Of a DNA stretch of 44,367 nucleotides, positions 1 to 44,367 are shown piece after piece. The stretch is taken from NCBI GenBank assembly GCA_019248265.1, contig JAEHGX010000010.1, positions 1 to 44,367 of the forward strand, given 5' to 3'. Position 1 is the first letter of the stretch, and each line of letters starts with the position of its first letter. The position numbers and the translations under genes were made by a program. Source of the DNA: Candidatus Falkowbacteria bacterium S5_I03 (GTDB lineage: Bacteria > Patescibacteriota > Patescibacteriia > Patescibacteriales > UBA12465). A model generated the notes under the pieces. That model ran no database searches. It was given only the letters and a program-made list of their open reading frames with translations, and was not told the origin of the DNA.

Positions 1-1103
1 GGGAAACTGAAAGCGCAATCAACATTAAAGCCCATGGCAATATAGTATTGTTTTATTTCTGGGCTGGTGTTCAGGGCATCAATTTTTGTTTTTTGTTGGG
101 CGATTAGTTCTATGGCTTCGGCGCGCATATCCTCCGGTAACTGCTCTAAGTACCAGCCGGCAAAGCCTAAATCGGTGGTAAGTAGGGGCATGCGGCAAAT
201 TCCGCTGCGGTGGCGCTGGATATCACGGAAAGAACCAAAGTCCAGAATAAATTTAAAATTACAAAGACCCAAATCCCCTAAAAATACAGGCAGAGAGGTT
301 TTTGGCGGTCGACTATCCAGAATTTCTTGATAAGTAGCTAAATCTTCAAGTTTGATATTGCTAGAGAAGGAAAAATCAACTGCTTGGTCGGGTTTAAAAT
401 AGGCATATTGGTTAACACAAGCTTCCCGATAAGTTTCCTGTTCCTCGGTTGGCTGGTGAGAAAAGCTATGTTCATATTTCTCTTTCAGTTTTTGTAAAAT
501 TGTATTGGCGCTATCTCTGACCTCGGTTAGCGGATGATGGCGGAGCAGGGCTAAGTGGTCCCAAGCTTGGCGCAGATTAGTATGCCAGCTTAATTGAGTT
601 GTTATGCCGGCCGGTAAAAATCCACGCATAATATCAAAACCCCGGGCTTTAATAGCTTTACTATAGACTAATTCATTTTCATCTTCGCGTCGCGGGTATT
701 TGGTCATGAGATAGGCTTGAATCCGTTCCTGGCTATCATTATAAAATTTCATCCAATTATCTAAAATGTTTTTAGATTCCGCGCTTGCAATTGGGTCAAT
801 AATCGCTCGGCTGCCCATATCTATATATCTAGTGCTAGTTTCTTGTCCGCTGTAAAGTTGCCAGTCTTGAATAGCTTTGTCGCCAATTATGCTTATATCT
901 TCAATAAAAATAGTAGTGCTGCCGCAATCAGCAATACTGGCGTGTCCGTAGCCGACGTAAAAAGTCGCCATAAATTTACCGGAACCGCTTTGTTTTACTT
1001 TCTCCACATGCTCCGTTACGCTTTTGGGACTGCGCGAGTAAAGAGCCTGCATCATAGCGACGTCTTCGGGACTGAACTCATCGTAGATAAAAATATTGGA
1101 CAT
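1..1103 (-). CDS. thyX: ThyX-like FAD-dependent thymidylate synthase, two-domain form, 3' end cut by window edge
   Basis: The frame runs from ATG at 1103 down through base 1 without a stop, so 367 residues are seen and the C-terminus lies outside. ThyX methylates dUMP to dTMP with methylene-tetrahydrofolate, FAD and NADPH. Two ThyX-like halves are visible. The N-half has GHASI at 53-57 and a SxxETSTRY motif at 85-93, matching the second part of the ThyX signature. The C-half has QRHRSG with RHR at 297-299, matching the first part. Classical ThyX is about 220-250 residues with both parts in one motif, so this is a longer, probably duplicated form. The start lies 19 bp after the dCMP deaminase stop, suggesting one operon for dTMP supply. 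Seen: both motifs and the open edge. Inferred: active enzyme with the active site shared between halves. Family assignment is fairly sure, activity less so. Confidence 0.82.
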   Translation of the reverse strand, partial: MSNIFIYDEFSPEDVAMMQALYSRSPKSVTEHVEKVKQSGSGKFMATFYVGYGHASIADCGSTTIFIEDISIIGDKAIQDWQLYSGQETSTRYIDMGSRAIIDPIASAESKNILDNWMKFYNDSQERIQAYLMTKYPRREDENELVYSKAIKARGFDIMRGFLPAGITTQLSWHTNLRQAWDHLALLRHHPLTEVRDSANTILQKLKEKYEHSFSHQPTEEQETYREACVNQYAYFKPDQAVDFSFSSNIKLEDLATYQEILDSRPPKTSLPVFLGDLGLCNFKFILDFGSFRDIQRHRSGICRMPLLTTDLGFAGWYLEQLPEDMRAEAIELIAQQKTKIDALNTSPEIKQYYIAMGFNVDCAFSF

Positions 1104-1122
1104 AGTTTAAAATTTACTTAAC

Positions 1123-1638
1123 TTAATATTTTGCCACATCATTTGATAAAAGTACATACTCTACCCCCGCTTCTTTAAAAATTTCTCGGCTGCGGGCGCC
1201 GGCCTGATAATCGATGGCGCAGACTACGCGTTTGATACCGGCATTAATAATCATTTTGGCGCAGGTATAGCAGGGAGACATACGGCAATAAAGAGTCCCG
1301 CCCTCAAGCGCAATTCCCATGCGCGCCGCTTCGCAAATAGCATTTTGTTCGGCGTGGGCCGTGCGGATGCAATGCTGGGTTTGGCTGCCGTCTTCATGAG
1401 TCACGGTGTGCATCTCATGGCCGACTTCGTCGCAATGCGGTAAGCCGACGGGAGCGCCGACATAACCAGTGGAAACAATGCGTCGATCACGCGTAATGAC
1501 ACAACCAGTACGACCGCGATCACAGGAGCCGCGGCTGGCAACCATTTCTACAATTTTCATGAAATATTCATCCCAAGAAGGGCGCTTATAAGGTTCCTGC
1601 GCATCGTCATTTTTGGCAGTTAATTTTTCTTCATTCAT
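1123..1638 (-). CDS. dCMP deaminase
   Basis: A 171-residue cytidine/deoxycytidylate deaminase fold protein. It should convert dCMP to dUMP in the cytoplasm. The zinc site is complete: HAE at 95-97 (H95 ligand, E97 proton shuttle) and PCYTC at 122-126 (C123 and C126 ligands). A SCDR motif near 38-41 and H88-C90 resemble the extra metal or allosteric region of T4-type dCMP deaminases (ComEB family). Length is normal for the family. The next gene downstream is the ThyX-like protein, which would use the dUMP made here. No Shine-Dalgarno is seen before the ATG. The first 20 residues are charged and poorly conserved in type, so a later start is possible but no better candidate is visible. Confidence 0.93.
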   Translation of the reverse strand: MNEEKLTAKNDDAQEPYKRPSWDEYFMKIVEMVASRGSCDRGRTGCVITRDRRIVSTGYVGAPVGLPHCDEVGHEMHTVTHEDGSQTQHCIRTAHAEQNAICEAARMGIALEGGTLYCRMSPCYTCAKMIINAGIKRVVCAIDYQAGARSREIFKEAGVEYVLLSNDVAKY

Positions 1639-1679
1639 ATTTTAAAATTTATTAAGATAATCAAAAAATTAAAGGTTCT

Positions 1680-1688
1680 TGCTATACT
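1680..1688 (+). promoter_or_regulatory. Possible extended -10 promoter for the glycan operon
   Basis: TG at 1680-1681, one base, then TATACT at 1683-1688. No good -35 hexamer lies 17 bp upstream. The gap 1639-1828 separates divergent genes, so a plus-strand promoter is needed somewhere here. A second -10-like TATAAT at 1805-1810, much closer to the DUF167 start, is an alternative. Confidence 0.3.
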
Positions 1689-1828
1689 CATTTTAATATA
1701 TTATTACAATAAAATAAATCTTGACAGAAGCCGATTTTGTGTCCTTAAGGCCTTTTAAAAAGCGCCAAAAGGGGTTAGAATGATAATAGAAGAATGCTTG
1801 AACTTATAATAATTTGCCTTTTGCCCTT

Positions 1829-2095
1829 ATGTTAAGTAAATTTAAAGAAAATTTGGCTAATAATAAAGAACTTCTTCTTAAAGTTAAGGTTTTTCCGCTT
1901 TCTCCCCGCAATGAAATAAAGGGGATAATGACTGATGGCACTATTAAAATTGGAATCAACGCCCCCGCCGAAGACAATAAGGCTAATAAGGCTTTAATTA
2001 AGTACTTAGCCGACGAACTTGGCGTTCGGCGTTATCAGGTAGAAATAATCAGTGGCGCTCTTGATCGTCTGAAAGTGATTAAGGTCGGCCGCTAA
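1829..2095 (+). CDS. DUF167 (YggU-type) small protein
   Basis: From ATG at 1829 this encodes 88 residues. A TTG 15 bp earlier is in frame but adds only a short, unconvincing extension, so ATG is preferred. The pattern of a beta strand, then PLSPRNEIKG, then INAPAEDNKANKALIKYLA is the DUF167/YggU signature. This is a conserved small alpha/beta protein of unknown biochemical role found in all domains. It heads a run of glycosyltransferase genes with 6 bp to the next start, so it is probably co-transcribed with them, though the family has no known link to glycan synthesis. A TATAAT at 1805-1810 would place a transcript start within a few bases of the start codon. Confidence 0.85.
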   Translation: MLSKFKENLANNKELLLKVKVFPLSPRNEIKGIMTDGTIKIGINAPAEDNKANKALIKYLADELGVRRYQVEIISGALDRLKVIKVGR

Positions 2096-2101
2096 TTTAT
2101 T

Positions 2102-2938
2102 ATGGATTTGTCGATTATTATTGTTTCTTGGAAAGTCAAAGAAAAATTACGTCTTAATCTAAAAGCTCTCTATGAATCGGAGGGTGATTTTAAATCGGAA
2201 ATATTTGTTGTTGATAATAATTCTCGGGACGGAAGCGTGGAGATGCTTAAGAATGAATTTCCACAAGTAAAATTAATCGCTAACTCAGAAAATTTAGGTT
2301 TTGCGAAAGCTAATAATCAAGCCCTACGTTTGGCTACCGGTAAATTTATTTTATTGCTCAATCCGGATATGCTTGTTTATCATGATTCCTTGGCTCAGAT
2401 TTTAGCTTGGGCGCAAAATAATGAGCGGGCGACGGTTACCGGCTGCCGCTTGGTCGATGATCAAGGAAAAATTGTTAAACAAATTAGAAAATTTCCTAAG
2501 TTTTTCGATCAGTTAATGGTCGTTTTTAAATTACCTCATCTTTTTCCGGGGCTGCTTAATAAATATTTATGCTCGCGCTTTGATTATAGCCAGGCGAGCC
2601 GTGTAGATTCTATTCGCGGCGCCTTCTTTTTAATAAACACTGAAAACTATCAAAAAATAAGCGGCCAGCCGGTGCCTTTTTTGGATGAACGTTATTTTAT
2701 TTGGTTTGAGGAAGTTGATTTTTGCCGCCAGGTCTATAAATTAGGAGGGGAAGTTTGGTATACGCCAGCCGCCGGCTGTCTTGACTATGTCGGCCAGAGT
2801 TTTAAGCAAGTGGCCCGTTTAAGAACTCAGATTTATTTTCGAGATTCCATGCTTCAATATTTTAAAAAGTGGGAACCGGCCTGGCAGGCCCAGATCTTAG
2901 CTTTAGCTTGGGGGCTGGTGAAAATTTTTGTTAAATAA
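2102..2938 (+). CDS. Family 2 glycosyltransferase
   Basis: A 278-residue GT-A fold glycosyltransferase of the rhamnosyltransferase-like group. It should move a nucleotide-activated sugar onto a lipid-linked or surface glycan at the inner face of the membrane. N-terminal strand LSIIIVSW at 3-10, the nucleotide-binding VVDNNSRDGS at about 35-44, LGFAKANNQA near 65-74 and the DXD-like LNPDM near 90 are all present. EVDFC near 204-208 is the usual acceptor-side acidic motif. There is no membrane segment. It overlaps nothing on its 5' side and is followed almost directly by a second family 2 enzyme. Donor and acceptor cannot be told from sequence. Confidence 0.9.
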   Translation: MDLSIIIVSWKVKEKLRLNLKALYESEGDFKSEIFVVDNNSRDGSVEMLKNEFPQVKLIANSENLGFAKANNQALRLATGKFILLLNPDMLVYHDSLAQILAWAQNNERATVTGCRLVDDQGKIVKQIRKFPKFFDQLMVVFKLPHLFPGLLNKYLCSRFDYSQASRVDSIRGAFFLINTENYQKISGQPVPFLDERYFIWFEEVDFCRQVYKLGGEVWYTPAAGCLDYVGQSFKQVARLRTQIYFRDSMLQYFKKWEPAWQAQILALAWGLVKIFVK

Positions 2939-2942
2939 GATT

Positions 2943-4010
2943 ATGAGTAAATTAGTAGGCATTGTTTTAGTGAATTACCAAGATTACGCGGAGCGTTTTT
3001 TGACGGCCTGCCGCGATTCTTTGCGCGCGCAAGATTATCCGGCCTCTAATTTAAAAATTTATTTAGTTGACAATGCATCTTCTCTAAAAAGTCGCGCTTA
3101 TTTGCGGGCCTGTTATCCGGAGGCCAAGATTTTAGAGCGCGGCGACGGTAATTATTGCGCGGCCAATAATTTGGGATTTTTTGAAGCCATCAAGGATGGC
3201 TGCGAATATTTAGTGGCGCTTAATATGGACACAGAAATGCCCGCTACCTGGTTAAGCGAATTAGTTTCGGCGCTTGATAAAAATCCGGCGGCCGGCATTG
3301 CTCAATCCAAAATATTGTTATATCCGCAAACAGAAGCGGAAAAGAAAAATTTAAAAATTAATACGCTTGGCAATCGTTTAAATTTTTTAGGTTTTGGGTT
3401 TACCTCCGCTTATCGAGAAGTTGACCGAGAAATTAGCGCTTACCCAGAAATAAGCGGTTACGCCAGCGGTTGCTGTCTGATAATTAGAAAAGAAGTTTTT
3501 GAAACGGCCGGTGGCTGGGATGAGAGCTATTATATGTATCATGACGATATTGAATTGAGCTTAAAAGTGCGCCTGGCTGGCTATAAAATAATTTTAGCGC
3601 CGTTATCGGTTGTTCTTCATAAATATGAATTTAAACGCAGCGTCCGCATGCTTTATTATATGGAGCGTAATCGTTATTTGTTAGTGCTTGATTTCTATCC
3701 TTTGCGCCTGTTGATATTTTTAGCGCCAGCCTTTATAATTATGAGCTTAGGGATGCTGGCCTTCGCTCTGGCTAAAGGCTGGGCGACCACCTGGTTTAAG
3801 GTTTTGGGGTTTTTTCTTAAACCGGCAACTTGGATAAATATTAAAAAAGCGCGCGCGCGAATTAAAAAAGTAAGTAAAATCTCTTTTTCGGAAATCGCTA
3901 AAAATCTGGAAAGCCGGATTGATTTTTCAGAAATTAATAATCCACTCTTAAAATATGTCGGCAATCCACTGCTTCGGCTTTATTGGAAAGGCGCCAAAAA
4001 ATTAATTTAA
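2943..4010 (+). CDS. Family 2 glycosyltransferase with C-terminal membrane region
   Basis: From ATG at 2943 this gives 355 residues. A TTG at 2928 overlaps the previous gene and is less likely. GT-A motifs are clear: VGIVLVNYQD at the N-terminus, YLVDNASS near 44-51, and a DXD-equivalent LNMDTEMP near 98-105. YHDDIELS near 200 is the acidic catalytic region. A hydrophobic segment near residues 245-270 probably anchors it to the membrane, followed by a basic tail. It is the second of three family 2 enzymes, each a few bases apart, implying a short glycan chain built by successive transfers. Sugar specificity is unknown. Confidence 0.88.
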   Translation: MSKLVGIVLVNYQDYAERFLTACRDSLRAQDYPASNLKIYLVDNASSLKSRAYLRACYPEAKILERGDGNYCAANNLGFFEAIKDGCEYLVALNMDTEMPATWLSELVSALDKNPAAGIAQSKILLYPQTEAEKKNLKINTLGNRLNFLGFGFTSAYREVDREISAYPEISGYASGCCLIIRKEVFETAGGWDESYYMYHDDIELSLKVRLAGYKIILAPLSVVLHKYEFKRSVRMLYYMERNRYLLVLDFYPLRLLIFLAPAFIIMSLGMLAFALAKGWATTWFKVLGFFLKPATWINIKKARARIKKVSKISFSEIAKNLESRIDFSEINNPLLKYVGNPLLRLYWKGAKKLI

Positions 4011-4011
4011 T

Positions 4012-4827
4012 ATGGATTTATCAATTATCATTGTTAATTATAAAAGTAAGGATAAACTGAAGAATTGTTTGAATTCTATTTTTAAGGCTGACTGGTCTGA
4101 TGTAAAGCTGGAAGTGATTGTGGTTGATAATTTTTCTCAAGATAATTTAAGCAATTTAGATATTGAATATCCCAATTTGCGCTTAATTGTTAGTTCGCGC
4201 AATTTAGGCATGGGCGGCGGCAATAATTTGGGGATAGAGGCGGCCACCAGCGAATATGTTTTAGTTCTTAATCCCGATACCATTATTGGGAAGGATTCGG
4301 CCGTCACCTTGCTCAATTATTTGAAAAATAATCCCGATGTCGGGCTGGTTGGCCCTAAACTTCTTTATCCTGACGGCAGCTTGCAATTATCTTGTTCTAA
4401 TTTTCCCGGGTTTTTTATCCCAATTCTACGCCGTACTTTTTTAGGAAATTATTTTAAAAAGATTCGCGACAATTTTACCATGAATGATTTTGACCATAAT
4501 TCCATCAAAGAAGTTGATTGGCTCATGGGTTCATGTCTAATGTTCAGAAAAAAACAAATTACTCCCAAGAACGAAGAATTTCGACCGCGTTTTGATGAGC
4601 GTTATTTTATGTATTTTGAAGACACTGATTTAGCCCGAACTTTTAAAAGTCACAAGCTAAAAGTTATTTATAATCCGGAGGCTGTGGTTGTCCATGACCA
4701 TGCGCGCGAGAGCGCTAAGCATCCCTGGTACATTGCGATTTTTACCGATCGCCTGGCCTGGATTCATATCGGTTCTTGGTTTAAATATTTTATAAAATGG
4801 GGCTTAAGCTCCAAGCTTAAAAGATAA
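4012..4827 (+). CDS. Family 2 glycosyltransferase
   Basis: A 271-residue GT-A enzyme starting one base after the previous stop. Motifs: LSIIIVNYKS at 3-12, IVVDNFSQD near 36-44, NLGMGGGNNLG near 64-74, LNPDT near 89-93 and FEDTDLAR near 204-211. It resembles the first enzyme of the operon in length and motif spacing, so the two may be paralogs using different acceptors. There is no signal or membrane segment. The following gene, galU, makes UDP-glucose, a plausible donor precursor for one of these three enzymes (inference from context only). Confidence 0.89.
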   Translation: MDLSIIIVNYKSKDKLKNCLNSIFKADWSDVKLEVIVVDNFSQDNLSNLDIEYPNLRLIVSSRNLGMGGGNNLGIEAATSEYVLVLNPDTIIGKDSAVTLLNYLKNNPDVGLVGPKLLYPDGSLQLSCSNFPGFFIPILRRTFLGNYFKKIRDNFTMNDFDHNSIKEVDWLMGSCLMFRKKQITPKNEEFRPRFDERYFMYFEDTDLARTFKSHKLKVIYNPEAVVVHDHARESAKHPWYIAIFTDRLAWIHIGSWFKYFIKWGLSSKLKR

Positions 4828-4832
4828 AAAAT

Positions 4833-5708
4833 ATGCAAAAGATAAGAAAAGCAATTTTTCCGGTGGCTGGGTTCGGCACTCGTTTTTTGCCGGCTACTAA
4901 AGCTCAACCTAAAGAAATGCTGACTGTTGTTGATAAGCCGGTTATTCAATATTTGGTAGAACAAGCGGTCGCCGCTGGGATTGAGGAGATAATTTTTGTC
5001 ACTGGCCGCGGTAAGCGGGCGATTGAGGATCACTTTGATTACTCGTTTGAATTGGAAAAAACATTGGTTGAAAAGAATAAGCTCGATTTAGTTAAAAAAG
5101 TTCAGGAAATTGAAAATTTGGCTAAATTTTCCTATGTTCGCCAGCCGATTCCTTTAGGTGATGGCCACGCAGTTCTATGCGCTTCACATCTAATCGGCGA
5201 AGATGAGGCAGTTTTAGTAATGTTTGGCGATACTTTATACGATGCCGAAGTTTCCCCGGTCAAACAGGTAATTGATGTTTATGAAAAATATGGCGACACC
5301 GTTATCGGCTTATCAGAAGTTAAACCGGAAGAAGTTAGCCAGTTTGGAGTGATGGGCGGCGTTGATTTAGGCGAAGATATTTATGAAGTTAGACAATTTA
5401 TTGAAAAGCCGAAAATGAGCGAAGCTCCTTCTAATTTAGTGCAAGTCGGAATTAATGTTATCACTCCTGAGATAATCAATATTTTAAAAAACATGAAGCA
5501 GGGGAAGTCGGGAGAAATAAGATTAGCCGATGCCTATGATGAAATGCTGCAACAGGGTCGGCCGCTTTATGGCAAAAAAATAACCGGCGAATGGTTAGAC
5601 ACCGGTAATAAATTTAATTTTATTAAAGCCACTTTAAAGCTGGGCCTTAAGAATGAAGAGGTAAAAGATAAGCTCCAGGCTTTAATCAACGAGCTTAGTC
5701 AAAAATAG
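4833..5708 (+). CDS. galU: UTP-glucose-1-phosphate uridylyltransferase
   Basis: A 291-residue nucleotidyltransferase making UDP-glucose from UTP and glucose-1-phosphate. The pyrophosphorylase signature is complete: FPVAGFGTRFLPATKAQPKE at 9-28 (GxGTRxLP...KE), followed by VVDKPVIQYLVEQA. GDGHA near 109-113 and FGDTL near 130 form the base and metal site. FIEKPK, GEIRLADA and GEWLDTGNK are also present. Length matches bacterial GalU. It ends the glycan operon and converges with the PEGA gene, with only 2 bp between stops and no room for a normal hairpin terminator. Confidence 0.95.
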   Translation: MQKIRKAIFPVAGFGTRFLPATKAQPKEMLTVVDKPVIQYLVEQAVAAGIEEIIFVTGRGKRAIEDHFDYSFELEKTLVEKNKLDLVKKVQEIENLAKFSYVRQPIPLGDGHAVLCASHLIGEDEAVLVMFGDTLYDAEVSPVKQVIDVYEKYGDTVIGLSEVKPEEVSQFGVMGGVDLGEDIYEVRQFIEKPKMSEAPSNLVQVGINVITPEIINILKNMKQGKSGEIRLADAYDEMLQQGRPLYGKKITGEWLDTGNKFNFIKATLKLGLKNEEVKDKLQALINELSQK

Positions 5709-5710
5709 AT

Positions 5711-7036
5711 TTATTGCAGCAGCAATTTATATAAACCGGGCTGATTATTTACGTTTGCCTGAAAATATAATAAGTTATTTTTTTCATCAAGTGCTAAATC
5801 GTCAATATTTAGAGCTCGAGAAATTGAAGTAACTGTGCCTGTTTGGAAATCGGCGGCATTAAGATTGCCAGCCGTTGAAAAAATGAAGTAACGTCCGCTG
5901 TGGTGCCAAATAACATTATTTATTGCTTCGCTCACCCGGGTAATCAGAGATGATCGCCCGGTTTTGATATTAAAAGTATTTATTTCCCAATCGTTATTGT
6001 AAATTATTTCTTCGCCATTTAACCAAGACCAACTCTTAATACCTTTTATTACCGTCGTATTATTTATGGACAACGGATCTATTAAATATAAAGTTAAATT
6101 TTGGTTGTCATACAGACAGAGATAGTCGGCATTGTCTTGTTTAAATGCATAATTGCCAACTGTCGGCAATTCCAGTTCCTCCAGCTTAACCCCGGTTTTT
6201 AAAGAGTAACTTTTTAACGATATTTTGTTGCCGGTTTTAACAACCGCAAAGATGGTCTCGCCGCGTGGCTCATAACTTAAATAATTCTCGCCTTTTAAAA
6301 GAACGGTTGCTGTTTTATTTCCGGACTCTAGGCGGTTGATAGCGTAAGAATTGGCATAATAAATATGATCATCATTATCGCTATAATACCAGGAACTCGC
6401 GCCGGTACCGACGATGGTTGTTAAGTCTTGAATGCTATTATTGCCCAAATCTAATATTTTACCGCCCGCAAAAAGTTTATCGCCGTTTTTAATCCAGTGG
6501 CCGTCGGCATTACTATCCGCTTTAAGCGCCAGCAAGCTGTCGTTTTTTAAATTGATTATTTGGCCACTGTTTTTTAAATAAAGATAATGGCCGTTTCCAT
6601 TAATCAAGGGGGCGGAAAGGTCGCTGTTTAAAAATAGCGGCGAATCGGAACGAAAAAGATTTATATCTTCAGCAAAGGTTGTTTGTCCGGAGTCGATACG
6701 AATTTTTTTTTCATAAGGCCAATAACCCTCGCGTTCCAAGCGCAAAGTATATTCTCCAGGAAGAATATTTTTTATTTTATTGGGAGTTGTTAGAAAGTCT
6801 TTTTTAAATAAGCTGAAAACGGCTCCGGTTTGTTCTTTGCCGTTTAAAAAAATGTAGGCATTTTTAGGAACAGTAGCCACATTAAGCATGCCGGTTTTTT
6901 GTAAGAGGCGATTAAATTTTAACGGCCAACTGAGATTAAATTTATAGCCGGAAGCATATAGTGAAATCAAAACAGTCATTATTGAAAAAATAACAACGAA
7001 AAAATAAAACAAGCAATCTCGGATTTTTTTGGACAT
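5711..7036 (-). CDS. Membrane-anchored PEGA-domain protein with a propeller-like C-terminal region
   Basis: 441 residues. An N-terminal membrane segment lies near 10-30 (a run of F, V, I, L after a KK start), giving one anchor and an outside domain. Residues about 48-125 match the PEGA pattern: a strand with VPKNAYIFLNGKE, then PGEYTLRLEREGYWPYEKKIRI. PEGA is a small surface-layer-associated beta domain. The remaining 300 residues consist of short strands with repeated N/G/D turns typical of a beta propeller, but no known repeat can be assigned by eye. It starts 5 bp downstream of the murA stop on the same strand, so it is probably co-transcribed with murA and may act at the envelope. Function is unknown. 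Confidence 0.8.
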   Translation of the reverse strand: MSKKIRDCLFYFFVVIFSIMTVLISLYASGYKFNLSWPLKFNRLLQKTGMLNVATVPKNAYIFLNGKEQTGAVFSLFKKDFLTTPNKIKNILPGEYTLRLEREGYWPYEKKIRIDSGQTTFAEDINLFRSDSPLFLNSDLSAPLINGNGHYLYLKNSGQIINLKNDSLLALKADSNADGHWIKNGDKLFAGGKILDLGNNSIQDLTTIVGTGASSWYYSDNDDHIYYANSYAINRLESGNKTATVLLKGENYLSYEPRGETIFAVVKTGNKISLKSYSLKTGVKLEELELPTVGNYAFKQDNADYLCLYDNQNLTLYLIDPLSINNTTVIKGIKSWSWLNGEEIIYNNDWEINTFNIKTGRSSLITRVSEAINNVIWHHSGRYFIFSTAGNLNAADFQTGTVTSISRALNIDDLALDEKNNLLYFQANVNNQPGLYKLLLQ

Positions 7037-7041
7037 AATAA

Positions 7042-8301
7042 TTATTCTATGCGGCTGATATCCGCGCCGATACTTCTTAATCTAGCGTCTAACTTTTCGT
7101 AACCGCGATCAATTTGATAAATATTATCTATTTCACTCTGGCCTTCGGCCGTTAAGGCGGCTATTACTAAGGCAATGCCGGCGCGGATGTCTGGACTGAT
7201 TATTTTTTTGCCAAACAGCCTCGTCGGTCCGTTAATAACCACGCGATGCGGGTCGCACATAATAATGTTAGCCCCCATTTGGGAGAGCATATCGGTCCAA
7301 ATCAAGCGCCGATCATAGATAGTCTCTTGGATTAAAGAGATCCCCTGCGCCTGCGTCATGAGGACTACGTAAGGTGATTGCAAGTCGGTTGGGAAGCCAG
7401 GATACTCATGAGTTTTAATGCCGTAAGCCTTGATATTTTCAGATTTTTTAATTAATAGCCAGTCGGCGCCTGTTTCGTAGTTAACGCCAATTTTTTTGAA
7501 TATCGCCAAGAGGTTTAAAATATGCTCAGGATTGCAGTGAGTAATTTTTAATTCTGATTTGGTGGCGGCCGCTAATAGCGCGAAAGATCCGGTTTCCATG
7601 CGATCGGGGATTATTTGGCATTCACCGGCTTTGAGCTCGGTTACCCCCTCAATAGTGATTGTCGGCGTGCCATTGCCACTAATTTTGGCGCCTTGACTAT
7701 TAAGATATTCAATCAAAGCTTCAATCTCTGGTTCCATAGCACAATTCTTTAAAACGGTTGTTCCCGGAATAAGACAGGCAGTCATAATCAAACTTTGGGT
7801 GCCGGTGACGCTTACGGTAGAGAAAAAATATTCAAAATTATGAAGTTTGGTGGCACTAATATGGTAGAATTTTTCACCAATTTCTACTTTAGCCCCCATT
7901 GCTTCAAAGCCTTCGATAAAAAGGTCTATTGGCCGCCCAGCAGCCCCGATAACACAGCCTCCAGGGTGAGGGAAGCTAACTTTGCCAAAACGGGCTAATA
8001 AAGGGCCAACAAACATAACGGATGTCCGAAATTTATCGGCAATTTTAGGATCAAGCTCAGTTTTGCTAACTTTAGCTGTATTTATAGTTACTTGATTGGC
8101 CGTGCGCACAATATCAGCTCCTAAGTCCGCTAATAACTCTAGAGATTTATCTACTCCGTCTATTTCCGGCAGGTTAGTAATGGTTATTGGTTCTTTGGAT
8201 AACAAGGACACCGGAAGCATTATTTGGGCATTATTTTTGGCGCCGCCAACGGCAATTTCTCCGGAGAGCGATTTGCCGCCGTTAATTACGAATTTAGGCA
8301 T
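7042..8301 (-). CDS. murA: UDP-N-acetylglucosamine 1-carboxyvinyltransferase (MurA)
   Basis: 419 residues, the normal length for MurA, which transfers enolpyruvate from PEP to UDP-GlcNAc as the first committed step of peptidoglycan synthesis. GGAKNNA near 19-25 (conserved K22-N23) is present. The mobile loop PHPGGCVIGA contains the catalytic cysteine at 116, which in fosfomycin-resistant forms is aspartate, so this enzyme is predicted fosfomycin sensitive. GRPIDLFIEGFEAMGA and the C-terminal RIxxDIRAG-like region (SPDIRAGIALVIAAL) also fit. This supports a peptidoglycan wall in the organism and gives context to the beta-lactamase-fold protein encoded in the pilus operon. Confidence 0.96.
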   Translation of the reverse strand: MPKFVINGGKSLSGEIAVGGAKNNAQIMLPVSLLSKEPITITNLPEIDGVDKSLELLADLGADIVRTANQVTINTAKVSKTELDPKIADKFRTSVMFVGPLLARFGKVSFPHPGGCVIGAAGRPIDLFIEGFEAMGAKVEIGEKFYHISATKLHNFEYFFSTVSVTGTQSLIMTACLIPGTTVLKNCAMEPEIEALIEYLNSQGAKISGNGTPTITIEGVTELKAGECQIIPDRMETGSFALLAAATKSELKITHCNPEHILNLLAIFKKIGVNYETGADWLLIKKSENIKAYGIKTHEYPGFPTDLQSPYVVLMTQAQGISLIQETIYDRRLIWTDMLSQMGANIIMCDPHRVVINGPTRLFGKKIISPDIRAGIALVIAALTAEGQSEIDNIYQIDRGYEKLDARLRSIGADISRIE

Positions 8302-8311
8302 AATATTTATA

Positions 8312-8340
8312 TTGACAGAATATTAATAATTAGGTATTAA
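8312..8340 (+). promoter_or_regulatory. Upstream promoter candidate for rplU
   Basis: TTGACA at 8312-8317, a 17-bp gap, then TATTAA at 8335-8340. It points to the bL21 gene and lies just behind the murA start. Together with the promoter at 8387-8415 it would make tandem promoters. Confidence 0.45.
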
Positions 8341-8386
8341 TAAGGCCCTAATTTTATGAGGACCACTGACATAACTATAAATCATT

Positions 8387-8415
8387 TATTGACATTTTTC
8401 AAATATTTGTATAAT
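8387..8415 (+). promoter_or_regulatory. Promoter of rplU
   Basis: TATAAT at 8410-8415 is preceded by TTATTG at 8387-8392 with 17 bp, or by TTGACA at 8389-8394 with 15 bp. A start near 8422 gives a leader of about 80 nt that begins with a short CTTAT/ATAAG hairpin (8421-8435). Whether that leader is a ribosomal-protein autoregulatory structure cannot be decided here. Confidence 0.6.
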
Positions 8416-8503
8416 ATGGACTTATTCAGAATAAGCTCTGATTTTTTATTATAAAAAACGCTGATTTAAAACTTAGACTTAGATTAGCGCGTTTACAAGA
8501 CAT

Positions 8504-8812
8504 ATGTCAAAAATTGCAGTTATCAAAACCGGCGGCAAACAATATAAGGTCGCAGAAGGAGAAGTTTTAAAGGTAGAAAAGTTAGCAGCTGAAAAAGGTG
8601 CTAAGCTTAATTTGGAAACCCTCTTAATCATTGATGGCGATAAAGTAGAAATCGGCCAACCAAGTTTAGGCGAAAAAGTTGAGGTTGAAATTATTGACAG
8701 CGGCAAAGCTAAAAAAATTACCGTTGTTAAATATAAGAATAAGACTAGATACAAAAAAACTGTCGGTCATCGCCAACAGTTCACCGCGATTAAAGTTTCT
8801 AAAATTGCTTAA
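8504..8812 (+). CDS. rplU: 50S ribosomal protein bL21
   Basis: 102 residues, the normal bL21 length. The N-terminus MSKIAVIKTGGKQYKV is the family signature, followed by an acidic loop and the C-terminal YKNKTRYKKTVGHRQQFTAIKV, which binds 23S rRNA. In most bacteria rplU is followed at once by rpmA (bL27). Here a terminator follows and the next gene is on the other strand, so bL27 must be elsewhere or absent. No Shine-Dalgarno is seen. The start is fixed by the conserved N-terminus. Confidence 0.97.
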   Translation: MSKIAVIKTGGKQYKVAEGEVLKVEKLAAEKGAKLNLETLLIIDGDKVEIGQPSLGEKVEVEIIDSGKAKKITVVKYKNKTRYKKTVGHRQQFTAIKVSKIA

Positions 8813-8830
8813 ATTCGTTAATTAGCATTA

Positions 8831-8873
8831 CCAATAAAAAACCGCTTCAATTTATTTTAGGAGCGGTTTTTTT
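8831..8873. terminator. Bidirectional intrinsic terminator
   Basis: Stem AAAACCGCT (8838-8846) with AGCGGTTTT (8862-8870), a 15-nt loop, and T-runs on both strands (8868-8873 plus; the A-run at 8835-8841 for minus). It ends rplU from the left and the recR operon from the right. The stop of the small minus-strand gene lies inside the loop. Confidence 0.85.
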
Positions 8874-9132
8874 GTTTGGCTTTTTTTAGTGTTCTTCTGA
8901 GTTTTATTTTATTCAAGAAAAGTTTTTTCTTGTAAATCAGAATCTTTACTAATTTAGCCAATTTTCTTGGCAATTGCCGGGCATTTTTAGAATTAGGATT
9001 TAAATTAGCCAGGGCAAATAGAACTAATTCCACTTGACCGGAAACGCGGCTGCTGAAGAACCCGATAATATAAAAAATCCCGAGGATTAAAGCCAAGAGA
9101 ATAATAATTCCGATAATTGTTAAGGTTAACAT
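8857..9132 (-). CDS. Small single-pass membrane protein, unknown function
   Basis: 91 residues. The N-terminal 30 residues are one strong membrane segment (I, L, A, G, F-rich, no early charge). The rest is very basic (K/R-rich, near 50-91) and would lie in the cytoplasm if the N-terminus is outside. Reality is supported by a perfect GGAGG Shine-Dalgarno at 9140-9144 on this strand, 7 nt before the ATG, which is almost unique in this window, and by its position 30 bp after recR. The stop lies in the loop of the shared terminator. No family recognised. The basic tail could bind nucleic acid or acidic lipid, but this is only a possibility. Confidence 0.72.
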   Translation of the reverse strand: MLTLTIIGIIILLALILGIFYIIGFFSSRVSGQVELVLFALANLNPNSKNARQLPRKLAKLVKILIYKKKLFLNKIKLRRTLKKAKQKNRS

Positions 9133-9162
9133 TGTTGTGCCTCCTTCTGTTTAAGTACTATA

Positions 9163-9759
9163 TTATTTTATTTCATTTCTAAATTTTAAAGCACTAGATA
9201 GGGTGGTTTCATCAGCATACTCCAAATCCGACCCGGCTGGCAAGCCCTTAGCCAATCTCGTTATTTTAATTCTATTTTTTAAAATTTTACCTAAATACAG
9301 GGCAGTGGTTTCTCCTTCTAAGGTAAAATTTAAAGCCAAAATCAATTCTTTTATTTCTTCGGCTTGAATGCGTTTAATCAGTTTGTTGATATTTAGGGTT
9401 TCTGGCCCGACATCTTCAATTGTATTTATCAACCCACCTAGAACAAAGTATAAGCCATTAAATTGTTTGGTGGATTCAATAGCATTTAAGTCTTGGCTAT
9501 TTTCGACGACGCATAAAGAACTTCGATTGCGGTTAGCGTCGGCGCAAATCGCACACGGACTCGTTTCGGAGATAGTCAAACAAGAATGGCAGACAGTAGT
9601 TTTTTGCTTTAACTCTTTGATTGCCGTCGCCAAAGCTTCCAAACGCTCTTCGCTTTGGTTTAAGAGGTGAAAGGCATAGCGTTCGGCGGTTTTTTGTCCC
9701 ACACTAGGGAGAATGGCTAAGCGGTCGATTAAGTTTTGTAACGCCTGCGGATATTTCAT
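9163..9759 (-). CDS. recR: Recombination mediator RecR
   Basis: 198 residues, normal for RecR, which with RecO (and RecF) loads RecA at single-strand gaps. Order: helix-hairpin-helix (ILPSVGQKTAERYAFHLL, about 16-33), a four-cysteine zinc motif (C57, C60, C69, C72), then a Toprim domain with VVENSQDLNAIE near 84-95 and GLINTIEDVGPETLNI near 109-124. The C-terminal ARGLPxGxDLEYADExTL-type Walker-like motif is also present (LAKGLPAGSDLEYADETTL). It lies 26 bp after ybaB, the usual partner. Confidence 0.96.
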   Translation of the reverse strand: MKYPQALQNLIDRLAILPSVGQKTAERYAFHLLNQSEERLEALATAIKELKQKTTVCHSCLTISETSPCAICADANRNRSSLCVVENSQDLNAIESTKQFNGLYFVLGGLINTIEDVGPETLNINKLIKRIQAEEIKELILALNFTLEGETTALYLGKILKNRIKITRLAKGLPAGSDLEYADETTLSSALKFRNEIK

Positions 9760-9785
9760 GTCGCTAAAATATTAGCTCGCTATTT

Positions 9786-10064
9786 TTATTGGGTTAGGCC
9801 TGGAATACCGCCCATATCTTGAAGTTTTTTAGCCATTAATCTCTGAGCTTTTTTGACGGCTTCATTAAAACAATTTTTTAAAGCGCTCTCTTGTGCCGCT
9901 TTGTCCATCCCACCCGCTAAAGTAATGTTTAAGACTTCCATGTTGCCATTCATTTTAATGGTGACGCCATTTTTTTCTTCGGTAATAACTTCTTGAGCCA
10001 AAACATCTTGGATGGTTTTAGCCTGGCTTCTTAAATCACGGAACTGTTTTAGTTTGCTGAACAT
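9786..10064 (-). CDS. YbaB/EbfC nucleoid-associated protein
   Basis: 92 residues. The family is a dimeric, tweezer-shaped DNA-binding protein that coats the nucleoid. Features: an N-terminal helix MFSKLKQFRDLRSQAKTIQ, a central strand pair with VTIKMNGNMEVLNITL, and the C-terminal helix ending in the typical MGGIPGL. Its place directly before recR is conserved in most bacteria. In those it normally follows dnaX, but here it follows dnaB by 42 bp. Confidence 0.93.
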   Translation of the reverse strand: MFSKLKQFRDLRSQAKTIQDVLAQEVITEEKNGVTIKMNGNMEVLNITLAGGMDKAAQESALKNCFNEAVKKAQRLMAKKLQDMGGIPGLTQ

Positions 10065-10106
10065 ATTATTGTTTAATTTTTATTATTTATTTTTATTATA
10101 AACCAT

Positions 10107-11504
10107 TTAGAACTCGGTGGGAATCATTTCCCCTGCTTGTTTGGCTAAACTTTTGAAACTGACAGTATTTTCATCAAAGAAGAGGTCAACCCGGCCGGTC
10201 GGTCCGTTACGATGTTTAGCAATATGGATTTCCGCTTTATGTCTTTCGTCTTGCGGTAAATCATTAGGGTTAAAACTTCGGTCGGCGGCTTTACGATAAA
10301 TAAACATTACAATATCGGCATCCTGTTCGATAGAACCTGAGTCGCGCAAATGGGAGAGCTTCGGAATAGCTGGACTAGTTTGTTCCACGGCGCGCGATAA
10401 CTGCGCTAGAGCGAGAATCGGAATATTTAATTCGCGGGCGATTGATTTTAAACCGCGGCTGATTTCAGCAATTTCTTGGACACGGTTATCGCCATATTTT
10501 CCGCGTCCTTCCATGAGCTGTAAGTAGTCAATCACAATTAAGCCCAAACCCTTTTCCATTTGTAAACGACGAGCTTTAGCACGGATTTCCATGATTGATA
10601 GTGTTCCGGAATCATCAATATAAATCGGGGCTTCAGCCAGTTCGCCCATCGCTTGGCCGATTTTAGCAAAGTCATTATCCTCTTCTTTATCTGATAAGTT
10701 GCCGGTACGCATTTTCCATAAACTGACGTTAGCTTGAGAGCAAAGCATGCGATCGACTAACTGTTCTTTACTCATTTCTAGAGAGAAGATACCGACTCCT
10801 TCTTTACTCTTAATGGCCGCTTGGCGAGCAATGTCGAGCGCAAAAGAAGTTTTGCCGACTGAAGGGCGGGCGGCTAAAATGATTAAATCGGATTTTTGTA
10901 AGCCGGCTAAAACATGATCCAGGTCAGGGAAGCCGGTTGGCAGGCCGCGCAATTTGCCACTTTGTTTATGAAGATCATCAATGCGTTCAAAAGCATCGGT
11001 TAAAAGATTATCAATCGGCATGAAAGCATTTTTTAAATATTTTCTGGAGACGCCAAAAACTTTTTTTTCGGTTTCATCTAAAATTTCATCAATTTCTCGT
11101 TCTTCATTAAAACTAATATTTGAAATTTCCGCCGCCGCCTGCTGTAGTCTTCTGAGAGTTGCCTTTTTTTGAATGATGTTAGAGTAATGGACGATATTGC
11201 CGGAGGTTGCCACGGTATTGGAAAGTTTGGCCAGATAGCTGCGTCCGCCAATGGTAGCTAATTTCTTTTTATCTTCCAAGCGGTTGGAAATAGTGATGAT
11301 ATCAATCGGTTCTTGGTTGGCGTAAAGCTCACGCATCGCCTCAAAGATAATTTTATGGCCGTCACGATAAAAATCTTCGGCAGTTAGATTGTCGGCGACT
11401 TTAATAATAGCGTCTTTATCAATTAAGAGAGCGCCCAGAAGCGATTCCTCCGCTTCTTGACTATGAGGCGGGACTTTTTCCAATAGTTCTTGTTCTTTAG
11501 ACAT
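10107..11504 (-). CDS. dnaB: Replicative DNA helicase DnaB
   Basis: 465 residues. DnaB is the hexameric fork helicase. The N-terminal helical domain (about 10-110, beginning PPHSQEAEESLLGALL) is followed by the linker and a RecA-like motor. Walker A ARPSVGKTS is at 212-220, GIFSLEMSKEQLVDRML is motif H1a, IVIDYLQLM is Walker B, and AQLSRAVE and HLRDSGSIEQDADIVMFIYR are motifs H3-H4. There is no intein, although DnaB is a common intein site. It heads the dnaB-ybaB-recR-small membrane protein operon and has its own promoter upstream. Confidence 0.97.
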   Translation of the reverse strand: MSKEQELLEKVPPHSQEAEESLLGALLIDKDAIIKVADNLTAEDFYRDGHKIIFEAMRELYANQEPIDIITISNRLEDKKKLATIGGRSYLAKLSNTVATSGNIVHYSNIIQKKATLRRLQQAAAEISNISFNEEREIDEILDETEKKVFGVSRKYLKNAFMPIDNLLTDAFERIDDLHKQSGKLRGLPTGFPDLDHVLAGLQKSDLIILAARPSVGKTSFALDIARQAAIKSKEGVGIFSLEMSKEQLVDRMLCSQANVSLWKMRTGNLSDKEEDNDFAKIGQAMGELAEAPIYIDDSGTLSIMEIRAKARRLQMEKGLGLIVIDYLQLMEGRGKYGDNRVQEIAEISRGLKSIARELNIPILALAQLSRAVEQTSPAIPKLSHLRDSGSIEQDADIVMFIYRKAADRSFNPNDLPQDERHKAEIHIAKHRNGPTGRVDLFFDENTVSFKSLAKQAGEMIPTEF

Positions 11505-11541
11505 AGACGCGACGTTAATTACTTAAAATCTTTGCCCCTCC

Positions 11542-11570
11542 ATCTTAACTTAATGAGAGGGTTTTTTCAA
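11542..11570 (-). promoter_or_regulatory. Promoter of the dnaB operon
   Basis: On the minus strand TTGAAA (11565-11570), 17 bp, TAAGAT (11542-11547). A start near 11535 gives a leader of about 30 nt before the dnaB ATG at 11504. Confidence 0.5.
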
Positions 11571-11620
11571 GCTGGCTGAAAGCACAATTTATACGCTGGT
11601 TTTCCACACTAACAATAAGC

Positions 11621-11648
11621 AAAAACCGTCAAGGAAATGACGGTTTTC
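11621..11648 (-). terminator. Terminator of the tRNA-Thr transcript
   Basis: Stem AAAACCGTC (11622-11630) with GACGGTTTT (11639-11647), 8-nt loop. On the minus strand it ends in a run of five T and lies 11 bp past the tRNA 3' end, separating it from dnaB. Confidence 0.75.
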
Positions 11649-11658
11649 TGCTTAAATA

Positions 11659-11734
11659 TGGAGCCGACTGTCGGGCTCGGACCGACGACCTGCTGTTTAC
11701 AAGACAGCTGCTCTACCAGCTGAGCTAAGTCGGC
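11659..11734 (-). tRNA. tRNA-Thr (anticodon TGT), CCA encoded
   Basis: 76 nt, full cloverleaf on the minus strand. Acceptor GCCGACT/AGTCGGC, D stem GCTC/GAGC with loop AGCTGGTA, anticodon stem GCTGT/ACAGC with loop CTTGTAA (anticodon TGT, reads ACA and probably other ACN), five-base variable loop, T stem GTCGG/CCGAC. Discriminator base is T, and CCA is encoded. The T loop reads TCCGAGC, so position 55 is C instead of the nearly invariant T that becomes pseudouridine 55. All stems pair perfectly, so the gene does not look decayed. Confidence 0.95.
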
Positions 11735-11750
11735 TTAAGTTAACATAGTT

Positions 11751-11779
11751 AATATAAAAGATTTTTTTTGGTTTGGCAA
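11751..11779 (-). promoter_or_regulatory. Promoter of tRNA-Thr
   Basis: On the minus strand TTGCCA (11774-11779), 17 bp, TATATT (11751-11756), ending 16 bp before the tRNA 5' end. The rest of 11735-11890 holds no gene. The promoter of the plus-strand gene at 11891 should lie here but no convincing pair was found. Confidence 0.6.
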
Positions 11780-11890
11780 GGGTTAGCTGAAAATAGCTTA
11801 AGGAAAGGCTTATTTTAGTCTTTTTATTTACTTTATCTAGTGATTATGGGAAAATGAAAAGGTAATAGTTTTAAAATTAAGCCTAAATTT

Positions 11891-13495
11891 ATGAATTTTG
11901 AAAGAATCAGAGAAGTGGCCAATAAAAAAACTACCCGCGTCGTCGCGACGGCTCTTTTGCTTTTAGCTGGTAAAACGGCTCTATCTAATTCTGAGACAAA
12001 AAAATCTAATTCGGATACCGAATCTAAAGCCGCCAGCGCTAAAGAAATAATCGCCCTTAACACCGATAAAGCCGCTTTAGCTAGGAATGAAAAAACTTAT
12101 GTCGTTTCCGAAAAAGATATGTTGGAGATGGAGGTGGCTAATAATTTTGAATTGGTTAAAATAGATTTTGACGTCAATTATGAGACCGATAAGGCTGATT
12201 TAGCTGAACAGTCGCAAGCGGAAATTGCCGAGCAATTTACTACCTTTTTGGGTAATATTAATCAAGCTAATTTTCCGGCAGCGCAAGAAGCCAATTGGCA
12301 GGTTGTTAGTTCTTGTGATGAACGGCCAACTAATGTTTGGGGCGAAAAAGGAAATGAAGCTTTAGCCACTGCTCGCGGCGAGGCGCTGATTAATTTATTA
12401 CAATCTGATTTACAAAAATATGAATTTTCCGGCTTAAGCGCCGAACAAGTCAGGGCTTTAAAAAATAAAAATATTGAGAATGCGATTGTGGCCGTTCATG
12501 AAGACCGTAAAGGCGAAACTTTAATTACCGATATTATTAATCCTGAAACCGGTCATAATTATACCGATTCCGAAGTACAAAAAATTAAGAAAAATGACCC
12601 TGATAAATATTCATCGTTATTAGCTCAGAATCGAATTTCTCAGTTTCGCGCGGAAATCCCGTTAGCCAAATTGGAAGAAATGGGTCTTGTTGATTCATTG
12701 CCGAAGATGCCGAATAAAGCGCCACATTTTGAAAATATTGAAAAACCGGATTTAAAAAGTTTGGTAAAGATGTTTCCGGAATACAAAAATGTTATTTTAC
12801 TTTTTGATAATAGCTCTTCGATGCGGGATGATAAAGAAATGTTAAGCCAAGAGATTGAAGATCGACAGAAGGAACTAAGCGATGTTAAATTTTATATTGG
12901 TCATTATTCTGATAAATTACAGAAACTTATTTCTACCGACAACATTGAAGCGAGTAAGGAGATTATAGCTGATGTTGGTTATGGCAGCGATCACGAAGCC
13001 TCGGTGCAGGCTCCGGCCGCCGCTTGGGATAAAATTGGTGGCGAGATTAAACCTGAGGAAAAAACTTTAATGTTAGTCAATACTGACGAAGCTTTACAGC
13101 TTCTTTCCGCCCAAGATTTAAAGGCTTTGCATAATTTGCCAGATAACGTAGAACTAAAATTCATGTTTCATCTCGGCGATGGTAAATGTTTAGACGTTCC
13201 GCTAAGCGTTGTTCAGAATAGTTTTGATAAAATAAATAGTAAAGGGGTTTCCAGCCTGAAAAAAGCGTTGGACAAAGTTGAGAGCCAGCTAACCAAGTTA
13301 CACGTTAAACAGCTTAACGCCACTAATCGTGATTCGGAAAAACAATTTAAGAAAATGATTGCTGGCTTAGAAAGACAACAAGAGACAATTACGACAAGAA
13401 TAGCTGGTATTAATGAACATTATGCCAGCCGCAAAATTAATTTAAGCGAATTTACCGATAAAAGCGGCCAAACTGTTAATTTAAATATTTATTAA
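11891..13495 (+). CDS. OmpA-like/VWA-like two-domain protein
   Basis: 534 residues. The N-terminus has a basic start and a short hydrophobic stretch (about 17-29, VVATALLLLAGKTA), probably a signal or anchor. Residues about 85-180 look like an OmpA-type peptidoglycan-binding fold: VKIDFDVNYETDKADL, a conserved-type TARGEALINLLQ helix, and a strand between them. From about 300 a von Willebrand A-like domain begins: NVILLFDNSSSM with the MIDAS pattern D306-x-S308-x-S310, and further alternating strands and helices. The last 80 residues are helical and coiled-coil-like. A wall-binding plus metal-dependent adhesion or assembly role is inferred. The OmpA match is moderate and the VWA match better. 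Next gene is 7 bp away. Confidence 0.7.
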   Translation: MNFERIREVANKKTTRVVATALLLLAGKTALSNSETKKSNSDTESKAASAKEIIALNTDKAALARNEKTYVVSEKDMLEMEVANNFELVKIDFDVNYETDKADLAEQSQAEIAEQFTTFLGNINQANFPAAQEANWQVVSSCDERPTNVWGEKGNEALATARGEALINLLQSDLQKYEFSGLSAEQVRALKNKNIENAIVAVHEDRKGETLITDIINPETGHNYTDSEVQKIKKNDPDKYSSLLAQNRISQFRAEIPLAKLEEMGLVDSLPKMPNKAPHFENIEKPDLKSLVKMFPEYKNVILLFDNSSSMRDDKEMLSQEIEDRQKELSDVKFYIGHYSDKLQKLISTDNIEASKEIIADVGYGSDHEASVQAPAAAWDKIGGEIKPEEKTLMLVNTDEALQLLSAQDLKALHNLPDNVELKFMFHLGDGKCLDVPLSVVQNSFDKINSKGVSSLKKALDKVESQLTKLHVKQLNATNRDSEKQFKKMIAGLERQQETITTRIAGINEHYASRKINLSEFTDKSGQTVNLNIY

Positions 13496-13502
13496 AAATT
13501 GT

Positions 13503-14108
13503 ATGATGCCTGATCAACAAATACAAGCCATTTTAGGCAACGGCGAAAAAATTTCTTGGCGCGGCGGCGTTAATCGCACGGTTATTGGAATTAATTTAGT
13601 GTTGTCATTAATTTTATTTTTGGCAATTTCCGGATTAGTTTATTCAGTGGATACTATTAATTATTTTTCTAATGACGTTTTCAAGACCATGAGCGGGTCC
13701 ACGGTCGCTTCTTTGATATTATTTTTTGGTTTTGCTTTATCATTAATTATCTTTTTTTCTAATTATGTTAAAGAATATGTAATTACCGATAAGCGCGCTA
13801 TAATTAAATCCGGTCTCATCGGTACGGATTTTAATTCTGTTTATTTTACTGAAATAAAATCCGCCAGTGTCAATGTCGGTTTGATTGATAAATTGTTATC
13901 GGTGGGGACTATTAATATTGATACCGGCAAAGTTGCCAGCACGAGTGATAAGAATGGCGTTACCAGCGTCAATACTGTTTATGATAAGCTGCTGCACATT
14001 GATGCCCCTTATGAAGTTTATAAATATTTCCAAGATGCTCTTACGAGTCGCCAAGAGAGCCTTTATTCCGGGCGAGCTGATCAAGAAAATTTAGCGTCCA
14101 AAAAATAA
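13503..14108 (+). CDS. Membrane protein with bacterial PH domain (YdbS/bPH2-like)
   Basis: 201 residues. Two membrane segments (about 25-46 and 69-90) precede a bPH2-like domain starting at YVITDKRAIIKSGLIGTDFNSVYFTEIKSASVNVGLIDKLLSVGTI, where the first 12 or so residues are the family hallmark. There is a basic hydrophilic tail. Such proteins are common bacterial membrane proteins of unknown function. An in-frame second ATG one codon later is an equal start. It is separated by 7 bp from the VWA-like gene, so the two may work together at the membrane (context inference). Confidence 0.82.
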   Translation: MMPDQQIQAILGNGEKISWRGGVNRTVIGINLVLSLILFLAISGLVYSVDTINYFSNDVFKTMSGSTVASLILFFGFALSLIIFFSNYVKEYVITDKRAIIKSGLIGTDFNSVYFTEIKSASVNVGLIDKLLSVGTINIDTGKVASTSDKNGVTSVNTVYDKLLHIDAPYEVYKYFQDALTSRQESLYSGRADQENLASKK

Positions 14109-14129
14109 TTAAATAAACACTTTACATAT

Positions 14130-14696
14130 ATGATTACGATTCCCATCGAGGTTTCGGCGCGGCACATTCATTTGAGCCAGCCTGATTTAGATTTACTGTT
14201 TGGTTTTGATTATAAACTTAAGCCTCTTAAAAATATTTCCCAAACTGGCCAGTATGCAGCGGAGGAAAAAGTGGCTTTAGTAAATGGTAATCAGAAAATA
14301 GATAATATCCGCGTTGTTGGCCCGACGCGTCCAGAAACACAAGTCGAGCTTTCTCTAACCGAGGCACGCCGTCTCGGGTTGGAAATTCCGCTAGCGGTTT
14401 CCGGTAATGTTGCTCAAGCTACCAAGCTGACGGTTATTGGTCCCCAAGGACAAATAGACAGACATTGCGCCATTATTGCTCAACGGCATATCCACGCCTC
14501 TTTAGAAGATGCGAAAAAATATCAGCTTCATGATGGGCAAATCGTTACCGTGGAATGCGGTAATCAGCGTGCGGTAGTTTTTAGGCAAGTAGTTGTGCGG
14601 GTGCGGGCAGATTTTGTTTGGAATCTGCATTTAGATACAGATGAGGCTAATGCCGCCGGCCTTCAAGGCGGGGAAACTGGTTTAGTAATAATATAA
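14130..14696 (+). CDS. pduL: PduL-type phosphotransacylase
   Basis: 188 residues, close to the usual PduL length. PduL exchanges acyl-CoA and acyl-phosphate; outside microcompartments it can act as a phosphate acetyltransferase for acetate and ATP formation. Two matching beta-barrel halves show the zinc-binding histidine signatures: VSARHIHLS at 8-16 and AQRHIHAS at 117-124, plus HLDTDEANAAG near the C-terminus. No microcompartment shell genes and no encapsulation peptide are visible, so a soluble fermentative role with an acetate kinase elsewhere is more likely. It lies 21 bp after the PH-domain gene. Confidence 0.92.
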   Translation: MITIPIEVSARHIHLSQPDLDLLFGFDYKLKPLKNISQTGQYAAEEKVALVNGNQKIDNIRVVGPTRPETQVELSLTEARRLGLEIPLAVSGNVAQATKLTVIGPQGQIDRHCAIIAQRHIHASLEDAKKYQLHDGQIVTVECGNQRAVVFRQVVVRVRADFVWNLHLDTDEANAAGLQGGETGLVII

Positions 14697-14714
14697 GCAA
14701 AAACTTTTTCATCA

Positions 14715-14743
14715 TTGACTCTTGTCGTTAATCATGGTATATT
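14715..14743 (+). promoter_or_regulatory. Promoter of the structured-leader gene at 14829
   Basis: TTGACT (14715-14720), 17 bp, TATATT (14738-14743), with TG at 14735-14736 giving an extended -10. Predicted start near 14750, so the leader is about 79 nt. Confidence 0.65.
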
Positions 14744-14751
14744 ATGATGAT

Positions 14752-14828
14752 GCTTTTTAGATTTAAGCATACCCGATTCCGCCCTGGGAAAGTGCGGAAA
14801 CGCACATTAACACCCAAAATCATATATT
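14752..14828 (+). promoter_or_regulatory. Structured 5' leader with two alternative hairpins
   Basis: Hairpin A: GTGCG (14792-14796), GAAA tetraloop, CGCAC (14801-14805). Hairpin B: TTCCGC pairing with GCGGAA (14794-14799) across about 11 nt. A and B share bases 14794-14799 and cannot form together. This is what a switch or thermosensor could look like, but no known riboswitch class was recognised and the region may be an ordinary leader. Confidence 0.35.
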
Positions 14829-15401
14829 ATGACAACGACGGCTAAGTATTTAGAAGAGTTGCGGACGATGGAATCGGAGCCGCTAGAAATTATTACCGCG
14901 CCCAAGGCTGGTAAAATTAAATTTTATTCAGCAATTGAAAATTTACTGATTGAGTCCCTGAGTGGAAAAATGTTGGTAGCCGATTTTGAAGGCATGTTTC
15001 GCTTTATTGATCCTGATTTTCGGATTTATGATTTGGATCAGCCAAGCCCGGCCACTGAAGCAATTTTGGTGGACGTCAAAGAATTCAAATCCGGAGATGC
15101 TACTTTAGCTCAGATATTTCTGCGGTTATCAGAAGATTTGGAAAAGATTATTTTGACTCCGGCGCAAATTTTGCGCTTTTGCATGAAATGGCCAAAACAT
15201 TTGTCTCAAGGCGACTGTGGAACTCTTTTCCCGACCAGGATTGGGAGAAACTATTATTGCTTTTATATTTATTCTGATAGCGGCTATTATTTGCACGTTA
15301 CCAGATTAAAAAGTGATCGCTTTGATTACTGGTCTGGCGACTATAAGGACCCAGACCGCCCGCGCGTCGTTACCAAGCGCTTAACCGCTGAAGAATTTTA
15401 A
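14829..15401 (+). CDS. Conserved-looking protein of unknown function
   Basis: 190 residues, soluble, no signal or membrane segment. Mixed alpha/beta composition with many aromatic residues toward the C-terminus (NYYCFYIYSDSGYYLHVTR near 146-164) and an acidic aspartate-rich tail. The pattern of the middle part (ILTPAQILRFCMKWPKHLSQG) suggests a helix followed by a loop with conserved-type W and H. No family recognised. Between it and the next gene is a strong terminator, so it is its own transcription unit with its own promoter and structured leader. Confidence 0.75.
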   Translation: MTTTAKYLEELRTMESEPLEIITAPKAGKIKFYSAIENLLIESLSGKMLVADFEGMFRFIDPDFRIYDLDQPSPATEAILVDVKEFKSGDATLAQIFLRLSEDLEKIILTPAQILRFCMKWPKHLSQGDCGTLFPTRIGRNYYCFYIYSDSGYYLHVTRLKSDRFDYWSGDYKDPDRPRVVTKRLTAEEF

Positions 15402-15425
15402 GATTCCTTTGGCGGTATATGTTAC

Positions 15426-15474
15426 CCCTTTGGAAATCTTGAACTTCGGTTCACGAAAATCCAAAGGGTTTTTT
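15426..15474 (+). terminator. Terminator with nested UUCG hairpin
   Basis: Outer stem CCCTTTGGA (15426-15434) with TCCAAAGGG (15460-15468) followed by six T. Inside it a second hairpin GAAC-TTCG-GTTC (15441-15452). An extra CCTTTGG at 15406-15412 could pair with the same 3' arm and would then form a larger, looser structure. Confidence 0.8.
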
Positions 15475-15507
15475 GTTTGCCTAATTCTAGTAAAATAGGC
15501 TTTTTTC

Positions 15508-15516
15508 TGCTATTCT
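15508..15516 (+). promoter_or_regulatory. Possible extended -10 promoter of the PAS sensor gene
   Basis: TG at 15508-15509, one base, TATTCT at 15511-15516. The -35 region is poor. It is placed between a terminator and the next start, where a promoter is expected. Confidence 0.3.
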
Positions 15517-15568
15517 ATTAATAGTGGCGGAACAGCTCAGTCGCTTAACCGTTTAATTAAATTTTAAT

Positions 15569-16756
15569 ATGAAAAAATCTTATTTTTTTTCTAAGATTAT
15601 TTTGGTGCTTATTGTTTTTTTAGCTCTTGGTTTGGGAGGTTCTTATTTGCTCCAAAATCTGGTTTATAAGGATTTTTTAGGGAGAATTAAGTTGGCCGCT
15701 GAAATTTCTCTAGCCGCCGTTAATCCCGATAGAATAGAAAATTTGGCCGAGTTATTGCCGGAAGATATTTCTCAAAATCAAGATTATTTAAGAGTAAAAA
15801 GTCAGATTATTAAATTGGGTAATTTGTTTGTTCTTGACGGGATTGATGCTATTTATTTGTTAACTATAAATAGTGGCACCATTTATTTTATTGCTGAATC
15901 AACGCCTGACAGCCAGCCTCTAGCTGTCGCTCCCGGTAAGATTTATATTAGGCCGCCGCAAGAAGCCTATCAGGCTTTTACAAATAATCAAGCCTATTAT
16001 ACTGAGAAATATAGCGATGAATTTGGAACTTATATTTCGCTTTTTATTCCGGTTGAAAATTCTGCTCAGGGAGGGCAAATTGGCGTTTTGGGAGTTGATG
16101 TTGATTATAGCCATTATCAATCCAGTTTAGCAAAAGCTCTGATAATTTTTTGGTTGATTTGGCTAACCATAATCATTTTAGCATTTCTAATTTTTCTCTA
16201 TTTGCGCAATATGCGCAGACGCCGCAATGAATTTAAAGCCAATGAACAACGCATTAGGGCTATTAGCGATTCCATTAGTGACGCGGTAGTGGTGGTTGAT
16301 GACGAGAATAAAATAATTTTTTGGAGCAGGGTAAGCGAGAAAATTTTTAAACTTCCGAGAGCTAAGGCCTTGGGTCATAAATTTTCCGAACTGGTTAAAC
16401 CGGATAGGGTTTTGGATATTGAAGCTGAAAAACATATTTCGGATTTTGAATTTTCGGTCAATAAGAATCTGGTTGGGAAAATGTTTGAGTTTAGGTTAAA
16501 AGATAAAGATGGCGCGCCTTCAGAATATTATGAATTATCTTTTTCTTCGGCTGATGTCGGCTCGGAAAGATATCTAGTCGGTGTTTTTCATGATATTAGT
16601 TCCAGAATGCGAGAGGAATTTGAACTTCAACATCAAAAAAGCGAATTGGAAAAATTGAATAATTTAATGATTGGTCGCGAACTAAAGATGATTGAGCTTA
16701 AGAAAGAGCTAGATAGTTTGAAGAGCGATTCGGGAGTAAAAAAATCTAAAAAATAA
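15569..16756 (+). CDS. Membrane PAS sensor without a kinase domain
   Basis: 395 residues. Membrane segment 1 near 8-30, an outside sensory domain of about 150 residues (PDC/Cache-like, with IDAIYLLTINSGTIYF and YISLFIPVENSAQGGQIGVLGVDVDY), membrane segment 2 near 190-213, then a PAS domain from about 228 to 350 (IRAISDSISDAVVVVDDENKIIFWSRVSEKIF opening strand and helix). A coiled coil ends the protein (about 355-385). There is no histidine kinase, GGDEF, EAL or HTH module, so output must go through a partner. The adjacent minus-strand histidine kinase shares the Cache-PAS plan. An interaction is an inference. Confidence 0.82.
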   Translation: MKKSYFFSKIILVLIVFLALGLGGSYLLQNLVYKDFLGRIKLAAEISLAAVNPDRIENLAELLPEDISQNQDYLRVKSQIIKLGNLFVLDGIDAIYLLTINSGTIYFIAESTPDSQPLAVAPGKIYIRPPQEAYQAFTNNQAYYTEKYSDEFGTYISLFIPVENSAQGGQIGVLGVDVDYSHYQSSLAKALIIFWLIWLTIIILAFLIFLYLRNMRRRRNEFKANEQRIRAISDSISDAVVVVDDENKIIFWSRVSEKIFKLPRAKALGHKFSELVKPDRVLDIEAEKHISDFEFSVNKNLVGKMFEFRLKDKDGAPSEYYELSFSSADVGSERYLVGVFHDISSRMREEFELQHQKSELEKLNNLMIGRELKMIELKKELDSLKSDSGVKKSKK

Positions 16757-16779
16757 TATTTTTCAGTGTTAATATAAAT

Positions 16780-16809
16780 AAAAAGACCGCTTAAAATAAC
16801 GGTCTTTTT
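16780..16809. terminator. Bidirectional terminator
   Basis: AAAAGACCG (16781-16789) with CGGTCTTTT (16800-16808), 10-nt loop, T-rich on both sides. It ends the PAS sensor gene and the REC gene coming from the right. Confidence 0.85.
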
Positions 16810-16819
16810 GTTTATTTGC

Positions 16820-17209
16820 TTATTTTAAACAATCCCTGATATCGCCGATAATCTGATCTAAGCGGTAATTAGATTTAATATAATATTTATTAACGCCTAA
16901 GTTAATATAACTTTTCACTTTATCGGCGCTCGCCGTATTAGAAACGATGAAGACTGGTATTTTTTTATATTTTTCATGGCTCTTAAGTTTCATCACGATA
17001 TCCAGACCATTTTCTTTACCAAGCAGATAGTGGTCTAGCCAGATGACATCTACTTGTTTTAAGTCTTCCAAGAGGCCGTAGGCCTGTTCGGCGGTTCGTG
17101 CTGTTACGACCAAGAAATCATTTTTTTCCAATTTAGTTCTGATGGCGTCAAGTAATGGACGCTCGTCTTCAATTACTAAAATTGTTTTTTCAGTATTTGC
17201 TTTTATCAT
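16820..17209 (-). CDS. Stand-alone response regulator receiver (REC)
   Basis: 129 residues, just one receiver domain. Acid pocket E14-D15, phospho-acceptor D59 in VIWLDHYLLG, conserved S90 in FIVSNTAS, and K112 in YYIKSNYRL are all present, so it should be phosphorylated. There is no output domain, as in CheY- or Spo0F-like proteins. It lies 4 bp after the histidine kinase stop, so the kinase is its likely phosphodonor. The target could be pilus motor control, given the neighbouring pilus genes (inference). Confidence 0.93.
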   Translation of the reverse strand: MIKANTEKTILVIEDERPLLDAIRTKLEKNDFLVVTARTAEQAYGLLEDLKQVDVIWLDHYLLGKENGLDIVMKLKSHEKYKKIPVFIVSNTASADKVKSYINLGVNKYYIKSNYRLDQIIGDIRDCLK

Positions 17210-17213
17210 ATGT

Positions 17214-19586
17214 TTATTCTAATTTTTTAGTTCCGGTTTTTTTGCGCATCCCGGTTAGCGGAATATTTAAATAAAAAGTTGTTCCCTTGTTTTCTCTGGA
17301 TTTAAAGGAAATTATGCCGCCCGCTTGTTCAATAATAGATTTTATAATGTATAATCCGAGACCGGTGCCTTCCGTGTCTTTTTCTCGAACATTCTGGGCG
17401 CGGAATAATTTTTCAAATATTCGCGGTTGGTCTTTTTTTGGTATTCCGTAGCCAGTATCAGCAATAGTGATTAGCAAATCTTTGCGGTTTTTTCCGATTT
17501 CTAGAGAGACTGAGCCATTATCCGGGGTATATTTAACGGCATTAGACATTAAATTTTGAAGAACTATTCTTAATAATTTAGGATCGGCCTGAATAATTGG
17601 AATATTTTTTAGATAGCTAAAGTTAATCTTTAATTTCTTCTTTAAAATAGTTGGTTGCAGTTCCTTGATAACGCTATCAGCCGTTTCAATAACGTTAATT
17701 GGTTCCGGCTCGACTGCAAAGGTTCCTAATTCTAGGCGCGAGACGTTAAGCAGAGCATTAACTAGCTCTACCATTCTTTGGTTGCCGGCATATATCTCCT
17801 CCACAAAAGTTTTTTGCTCGGGTTTCAAGGGGCCGCCGTCGCCCGCTAAGAGCATTTCCGCATACCAATTAACGCTAGACAGCGGGGTGCGCAATTGGTG
17901 AGAGGCTAAAGATACAAATTCCGTCTTGGCCTGGTCGACCATTTTTTCATGAGTGATATCTCGTTCCACGCCGATAAAGAATTCTGCTTCACCTTTGTCG
18001 TTAAGAACAGGAGAAATATCCAGACGCGCTTCGTATACTTCGCCATTTTTTCTCTTATTTTTTAATTCACCATAAAATGGGAGCCTGTCGGTTTTGATTA
18101 TTTTCCAGAGATTTTCATAATATTCTTTAGGCATCGGATAGCTCCAAAGAGTGCCCGCTTTTTTACCTAGAGCTTCTTCTAAGCTATAACCGGTAAGTTT
18201 TTCAACCATACTGTTTCCGTAAATCGTTATCCCTTCGCTATCGGTAATAACAATATGATCGGAAGAACTATCAAGAGCTAATTTAAATTTCTTTAAGTCT
18301 TCGGCCAGTTTGGCGTTTTTGTCCTTTTCTTCTTTTACATCTTCAAGAATATTGATGATGGCACTTTGATTTTTGTTTAAGTACTCGTTTTTAGAGGCCA
18401 GTTCTTTAGTTCTTACTCTTATTTTTTCTTCTAGTTCGTTATAATATTCTTTTACTTCTCGAGCCATCTGTACAATAAAGTTGCCCAGTTTTTCCAGTTC
18501 ATCGCCGCTCTTGATATTGTTTTCAATATTTAAGTTGCCGGAGCCGACTTCTTTTACCATATAGTTAATTTCCGCTAATGGTTCTAAACGTCGGGCCAGT
18601 AGTTTAAATATTGATAGCAAGGCAGTTAGAATTGATAATAAAATTAGAAGACCGCTAATTGCGGCTAATCTTAGGGCCCCCAGGCTTAATTCCCAGGTAC
18701 TATCCTCGCTTATTAGATATAAAGGATAGCGGTTTACCGGAGTAATAGTAATAGTTTTAATAGAACGATCGTTAGTATCTATGTAATTATAAACATTGGT
18801 TCCGGTTTCACCGGTTGTACCAATAATATCCTGCGCTTTTTGATATTGGATGGGGCTGATTTCTAGGTTAAGATATTTTCGATCAAGCCTTATTTGATTT
18901 AGGGTGTTGTCATTTAAAGTTCCGAGACTGTGAAAAATACGACCTTTTAAGTCTGAATAAATGATAACGCCGTATTGGTCGGTTAACATTACGTGGGCGC
19001 CGGGACTGCGTGGAGTATTTTCTAAAACTGTATAAACACTTTCTGGTGATAATTTTAGAACTAAGATGCCAACCACGGTATTGTCAACATCTTTTATCGG
19101 TTCAGCAAAGTAGTATCCTTGAGTCAAGCTAGTTGAGCCGATGGAAATATCCATGTTGGCTTTTCCGGAAATGGCTTTCTTAAAATAAGGCCTAAAAGAA
19201 TAATTATTGCCCACGAAAGTGGCGTCAGTGGAAATCGGGACCGAGCCATTTTTATCCATTATATAAATGGCAGCGTATTTTTTTTTAATGTTAAAATCTT
19301 TAAAAAATTTTAAAGCTTCCTCAATATTTTTAGGGCTCGGGTCTTTTGCCCATTTAGTGACTTGGGGGAAAGCGGCCAGATAAGCAGCCAGATTACTTGA
19401 TTCTTGTAGTAAAATAGAGATTTTATCACTTTTTTCAAAAGATAAGCTCTTTAAATCATTAATTTTTTGAGAATTTGTTTGTTGGTAAGTCACCGCCATG
19501 ACAACCGTAATGGTAATTAGCCCTGAGCTAAAAAGTATCCAAGCAGTGTTCTTGGTTATTTTATATTTAATTGACGAAGCACGCAT
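17214..19586 (-). CDS. Cache-HAMP-PAS sensor histidine kinase
   Basis: 790 residues. Membrane segment 1 near 14-34, an outside Cache-type sensor (about 35-300, with SFRPYFKKAISGKANMDISIG and GYYFAEPIKD typical of dCACHE_1), membrane segment 2 near 303-325, HAMP (about 326-380), a coiled coil, then PAS (about 430-548). HisKA follows with FVSLASHQLRTPLS (H563 is the phosphorylation site). The ATP lid and binding motifs are N box NLMSNAVKY (N678, N682), DTGYGIP (D710) and GTGLGL (G740). Complete and probably active. Flanked by a REC gene on each side on the same strand (43 and 4 bp away), forming REC-HK-REC, which would allow two outputs or a phosphate sink. Confidence 0.95.
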   Translation of the reverse strand: MRASSIKYKITKNTAWILFSSGLITITVVMAVTYQQTNSQKINDLKSLSFEKSDKISILLQESSNLAAYLAAFPQVTKWAKDPSPKNIEEALKFFKDFNIKKKYAAIYIMDKNGSVPISTDATFVGNNYSFRPYFKKAISGKANMDISIGSTSLTQGYYFAEPIKDVDNTVVGILVLKLSPESVYTVLENTPRSPGAHVMLTDQYGVIIYSDLKGRIFHSLGTLNDNTLNQIRLDRKYLNLEISPIQYQKAQDIIGTTGETGTNVYNYIDTNDRSIKTITITPVNRYPLYLISEDSTWELSLGALRLAAISGLLILLSILTALLSIFKLLARRLEPLAEINYMVKEVGSGNLNIENNIKSGDELEKLGNFIVQMAREVKEYYNELEEKIRVRTKELASKNEYLNKNQSAIINILEDVKEEKDKNAKLAEDLKKFKLALDSSSDHIVITDSEGITIYGNSMVEKLTGYSLEEALGKKAGTLWSYPMPKEYYENLWKIIKTDRLPFYGELKNKRKNGEVYEARLDISPVLNDKGEAEFFIGVERDITHEKMVDQAKTEFVSLASHQLRTPLSSVNWYAEMLLAGDGGPLKPEQKTFVEEIYAGNQRMVELVNALLNVSRLELGTFAVEPEPINVIETADSVIKELQPTILKKKLKINFSYLKNIPIIQADPKLLRIVLQNLMSNAVKYTPDNGSVSLEIGKNRKDLLITIADTGYGIPKKDQPRIFEKLFRAQNVREKDTEGTGLGLYIIKSIIEQAGGIISFKSRENKGTTFYLNIPLTGMRKKTGTKKLE

Positions 19587-19628
19587 AATAAAAATATTAC
19601 TTCTCGGACCTTGGCAGTTTTATTAAAG

Positions 19629-20006
19629 TTAAACTTTTAGAAACCGTTTAATTTTATCAATTATCTCGGCGAGGGAACTGTTGGACTTAATACAAAAATC
19701 AATCGTGCCTAAATTTTTGGCGCGCTTAGCATCATCTTCTTGGCTTAAGTTAGACAAAACTAAAATCGGAGTTTTGTCTTTTCTTTTTTTCATTTCCTCC
19801 ATAACACTAAAGCCGTCAACTTTTGGCATCATAATATCCAATAGCAACAAATCAAATTTTTTAATTTTTAGCAGGTTAAGAGCCTCTTCGCCGTTAACAG
19901 CAATTTCGGTCTCAAAGCCTGACATTTCCAACTTAAGTTTTAAAGCGCGAGAAATTGAGCGTTCATCTTCAGCTAAGAGAATTCTTTTTTTAAGTGTTTT
20001 GTCCAT
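19629..20006 (-). CDS. Stand-alone response regulator receiver (REC)
   Basis: 125 residues, a single receiver. E14-like acid pocket (LLAEDERS), phospho-acceptor D57 in LLLLDIMMPKVDG, S85 in LVLSNLSQ and K107 in FCIKSNSS. It is clearly closer to the canonical REC consensus than the other REC of this cluster (LDIMMPKVDG against LDHYLLGKENG). It is the first gene of the REC-HK-REC operon, divergent from the main pilin gene across a 182-bp gap. It has no DNA-binding output. Confidence 0.94.
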   Translation of the reverse strand: MDKTLKKRILLAEDERSISRALKLKLEMSGFETEIAVNGEEALNLLKIKKFDLLLLDIMMPKVDGFSVMEEMKKRKDKTPILVLSNLSQEDDAKRAKNLGTIDFCIKSNSSLAEIIDKIKRFLKV

Positions 20007-20059
20007 ATAGTTCTATTTTATAATTAAATATTATCATATAATCTAATTAATTAAAATAG

Positions 20060-20088
20060 ATTATCTTGATTATATTTGGCTTTGTCTA
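20060..20088 (-). promoter_or_regulatory. Promoter candidate of the REC-HK-REC operon
   Basis: On the minus strand TAGACA (20083-20088), 17 bp, GATAAT (20060-20065), about 54 bp before the REC start. Confidence 0.4.
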
Positions 20089-20089
20089 T

Positions 20090-20098
20090 TGTGATAAT
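20090..20098 (+). promoter_or_regulatory. Weak promoter candidate of the main pilin gene
   Basis: Extended -10 form: TG (20090-20091), one base, GATAAT (20093-20098), no good -35. It would give a leader of about 85 nt. TTGCTA at 20107-20112 with TGTTAT 17 bp later is an alternative. The gap 20007-20188 holds no gene. Confidence 0.25.
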
Positions 20099-20188
20099 AT
20101 TTAAAATTTGCTAATATTCCTAATAGCTAATGTTATATATAAAACTAAACGCTTTTTGGTAATTTTTTAAAAAGCAATTAATAAAATT

Positions 20189-20887
20189 ATGAACAAAAAA
20201 ACAATTAAGAATGAGGGGTTCACCCTGCTAGAACTTTTAATCGTAATAGCAATTATCGCTATTTTATCGGTTATTTTAGTGCTAGTTCTTGACCCGGCAG
20301 AAACTCTGAAAAAATCTCGCGATTCTCAGAGAATGTCAGATTTATCAACCATGAAGACGGCGCTCGGATTTTATTCAACGAGCACCACTTCGCCGATGAT
20401 GGCTGGTGCTTCCAATACTGCTTGTAAGGGGACGGCCTCATTGACCGCTTGGCAGACCGGTGAAGATCAAATTTATTACAGTTACCCGAGCGATGCCCCA
20501 GGAGCAGCGATTACCGACAAGGTTTTAGACGGTACTACCTTTACTACCACTTACGGCGGTAAGCAGGTAACTAACGCTAACCTTGGCTTGACAGACGGGA
20601 ACGGCTGGTTACCAGTCAATCTTTCAGGCTTACCTGGGGGTTCACCAATTTCTAACTTGCCGATTGACCCAGTTAACACGATGACTGTCGGAGCAGTAGC
20701 TAGCACTGATTTAGTTTATCGCTATGCTTGCTTGCAAACTACCGGTAAATATGAAATTGATGCTCGTTTAGAGAGTAATGCTTACACCTCAGATGATAAT
20801 AAGATGGCTAAAGACGGTGGTAATAACGCCAATTATTATGAAGTTGGCACCGATTTGACCATTTTAGGTACAGGAACAGATTTCTAA
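20189..20887 (+). CDS. Type IV pilin, probable major subunit
   Basis: 232 residues. Short basic leader, then G10-F11 cleavage site in NEGFTLLELLIVIAIIAILS: class III prepilin signal with E at +5 (residue 15) and the long hydrophobic spine helix. Two cysteines (C79 and near C180) in the head could form a disulfide. Asn/Thr/Gly-rich variable globular part, larger than typical GspG pseudopilins. It has its own transcription unit, since a strong terminator follows at once, which fits the high expression expected of a main subunit. The head domain is not specifically recognised. Confidence 0.92.
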   Translation: MNKKTIKNEGFTLLELLIVIAIIAILSVILVLVLDPAETLKKSRDSQRMSDLSTMKTALGFYSTSTTSPMMAGASNTACKGTASLTAWQTGEDQIYYSYPSDAPGAAITDKVLDGTTFTTTYGGKQVTNANLGLTDGNGWLPVNLSGLPGGSPISNLPIDPVNTMTVGAVASTDLVYRYACLQTTGKYEIDARLESNAYTSDDNKMAKDGGNNANYYEVGTDLTILGTGTDF

Positions 20888-20910
20888 GTTATTAGTTGGC
20901 AAAAATATTA

Positions 20911-20940
20911 AACAGCCCCTTCTTTAGGGGCTGTTTTTTT
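20911..20940 (+). terminator. Terminator after the main pilin gene
   Basis: AACAGCCCC (20911-20919), 7-nt loop, GGGGCTGTT (20927-20935), then a run of T to 20940. Strong GC stem. Confidence 0.92.
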
Positions 20941-20948
20941 GCTATAAT
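20940..20948 (+). promoter_or_regulatory. Extended -10 promoter candidate before the 21000 gene
   Basis: TG (20940-20941), C, TATAAT (20943-20948), overlapping the end of the terminator T-run. The same TGCTATAAT string recurs before pilB and pilM-pilN. Confidence 0.4.
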
Positions 20949-20999
20949 TTAAATATAAATTAATAAGGTTTAATTATTTAAGAACCCTTAAGTTTTTGT

Positions 21000-21617
21000 A
21001 TGTTATATTTCTTTTTGAATCAGTTTTTAGTTTATTGCCCGTTAATTTTTTCTGGGATAATTTTGGTTTTGATTATCCTAATTTATTTATCGGATTTTTA
21101 TAAAAAATTAAAGATTTTTCAAAAAATATCTTTTAAAAAATTAGCCTGGTTTTTAATTGGGGCAACGCTCATTTTTGATTTTGGCCTGGTTTTGGTCCAA
21201 TATTTTGTCTGGCAATCCAATAATTTTAGCAGTTTTTTCTTGCCGCCCTATCAGCCTTGGTCATATTTCTTATCATATTCTTTCTTTCATTTTTTCTTGG
21301 CTGACATCGTGAGTTTGTTTTTGGCCTTATTTTTCTATTCAATTTTTAAAGTATTTGGAAAATATAAGGCGCAATTTATCTCTGATAGGGAGCTGGATTT
21401 GCTGTTTCTGGCCAGTCTTTTAATTGCTTCGCCGAAAATATTATTTTTTATTCCGTTGCTGCTCTTTCTTGGGGTCTTGTCCAGTTTGTTTAATTTCCTA
21501 GTTTTTAAAAAGATGAGTATCAGTTGGCAACGGTTAATAATTTTAGCTCTTTTATTAAGTTTTTTGGGAGCCGGATATTTTTTAAAACTTATCGGCTTGG
21601 GAACGCTTTTTATTTAG
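21000..21617 (+). CDS. Polytopic membrane protein of unknown function in the pilus cluster
   Basis: 205 residues with about six hydrophobic segments (near 10-31, 46-68, 85-115, 133-160, 175-198), rich in F and L. Loops are short. No catalytic motif is evident. Its place between the pilin gene and pilB is where a prepilin peptidase (A24 family) gene often lies, and the stretch DRELDLLFLASLLIASPK vaguely recalls the second aspartate region of that family. However, the GxGD motif and the N-terminal cysteine motif are missing, so I do not call it a peptidase. A pilus-related role is inferred only from location. Confidence 0.7.
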   Translation: MLYFFLNQFLVYCPLIFSGIILVLIILIYLSDFYKKLKIFQKISFKKLAWFLIGATLIFDFGLVLVQYFVWQSNNFSSFFLPPYQPWSYFLSYSFFHFFLADIVSLFLALFFYSIFKVFGKYKAQFISDRELDLLFLASLLIASPKILFFIPLLLFLGVLSSLFNFLVFKKMSISWQRLIILALLLSFLGAGYFLKLIGLGTLFI

Positions 21618-21656
21618 TTAAATTTAAATTTTTTAATATACCCCAAAGCGGGAATA

Positions 21657-21665
21657 TGCTATAAT
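21657..21665 (+). promoter_or_regulatory. Extended -10 promoter of the pilB operon
   Basis: TG (21657-21658), C, TATAAT (21660-21665), about 30 bp before the pilB ATG. The -35 is poor, as is common for extended -10 promoters. Confidence 0.5.
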
Positions 21666-21694
21666 ATTCTTATTAAAATAGTAATTTTTTTCAC

Positions 21695-23416
21695 ATGTAT
21701 ATCAAAGAGGAAAAATTAAAAGAAATTTTATTGGATTCCGGTTTGGTTGACGAAAAAACATTTGCGGACGCCCAGGCGGAGGCTTTTCGTTCCGGCCAAA
21801 ATATTATTAATGTTTTAGTGGGGCGCGAAGAAATATCTGAAGATTATTTGCTTGAACTTTTGGCTCCTTATTTTAATGTCCCCCTAATTAATTTAAAGAA
21901 AGTGGTAATCGATCCGGAAACCTTGAGGTTGTTGCCCGAGGCCTTTGCTAAGAGTCGAGGGGTGGTTGTTTTTGAATATAATTCAGAAGCGAAGAGTGCC
22001 AAAATCGCCATGCTTAATCCACTTGATTTAGACACCATTAACTTTATCAGCGCCAAATATGGCTTGTGGCCTGATGTTTATTTAACCTCTTCGGTTAGCT
22101 TGGCTTTTGTTTTTAAGCAATATCGTAAAACGATTGGCGCTAACTTCAATCAGATTATTGAAGAGAGTATCAAACAATCAGCTTCTTTGAGTGGGGAAAC
22201 CGATTTAGCAAAAATTGTCGAAGCTATTCCAATTGTCAGTATTTTAGATAGCATTTTGGAAAATGCGATTATGATGAATGCCTCGGATGTTCATTTTGAG
22301 CCCCTGCCTAAAAAATTATTAGTCAGATATCGCGTTGATGGCATTATGCAGGAAATTTTATCATTACCTAATGACATTAGTCAGATTTTAGTGGCGCGCG
22401 TTAAAATTTTGGCTGGCATGCAGATTGACGAACATCGCATTCCTCAAGATGGCCGCTTTCATTTTAATTTGGAGGCCGGCGCCAAGATTGATGTCCGGGT
22501 TAATGTAATGCCGGTTTTAAATGGTGAAAAAGCGGAAATGCGCTTGTTAAAGAGCTCGGCCAAGCCCCTGTCTTTATCTGACTTAGGAATTAATGAAAAT
22601 TTAGAAGGGCTTATTAGCGAGGAGATAAAAAAACCGCACGGTATGATTCTGGTTACTGGTCCGACTGGTCACGGTAAAACCACTACGCTTTATTCAATTT
22701 TACATATTTTAAATACCCCTAAGGTTAATATTACGACCATTGAAGACCCGATTGAATATGAAGTGGCCAGTATTAATCAAACCCAGGTTAATGCTAAAGC
22801 CGGGGTCACCTTCGCTAATGGTCTTAGAGCTTTGCTCCGTCAAAATCCTGATATTATCATGATTGGCGAAATCCGTGATAATGAAACTGCGGACATCGCC
22901 GTTCATTCAGCCTTAACCGGCCACCTGGTTTTGTCATCACTACACACTAATGACGCGCCTTCCGCCATTCCGCGCTTGCTGGACATGGGGACGATGCCGT
23001 TTTTGCTTTCGTCGACGCTTAATTTGGTTATCGCACAGCGCTTGGTCAGAAAAATTTGTACTTCTTGCGTAGAGTCTTATAAGCTCTCGGCGCTTGAGAA
23101 GACCTCCTTAGTCAAACAGTTGAATTTATCTGGCGTGCCAGCCAAAAAGAAGGCTAAGCTCATTCCTAGTTCCGCCTATCGCGGTCGCGGATGTAAGGTT
23201 TGTGAGGGCAGCGGTTTTTCCGGACAAGTCGGTATTTTTGAAGTTTTGTTGGTTGATGATAAGATTCGCGCTTTAATTACCAAATCGATGTCCGCCAGCC
23301 AAATCAGAAAAGCGGCCATTAGCGACGGCATGATTTCCATGTTTGAGGATGGTTTAGAGAAAGTTCAAAAAGGTTCAACTACGGTTGGTGAAATTTTGCG
23401 GGTAACTAGCGAATAA
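21695..23416 (+). CDS. pilB: Type IV pilus assembly ATPase PilB
   Basis: 573 residues. PilB is the hexameric motor that drives pilus extension at the inner membrane. N-terminal MshEN-type domain (about 1-150), then the N2 domain with ASDVHFEP near 197-204 and the motor. Walker A GPTGHGKTT starts at 322 (H in place of the usual S). ASP and HIS boxes are present, with the Walker B region DIIMIGEIRD at 386-395 and E392. A tetracysteine zinc motif C455-C458...C500-C503 is typical of PilB/GspE and absent from the retraction ATPase PilT. No pilT is seen in this window. pilC follows after 6 bp. Confidence 0.96.
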   Translation: MYIKEEKLKEILLDSGLVDEKTFADAQAEAFRSGQNIINVLVGREEISEDYLLELLAPYFNVPLINLKKVVIDPETLRLLPEAFAKSRGVVVFEYNSEAKSAKIAMLNPLDLDTINFISAKYGLWPDVYLTSSVSLAFVFKQYRKTIGANFNQIIEESIKQSASLSGETDLAKIVEAIPIVSILDSILENAIMMNASDVHFEPLPKKLLVRYRVDGIMQEILSLPNDISQILVARVKILAGMQIDEHRIPQDGRFHFNLEAGAKIDVRVNVMPVLNGEKAEMRLLKSSAKPLSLSDLGINENLEGLISEEIKKPHGMILVTGPTGHGKTTTLYSILHILNTPKVNITTIEDPIEYEVASINQTQVNAKAGVTFANGLRALLRQNPDIIMIGEIRDNETADIAVHSALTGHLVLSSLHTNDAPSAIPRLLDMGTMPFLLSSTLNLVIAQRLVRKICTSCVESYKLSALEKTSLVKQLNLSGVPAKKKAKLIPSSAYRGRGCKVCEGSGFSGQVGIFEVLLVDDKIRALITKSMSASQIRKAAISDGMISMFEDGLEKVQKGSTTVGEILRVTSE

Positions 23417-23422
23417 TTATAT

Positions 23423-24646
23423 ATGAGTTTATTTATTTACGAAGCGATTAATGAGGAAGGGAAAATTGTGGTCGCTGAAATTAATTCTTTAAATAGAGAG
23501 GAAGTGATTGCCGTTATTAATCAGAAACACTTAACCCCAATCAAGATTGAATTAAAAAGTGATAGCCAAAAAGCCAAAGAGCTGAATTCAATTGTGCTTT
23601 TTGACCGCTTTACTTATTTAGATCGGATAATTCTTATCCGCAACTTAGCCTCGACGATTAAGGCCGGCCTTACTTTAAGCGAAGCCCTGGAAATAATGGT
23701 GGCTGATAACAATAAAAAAATAGTTAGAGATTTTTTAATTGAAGCTCAGCAGAGTGTTTTAAACGGGCAAGCCTTGTCTTCAGTTTTTGCCAAGCATCCT
23801 AAGATTTTTTCACCGATTTTTTCCGGCATGATTAAGGCGGGTGAGAGTTCCGGCACTCTAGATAAATCCCTGGAAGAATTAAACCACCACCTTAATCGCG
23901 AATATAGTCTGATTAAAAAAGTTAAAGCCGCTTTAACTTATCCTCTAGTTTTAATAATCGCGTCCATTTCCATCGTAGTCGTGATGTTGATTTTTGTTTT
24001 GCCTAAACTGTCCAAATCTTTTACGCAAAATAATATCGAATTGCCGCTGCTTACGAGATTTTTGATAGATATTAGTCAGGCCCTGAGTTTTAGTTTTTTA
24101 TTGGACGCGGTTGTGGTAATTTTGCTAATTGTTTTTATTAAATATTTTAAAAAAACGGCTGTCGGTAAGAAAATTATTTCCTATATAATGTTTAATGCCC
24201 CTGGTTTTAAGAAGCTGATTAAAAAAGTAATGCTAGTTCGTTTTTCCAGAACCCTTGGCAGTTTGATTAGCGGCTCTTTATCAATTTCTGAATCCTTGAA
24301 CTTGACGGCTCGGGCTGTTGGCAATGAGCGCTATGAAGCGGCAATTTTGAAGGCCGGTGAAGATATAAAAAATGGTGCCCCGCTGTCTGAAGCCTTAAAA
24401 GATAATCCGGAGTTATTTCCTAATTTCTTGACCAGCTTAATGGCCGTGGGCGAGAAAACTGGTACCTTAGGCAATGTTTTGAAAAATTTTTCTGATTTTT
24501 ACGAAGAAGATGTTGAGGGCGCTTTAAAAGATTTGACCACTTTGCTGGAGCCGCTTCTGCTGTTATTTATGGGATTAACCGTCGGCCTGATTTCTTTAGC
24601 GATTTTAATGCCGATTTATCAGATGGTTGGCAGTTTTAAATATTAA
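23423..24646 (+). CDS. pilC: Type IV pilus inner-membrane platform protein PilC
   Basis: 407 residues, normal for PilC/GspF. Two repeated T2SSF domains: the first around 70-190 (LIRNLASTIKAGLTLSEALEIM, then GMIKAGESSGTLDKSLEELNHHL), the second around 270-395 (FSRTLGSLISGSLSISESLNL, then MAVGEKTGTLGNVLKNFSDFY). Membrane segments lie near 170-195, 215-240 and 375-400. PilC couples the PilB motor to pilin insertion. It sits in the pilB-pilC-minor pilin operon. Confidence 0.96.
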   Translation: MSLFIYEAINEEGKIVVAEINSLNREEVIAVINQKHLTPIKIELKSDSQKAKELNSIVLFDRFTYLDRIILIRNLASTIKAGLTLSEALEIMVADNNKKIVRDFLIEAQQSVLNGQALSSVFAKHPKIFSPIFSGMIKAGESSGTLDKSLEELNHHLNREYSLIKKVKAALTYPLVLIIASISIVVVMLIFVLPKLSKSFTQNNIELPLLTRFLIDISQALSFSFLLDAVVVILLIVFIKYFKKTAVGKKIISYIMFNAPGFKKLIKKVMLVRFSRTLGSLISGSLSISESLNLTARAVGNERYEAAILKAGEDIKNGAPLSEALKDNPELFPNFLTSLMAVGEKTGTLGNVLKNFSDFYEEDVEGALKDLTTLLEPLLLLFMGLTVGLISLAILMPIYQMVGSFKY

Positions 24647-24647
24647 G

Positions 24648-25115
24648 ATGCAAAATCATAGTAATTACAAGCCAGGCTTCACTTTATTAGAGCTATTATT
24701 GGTGATGGCGATTTTAACAATTGTCGCACTTACTAGTCGGGAAGTTTACAACGGGTTTGCCATGGGGAAAAATATTGATAGTGTTTCTAAGACTATAATT
24801 TTTGATTTACGAGTAGCTAGGAGCAATGCCATGAGCGGCCAAGAGAGTAATAATTGGGGAATTCATTTTGTAAATGGTGGCTCCGATTATTATGAATTTT
24901 TTTCCAGCCCTGGCGCCTATGCCCACGCCTCGACTAGTATCAAAACTACCACCTATTTAAGTGGTGGACTTAGTTTCTTAACACCGAGCGAGGGCAATAA
25001 TTTGGATATTATTTTTACCGGTTTAAGCGGAACTAGTTCCAGCGCAACTATTAGTGTTAAATCCGCCCAGGATCAAAAAAATATCATAGTTAATGCTGAG
25101 GGTCTGGTTAATTAA
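24648..25115 (+). CDS. Minor pilin (GspH/FimT-like)
   Basis: 155 residues from ATG at 24648, one base after the pilC stop. An upstream in-frame start would lie inside pilC and is not preferred. Prepilin site KPG-FTLLELLLVMAIL with E at +5, followed by a region typical of GspH/FimT (helix ...DSVSKTIIFDLRVARSNAMSGQESNNWGIHF). These are usually low-abundance subunits that start pilus assembly at the tip. The Ser/Gly/Thr-rich C-terminal part ends with IIVNAEGLVN, as in FimT. Confidence 0.9.
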   Translation: MQNHSNYKPGFTLLELLLVMAILTIVALTSREVYNGFAMGKNIDSVSKTIIFDLRVARSNAMSGQESNNWGIHFVNGGSDYYEFFSSPGAYAHASTSIKTTTYLSGGLSFLTPSEGNNLDIIFTGLSGTSSSATISVKSAQDQKNIIVNAEGLVN

Positions 25116-25126
25116 TTCTTTTAAGG

Positions 25127-25771
25127 ATGTTTAATTATTTTAGAAAAACAAATTTAGGTGGCGCGCTCCTTTTGGAACTATTGGTTGTGATTGGCGTTTT
25201 TGCGGTTTTGGTGCCGATAGTCGCCCAAATAATCATGGTCAGTCTTAATGTTAATAAAGTTGCTATTGAAAACGCAGCCGCTTTAAATTTGATGGATGAG
25301 GTGATTAGCGCCACTGAAAGCATTGCTTTTTCTAGTTGGAACGATATTTACAATTTAACAAAAAATACCAGCACTCATTATTATCCGCTCATGTCTCTTG
25401 GCGCTTGGACGGTTACTAGTGGCGAGGAGACGGTGAATGTTGGCGGTCAGGATTATAACCGTTATTTCACTGTTTCTAATGTGTGTCGTGATGCGTCTAA
25501 CAACATCATAAATGATAGCAATGTGCCGCCGTGTGTTGGCGGTTTGGGAGATGATCCTTCAGTGCAAAGAATTATCATCACCGTTTCTTGGAACGACAGG
25601 AGTATCAGTAAAAATACTTATGTTATGCGTTGGCACAACCAAGCTTGCTATCAAACGGACTGGACGGGGACTGGCGCCGGCCCCCTTGCTTGCCCGAGCA
25701 CTTTGTATGATAGTGCCACCAGTATGGATGTTAGCAGTTCTCAGGGAAGTATTAAGCTTCAAGCTAATTAA
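25127..25771 (+). CDS. Minor pilin-like protein (PilV/GspI-like)
   Basis: 214 residues. N-terminal LGG-ALLLELLVVIGVFAVLVPIV: a type III signal peptide with A at +1 instead of F and E at +5, followed by a hydrophobic helix with a proline in the middle. Three or four cysteines in the head (near 123, 135, 180, 190) could pair. Co-transcribed with the previous minor pilin (11-bp gap). It fits the PilV/GspI position in the order H-I-J-K seen here, with a hydrolase and a giant protein inserted between I and J. Confidence 0.85.
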   Translation: MFNYFRKTNLGGALLLELLVVIGVFAVLVPIVAQIIMVSLNVNKVAIENAAALNLMDEVISATESIAFSSWNDIYNLTKNTSTHYYPLMSLGAWTVTSGEETVNVGGQDYNRYFTVSNVCRDASNNIINDSNVPPCVGGLGDDPSVQRIIITVSWNDRSISKNTYVMRWHNQACYQTDWTGTGAGPLACPSTLYDSATSMDVSSSQGSIKLQAN

Positions 25772-25778
25772 TTATAAT

Positions 25779-26777
25779 ATGGGACATAAATTCAAGCATC
25801 AGATTGCTGAAAATCAAAAGCGAAAAAAGATAAATTTAAAATGGCTGATTGTTCACTTTTTAGGAGTTTCTTTAATTATCTCTATAGCCGTTGGTGTAAC
25901 AATTTTTATGATGCGCCAACAAGATTTCAATGCCGTTAAAGCTGAAATTGCCAAGTATAATTTATTGGACCCCGCCAGGAGCGTTGTTGAACAAGAAAAT
26001 TTTTTTAGTACCATTGAGCCGGTGCGCAGGCAGATGAAAGAAATAGTCGCTAAATATGAAAAAGATGGTAATAAAATTGGTGTTTATTTTGAGTTTTTAA
26101 ATACTGGCGCCAATGTTTCCATTAATCAAGATGCTAGATTTTGGCCGGCTTCGCTTAGTAAAATGCCGACAATTTTTGTGGTCATGAGACGAGTAGAGGA
26201 CGGGAAGTGGAAACTTTCTAATGAATTAGTCTTGTTTGAAGAGGATAAAGATGACCGTTTCGGAGAACTTTATAAAAAGCCGGTCGGCACCAAGTTTACC
26301 ATTGAAGAATTGATAAAAGAAACATTAATTAATTCCGATAACACCGCTCACAAAATTTTAGTCAGAAATTTGAGTGGTGAGGAATATACGGATATGTTTG
26401 AGGCTTTAGGGATGGAGCAGCTTTTTAATGAAGATTATAATATTACCGCCAAAGAATATTCTCGCGTTTTTCGCGCTTTATACAATGCTAGTTATTTAAA
26501 CCGTAATAACTCGCAACAGCTTTTGCAATGGCTATCGGAGAGCAAATTTAATGAATTTGTGGGCGCCGGCATCGACCCTGATATTGTTTTTTCTCATAAG
26601 ATCGGCGAAGAGTTTAAAGAAGTAGTATTTTTGGATTCCGGGATTGTTTATGTTCCTAATCGTCCCTACTTAATTACTATTATGGTTGAAGTTGAGGACG
26701 GTGGCGGAGTCGAGCATGCCCAAGAAATTATGAAAGAATTATCAAAATCAGCTTATGATTATGTCTCTCAGAACTAA
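25779..26777 (+). CDS. Membrane-anchored class A beta-lactamase-fold serine hydrolase
   Basis: 332 residues from ATG at 25779. A longer frame upstream overlaps the pilin gene and is rejected. Basic N-terminus, membrane anchor near 22-44, then a serine beta-lactamase/D-Ala-D-Ala carboxypeptidase-like fold: SxxK as S125-L-S-K128, SDN at 186-188, and K274-I-G276 replacing KTG. No clear class A ExxLN glutamate motif (E166) was found, so it may not be a true beta-lactamase. A cell wall or pilus-associated acyl-enzyme role (carboxypeptidase, esterase) is more likely. It lies inside the minor pilin operon, 7 bp after the pilin and overlapping the next gene by 23 bp, which suggests coupled expression with the surface protein. 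Confidence 0.82.
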   Translation: MGHKFKHQIAENQKRKKINLKWLIVHFLGVSLIISIAVGVTIFMMRQQDFNAVKAEIAKYNLLDPARSVVEQENFFSTIEPVRRQMKEIVAKYEKDGNKIGVYFEFLNTGANVSINQDARFWPASLSKMPTIFVVMRRVEDGKWKLSNELVLFEEDKDDRFGELYKKPVGTKFTIEELIKETLINSDNTAHKILVRNLSGEEYTDMFEALGMEQLFNEDYNITAKEYSRVFRALYNASYLNRNNSQQLLQWLSESKFNEFVGAGIDPDIVFSHKIGEEFKEVVFLDSGIVYVPNRPYLITIMVEVEDGGGVEHAQEIMKELSKSAYDYVSQN

Positions 26778-29700
26778 AAAATTAAGACAATCAATTTTAG
26801 CAGCTATTTTATTGGTAGTCTTTTTTATTTCTGGGTTTCCTTCTGAGCCGCTATTACAAAAATTAGTCAAAATAATCAGTGATCGTAATGTAGTTGATTC
26901 GCTATACCTCTCTTTAAACGATACTAATGTTATTGATTCGAAAATGGCCAATCTTTTTAAGCCCCAAATTAAGCAAGCATCCGCTGCCACCTACCAAGTC
27001 CAAACCGGATACTATATTGGTAACGGCGGCGCCAAATCTATCACCGGTCTGGGATTTAGGCCAGAGATGATTATTTTAAAAGCCAACACTAATGCCGGTA
27101 CTGGCGCACTACTCAAGACTAGTGCCATGCCCGTTTTAAATAGCTCATATTTAGGTGTTGCTACGGCTGATGTGGCCTCAGCAATTATGATTGACGCTGA
27201 TGGTTTCACTGTTACTGGCGCTTTGTCTAATACCGCCGGCGTCCGGCACGTTTGGGTCGCCTTTGCCGGTTCAGATTGTTCAGCAACCGGAACGTTTTGC
27301 GTCGGTTCATATACTGGGACGGGAGCGGCCAAGGCGGTGACAGTTGGTTTTCAACCAGACTTGATATTAGTCAAACAAAATACGGCCGTGGCGGCCAATT
27401 GGCGTTCGTCGGCGATGCCCACGAATGCCGGGCAATACTTTATGGCCACTACCCAAAATACGGCCGGAGCCCTATACACTACAATTGATGCCACCGGGTT
27501 TTCGGTTGGAACCACTAATAGTGCCAGCGCCGGTATCTACTATTTTGCTGCCTTTAAAGCTAGCGCCGGCTCGGTTAATGTTGGCACCTATACCGGCCAC
27601 GCGACTGATAATCGTAATATCACTGGTGTTGGCTTTGTGCCTGATTTTTTGTTTTTGAAAAATGCCAACGCGACGACGGCTGTCTCGGGAATGTTTAGCG
27701 TGAACGAATCATATGGCGACAACGCCAGTTATTTTACCGATACCGCCAATCTAGTTAATTCCATTCAAGCTCAACAAACAGATGGCTTCCAAGTGGGATC
27801 GCATGCCACTTCTAATGGCTCCGGCAACATTATTTATTATGCCGCCTTCGGCGGCGCGAATGCTGTCAGGAATTCTAGTGGCACCTACAAAATGGCCTCA
27901 GGCACTTATACAGGGACTGGGCAATATCAAAGTATTTCTGGTCTGGATTTTAAACCAGATTTAGTAATTGTCAAAACTACCGGGACGGTGGCCGGCGTGT
28001 TTAGAACCAGCCAAATGGCTGGTGATACTACCTCTTATCTTGATTCTGCGACAACTAATATTACCGGCGCGATTACTTCCATTAAATCTGATGGTTTTAC
28101 AGTTTATAATCACGCGACAACTAACACTGCCGGCACCGTCTACCATTGGCAGGCCTTCGGTAATGCTTGGAATCCAGAAACCAATTCCGGTTCGGGAGAT
28201 TTCTATATCGGCGCCTATTATGGCAATGGAATCGATAATCGCAACATTACCCGTTTGCCGTTTCAAGCTAATATGTTGGCCATCAAGGTTGTTGGTGCCG
28301 TCGCCGGTATTTTTAGAACCTCTAGTCATGTCGGCGATTTAAGCAGTTTCTATGCCGCCACCGCTGATGCTGCTAATCATGTGCAAGCTCTGCAAACAGA
28401 CGGTTTTCAAATTGGAACGAGTACTAGTGTTAATAGTTCGGCTGGTATGTTTTATTATTTTGGATTCAAAAATGGAACTAATTTCAAAGTCGGCTTATAT
28501 ACCGGAACTGGAGCGGATAATCGGAGTATCACTGACCCCGGTTTTGATCCCGACTTAGTTTGGGTGAAAAGAAATACTAATTCCGCTGGCGTCCAAAGAC
28601 CGCGAACCTTAACGGGCGACTTAACCCAATATTTTATTACCACCGCGCAAGCGGCGGACAAGATTCAAGCCTTCGTGACTGGCGGTTTCCAAGTTGGTCT
28701 CGGCGCGGAAGTTAATGCTGCTTCCGGAGCTTATATATATGTGGCGTGGAAACAGAATTCTACGCAAACAATAGTGCCCCCCACCTACCAAGTCCAAACC
28801 GGATACTATATTGGTAACGGCGGCGCCAAATCTATCACCGGTCTGGGATTTAGGCCAGAGATGATTATTTTAAAAGCCAACACTAATGCCGGTACTGGCG
28901 CACTACTCAAGACTAGTGCCATGCCCGTTTTAAATAGCTCATATTTAGGTGTTGCTACGGCTGATGTGGCCTCAGCAATTATGATTGACGCTGATGGTTT
29001 CACTGTTACTGGCGCTTTGTCTAATACCGCCGGCGTCCGGCACGTTTGGGTCGCCTTTGCCGGTTCAGATTGTTCAGCAACCGGAACGTTTTGCGTCGGT
29101 TCATATACTGGGACGGGAGCGGCCAAGGCGGTGACAGTTGGTTTTCAACCAGACTTGATATTAGTCAAACAAAATACGGCCGTGGCGGCCAATTGGCGTT
29201 CGTCGGCGATGCCCACGAATGCCGGGCAATACTTTATGGCCACTACCCAAAATACGGCCGGAGCCCTATACACTACAATTGATGCCACCGGGTTTTCGGT
29301 TGGAACCACTAATAGTGCCAGCGCCGGTATCTACTATTTTGCTGCCTTTAAAGCTAGCGCCGGCTCGGTTAATGTTGGCACCTATACCGGCAACGCGACT
29401 GATAATCGTAATATTACTGGTGTTGGCTTTGTGCCTGATTTTTTGTTTTTGAAAAATGCCAACGCGACGACGGCTGTCTCGGGAATGTTTAGCGTGAACG
29501 AATCATATGGCGACAACGCCAGTTATTTTACCGATACCGCCAATCTAGTTAATTCCATTCAAGCTCAACAAACAGATGGCTTCCAAGTGGGATCGCATGC
29601 CACTTCTAATGGCTCCGGCAACATTATTTATTATGCCGCCTTCGGCGGCGCGAATGCTGTCAGGAATTCTAGTGGCACCTACAAAATGGCCTCAGGCACT

Positions 29701-30942
29701 TATACAGGGACTGGGCAATATCAAAGTATTTCTGGTCTGGATTTTAAACCAGATTTAGTAATTGTCAAAACTACCGGGACGGTGGCCGGCGTGTTTAGAA
29801 CCAGCCAAATGGCTGGTGATACTACCTCTTATCTTGATTCTGCGACAACTAATATTACCGGCGCGATTACTTCCATTAAATCTGATGGTTTTACAGTTTA
29901 TAATCACGCGACAACTAACACTGCCGGCACCGTCTACCATTGGCAGGCCTTCGGTAATGCTTGGAATCCAGAAACCAATTCCGGTTCGGGAGATTTCTAT
30001 ATCGGCGCCTATTATGGCAATGGAATCGATAATCGCAACATTACCCGTTTGCCGTTTCAAGCTAATATGTTGGCCATCAAGGTTGTTGGTGCCGTCGCCG
30101 GTATTTTTAGAACCTCTAGTCATGTCGGCGATTTAAGCAGTTTCTATGCCGCCACCGCTGATGCTGCTAATCATGTGCAAGCTCTGCAAACAGACGGTTT
30201 TCAAATTGGAACGAGTACTAGTGTTAATAGTTCGGCTGGTATGTTTTATTATTTTGGATTCAAAAATGGAACTAATTTCAAAGTCGGCTTATATACCGGA
30301 ACTGGAGCGGATAATCGGAGTATCACTGACCCCGGTTTTGATCCCGACTTAGTTTGGGTGAAAAGAAATACTAATTCCGCTGGCGTCCAAAGACCGCGAA
30401 CCTTAACGGGCGACTTAACCCAATATTTTATTACCACCGCGCAAGCGGCGGACAAGATTCAAGCCTTCGTGACTGGCGGTTTCCAAGTTGGTCTCGGCGC
30501 GGAAGTCAATGCTTCTGGCGGCGCTTATATATATGTGGCGTGGAAAATACCTAGTGCGGTAACAGTCGGTTATCCCGCCTACGGAGATTTGATATCGGTT
30601 GTTTTTGATTCAACCGGGAATGCTAATGGCGCGGCTTACAATTCAATTATGTGGCGCGGCAGTTTAGGCGGGCCGGCTTTAAACCAGGGAAGCGTAAAAT
30701 TTCAGATTGCCGCCTCAGATAGTTCTACTGGCCCCTGGAATTATATCGGTGCCGGTTGTATCGGCGGCGATAGTGATTGGTATTCTCCTGATTCCGATCT
30801 TCCTGTCCAGCTTTCCTGTTACAGCGATCTTAATAACAAGCGGTACTTTAGGTATAAGGTTAGAATCTGTTCTAGCGATTGTGTCAGTGGTGGTGATTAT
30901 ACGCCGCAAATAAATGAGATTATGATTAGTTGGAGTCCTTAA
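26755..30942 (+). CDS. 1395-residue repeat surface protein, likely pilus-associated adhesin
   Basis: Signal peptide or anchor near 8-28 (basic, then LAAILLVVFFISG). After a 77-residue head come two copies of a 598-residue block, nearly identical, each made of six units of about 95 residues. The unit pattern is G.YTG.G...SI.GL.F.PD.V.VK...GVF.TS...GD...Y........I.....DGF.V......N..G..YY..AF, so the protein has 12 units. I see a resemblance to phage or surface repeats with GFxPDLVxVK motifs, but cannot name a family with certainty. A C-terminal domain of about 130 residues (VFDST, YNSIMWRGSLGGP, VKFQIAAS, FRYKVRICSS, INEIMISWSP) is of the discoidin-like type common on large CPR surface proteins. 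Position between minor pilins suggests it is exported with, or displayed on, the pilus, like PilY1 in other systems. A start at 26761 is equally possible. Confidence 0.88.
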   Translation: MIMSLRTKKLRQSILAAILLVVFFISGFPSEPLLQKLVKIISDRNVVDSLYLSLNDTNVIDSKMANLFKPQIKQASAATYQVQTGYYIGNGGAKSITGLGFRPEMIILKANTNAGTGALLKTSAMPVLNSSYLGVATADVASAIMIDADGFTVTGALSNTAGVRHVWVAFAGSDCSATGTFCVGSYTGTGAAKAVTVGFQPDLILVKQNTAVAANWRSSAMPTNAGQYFMATTQNTAGALYTTIDATGFSVGTTNSASAGIYYFAAFKASAGSVNVGTYTGHATDNRNITGVGFVPDFLFLKNANATTAVSGMFSVNESYGDNASYFTDTANLVNSIQAQQTDGFQVGSHATSNGSGNIIYYAAFGGANAVRNSSGTYKMASGTYTGTGQYQSISGLDFKPDLVIVKTTGTVAGVFRTSQMAGDTTSYLDSATTNITGAITSIKSDGFTVYNHATTNTAGTVYHWQAFGNAWNPETNSGSGDFYIGAYYGNGIDNRNITRLPFQANMLAIKVVGAVAGIFRTSSHVGDLSSFYAATADAANHVQALQTDGFQIGTSTSVNSSAGMFYYFGFKNGTNFKVGLYTGTGADNRSITDPGFDPDLVWVKRNTNSAGVQRPRTLTGDLTQYFITTAQAADKIQAFVTGGFQVGLGAEVNAASGAYIYVAWKQNSTQTIVPPTYQVQTGYYIGNGGAKSITGLGFRPEMIILKANTNAGTGALLKTSAMPVLNSSYLGVATADVASAIMIDADGFTVTGALSNTAGVRHVWVAFAGSDCSATGTFCVGSYTGTGAAKAVTVGFQPDLILVKQNTAVAANWRSSAMPTNAGQYFMATTQNTAGALYTTIDATGFSVGTTNSASAGIYYFAAFKASAGSVNVGTYTGNATDNRNITGVGFVPDFLFLKNANATTAVSGMFSVNESYGDNASYFTDTANLVNSIQAQQTDGFQVGSHATSNGSGNIIYYAAFGGANAVRNSSGTYKMASGTYTGTGQYQSISGLDFKPDLVIVKTTGTVAGVFRTSQMAGDTTSYLDSATTNITGAITSIKSDGFTVYNHATTNTAGTVYHWQAFGNAWNPETNSGSGDFYIGAYYGNGIDNRNITRLPFQANMLAIKVVGAVAGIFRTSSHVGDLSSFYAATADAANHVQALQTDGFQIGTSTSVNSSAGMFYYFGFKNGTNFKVGLYTGTGADNRSITDPGFDPDLVWVKRNTNSAGVQRPRTLTGDLTQYFITTAQAADKIQAFVTGGFQVGLGAEVNASGGAYIYVAWKIPSAVTVGYPAYGDLISVVFDSTGNANGAAYNSIMWRGSLGGPALNQGSVKFQIAASDSSTGPWNYIGAGCIGGDSDWYSPDSDLPVQLSCYSDLNNKRYFRYKVRICSSDCVSGGDYTPQINEIMISWSP
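26987..28780 (+). repeat. Tandem duplication, copy 1 (1794 bp)
   Basis: Copy 1 begins at CCACCTACCA. Copy 2 repeats it exactly 1794 bp later, i.e. 598 codons in frame. By direct comparison the copies differ at only two bases in the first 1.7 kb, C27598 against A29392 (H to N) and C27621 against T29415 (silent). Five or so more differences cluster near the end (28713-28727), after which they match for about 24 bp and then diverge. Confidence 0.95.
28781..30552 (+). repeat. Tandem duplication, copy 2
   Basis: Second copy of the block, directly abutting copy 1, matching until about 30546. The end of the match is marked by GTGGCGTGGAAA in both copies. The last part holds a cluster of substitutions, consistent with a gene-conversion edge or a divergence that predates the duplication of the rest. 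Confidence 0.95.
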
Positions 30943-30945
30943 TTT

Positions 30946-31479
30946 ATGGCCAGCAAAGATTTAAAAACAAAATTAAAATCAGGCTTTACATTAATGGAGC
31001 TGCTTTTGTATTTATCAGTGCTCCTCGTCATGTCGGTTATTTTGGCTAATACCTTTTTATTGATTAATAAAGGCGGCTCCAATGTTCAGGCTAAAAGCGA
31101 ACTTAATTCCAATTTTACTTTTATTAACGCCAAGATTAAAAGAGATATTTTGTTAGCAACAGCGCTTACTACTCCGGCTAGTGCTGGAGCGACTTCCAGT
31201 GTTTTAGATTTAACAATAGCCGGCCAATCAATAAAATATACTTTAAGCAATAATCGAATTACTCGCCAAATAAACAGTCAGCCAGCCGAGTATATCAGCT
31301 CCGATTTTATCAGAATCAATGATTTGCAATTTACGCGCTTAGAAAATTCCAATAGTGTATTGGGCAAGAAGCGAGTCGGAGTGGAGATAGATTTTTCTGG
31401 CGCCTATAATAGTTCTAGTTCGGAATTAAATTATGGGCAAAGCCAGAAAACGACCATCAATTTAAATCAAGATTTCTAG
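30946..31479 (+). CDS. Minor pilin (PilW/GspJ-like)
   Basis: 177 residues. Leader KSG-FTLMELLLYLSVLLVMS: a canonical prepilin site with E at +5. The GspJ/PilW family often has the longer N-terminal LxYL helix followed by a head with repeated short strands, as here. Three bp separate it from the giant surface-protein gene and 1 bp from the next gene, so these are one operon. Confidence 0.88.
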   Translation: MASKDLKTKLKSGFTLMELLLYLSVLLVMSVILANTFLLINKGGSNVQAKSELNSNFTFINAKIKRDILLATALTTPASAGATSSVLDLTIAGQSIKYTLSNNRITRQINSQPAEYISSDFIRINDLQFTRLENSNSVLGKKRVGVEIDFSGAYNSSSSELNYGQSQKTTINLNQDF

Positions 31480-31480
31480 T

Positions 31481-31912
31481 ATGCTTATCAAAAAAAGAGA
31501 CAAAAGCGGTGTCGCCTCCATCCCTCTAGTATTGGGTTTATTAATTTTGATTATTTCGGTCGGTCTTTTTATTAGTTCAATCAGTTTGTCAGATAGCCTG
31601 GCAACCAGTAATCAGGATAAATCAAATTTAGCTTTAGAATATGCTCAGATTGGCGCTAAGGAAGCTTTGGTCAAAATTGCTAGACAGCCGTGTAACTCAT
31701 GCTCCAATAGTTTTCAGATAGAAACAGTGACTGGCGGCTGCTCTGGAGGCATAGCTGGGTGTATTACTGTCGACTACGCACCGCTAACGGCGCCAACTAG
31801 CAGCGAAATTGTTATTACTTCCGAAGGTCATATTTATGATATTTCCCGAACGGTTCAAGTTAATGCAATTTTAGACAATTACGGAAAAATCGCCAGTTAT
31901 ACTTGGCAGTAA
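31481..31912 (+). CDS. PilX/GspK-like minor pilin without E5
   Basis: 143 residues. N-terminal basic stretch, SG-VASIPLVLGLLILIISVGLFI membrane segment. G-V fits a cleavage site but +5 is P, not E, so it lacks the glutamate that GspK also lacks in many systems. Cys-rich head (C68, C71, C83, C90) with PCNSC pattern. GspK/PilX caps the tip complex in type II secretion and pilus priming. Last gene of the plus-strand pilus operon. Its stop is 2 bp from the stop of the converging LytR_C gene. Confidence 0.75.
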   Translation: MLIKKRDKSGVASIPLVLGLLILIISVGLFISSISLSDSLATSNQDKSNLALEYAQIGAKEALVKIARQPCNSCSNSFQIETVTGGCSGGIAGCITVDYAPLTAPTSSEIVITSEGHIYDISRTVQVNAILDNYGKIASYTWQ

Positions 31913-31913
31913 T

Positions 31914-32549
31914 TTAGTTGTTGCCAATAATTATTTCTATATCGTGCGCCACATCGTCTTCTAGCGGTAGAATTATAAAGTTATAATTTTCGGAGACGAT
32001 GTTTTTTATTGTTGTAAAATTAGAAGATCTGATAAAGCCGTCTTTTATTTTTATAGCCGTGGTATCTAAATTAAGATTGTTATTAGTTGGGGTTAATACT
32101 TCAAAACCGCTGCTTTCTAATTTATTTTTTAAATTAGTTGCTAAACCAGGCTTTAAAGTCGAATTAATGACTAATATTTTAGGAAGGGTTTCGGCTGATT
32201 GAGCATCGGCTGTTGGGTTTGTGCTTGTGGACTGAATCTCGGTTGTCGGATTTAAAATCTCCGGACTACTGGAAGCGTTATTTGTTTCAATTTCGGTCTT
32301 AATTTCCGGTTCAGAACTATTTACTCTGCTTAAGCCTAATTTTTGGGCTACTAACGAATATTCTTTTAATTTAAGACTGGCATATTCTTCTGTTAAAACT
32401 TCATTTTGCGGTTCATCTAAGGCGGAATTAATTGTCTTGCTTAAAAATTTAATTGAATAAGCGAAAGCTGAAGCGATAATTAAAAAATAGACAATAAAAA
32501 TTGCTGGGTAAATCAAAGATTCTTTATTAATTTTTTTATTGTTTGGCAT
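31914..32549 (-). CDS. Membrane-anchored LytR_C-domain protein
   Basis: 211 residues. N-terminal membrane segment near 13-33, a Ser/Thr/Asn/Glu-rich linker (about 60-120) as in surface stalks, then a LytR C-terminal domain from about 122 to 205 (ILVINSTLKPGLATNLKNKLESSGFEVLTP). That domain is found on cell-wall proteins with LytR/CpsA/Psr ligases and alone. It occupies the position downstream of pilO where pilP is expected, overlapping pilO by 14 bp, so it may serve as the wall or envelope link that PilP/PilQ give in diderms. That role is inferred from position. Confidence 0.82.
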   Translation of the reverse strand: MPNNKKINKESLIYPAIFIVYFLIIASAFAYSIKFLSKTINSALDEPQNEVLTEEYASLKLKEYSLVAQKLGLSRVNSSEPEIKTEIETNNASSSPEILNPTTEIQSTSTNPTADAQSAETLPKILVINSTLKPGLATNLKNKLESSGFEVLTPTNNNLNLDTTAIKIKDGFIRSSNFTTIKNIVSENYNFIILPLEDDVAHDIEIIIGNN

Positions 32550-33105
32550 AAAGTCGTCCGCTAATATTAACCGAGGCTCGTCCTTGCCAGGCGTTAGGCG
32601 TCAGGCTGATGTGGTTAATGCTGTTAATTGAAACGAAATATGGTAGATTTTCGAAATCCTGCAAATAAGCGACAAAACTTTCAATATTTATTTCATCAAT
32701 AATAAGATTAAAATTTATAGCCATTACCGGAATCGGCCCCGCTATTTCCGGGGCTGGCGTTGGTGGCGAGAAGCTTAAAGTTTGCCGGAAAGAATATTTT
32801 TGCGACAAACTTTCCATAGTATCGACAAAGCCAAGGATATTGTAGACCGAAGGCAGGGAAGCAACAATTTTTTCTTGATAGTCAGGATCAATATTGGAAA
32901 AGTCGTTTTTTATTCTAGCGTTAAGAACTTCCTGGTGAGAAACCAGAAAATCCATTTCCTTTCTTTCCATCATGCTCGAATCAATATGCTTTATTTGTCT
33001 GCTAAAAAAGTAAATCGCGGCCACGGCCAACGCTATAATTATTAGAATAATAATTATTTTAACGATTATTTTAATCTTAAAGCTGGTTTTAATAGTAGTC
33101 CTCAT
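32536..33105 (-). CDS. pilO: PilO-like pilus alignment protein
   Basis: 189 residues: one membrane segment near 12-35, then a coiled helix and a ferredoxin-like fold with central strands (PVMAINFNLIIDEINIESFVAYLQDFENLPYFVSINSINHISL). This is the PilO pattern: a membrane anchor that pairs with PilN. ATGA start/stop overlap with the fused PilM-PilN gene indicates translational coupling. PilO acts with PilN and PilM to connect the motor to the envelope. Confidence 0.87.
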   Translation of the reverse strand: MRTTIKTSFKIKIIVKIIIILIIIALAVAAIYFFSRQIKHIDSSMMERKEMDFLVSHQEVLNARIKNDFSNIDPDYQEKIVASLPSVYNILGFVDTMESLSQKYSFRQTLSFSPPTPAPEIAGPIPVMAINFNLIIDEINIESFVAYLQDFENLPYFVSINSINHISLTPNAWQGRASVNISGRLYAKQ

Positions 33106-34523
33106 TGTTTGTGAATTAATTCGCTATTCTTAATTTTAAAGGTGATGGAGAATGGGATGTCTTCTTTTTTGCCGAGATTATTAAGAGGGATATTAACATC
33201 GCCGAATAAATCAGAATCTTCAAATGATTTTTTAAAATTATTAATTGAATCTCGGTCTTTAGCCGTCCCGCTGATAGTCAATAATCCCGTGGCATCAGGA
33301 AGAGAAAGTGTATTTATTTTAACATTGTCATTTGTTTTACTTCTTATTTCCTCGATTACTTTGCTCCAAACTATTTCTTGCCCATTCATGGCGCTAGCTT
33401 GGGAAATCAAGCTATTAAAGTTATCCGCTTTTTCTTTTAGTAAAATGCCGTTCTCCGAACCAGGCAACAAGCTGAGAGAGCTAATTCTTTTGTTGTAGTT
33501 GTTTTGCATTATGGACATAAATGACCAGGTGGCGAAAAAAATAAGCACGAAGAAGGTTGCTAAGACGGCGCTGGTGCCGATTAAAAAGTTAGCATTTAGA
33601 TTAGCTTTTTCATGGGCATAAGCTTTTTCGGTGCCGATTTCCATTAAGCTTATTATCACATCATCTTTCCTGGGTATTAAACCGCGTTTGGCGGCGCCCA
33701 AAACAATTAAGAACTTGGGATTAATTTTTTCATTTTTTTGATTATCAATTTTTTCTAGAGTTACCGGCTTGAGAGGCATTTTCTTTATTTCTTGAGGTGA
33801 AAAATCGCCCAGCAGTGCCAATTGTTTAATATTGATACCAAACCAGCCGTGATAATTAATAACCCTGCTTATTTCTCCTTTAAGGTTGCCGTTAATTTTT
33901 TCTTGCGGTATGCTTTGAGAAAATATCAAATTATTGTTTATGATAACCGAAAAAGAGATATTATCTTCATCTTTTTTCAAGATAAGCAGCGCCTCATCTT
34001 TAGCCTGCTTAATAATTCGGGACAAGCTTAAGGCGTGGCTTTCAAGCGCTACTAATTTTAAGCCGGATTTTTTTAAGATATTTATTAGATTTTCAGCGTA
34101 ATCCTTTTTAATATAGGAAAGTAAAACTTTCTGGCTAATTTCATTTTTTTCAATTTCCATCCAGTCGCAATAGATATCAGATTTTTTTTGGGGCAGCTGT
34201 AATTCGACATTAAGCTCCATTGATTCATTTATTTTTTCCTTAGAAATATTGGCCGGAAAGTTATAAAGTTTAACAAAAATATTATTAGTCGGAATGGAGG
34301 CGATTATATATTTAATGTGATTTTTCTTGGCGAAGAGAGATAATTTTTTGGCGAGCTCTTCTGATTTCGGCAATTTTTTTTGATTATCAAGTTTTTCTTC
34401 AACCAAAATCTCCGTCTCCAGGCCGAGCCGTCCTTTTTTTAATAAAGCAAAACGCAAAGCGTCATCGCCTATTTCTAAGCCGCCGATAGTGTCTGTACGT
34501 GAAAATATTTTTCCTACACCCAT
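33102..34523 (-). CDS. PilM-PilN fusion protein
   Basis: 473 residues in one open frame. Residues 1 to about 285 are an actin-fold PilM domain: GGLEIGDDALRFALLKK opening, AKKLSLFAKKNHIKYIIASIPTNNIFVKLYNFP, central strands, VLGAAKRGLIP near 274-284. A membrane segment lies at about 312-335, then a coiled region and a PilN-like C-domain (IVWSKVIEEIRSKT, GLLTISGTAKDRDSINNFKKSFEDSD) of about 130 residues. In most bacteria pilM and pilN are separate and PilM binds a cytoplasmic N-terminal peptide of PilN. GspL in type II secretion has the same fused plan. TGA stop, overlapping the pilO ATG. Its own promoter lies upstream. Confidence 0.88.
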   Translation of the reverse strand: MGVGKIFSRTDTIGGLEIGDDALRFALLKKGRLGLETEILVEEKLDNQKKLPKSEELAKKLSLFAKKNHIKYIIASIPTNNIFVKLYNFPANISKEKINESMELNVELQLPQKKSDIYCDWMEIEKNEISQKVLLSYIKKDYAENLINILKKSGLKLVALESHALSLSRIIKQAKDEALLILKKDEDNISFSVIINNNLIFSQSIPQEKINGNLKGEISRVINYHGWFGINIKQLALLGDFSPQEIKKMPLKPVTLEKIDNQKNEKINPKFLIVLGAAKRGLIPRKDDVIISLMEIGTEKAYAHEKANLNANFLIGTSAVLATFFVLIFFATWSFMSIMQNNYNKRISSLSLLPGSENGILLKEKADNFNSLISQASAMNGQEIVWSKVIEEIRSKTNDNVKINTLSLPDATGLLTISGTAKDRDSINNFKKSFEDSDLFGDVNIPLNNLGKKEDIPFSITFKIKNSELIHKQ

Positions 34524-34551
34524 AGTTGATAAGACCCAAAATTATATCCTA

Positions 34552-34580
34552 ATTATAGCATATCTTTTATTTGCCTCCAA
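34552..34580 (-). promoter_or_regulatory. Promoter of pilMN-pilO-LytR_C operon
   Basis: On the minus strand TTGGAG (34575-34580), 17 bp, TATAAT (34552-34557) with TGC directly before the hexamer (extended -10). Start near 34546, leader about 23 nt. Confidence 0.65.
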
Positions 34581-34588
34581 CTTTAGGG

Positions 34589-34594
34589 TATAAT
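34589..34594 (+). promoter_or_regulatory. -10 hexamer for the DHH gene
   Basis: TATAAT 20 bp before the ATG at 34615; no good -35. It lies back-to-back with the pilMN promoter in a 91-bp divergent gap. Confidence 0.35.
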
Positions 34595-34614
34595 ATATAA
34601 ATAGAATAAATGAT

Positions 34615-35550
34615 ATGGAAAATAAAAAACCAATTTTAGTAACTTGTTATGTCGGACCGGATTTAGACGGTTACGCCGGAACCTTCGCTTACGCCGAATT
34701 TTTAAATAAACAAGGAGTAAAAGCCGTTGCCGGGATAGTGGGCGAAGCTCACGCTGAAGCCAAATACGTTTGTAATCGATTTAAAATTACCCCTTCGCTT
34801 ACGATAGCCGATTCTTTGAATTATTCGGAAATTATTTTAGTTGACGCCAGCGATCTTAACGGTCTGGGCGGGAAGATAGAGTTTGATAAAATTATTGAAA
34901 TTATTGATCACCGTCAGATTAACGAAGCTGATAAGTTTCCTCGAGCCCGGAAACAAATTGAATTAGTCGGTGCGGCCGCGACACTGGTTGCCGAAAAGTT
35001 TATTAATAATAAAGTCGAGATTTCGGTGGAGGCGGCGATTTTATTATATAGCGCAATAATTTCCAATACTCTTAATTTTCGGGCCGGAGTAACAACGGAG
35101 CGGGACCTTGTAGCGGCGGCTTGGTTGCGCCAAAAATTGGAAATTAGTGATGATTATTGGAAAGAATTATTTTTAGCTAAGTCGGATACGAGCGGTGATA
35201 AGTTGGCGCAATTAATGGGAAGCGAGATTGCCGTTTTTGAAATTGGTGGCAAAAAAATCAGCATTGTTCAGTTGGAACTTATCGGTGCCGAGAAATTAAT
35301 CGAGGAACGTGAATTTGATATTTTGGCCATTTTAAATAATTTAAAGGCGGAAAAAAAATTAGATTGTATTTTTTTGACAGTTATCGAGCTGGAAAAAGAA
35401 AAGAATTACTTCGTGACCGAAGATTTAAACCTGAAGATGACTTTGGGAAAAGTTTTAGGCGCCCGTTTTGCCGGTCCGGTTGGCGTTCGGGAAGGGATGA
35501 TTATGCGCAAGCAAATAGTGCCGCTTATTAAGGCGGAATGGGAAAAATAG
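34615..35550 (+). CDS. DHH-family phosphoesterase, PRUNE/type II pyrophosphatase-like
   Basis: 311 residues. DHH domain (about 8-165) with metal motifs D16-L-D18, LVDASD with D77 and D80, and IIDHR at 96-100, where the DHH is D98-H99-R100. A DHR in place of DHH is a hallmark of PRUNE and of some exopolyphosphatases; type II pyrophosphatases keep DHH. A DHHA2-like C-terminal domain (about 185-305) follows. Predicted to hydrolyse polyphosphate, pyrophosphate or a similar anhydride, or a cyclic/oligonucleotide. Substrate is not decidable from sequence. It is not clearly tied to the neighbours. Confidence 0.85.
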   Translation: MENKKPILVTCYVGPDLDGYAGTFAYAEFLNKQGVKAVAGIVGEAHAEAKYVCNRFKITPSLTIADSLNYSEIILVDASDLNGLGGKIEFDKIIEIIDHRQINEADKFPRARKQIELVGAAATLVAEKFINNKVEISVEAAILLYSAIISNTLNFRAGVTTERDLVAAAWLRQKLEISDDYWKELFLAKSDTSGDKLAQLMGSEIAVFEIGGKKISIVQLELIGAEKLIEEREFDILAILNNLKAEKKLDCIFLTVIELEKEKNYFVTEDLNLKMTLGKVLGARFAGPVGVREGMIMRKQIVPLIKAEWEK

Positions 35551-35564
35551 AGAGGGAAAATAAG

Positions 35565-35583
35565 AAGGCCTTGACGCCTTTTT
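35565..35583 (+). terminator. Short terminator overlapping the next promoter
   Basis: AAGGC (35565-35569), 6-nt loop, GCCTT (35576-35580), then T-run to 35583. The loop contains the start of the -35 of the ArsR promoter, so terminator and promoter share bases. Confidence 0.5.
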
Positions 35584-35599
35584 ATATTTGCGATATAAT
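35571..35599 (+). promoter_or_regulatory. Promoter of the ArsR-SdpI operon
   Basis: TTGACG (35571-35576), exactly 17 bp, TATAAT (35594-35599). Predicted start near 35606, giving a 27-nt leader. Confidence 0.8.
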
Positions 35600-35622
35600 T
35601 AGATATATATCTAAATATCTAA
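35599..35622 (+). promoter_or_regulatory. Probable ArsR/SdpR autoregulatory operator
   Basis: Perfect 16-bp palindrome TTAGATATATATCTAA (35599-35614), followed at once by a second ATATCTAA half (35615-35622). It overlaps the -10 end and the predicted start, so binding would block RNA polymerase. ArsR/SdpR repressors bind such AT-rich palindromes at their own promoters. Confidence 0.6.
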
Positions 35623-35632
35623 ATATAAACTG

Positions 35633-35896
35633 ATGTCTTTAAATAATACTTTTGCCGCTTTGGCCGACCCTAATCGCCAAAAGATAATCAAGTGTCTTAA
35701 GAGGTCGGAGCTGCCGGTCAGTGAAATTGCCAAGAGCGTGAATATTACCCTGGCAACCTTGTCACATCATCTGGATATTTTACGGCGCGCTGGCCTGGTT
35801 AGTTCTCGTCGCGATGGCCGACAAATTTTTTACGAACTTAATATGAGCGTGGCCGAAGAGATTATGGAAGGGTTAGCTAAAATGTTTAAAAAATAA
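35633..35896 (+). CDS. ArsR-family repressor (SdpR-like)
   Basis: 87 residues, short winged-helix ArsR protein: ALADPNRQKIIKCL, SEIAKSVNITLATLSHHLDILRRAGLVSSRRDGRQIFYEL are helices 2-5 and the wing. No cysteine metal-binding motif (ELCVCD) is present, so it is not a metal sensor of the ArsR/SmtB type. The next gene is a SdpI-like membrane protein 21 bp away. In Bacillus subtilis SdpR represses sdpRI and is sequestered at the membrane by SdpI when it binds the SdpC toxin. The same arrangement is inferred here. No SdpC-like toxin gene was seen in the window. Confidence 0.93.
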   Translation: MSLNNTFAALADPNRQKIIKCLKRSELPVSEIAKSVNITLATLSHHLDILRRAGLVSSRRDGRQIFYELNMSVAEEIMEGLAKMFKK

Positions 35897-35917
35897 ATTT
35901 TAATAAGTAATAAAATT

Positions 35918-36586
35918 ATGAAAAATCCGATTAAATTTTCTTGGCAGACAGAAATTTGGCCGCTACTTATTATCGCGGTAGTTATCGCTTTAAGTATTTG
36001 GTCTTATCCGCAATTGCCAATGAGAGTCATTAGCCATTGGGATTTTAACGGTCAAGCCAACGGTTGGATGAGCCGAGAATTCCATGCAATTATGTTCCCG
36101 GTTTTAATGGCGTTTATGTACGCGCTTCTTTCCTTAATGCCTAAATTTGATCCGCGCAGTGAGCGCTATAGCGAGTTTGCAAATGTGTATTTAACTTTTA
36201 GGACAATGATTATGCTGGTGCTGGCGGTCACTTTTGGTGCCGCTACCTTCGCCAATCTCGGTTATTCTATTAACATCGGTGCTACCGTCAGCGGCGCCAT
36301 CGGGGTCTTAATGATTGTTTTGGGTAATTATTTCGGCAAGCTTAAATCTAATTTTTTCATCGGCATTAGAACTAGTTGGACTCTATCCTCGGAGAATGTT
36401 TGGAATAAAACCCATCGCTTAGGTGCCAAGCTATTTGTTGTTTGGGGTCTGGCATTAATTGCCGCTCCGTGGCTGAAACCAGCAATCGCCATGGGAATTC
36501 TTTTTGGCGGAATTATAATTATTATTGTCTGGACCAGTATTTATTCTTATATTTTATTTAATAAAGAAAAGGCACTTAAGAAATAA
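35918..36586 (+). CDS. SdpI-family membrane protein (immunity/signal)
   Basis: 222 residues, six or so membrane segments. Near the N-terminus is a DUF1648-type stretch (MRVISHWDFNGQANGWMSR, about 35-53), then the SdpI signature (FFIGIRTSWTLSSENVWNKTHRLGAKLF, about 146-173). SdpI in B. subtilis gives immunity to SdpC and acts as receptor in signalling to SdpR. Here it follows an SdpR-like repressor, which supports a two-gene sensing-immunity unit. What it senses is unknown. Confidence 0.9.
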   Translation: MKNPIKFSWQTEIWPLLIIAVVIALSIWSYPQLPMRVISHWDFNGQANGWMSREFHAIMFPVLMAFMYALLSLMPKFDPRSERYSEFANVYLTFRTMIMLVLAVTFGAATFANLGYSINIGATVSGAIGVLMIVLGNYFGKLKSNFFIGIRTSWTLSSENVWNKTHRLGAKLFVVWGLALIAAPWLKPAIAMGILFGGIIIIIVWTSIYSYILFNKEKALKK

Positions 36587-36613
36587 ATCGTCTGTTTTAC
36601 AAAATTAATGATA

Positions 36614-36643
36614 AAAAAATCTCCGCGTCGGCGGAGATTTTTG
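36614..36643. terminator. Bidirectional terminator
   Basis: AAAAATCTCCGC (36615-36626), loop GTCG, GCGGAGATTTTT (36631-36642). Perfect 12-bp stem, T-runs on both strands. Shared by the SdpI gene and the converging PspC gene. Confidence 0.92.
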
Positions 36644-36647
36644 TTGT

Positions 36648-38102
36648 TTATTCGGAGATTGTAGGGGCGGAATTTTCATAATCCGGTAAATTATTATCTT
36701 CAATTATTGGTTCTGGAATTGGAGCCGTCTCATCAAACATATCGGCTCCGTCGTGGGCGGTAATTTTTAATTTAGTACTGGTCGCGATAACTAACTCCAT
36801 TGAGGACAAATGACAGTTGATGCAGGTTGCTTCCGGTTGATATTTTTGTTGCGTAATAATTAATTTTTTATTTTCGCGTTTAATTTCTAAACTGCTTAAA
36901 TCTATTTGTCGGCCGCTGATAATGGGTGGAGTGCTAGTGTTTGCGCTTACAAAAACATTTAAGCGGTTCCCGTAAACTTCTATTTCTTCTATTTCCGCGA
37001 GGTCAATTACTTGTTTAACTTGTTCGGTCGCGTAGTAATTATCAAATTTTTGTTTTAGTTCTGGCGCGTAACGCAAGCAGAGAGCGGAAAAGACAATTCC
37101 GGACATCATCCAGACGGCGACCATAATAGAGCCGGCGGCAAAGCTTAAAAAATTTTTCTTGCGGATAATCGCTAATCCGCCGATAATAAATAAAATTGCC
37201 GGAATAGCTAGGGATAAAAACCCAGTGATTATCAGCCAAGTGTAAGGAACAACGGCCGTTAATTCGGTAATCGGAATAAAGGAAAATTTATAGACCGGAT
37301 TGTTGAATAACAACATAAAAAGAGCGCCAATACTGATGGCGGCTAAGCCGATTAAGGAGAAGACTGTTAAAAAAATGCCGATGCAAAAAAGACATATCGG
37401 CCATAAAGCCCGCCAGACTTTTTTAATGGCGAGAAAGAGACCGTTAAGAATAACTAGCGGTAGGCTGAATATTTTATCTAGCGCCGAACGTTTTTGCCAG
37501 CGTTTTTTCCAATTGTCTTGAATCTGTTTGCCGGTTTTAGCCAGATTTTTAAAGGCGGCAATCGTTGGCGCTTGTCCTTGCATTTCTAATTTTTGATGGG
37601 CAGTTTTTGCTTCCGGCATGGCTATCCAGAGAAGGATATAAAGCGGGAAGGCACTGCCGCCGGCAAATACCAGTGCGAAGAAAATTACCCTGAATAAGAC
37701 CGGATCAATATCGAAATAAGCGCCTAAACCGGAACAGACGCCGCCAATAACCGCATTGTCGGAATCGCGGTACAGCTTACGTTTCGTTTTATTTTCCGGT
37801 AAAGATTCTTCGTCGCTTTCTACTTCGCCCCCGCCGCCGACTTCGCGATCAAAATCTTCAATTGTCCCCATTATCTTTATCAGAGACTCAACGTCTTCCA
37901 GAGTAACAATTTCTTTGTAGGAGTTTAAAGACGATTTAAGTTTGTCGGCCATGCTGTTTTCAATGTCCGCCATTACTTCATCCGCGTCTGCGTCACCGCA
38001 ATGATTTTTAATACTTTTTAAATAAGAAGCTAATTTTTCGTAGGCATCCTCCTCAATTGAGAAGTTTTGATCGCTTAAGTTTATAGAAATAGTTTTTTTC
38101 AT
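36648..38102 (-). CDS. PspC-domain membrane protein
   Basis: 484 residues. N-terminal region (1-90) is a soluble alpha domain with IEEDAYEKLASYLKSI and an IENSMADKL helix, as found on HAAS/PspC proteins. Then PspC (about 108-170: KLYRDSDNAVIGGVCSGLGAYF and IDPVLFRVIFFALVF) with a membrane hairpin. More membrane segments lie near 225-250, 285-310 and 320-345, followed by an outside beta-rich C-terminal domain (about 375-455) like adhesin-type DUF4097. A CxxC (TCINCH) lies near 429-434. Transcribed after the PadR gene 4 bp upstream. PspC with PadR is a common stress-envelope module. Confidence 0.9.
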   Translation of the reverse strand: MKKTISINLSDQNFSIEEDAYEKLASYLKSIKNHCGDADADEVMADIENSMADKLKSSLNSYKEIVTLEDVESLIKIMGTIEDFDREVGGGGEVESDEESLPENKTKRKLYRDSDNAVIGGVCSGLGAYFDIDPVLFRVIFFALVFAGGSAFPLYILLWIAMPEAKTAHQKLEMQGQAPTIAAFKNLAKTGKQIQDNWKKRWQKRSALDKIFSLPLVILNGLFLAIKKVWRALWPICLFCIGIFLTVFSLIGLAAISIGALFMLLFNNPVYKFSFIPITELTAVVPYTWLIITGFLSLAIPAILFIIGGLAIIRKKNFLSFAAGSIMVAVWMMSGIVFSALCLRYAPELKQKFDNYYATEQVKQVIDLAEIEEIEVYGNRLNVFVSANTSTPPIISGRQIDLSSLEIKRENKKLIITQQKYQPEATCINCHLSSMELVIATSTKLKITAHDGADMFDETAPIPEPIIEDNNLPDYENSAPTISE

Positions 38103-38106
38103 ATGG

Positions 38107-38448
38107 TTATTTTTTTAAATTTGTTATCGCGCTCTCCAGGCTTTTCCACTGCTCTTCACAGCCCTTAAGAAACTGTCTCCCTTTAGCTGTCAAAGAATAG
38201 TATTTTCGGGGCGGGCCAGACTTTGATTCTTCCCATTTATATTCCAAAAGTTCGGAGTTTTTTAAGCGGGAGAGCAGGGGATAAATTGTCCCTTCAACTA
38301 CCGTCAACTTTGCGTTTTTTAGCCGACTGATTATTTCACTGGCATATATTTTACGTTTAGCAATTACCAATAAAATAGCAAATTCTAAAACACCTTTACG
38401 CATTTGTGCGGCGGCATTCTCCATTGATTTTTTAAACTCATCTTCCAT
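38107..38448 (-). CDS. PadR-family transcriptional regulator
   Basis: 113 residues: KGVLEFAILLVIAKRKIYASEIISRL, then VVEGTIYPLLSRLKNSELLEYKWEES, GPPRKYYSLTAKGRQFL are the winged helix and wing of PadR. The C-terminal helix gives dimerisation. The likely effector is unknown, and the target is its own operon with pspC. An 8+8 palindrome lies over its -35. Autoregulation is inferred. Confidence 0.93.
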   Translation of the reverse strand: MEDEFKKSMENAAAQMRKGVLEFAILLVIAKRKIYASEIISRLKNAKLTVVEGTIYPLLSRLKNSELLEYKWEESKSGPPRKYYSLTAKGRQFLKGCEEQWKSLESAITNLKK

Positions 38449-38477
38449 ATTTTTATTGATTTATTTTTATTAATTTC

Positions 38478-38506
38478 ATTATATCACCTACTACCTTTTT
38501 ATGCAA
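38478..38506 (-). promoter_or_regulatory. Promoter of padR-pspC
   Basis: On the minus strand TTGCAT (38501-38506), 17 bp, TATAAT (38478-38483), about 30 bp before the PadR ATG. Confidence 0.75.
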
Positions 38507-38512
38507 GGTAGT
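38490..38512 (-). promoter_or_regulatory. Probable PadR operator
   Basis: Inverted repeat ACTACCTT (38490-38497), 7-bp gap, AAGGTAGT (38505-38512). It overlaps the -35 and spacer of the padR promoter. This suggests autorepression by PadR. Confidence 0.6.
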
Positions 38513-38555
38513 GGCGCTATTCTGTCAGGCGATCGATCGGGGAAGGATGTTTAAC

Positions 38556-38584
38556 TTGTAAAAAACCGGTTTTAGGCGTAATTT
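38556..38584 (+). promoter_or_regulatory. Possible promoter of the EamA gene
   Basis: TTGTAA (38556-38561), 17 bp, TAATTT (38579-38584), 25 bp before the start. The -10 is weak. Confidence 0.3.
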
Positions 38585-38609
38585 ATTAATAGATTAATAA
38601 ATATTTTTT

Positions 38610-39032
38610 ATGTGGTTATTTTACGCATTCTTATCTGCTATCTTTGCCGCCGGAGTGGCAATTGTCGGTAAGCTGGGACTCAAAAATATTGATTCTACAC
38701 TTGCGACCACTGTCCGCTCGATTATTATGGCCGGCTTTCTAATTGTTGTTAGTTTTGCTTTAAGAAAATTTGATGGCTTTAATTTTCATAGTTTTTCTAA
38801 CAAAGATTGGTTATTAATTATTTTGGCGGGTATTTTTGGTGCTATGTCCTGGCTTTTCTATTTTTTTGCTTTAAAAAACGGCCAAGCAACTCCGGTGGTT
38901 GCAATTGACAGGCTTAGTATGGTCTTTGTTTTTATTCTGGCTATCCTATTTTTAGGCGAAGCTTTTTCTTGGCGCGCTTTAATCGGTGTAGTTTTGATGG
39001 TTGGCGGCGCGATTATGATTTCGCTTAAATAA
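38610..39032 (+). CDS. EamA-like small drug/metabolite transporter (half-size)
   Basis: 140 residues with about five membrane segments and one EamA domain, where full transporters have ten segments and two domains. Such half-size proteins must form dimers. Signature: FAAGVAIVGKLGLKNIDSTLATTVRSIIMAGFLIV, and near the C-terminus AILFLGEAFSWRALIGVVLMVGGAIMI. Substrate is unknown. Own small unit, divergent from padR and ended by a shared terminator. Confidence 0.9.
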   Translation: MWLFYAFLSAIFAAGVAIVGKLGLKNIDSTLATTVRSIIMAGFLIVVSFALRKFDGFNFHSFSNKDWLLIILAGIFGAMSWLFYFFALKNGQATPVVAIDRLSMVFVFILAILFLGEAFSWRALIGVVLMVGGAIMISLK

Positions 39033-39048
39033 TTACTATTTGAATAAA

Positions 39049-39080
39049 AAAACGACGAATTTTATTTTTCGCCGTTTTTT
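39049..39080. terminator. Bidirectional terminator
   Basis: AAAACGACGAA (39049-39059) with TTCGCCGTTTT (39068-39078), one mismatch, 8-nt loop, T-runs on both sides. Ends the EamA gene and the converging MATE gene. Confidence 0.8.
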
Positions 39081-39092
39081 ATTAATAAAGTT

Positions 39093-40505
39093 TTAGTTTT
39101 CGGTTGTTACAATTTCATTTATTTCCGTCTCTTGAATGATTTGTGTCTGCGTCCGAGAGTCCTCGCTAATCAGTTTTTTATTTTTCCAGCGACCGCGGAA
39201 GAAAATGGTTAAGTAGACTCCGACCGCCAGGAGATTGGTAATAGGGAATGATAGCCAAACTCCGAAAAGGCCTAAATGGAAAAACTTAGCCAGCAAGAAA
39301 GCTAAGGGAATCTCTATTACCCATTGAGAAATTATCGTTAGCATCATTGATTGTTTAGTAGCGCCGGCGGCTTGCAAGGTGCTACCAACAATAATTTGCA
39401 TGCCGATGATACCAAAGATTGGCGCCATAAATCTCAAAAAGAAAGCGCCTTCACGAATAACGTCCAAGTCGTTAGGAACAAAAAAACGGATGAAGGCGGG
39501 GGCAAAGATGAAGATTATTGCTCCTAGAGAAGTTAAGGACAGGAAAATTAATTTTAAGCTCAGCCGCGCGGTTTGGTCAGCGCTCTTAGGATCTTGAGCA
39601 CCAAGATTTTGGCCTACCAGGGCTGCATTCGCACCGGCAAAACCAAAGGCTAGCATCAGCGCTAATTGAAAAAGATTAGAGCCGACTCCATAAGCGGCGA
39701 CCGCCAAGGTGCCAAAACTAGTTATTAATCCAGTTATGACGGCAAATCCTAAACTTCTGGCTGATTGTTCAATTGATGCCGGCAGACCCAAAAAGAAAGA
39801 ACGTTTCATGAATTTAAAGTCTGGCAAGAAATCGCGACGATGGAGCTTGATACCGAATTTGCCTCCAAATAAGGTTGTTAAACCGATAACAGCGGCGATA
39901 CTTTGAGTAAAAAGAGTCGCCCAAGCTGTACCCGCTACCCCTAGGGCCGGGATAAAGCCATAACCGAACATAAATAAAGGATCGAGTGCAAAATTAAGGA
40001 TAACGGTGCCTATAACTATATAAACTGGTAGTTTTGGCCGACCGATACTACGCATGATAGACTGGAAAATAAAGAAGGAAAAGTTAAAAATCATACCAAC
40101 AAAAGAAATACGCAGATAGGAGAGGGCGGAGGAGAAAATGGAATCGTCTACTCCTAAGAATCTTAAAATAGCTGGGGCTAAAATATAACCAAGAGCACTT
40201 AGTAATAAGGCGACATTAACGACGGTTATCATAGTTTGGGCCGCGCTATGGCTTACCATTTTTTCATTTTTAGCTCCGAAATATTGGGCTGTTAAAGTGG
40301 CGCCGGCAATCGCAAAGCCAATACCGAGCGACATCATAAAGAAGATAACCGGCGCGGTTACCGCGACGGAGGCTACCCCCTTTTCGCCCAAGCGCCCGAC
40401 CCAGAAGGCGTCAGTAAGCTGGTAAGCCGCTTGGAAAAAATGAGCCAGGATTATTGGTCCGGCTAGACCCAGCAAGGGTTTAATTATTTTTTTATTTGAT
40501 TTCAT
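39093..40505 (-). CDS. MATE-family efflux transporter
   Basis: 470 residues, twelve membrane segments expected. N-terminal ILAHFFQAAYQLTDAFWVGRLGEKGVASVAVTAP is the MATE/NorM signature, and the second half repeats it (QSARSLGFAVITGLITSFGTLAVAAYGVGSN). Such proteins export cationic drugs or metabolites with Na+ or H+. It overlaps the adenylate kinase-like gene by 4 bp (ATGA), so translation is coupled, an odd pair. The hydrophilic C-tail (40 residues) is Thr/Glu-rich. Confidence 0.94.
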   Translation of the reverse strand: MKSNKKIIKPLLGLAGPIILAHFFQAAYQLTDAFWVGRLGEKGVASVAVTAPVIFFMMSLGIGFAIAGATLTAQYFGAKNEKMVSHSAAQTMITVVNVALLLSALGYILAPAILRFLGVDDSIFSSALSYLRISFVGMIFNFSFFIFQSIMRSIGRPKLPVYIVIGTVILNFALDPLFMFGYGFIPALGVAGTAWATLFTQSIAAVIGLTTLFGGKFGIKLHRRDFLPDFKFMKRSFFLGLPASIEQSARSLGFAVITGLITSFGTLAVAAYGVGSNLFQLALMLAFGFAGANAALVGQNLGAQDPKSADQTARLSLKLIFLSLTSLGAIIFIFAPAFIRFFVPNDLDVIREGAFFLRFMAPIFGIIGMQIIVGSTLQAAGATKQSMMLTIISQWVIEIPLAFLLAKFFHLGLFGVWLSFPITNLLAVGVYLTIFFRGRWKNKKLISEDSRTQTQIIQETEINEIVTTEN

Positions 40506-41065
40506 AAATTTTTTTTAATTTCTTTGTTTACTGTCTCAATGCTAAGCGAGGCATCAATCTCTATTAGTTTGCCGGCGGAGCGATAATATTCCAAAAGCGG
40601 TGCTGATTCGCGCTCAAATACCAGGAAGCGGTTGCGAATAGCTTCCGGGCTGACGTCGTCGCCACGGCCACTCAGTTGAGCCCGCGCTTCAATTCTTTTT
40701 AAAGCTTGTTCCGGCTGTAGGCGCAGATAAAAGAAATTGCCAATTTTCCAGTTAAGTTCAAGAGCAATTTTGGCTAATATTTTTGCTTGAGAAACAATTC
40801 TGGGAAAACCGTCAAAGATAATTCCGGACTGGCCGGCTTTTTGGCCAATATTTTTTATTATTTCTATCATTAGCTCATCCGGAATAAGTATTCCTTCATC
40901 AACATAAGGCTTTATTTGTTGCCCTAAACTGGACCCGGAATCAATTTCGGCTCGCAGGCGTTCGCCCATGCCAAACTTCATAAATCCATACTTTTCCGCT
41001 AATATTTCTGCCTGGGTTGACTTGCCACATCCCGGTTGACCATAAAAAGTGATGATTTTTTTCAT
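40502..41065 (-). CDS. Adenylate kinase-like nucleoside monophosphate kinase
   Basis: 187 residues. P-loop GQPGCGKST at 9-17, FDGFPR near 84-89, and RIEARAQLSGRGDDVSPEAIRNRF with the short-LID arginines. The LID is short (no zinc motif), as in cytosolic-type or short adenylate kinases. The canonical adk is normally in the ribosomal protein operon of bacteria, so this may be a second, divergent copy or the only one. It is 4 bp overlapped with a MATE exporter gene and ends in TGA. Confidence 0.85.
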   Translation of the reverse strand: MKKIITFYGQPGCGKSTQAEILAEKYGFMKFGMGERLRAEIDSGSSLGQQIKPYVDEGILIPDELMIEIIKNIGQKAGQSGIIFDGFPRIVSQAKILAKIALELNWKIGNFFYLRLQPEQALKRIEARAQLSGRGDDVSPEAIRNRFLVFERESAPLLEYYRSAGKLIEIDASLSIETVNKEIKKNL

Positions 41066-41121
41066 ATAAATTACTTGTTTTTAGGAGATTATCGTGCTAA
41101 TTTAAAGTTTGCGTCCCTATA

Positions 41122-41130
41122 TGATATAAT
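41122..41130 (+). promoter_or_regulatory. Extended -10 promoter of the flippase gene (leaderless)
   Basis: TG (41122-41123), A, TATAAT (41125-41130). The ATG at 41139 follows by only 8 bp, so the expected start (6-8 bp after the -10) falls on or next to the A of ATG. Confidence 0.5.
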
Positions 41131-41138
41131 AATAACAG

Positions 41139-42452
41139 ATGTTAGACAAGATTATTCTAAAAATAGAAAAAATGGTCCCGGAAAAATGGCGTTGGATTTT
41201 AAATCATGAAGGGTTTAAGCGCTATTTTGCCAATACTGGCTGGATGTTTCTTGGCCAGGTTTTTTATTTGGGTGTTTCTTTTTTGGTCGGTGCTTGGATA
41301 GCTCGTTATTTAGGGCCTAATAAATATGGTTTGGTTAGTTATGTGATTGCCTTTACCGGTTTATTCAGTTTTATCGGTCCGCTTGGTGTCGATGGAATTT
41401 TGAATCGGGAATTGGTTAGCCATCCGGAAAAAAGAGACGAGCTTTTGGGGACTAGTTTTCGTTTAAAGATTATCGGTTCTATTTTAGCTTTTTTGACCGC
41501 GACTATTTTTGCCTTTATCTTTAATGGTCTTTATTCGCTGACGAGCTGGTTGATAATTATGTTTAGCGTTTCCTTCTTTTTTCAAGCGCCTAATGTTATT
41601 GCCACTTTTTTTTATGCGCAGGTAAAAGCCAAAGAAAATATTAAGGCGCAAATAATTGCCGCCGTTTTTTCATCTATTCTTAAGGTAGGGCTTATTCTGC
41701 TCGGGGGCGGTATTATTTGGTTGTTAATAATTTATATTTTTGATTATGTTTGGCAGGCTATTTTCTTGGTTAAATTATATAATCAGCAGGGATTAAAAAT
41801 TAGAGCCTGGAAATTTAAAACCGGTTTAGCTAAAAGTATTTGGCGCGATTCTTGGCCGCTGATGCTGTCGGCCATCGCTTCTTTCGCATATTTGCGCATT
41901 GATCAGGTTATGATTGGTAAAATTATGGGTGAAACGGCCGTCGGAATTTATGCGGCAGCCGTAAAAATCACCGAAGTTTTTTATTTTTTACCGATTATTA
42001 TTTGCGGTTCACTTTTTCCAGCTATCGTCAACGCGCGCAATGCCGATATTAAAGCTTATTATCGCCGCCTTAAAAATTTATATGGCCTAGTCGGTATTTT
42101 AGGATTTTTAGTTGCTCTACCGATTATGTTTTTGGCCACTCCAATTATTAGTTTTATTTTTGGCGCTCAATATCTGGCCGCTGTCCCGATTTTACAAATT
42201 TATATCTGGTCCAGTGTCGGGTTGTTTATAGGCGCCGTGGTTAATAATCAATTAATGGCAGAAAACCGTACACGCACCGTTTTTGCTATTAATTTTGCCG
42301 CCATGGCCGTCAACGTAGTTTTAAATATTATTTTAATTCCGAAAATTGGTTTAATCGGCTCGGCTCTGGCCACTCTAGCCGCTTACTCTATCGCTCCCAT
42401 TTGGATATTATTTCTTAGAAGCGATAAAAATAAAAAAATCCTTAATACATAA
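41139..42452 (+). CDS. Wzx-like polysaccharide/lipid-linked oligosaccharide flippase
   Basis: 437 residues, MOP superfamily (12-14 membrane segments). N-terminal cytoplasmic stretch, then WMFLGQVFYLGVSFLVGAWIARYLGPNKYGLVSYVIAFTG, the polysaccharide-synthesis signature, and the second-half SIWRDSWPLMLSAIASFAYLRIDQVMIGKIMGETAVGIYAAAVKI. Flips lipid-linked sugar units to the outer face of the membrane. It fits the glycosyltransferases in this window, although those nearest are family 4 enzymes on the other strand. Confidence 0.92.
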   Translation: MLDKIILKIEKMVPEKWRWILNHEGFKRYFANTGWMFLGQVFYLGVSFLVGAWIARYLGPNKYGLVSYVIAFTGLFSFIGPLGVDGILNRELVSHPEKRDELLGTSFRLKIIGSILAFLTATIFAFIFNGLYSLTSWLIIMFSVSFFFQAPNVIATFFYAQVKAKENIKAQIIAAVFSSILKVGLILLGGGIIWLLIIYIFDYVWQAIFLVKLYNQQGLKIRAWKFKTGLAKSIWRDSWPLMLSAIASFAYLRIDQVMIGKIMGETAVGIYAAAVKITEVFYFLPIIICGSLFPAIVNARNADIKAYYRRLKNLYGLVGILGFLVALPIMFLATPIISFIFGAQYLAAVPILQIYIWSSVGLFIGAVVNNQLMAENRTRTVFAINFAAMAVNVVLNIILIPKIGLIGSALATLAAYSIAPIWILFLRSDKNKKILNT

Positions 42453-42462
42453 TTAAATACTT

Positions 42463-42900
42463 ATGAAAAATATTTGGACAATTTTGTGTTCGCGCTCTTT
42501 AATTGATCAGCGGACAAACTCTTTAAGTTTGATTGATTGCGTTGATGAATTAACGGTCACTTTTTCCAAATTAGAGGAGATGTCGACTGCTAATAAAAAT
42601 ATCCCCGTTATGTTGGAGGTTGTTAGTTTGTGGCATGATGAAGCTAAGGATTCGGAAAGAAATTTAACTTATGTAATTGAAATTAGCGATCCCCAAGGAC
42701 AAAAGGTTGGCGAGTTTAAAAATGAAGCCAAATTTGTCGTCGGTTCGACTAGGCTGCGTGCCATTACCGGTATTAATGGTTTAAGATTGACAAGCGAGGG
42801 CCAGTATTTATTTAAAGTTTTGCTTCAAGAAGCAAATGAGTTAAAGTTAATTTCTGAAATTCCGGTCGATGTTAAATTTTTGTTGAAGCTGACGAAATAA
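42463..42900 (+). CDS. DUF6941-like small protein
   Basis: 145 residues, soluble, beta-rich. Opening MKNIWTILCSRSLIDQRTNSLSLIDCVDEL, then a YVIEISDPQGQKVG strand pair and a C-terminal QYLFKVLLQEANELKLISEIPVDVKF. This matches the pattern I associate with DUF6941, a family of unknown function often seen in this group. It starts 10 bp after the flippase stop and overlaps the converging family 4 glycosyltransferase by 29 bp at its 3' end. Role unknown. Confidence 0.75.
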   Translation: MKNIWTILCSRSLIDQRTNSLSLIDCVDELTVTFSKLEEMSTANKNIPVMLEVVSLWHDEAKDSERNLTYVIEISDPQGQKVGEFKNEAKFVVGSTRLRAITGINGLRLTSEGQYLFKVLLQEANELKLISEIPVDVKFLLKLTK

Positions 42901-43987
42901 TTATTTGAGAAATTTTTTCTAAAAACATTTCCATTCGGAAAAAATCTTGATAACGCTGTCTGGCGTTCTCGCCGTATTGTTGTCGGAGGACTCTATCGTT
43001 TAAAAGCTTATTAATCGCCGCTGCTAACGCTTCGGCGTTTTTTGTTTCCACGGTTAGACCACTAACGCCGTCTAAACTCACTTCCTCCACTGCCGTGTTA
43101 AGGCGGGTGTTGATAATCGGCTTGCCGGCGGCCAACGCTTCTAGCTGCACTAAACCGAAAGCTTCGCTGCGAGCGGCGGAAGGGAAAAGAAAGATGTCGC
43201 AGGCTAATAAGTAGGGTTCTAGGCGTGCTTGCGGCGGGATGATAAAAATTTTATTAGTTTGCGCGGTTTTTGTAATTAGTGCTTCTAATTTTTTGGCTTC
43301 CGGGCCTTGGCCGATAATTAAAAGCCGGGCATCAATATTTTTTAGAGATTTAATGGTGTATTGATAACCCTTATAATAAACCAAGCGGCCGATAGCGAGC
43401 AGCAATGGCTTGCCTGCGGCATATTGCTGTTTAATTTTTTCCGCTGTTTGATAATCCGTTTCTTGAAAATTTGTTTTAAAGCCGAAAGGAACAATAATAC
43501 ATTTAGTAGCGTATTTTTTTAAAAGTGGCGACGAAGATATAATATTTTGACCGCTGACTAAAATTTTCTGGGCACGTTTTAAGCTGATGCAAATAAAAGG
43601 CCGAAAGAGCAAAGCAAATAATTTCTGCCGAACAATATCTGAGTGGTAATAAATTATTAATTTTTCTTTAGGAATAAACTGGCTTATAAGAGCTGCTAGC
43701 GGAAAGGGGAAATGAACTAAAAATAAATTGTAGTCGTGACGTAATTTTTTAAATAGTCGGAAAAAATCCAGCGAGAGCGGCATACCTAAGACCTTTCCTA
43801 AAGAAGCGGCTTTGAAAACCTGGACTTCGTTTATTTTTTCGATAACGCGGGCGCCTTTTTTTTGACAAGCCAAGACGTCAACGCTCAAATCATTGCGTCC
43901 GTTTAAACCTTCGGCAATATCTTTAACGACCGTTTCGATGCCGCCGATAAGCGGGTAATATAATTTATTTATTTGCAGGAGTTTCAT
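42872..43987 (-). CDS. Family 4 glycosyltransferase
   Basis: 371 residues, GT-B fold. N-domain begins with MKLLQINKLYYPLIGGIETVVKDIAEGL, the usual glycine-rich start. C-domain has AIGRLVYYKGYQYTIKSLKNI and the EAFGLVQLEALAAGKPII motif (EX7E) with donor-binding GVSGLTVE. It transfers sugar from a nucleotide donor with retention. It overlaps the upstream family 4 gene by 23 bp and converges with the DUF6941-like gene. Confidence 0.93.
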   Translation of the reverse strand: MKLLQINKLYYPLIGGIETVVKDIAEGLNGRNDLSVDVLACQKKGARVIEKINEVQVFKAASLGKVLGMPLSLDFFRLFKKLRHDYNLFLVHFPFPLAALISQFIPKEKLIIYYHSDIVRQKLFALLFRPFICISLKRAQKILVSGQNIISSSPLLKKYATKCIIVPFGFKTNFQETDYQTAEKIKQQYAAGKPLLLAIGRLVYYKGYQYTIKSLKNIDARLLIIGQGPEAKKLEALITKTAQTNKIFIIPPQARLEPYLLACDIFLFPSAARSEAFGLVQLEALAAGKPIINTRLNTAVEEVSLDGVSGLTVETKNAEALAAAINKLLNDRVLRQQYGENARQRYQDFFRMEMFLEKISQIIISSASTKI

Positions 43988-44367
43988 AGGAATGGATTAG
44001 CTTTGATAATTTGCGAGCCGATTCTGACCAGTTAAATCTTTGGGAATTTGTTTGCCCGCTAGCGATGAGCGTCTTTTTTAATTCTGGATTAGCGATTAAT
44101 TCTTGGATTTTAGCGACGAGACTGGAAACGTCTAGCGGATTAAAGAATAAAGCGCTTTCGCCGGCCACTTCGCGAAAAGAGGGGATGTCGGAACAGATAA
44201 GTGGCGTCTTTAAGACGTTAGCTTCGACAATCGGCAGGCCAAAGCCTTCATACAATGAAGGAAAAATTAAAGCTTCGGCGTTTTTGATTAAATTTTGTTT
44301 TTCAGTCTCGCTGACAAAGCCGCTAAAAATTATTTTTTCTTCCAGGCCATGAACTGTCGCCATAATT
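43965..44367 (-). CDS. Family 4 glycosyltransferase, 5' part outside the window
   Basis: The frame is open from the right edge (44367) to the stop at 43965; at least 133 codons are seen. This is the C-terminal half: VSETEKQNLIKNAEALIFPSLYEGFGLPIVEANVLKTPLICSD with the EX7E motif (EGFGLPIVE), then EVAGESALFFNPLDVSS. An ATG at 44363 is inside the domain and should not be taken as the start. It overlaps the next family 4 gene by 23 bp. Confidence 0.9.
   Translation of the reverse strand, partial: IMATVHGLEEKIIFSGFVSETEKQNLIKNAEALIFPSLYEGFGLPIVEANVLKTPLICSDIPSFREVAGESALFFNPLDVSSLVAKIQELIANPELKKTLIASGQTNSQRFNWSESARKLSKLIHSYETPANK

Follow-up and report, generated by a model that had tools for sequence, protein, structure and literature searches.

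Related systems

Surface proteins with long, identical repeats in frame are believed to gain or lose repeat units by recombination (PMC8201768, PMC9704523). Proteins such as Sgo_0707, SasG, Rib and CdrA have been described as Periscope Proteins (Whelan et al., 2021; PMC8201768). A second point of comparison comes from a cultivated Saccharibacterium, in which host binding depends in part on type IV pili; the minor pilin PilX2, which carries an additional beta-propeller, has been proposed as the adhesin (PMC12206443).

The window analyzed here, 44,367 nt long, is the complete contig JAEHGX010000010.1 of Candidatus Falkowbacteria bacterium S5_I03 (G000 below), whose genome is 1.11 Mb in 75 contigs with an estimated completeness of 89%. 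This bacterium is tiny and probably host-dependent, and the size and gene content of its genome agree with Patescibacteria. An open reading frame of 1,395 aa (26755–30942; forward strand, as are all features below) carries a large block duplication in frame. With Periscope Proteins it shares long, near-identical tandem repeats that keep the reading frame of a surface-type protein, here putatively exported, for which length change by recombination is expected, and its unit of 598 aa, with copies about 99% identical in amino acids, places it within their sequence definition (PMC8201768). It differs in that its unit comprises six diverged domains rather than a single one (84–90 residues in Sgo_0707), in that two copies are seen, in its Patescibacterial origin, and in that no surface-anchor motif was identified in the protein. 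Tail fibre and virion proteins of phages with DUF7483 (PF24299) have the same domain family and fold and possibly the same receptor-binding role, but here the gene is cellular, has an export segment and stands at a pilus locus. The Saccharibacterial PilX-type minor pilins (PMC12206443) likewise belong to a Patescibacterial type IV pilus locus and have a large extra module; unlike them, the window protein lacks the pilin signature and its module is DUF7483, not a jelly roll or RCC1 propeller. We class it as a partner at the locus and not as a pilin.

The duplication is real and recurrent, and is a variant of the Periscope-type repeats in which six diverged domains would act as one recombining block. 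Its gene product is probably an exported, modular, adhesive protein of a Patescibacterial type IV pilus locus, which would adhere to the host cell; the six-domain block is best explained as its recognition or stalk part. To our knowledge, little is established about how Patescibacteria recognize their hosts and stay attached to them, and a protein of the pilus locus whose six-domain blocks probably recombine is a concrete candidate for either task.

The duplication

Self-comparison of the window at an offset of 1,794 nt (598 aa, in frame) aligned 26987–28712 with 28781–30506, 1,726 nt with two differences: C/A at 27598, changing H to N, and the synonymous C/T at 27621. So close a match along 1.7 kb is not attributable to chance; beyond the repeat, sequences at this offset agree at background level only. 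The next 16 nt (28713–28728) hold five differences between copies, and are followed by 24 identical bases (28729–28752). Past 28752 the sequences diverge, copy 1 running into a unique 28-nt linker (QNSTQTIVPP, 28753–28780) and copy 2 into the unique C-terminal region. Copy 1 thus spans 26987–28752 and copy 2 28781–30546, each recognized by the self-match, copy 1 in addition by its DUF7483 matches and domain starts. The preliminary description had reported an in-frame duplication inside a surface protein gene, with two base differences over the first 1.7 kb and a cluster of substitutions near the ends of the copies; all of this was reproduced, the cluster lying in the last 50 nt. It had also called the copies abutting, which is not strictly so, as the linker stands between them.

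The copies differ by a dS of 0.002, against 0.9–1.7 for the flanking genes in comparison with the sister species G003. A simple young duplication should leave uniform identity up to the junction, and is disfavored by the five changes there, which show the tail at the end of copy 1 to be older than the body.

The junction also bears on whether the second copy exists. That the cell has a single block, the second copy being spurious, is very improbable: the junction contains both the 28-nt linker and a 16-nt tail unlike the end of the other copy, sequence of a kind that assemblers do not invent, and the same architecture occurs in a genome of another family (G217). The two base differences had been put forward earlier as the argument against assembly collapse, and they are indeed kept apart in the copies, but the junction is the stronger argument. 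Collapse could not produce a tandem junction that has a sequence of its own, so some cells must have two blocks or more.

Protein architecture

The N-terminal 77 aa (26755–26985) form a putative export segment, recognized from the translation and from homologs: a hydrophobic stretch, then a spacer whose end, immediately ahead of copy 1, is an AxA motif (QASA), the stretch and motif having been spotted by eye. This N-terminus is homologous in G217, G652 and G058, and in most homologs an AxA-type motif precedes the first block at the same place. Cleavage at the motif is uncertain, because about 45 residues separate it from the hydrophobic segment. The duplicated protein has no match to the pilin methylation motif N_methyl in Pfam; PilX1 and PilX2 of TM7x are also without a predicted PilD signal peptide (PMC12206443).

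Each block is made of six diverged beta-domains, with starting motifs at block residues 7, 106, 199, 305, 408 and 502 and pairwise identities of 29–41% (amino acid) and 56–66% (nucleotide). The DUF7483 profile matches with 224 bits (curated Pfam cut-off, 27), and the protein also matches a PHROG named tail fibre protein. An AlphaFold model of one block is confident, with pLDDT 87.6 and pTM 0.80; domains 1–3 modeled alone reach pTM 0.89 and resemble models of viral DUF7483 proteins with TM up to 0.84. A PDB fold search with the block gave no clear match, and sequence searches found no convincing relative of solved structure. Domains 1–3 match single-chain C1q and adiponectin trimers in the PDB weakly, along all three domains (Z about 5, rmsd about 5); this hints at a possible pseudo-trimer, a lead only, since Z is too low to rely on. 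No close viral source was found in viral_contigs. The phage matches obtained are all distant, at 26–34% amino acid identity. The literature searched makes no mention of DUF7483.

Two further ideas on the block were rejected. Foreign origin was considered for its GC content of 47%, but its GC3 of 44% resembles the 42% of the PilB gene, and composition is no evidence. Specially conserved block edges were considered for the 31 and 24 nt shared there with G003; these are not exceptional, because in a 33-kb comparison with that genome a 35-nt run ranks only 26th among 229 runs of at least 20.

The unique C-terminal domain (30547–30942) has no Pfam match above cut-off (30571–30939). In G001, G004 and G051 it follows N-terminal parts other than that of the window and precedes the same two pilin-type genes. 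A related stretch was noticed by eye in G057, inside a 3,527-aa open reading frame with RCC1-like repeats.

Gene neighborhood

Upstream lie genes for a PilB-type ATPase and a PilC-type platform protein (21695–24646; T2SSE and T2SSF matches in Pfam), then a GspH-like pilin-type gene (24627–25115; N_methyl match in Pfam) and a serine hydrolase gene of class A beta-lactamase / S11-like fold (25779–26777; Pfam match, start codon presumed), the last of which runs past the point where the duplicated gene begins. Downstream are a pilin-type gene (30946–31479), with an N_methyl match just below cut-off, and another small gene belonging to the pilin cluster (31481–31912); G001, G004 and G051 have both genes in the same position after the C-terminal domain.

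The serine hydrolase gene is colinear in G003. It is also the partner gene in G217, G058 and G652, at 62–69% amino acid identity, better kept than the block; hydrolase, export segment and block occur together in these three genomes. In G217 the module has another C-terminal domain and lies away from any pilus cluster, a point against the pilus-locus reading. Because the C-terminal domain and the hydrolase-export-block module each recur apart in relatives, the duplicated gene appears to be a fusion between a traveling two-gene module and a pilus-locus domain. Possible targets of the hydrolase itself are the cell wall and the exported protein.

Block number in relatives

Relatives were sought in about 1,100 genome searches, in which some genomes count more than once, and one genome per species was compared; across genera there are one or two blocks. 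Single blocks were found in G058, G652, G616, G274, G260 and G180, and probably in G849. Two blocks occur in G472 (L050), where they have diverged to 69% nucleotide identity with a fibronectin-like stretch inserted between them; any homogenization is thus not universal. The other two-block case is G217, where the block, 49% identical in amino acids to that of the window, is duplicated with copies identical over 1,744 nt. The linker of G217 (ANSSQESSSP) has the same length as that of G000 and is similar to it: four of the ten positions are identical, N-S-x-Q and P being shared (permutation p about 0.007 by score). In both genomes the last block ends in W-[KN]-I-P. In the tree each genome's own copies pair, for G000 as for G217 (100/100), and the two genomes form a group (88/93).

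These data can be read in two ways. The blocks in G000 and G217 may have been duplicated independently and very recently, being alike through youth, with no continuing homogenization. Such a history is possible but somewhat unlikely. The dS of 0.002, the single block of most homologs and that of G058, which belongs to the same order as G000 (block 58% identical in amino acids), would all suit it; against it stand the older tail at 28713–28728, the likeness and equal length of the two linkers, and the assembly break of G003, all of which suggest an older tandem array. The preliminary description had left the choice between a recent duplication and conversion, and both readings stand, with conversion somewhat better supported. 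One old duplication followed by homogenization is modestly favored by the sequences over two young ones, because the linkers are similar and of the same length whereas the last blocks end differently, in W-[KN]-I-P, an argument that rests on ten residues, and because G000 and G217 group together while copies pair within each genome.

On balance we consider it somewhat more probable than not that the gene carries a recombining tandem array, with blocks kept alike and changeable in number, in what is probably an adhesive protein of the pilus locus. Within a block the domains are too different for efficient recombination, but from one block to the next there is near-identity along 1.7 kb, and recombination would therefore involve blocks as wholes. 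These would be kept alike by gene conversion or unequal exchange, which would also add or remove whole blocks, 598 residues in frame at each step, and so alter how far the protein reaches or its valency, as is proposed for Periscope Proteins. Under such recombination the blocks would be homogenized and copy number would vary between cells; the phase or antigenic variation suggested in the preliminary description is hypothetical.

Assembly of repeated blocks

In a short-read assembly graph, two blocks or ten make the same loop, and all are given one consensus. From a single pass through the loop, an assembler would obtain exactly two copies of near-identical consensus; because of this, two blocks are a lower bound and the 99.9% identity may be an overestimate. 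That the real array has more, or more diverged, blocks is a serious possibility, short of probable, and is compatible with a recombining array. The window comes from a metagenome-assembled genome of 75 contigs, the copies in G217 are identical over their whole 1,744 nt, and repeats of this kind are left unresolved by short reads (PMC9704523). Against it, the two base differences and the distinct tail were kept separate in the window's copies; it touches the number and identity of the blocks, not the existence of the tandem junction. Overlap of other contigs with the window's ends, sought as a guide to the assembler's k, was not found.

G003, of the same genus, is a nearly complete genome assembled as a single contig (976,925 nt) that is colinear with the window (82–84% nucleotide identity), and both of its ends lie inside the homologous gene (L003, L008). 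The contig stops 179 nt past the start of the block, and its first base lies 141 nt short of where the block ends. With random ends, a break in a given 1.8-kb gene would fall to about 0.2% of such genomes; the simplest reading is that the G003 array is probably repetitive too and stopped the assembly. The start, 141 nt before the point where the window's copies part, would fit a de Bruijn break at k = 141, which the other end, 179 nt inside, fits less neatly. Short-read genomes may therefore hide such arrays, this one-contig relative breaking exactly in the homologous gene.

A wider reading would have a higher-order repeat system in host-dependent Patescibacteria, with concerted evolution keeping the six-domain block identical across families, growth and loss in 1.8-kb steps at a pilus locus, and single cells differing in reach or valency toward the host. 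As a whole we think this unlikely; if true, databases would miss such arrays, since short reads break or under-count them.

Further homologs

One relative of the duplicated gene is in a record named as Saccharibacteria. In UBA1949 (L009, 5866–8344) there is one six-domain set, split over two overlapping frames; the split may be a frameshift or a sequencing error.
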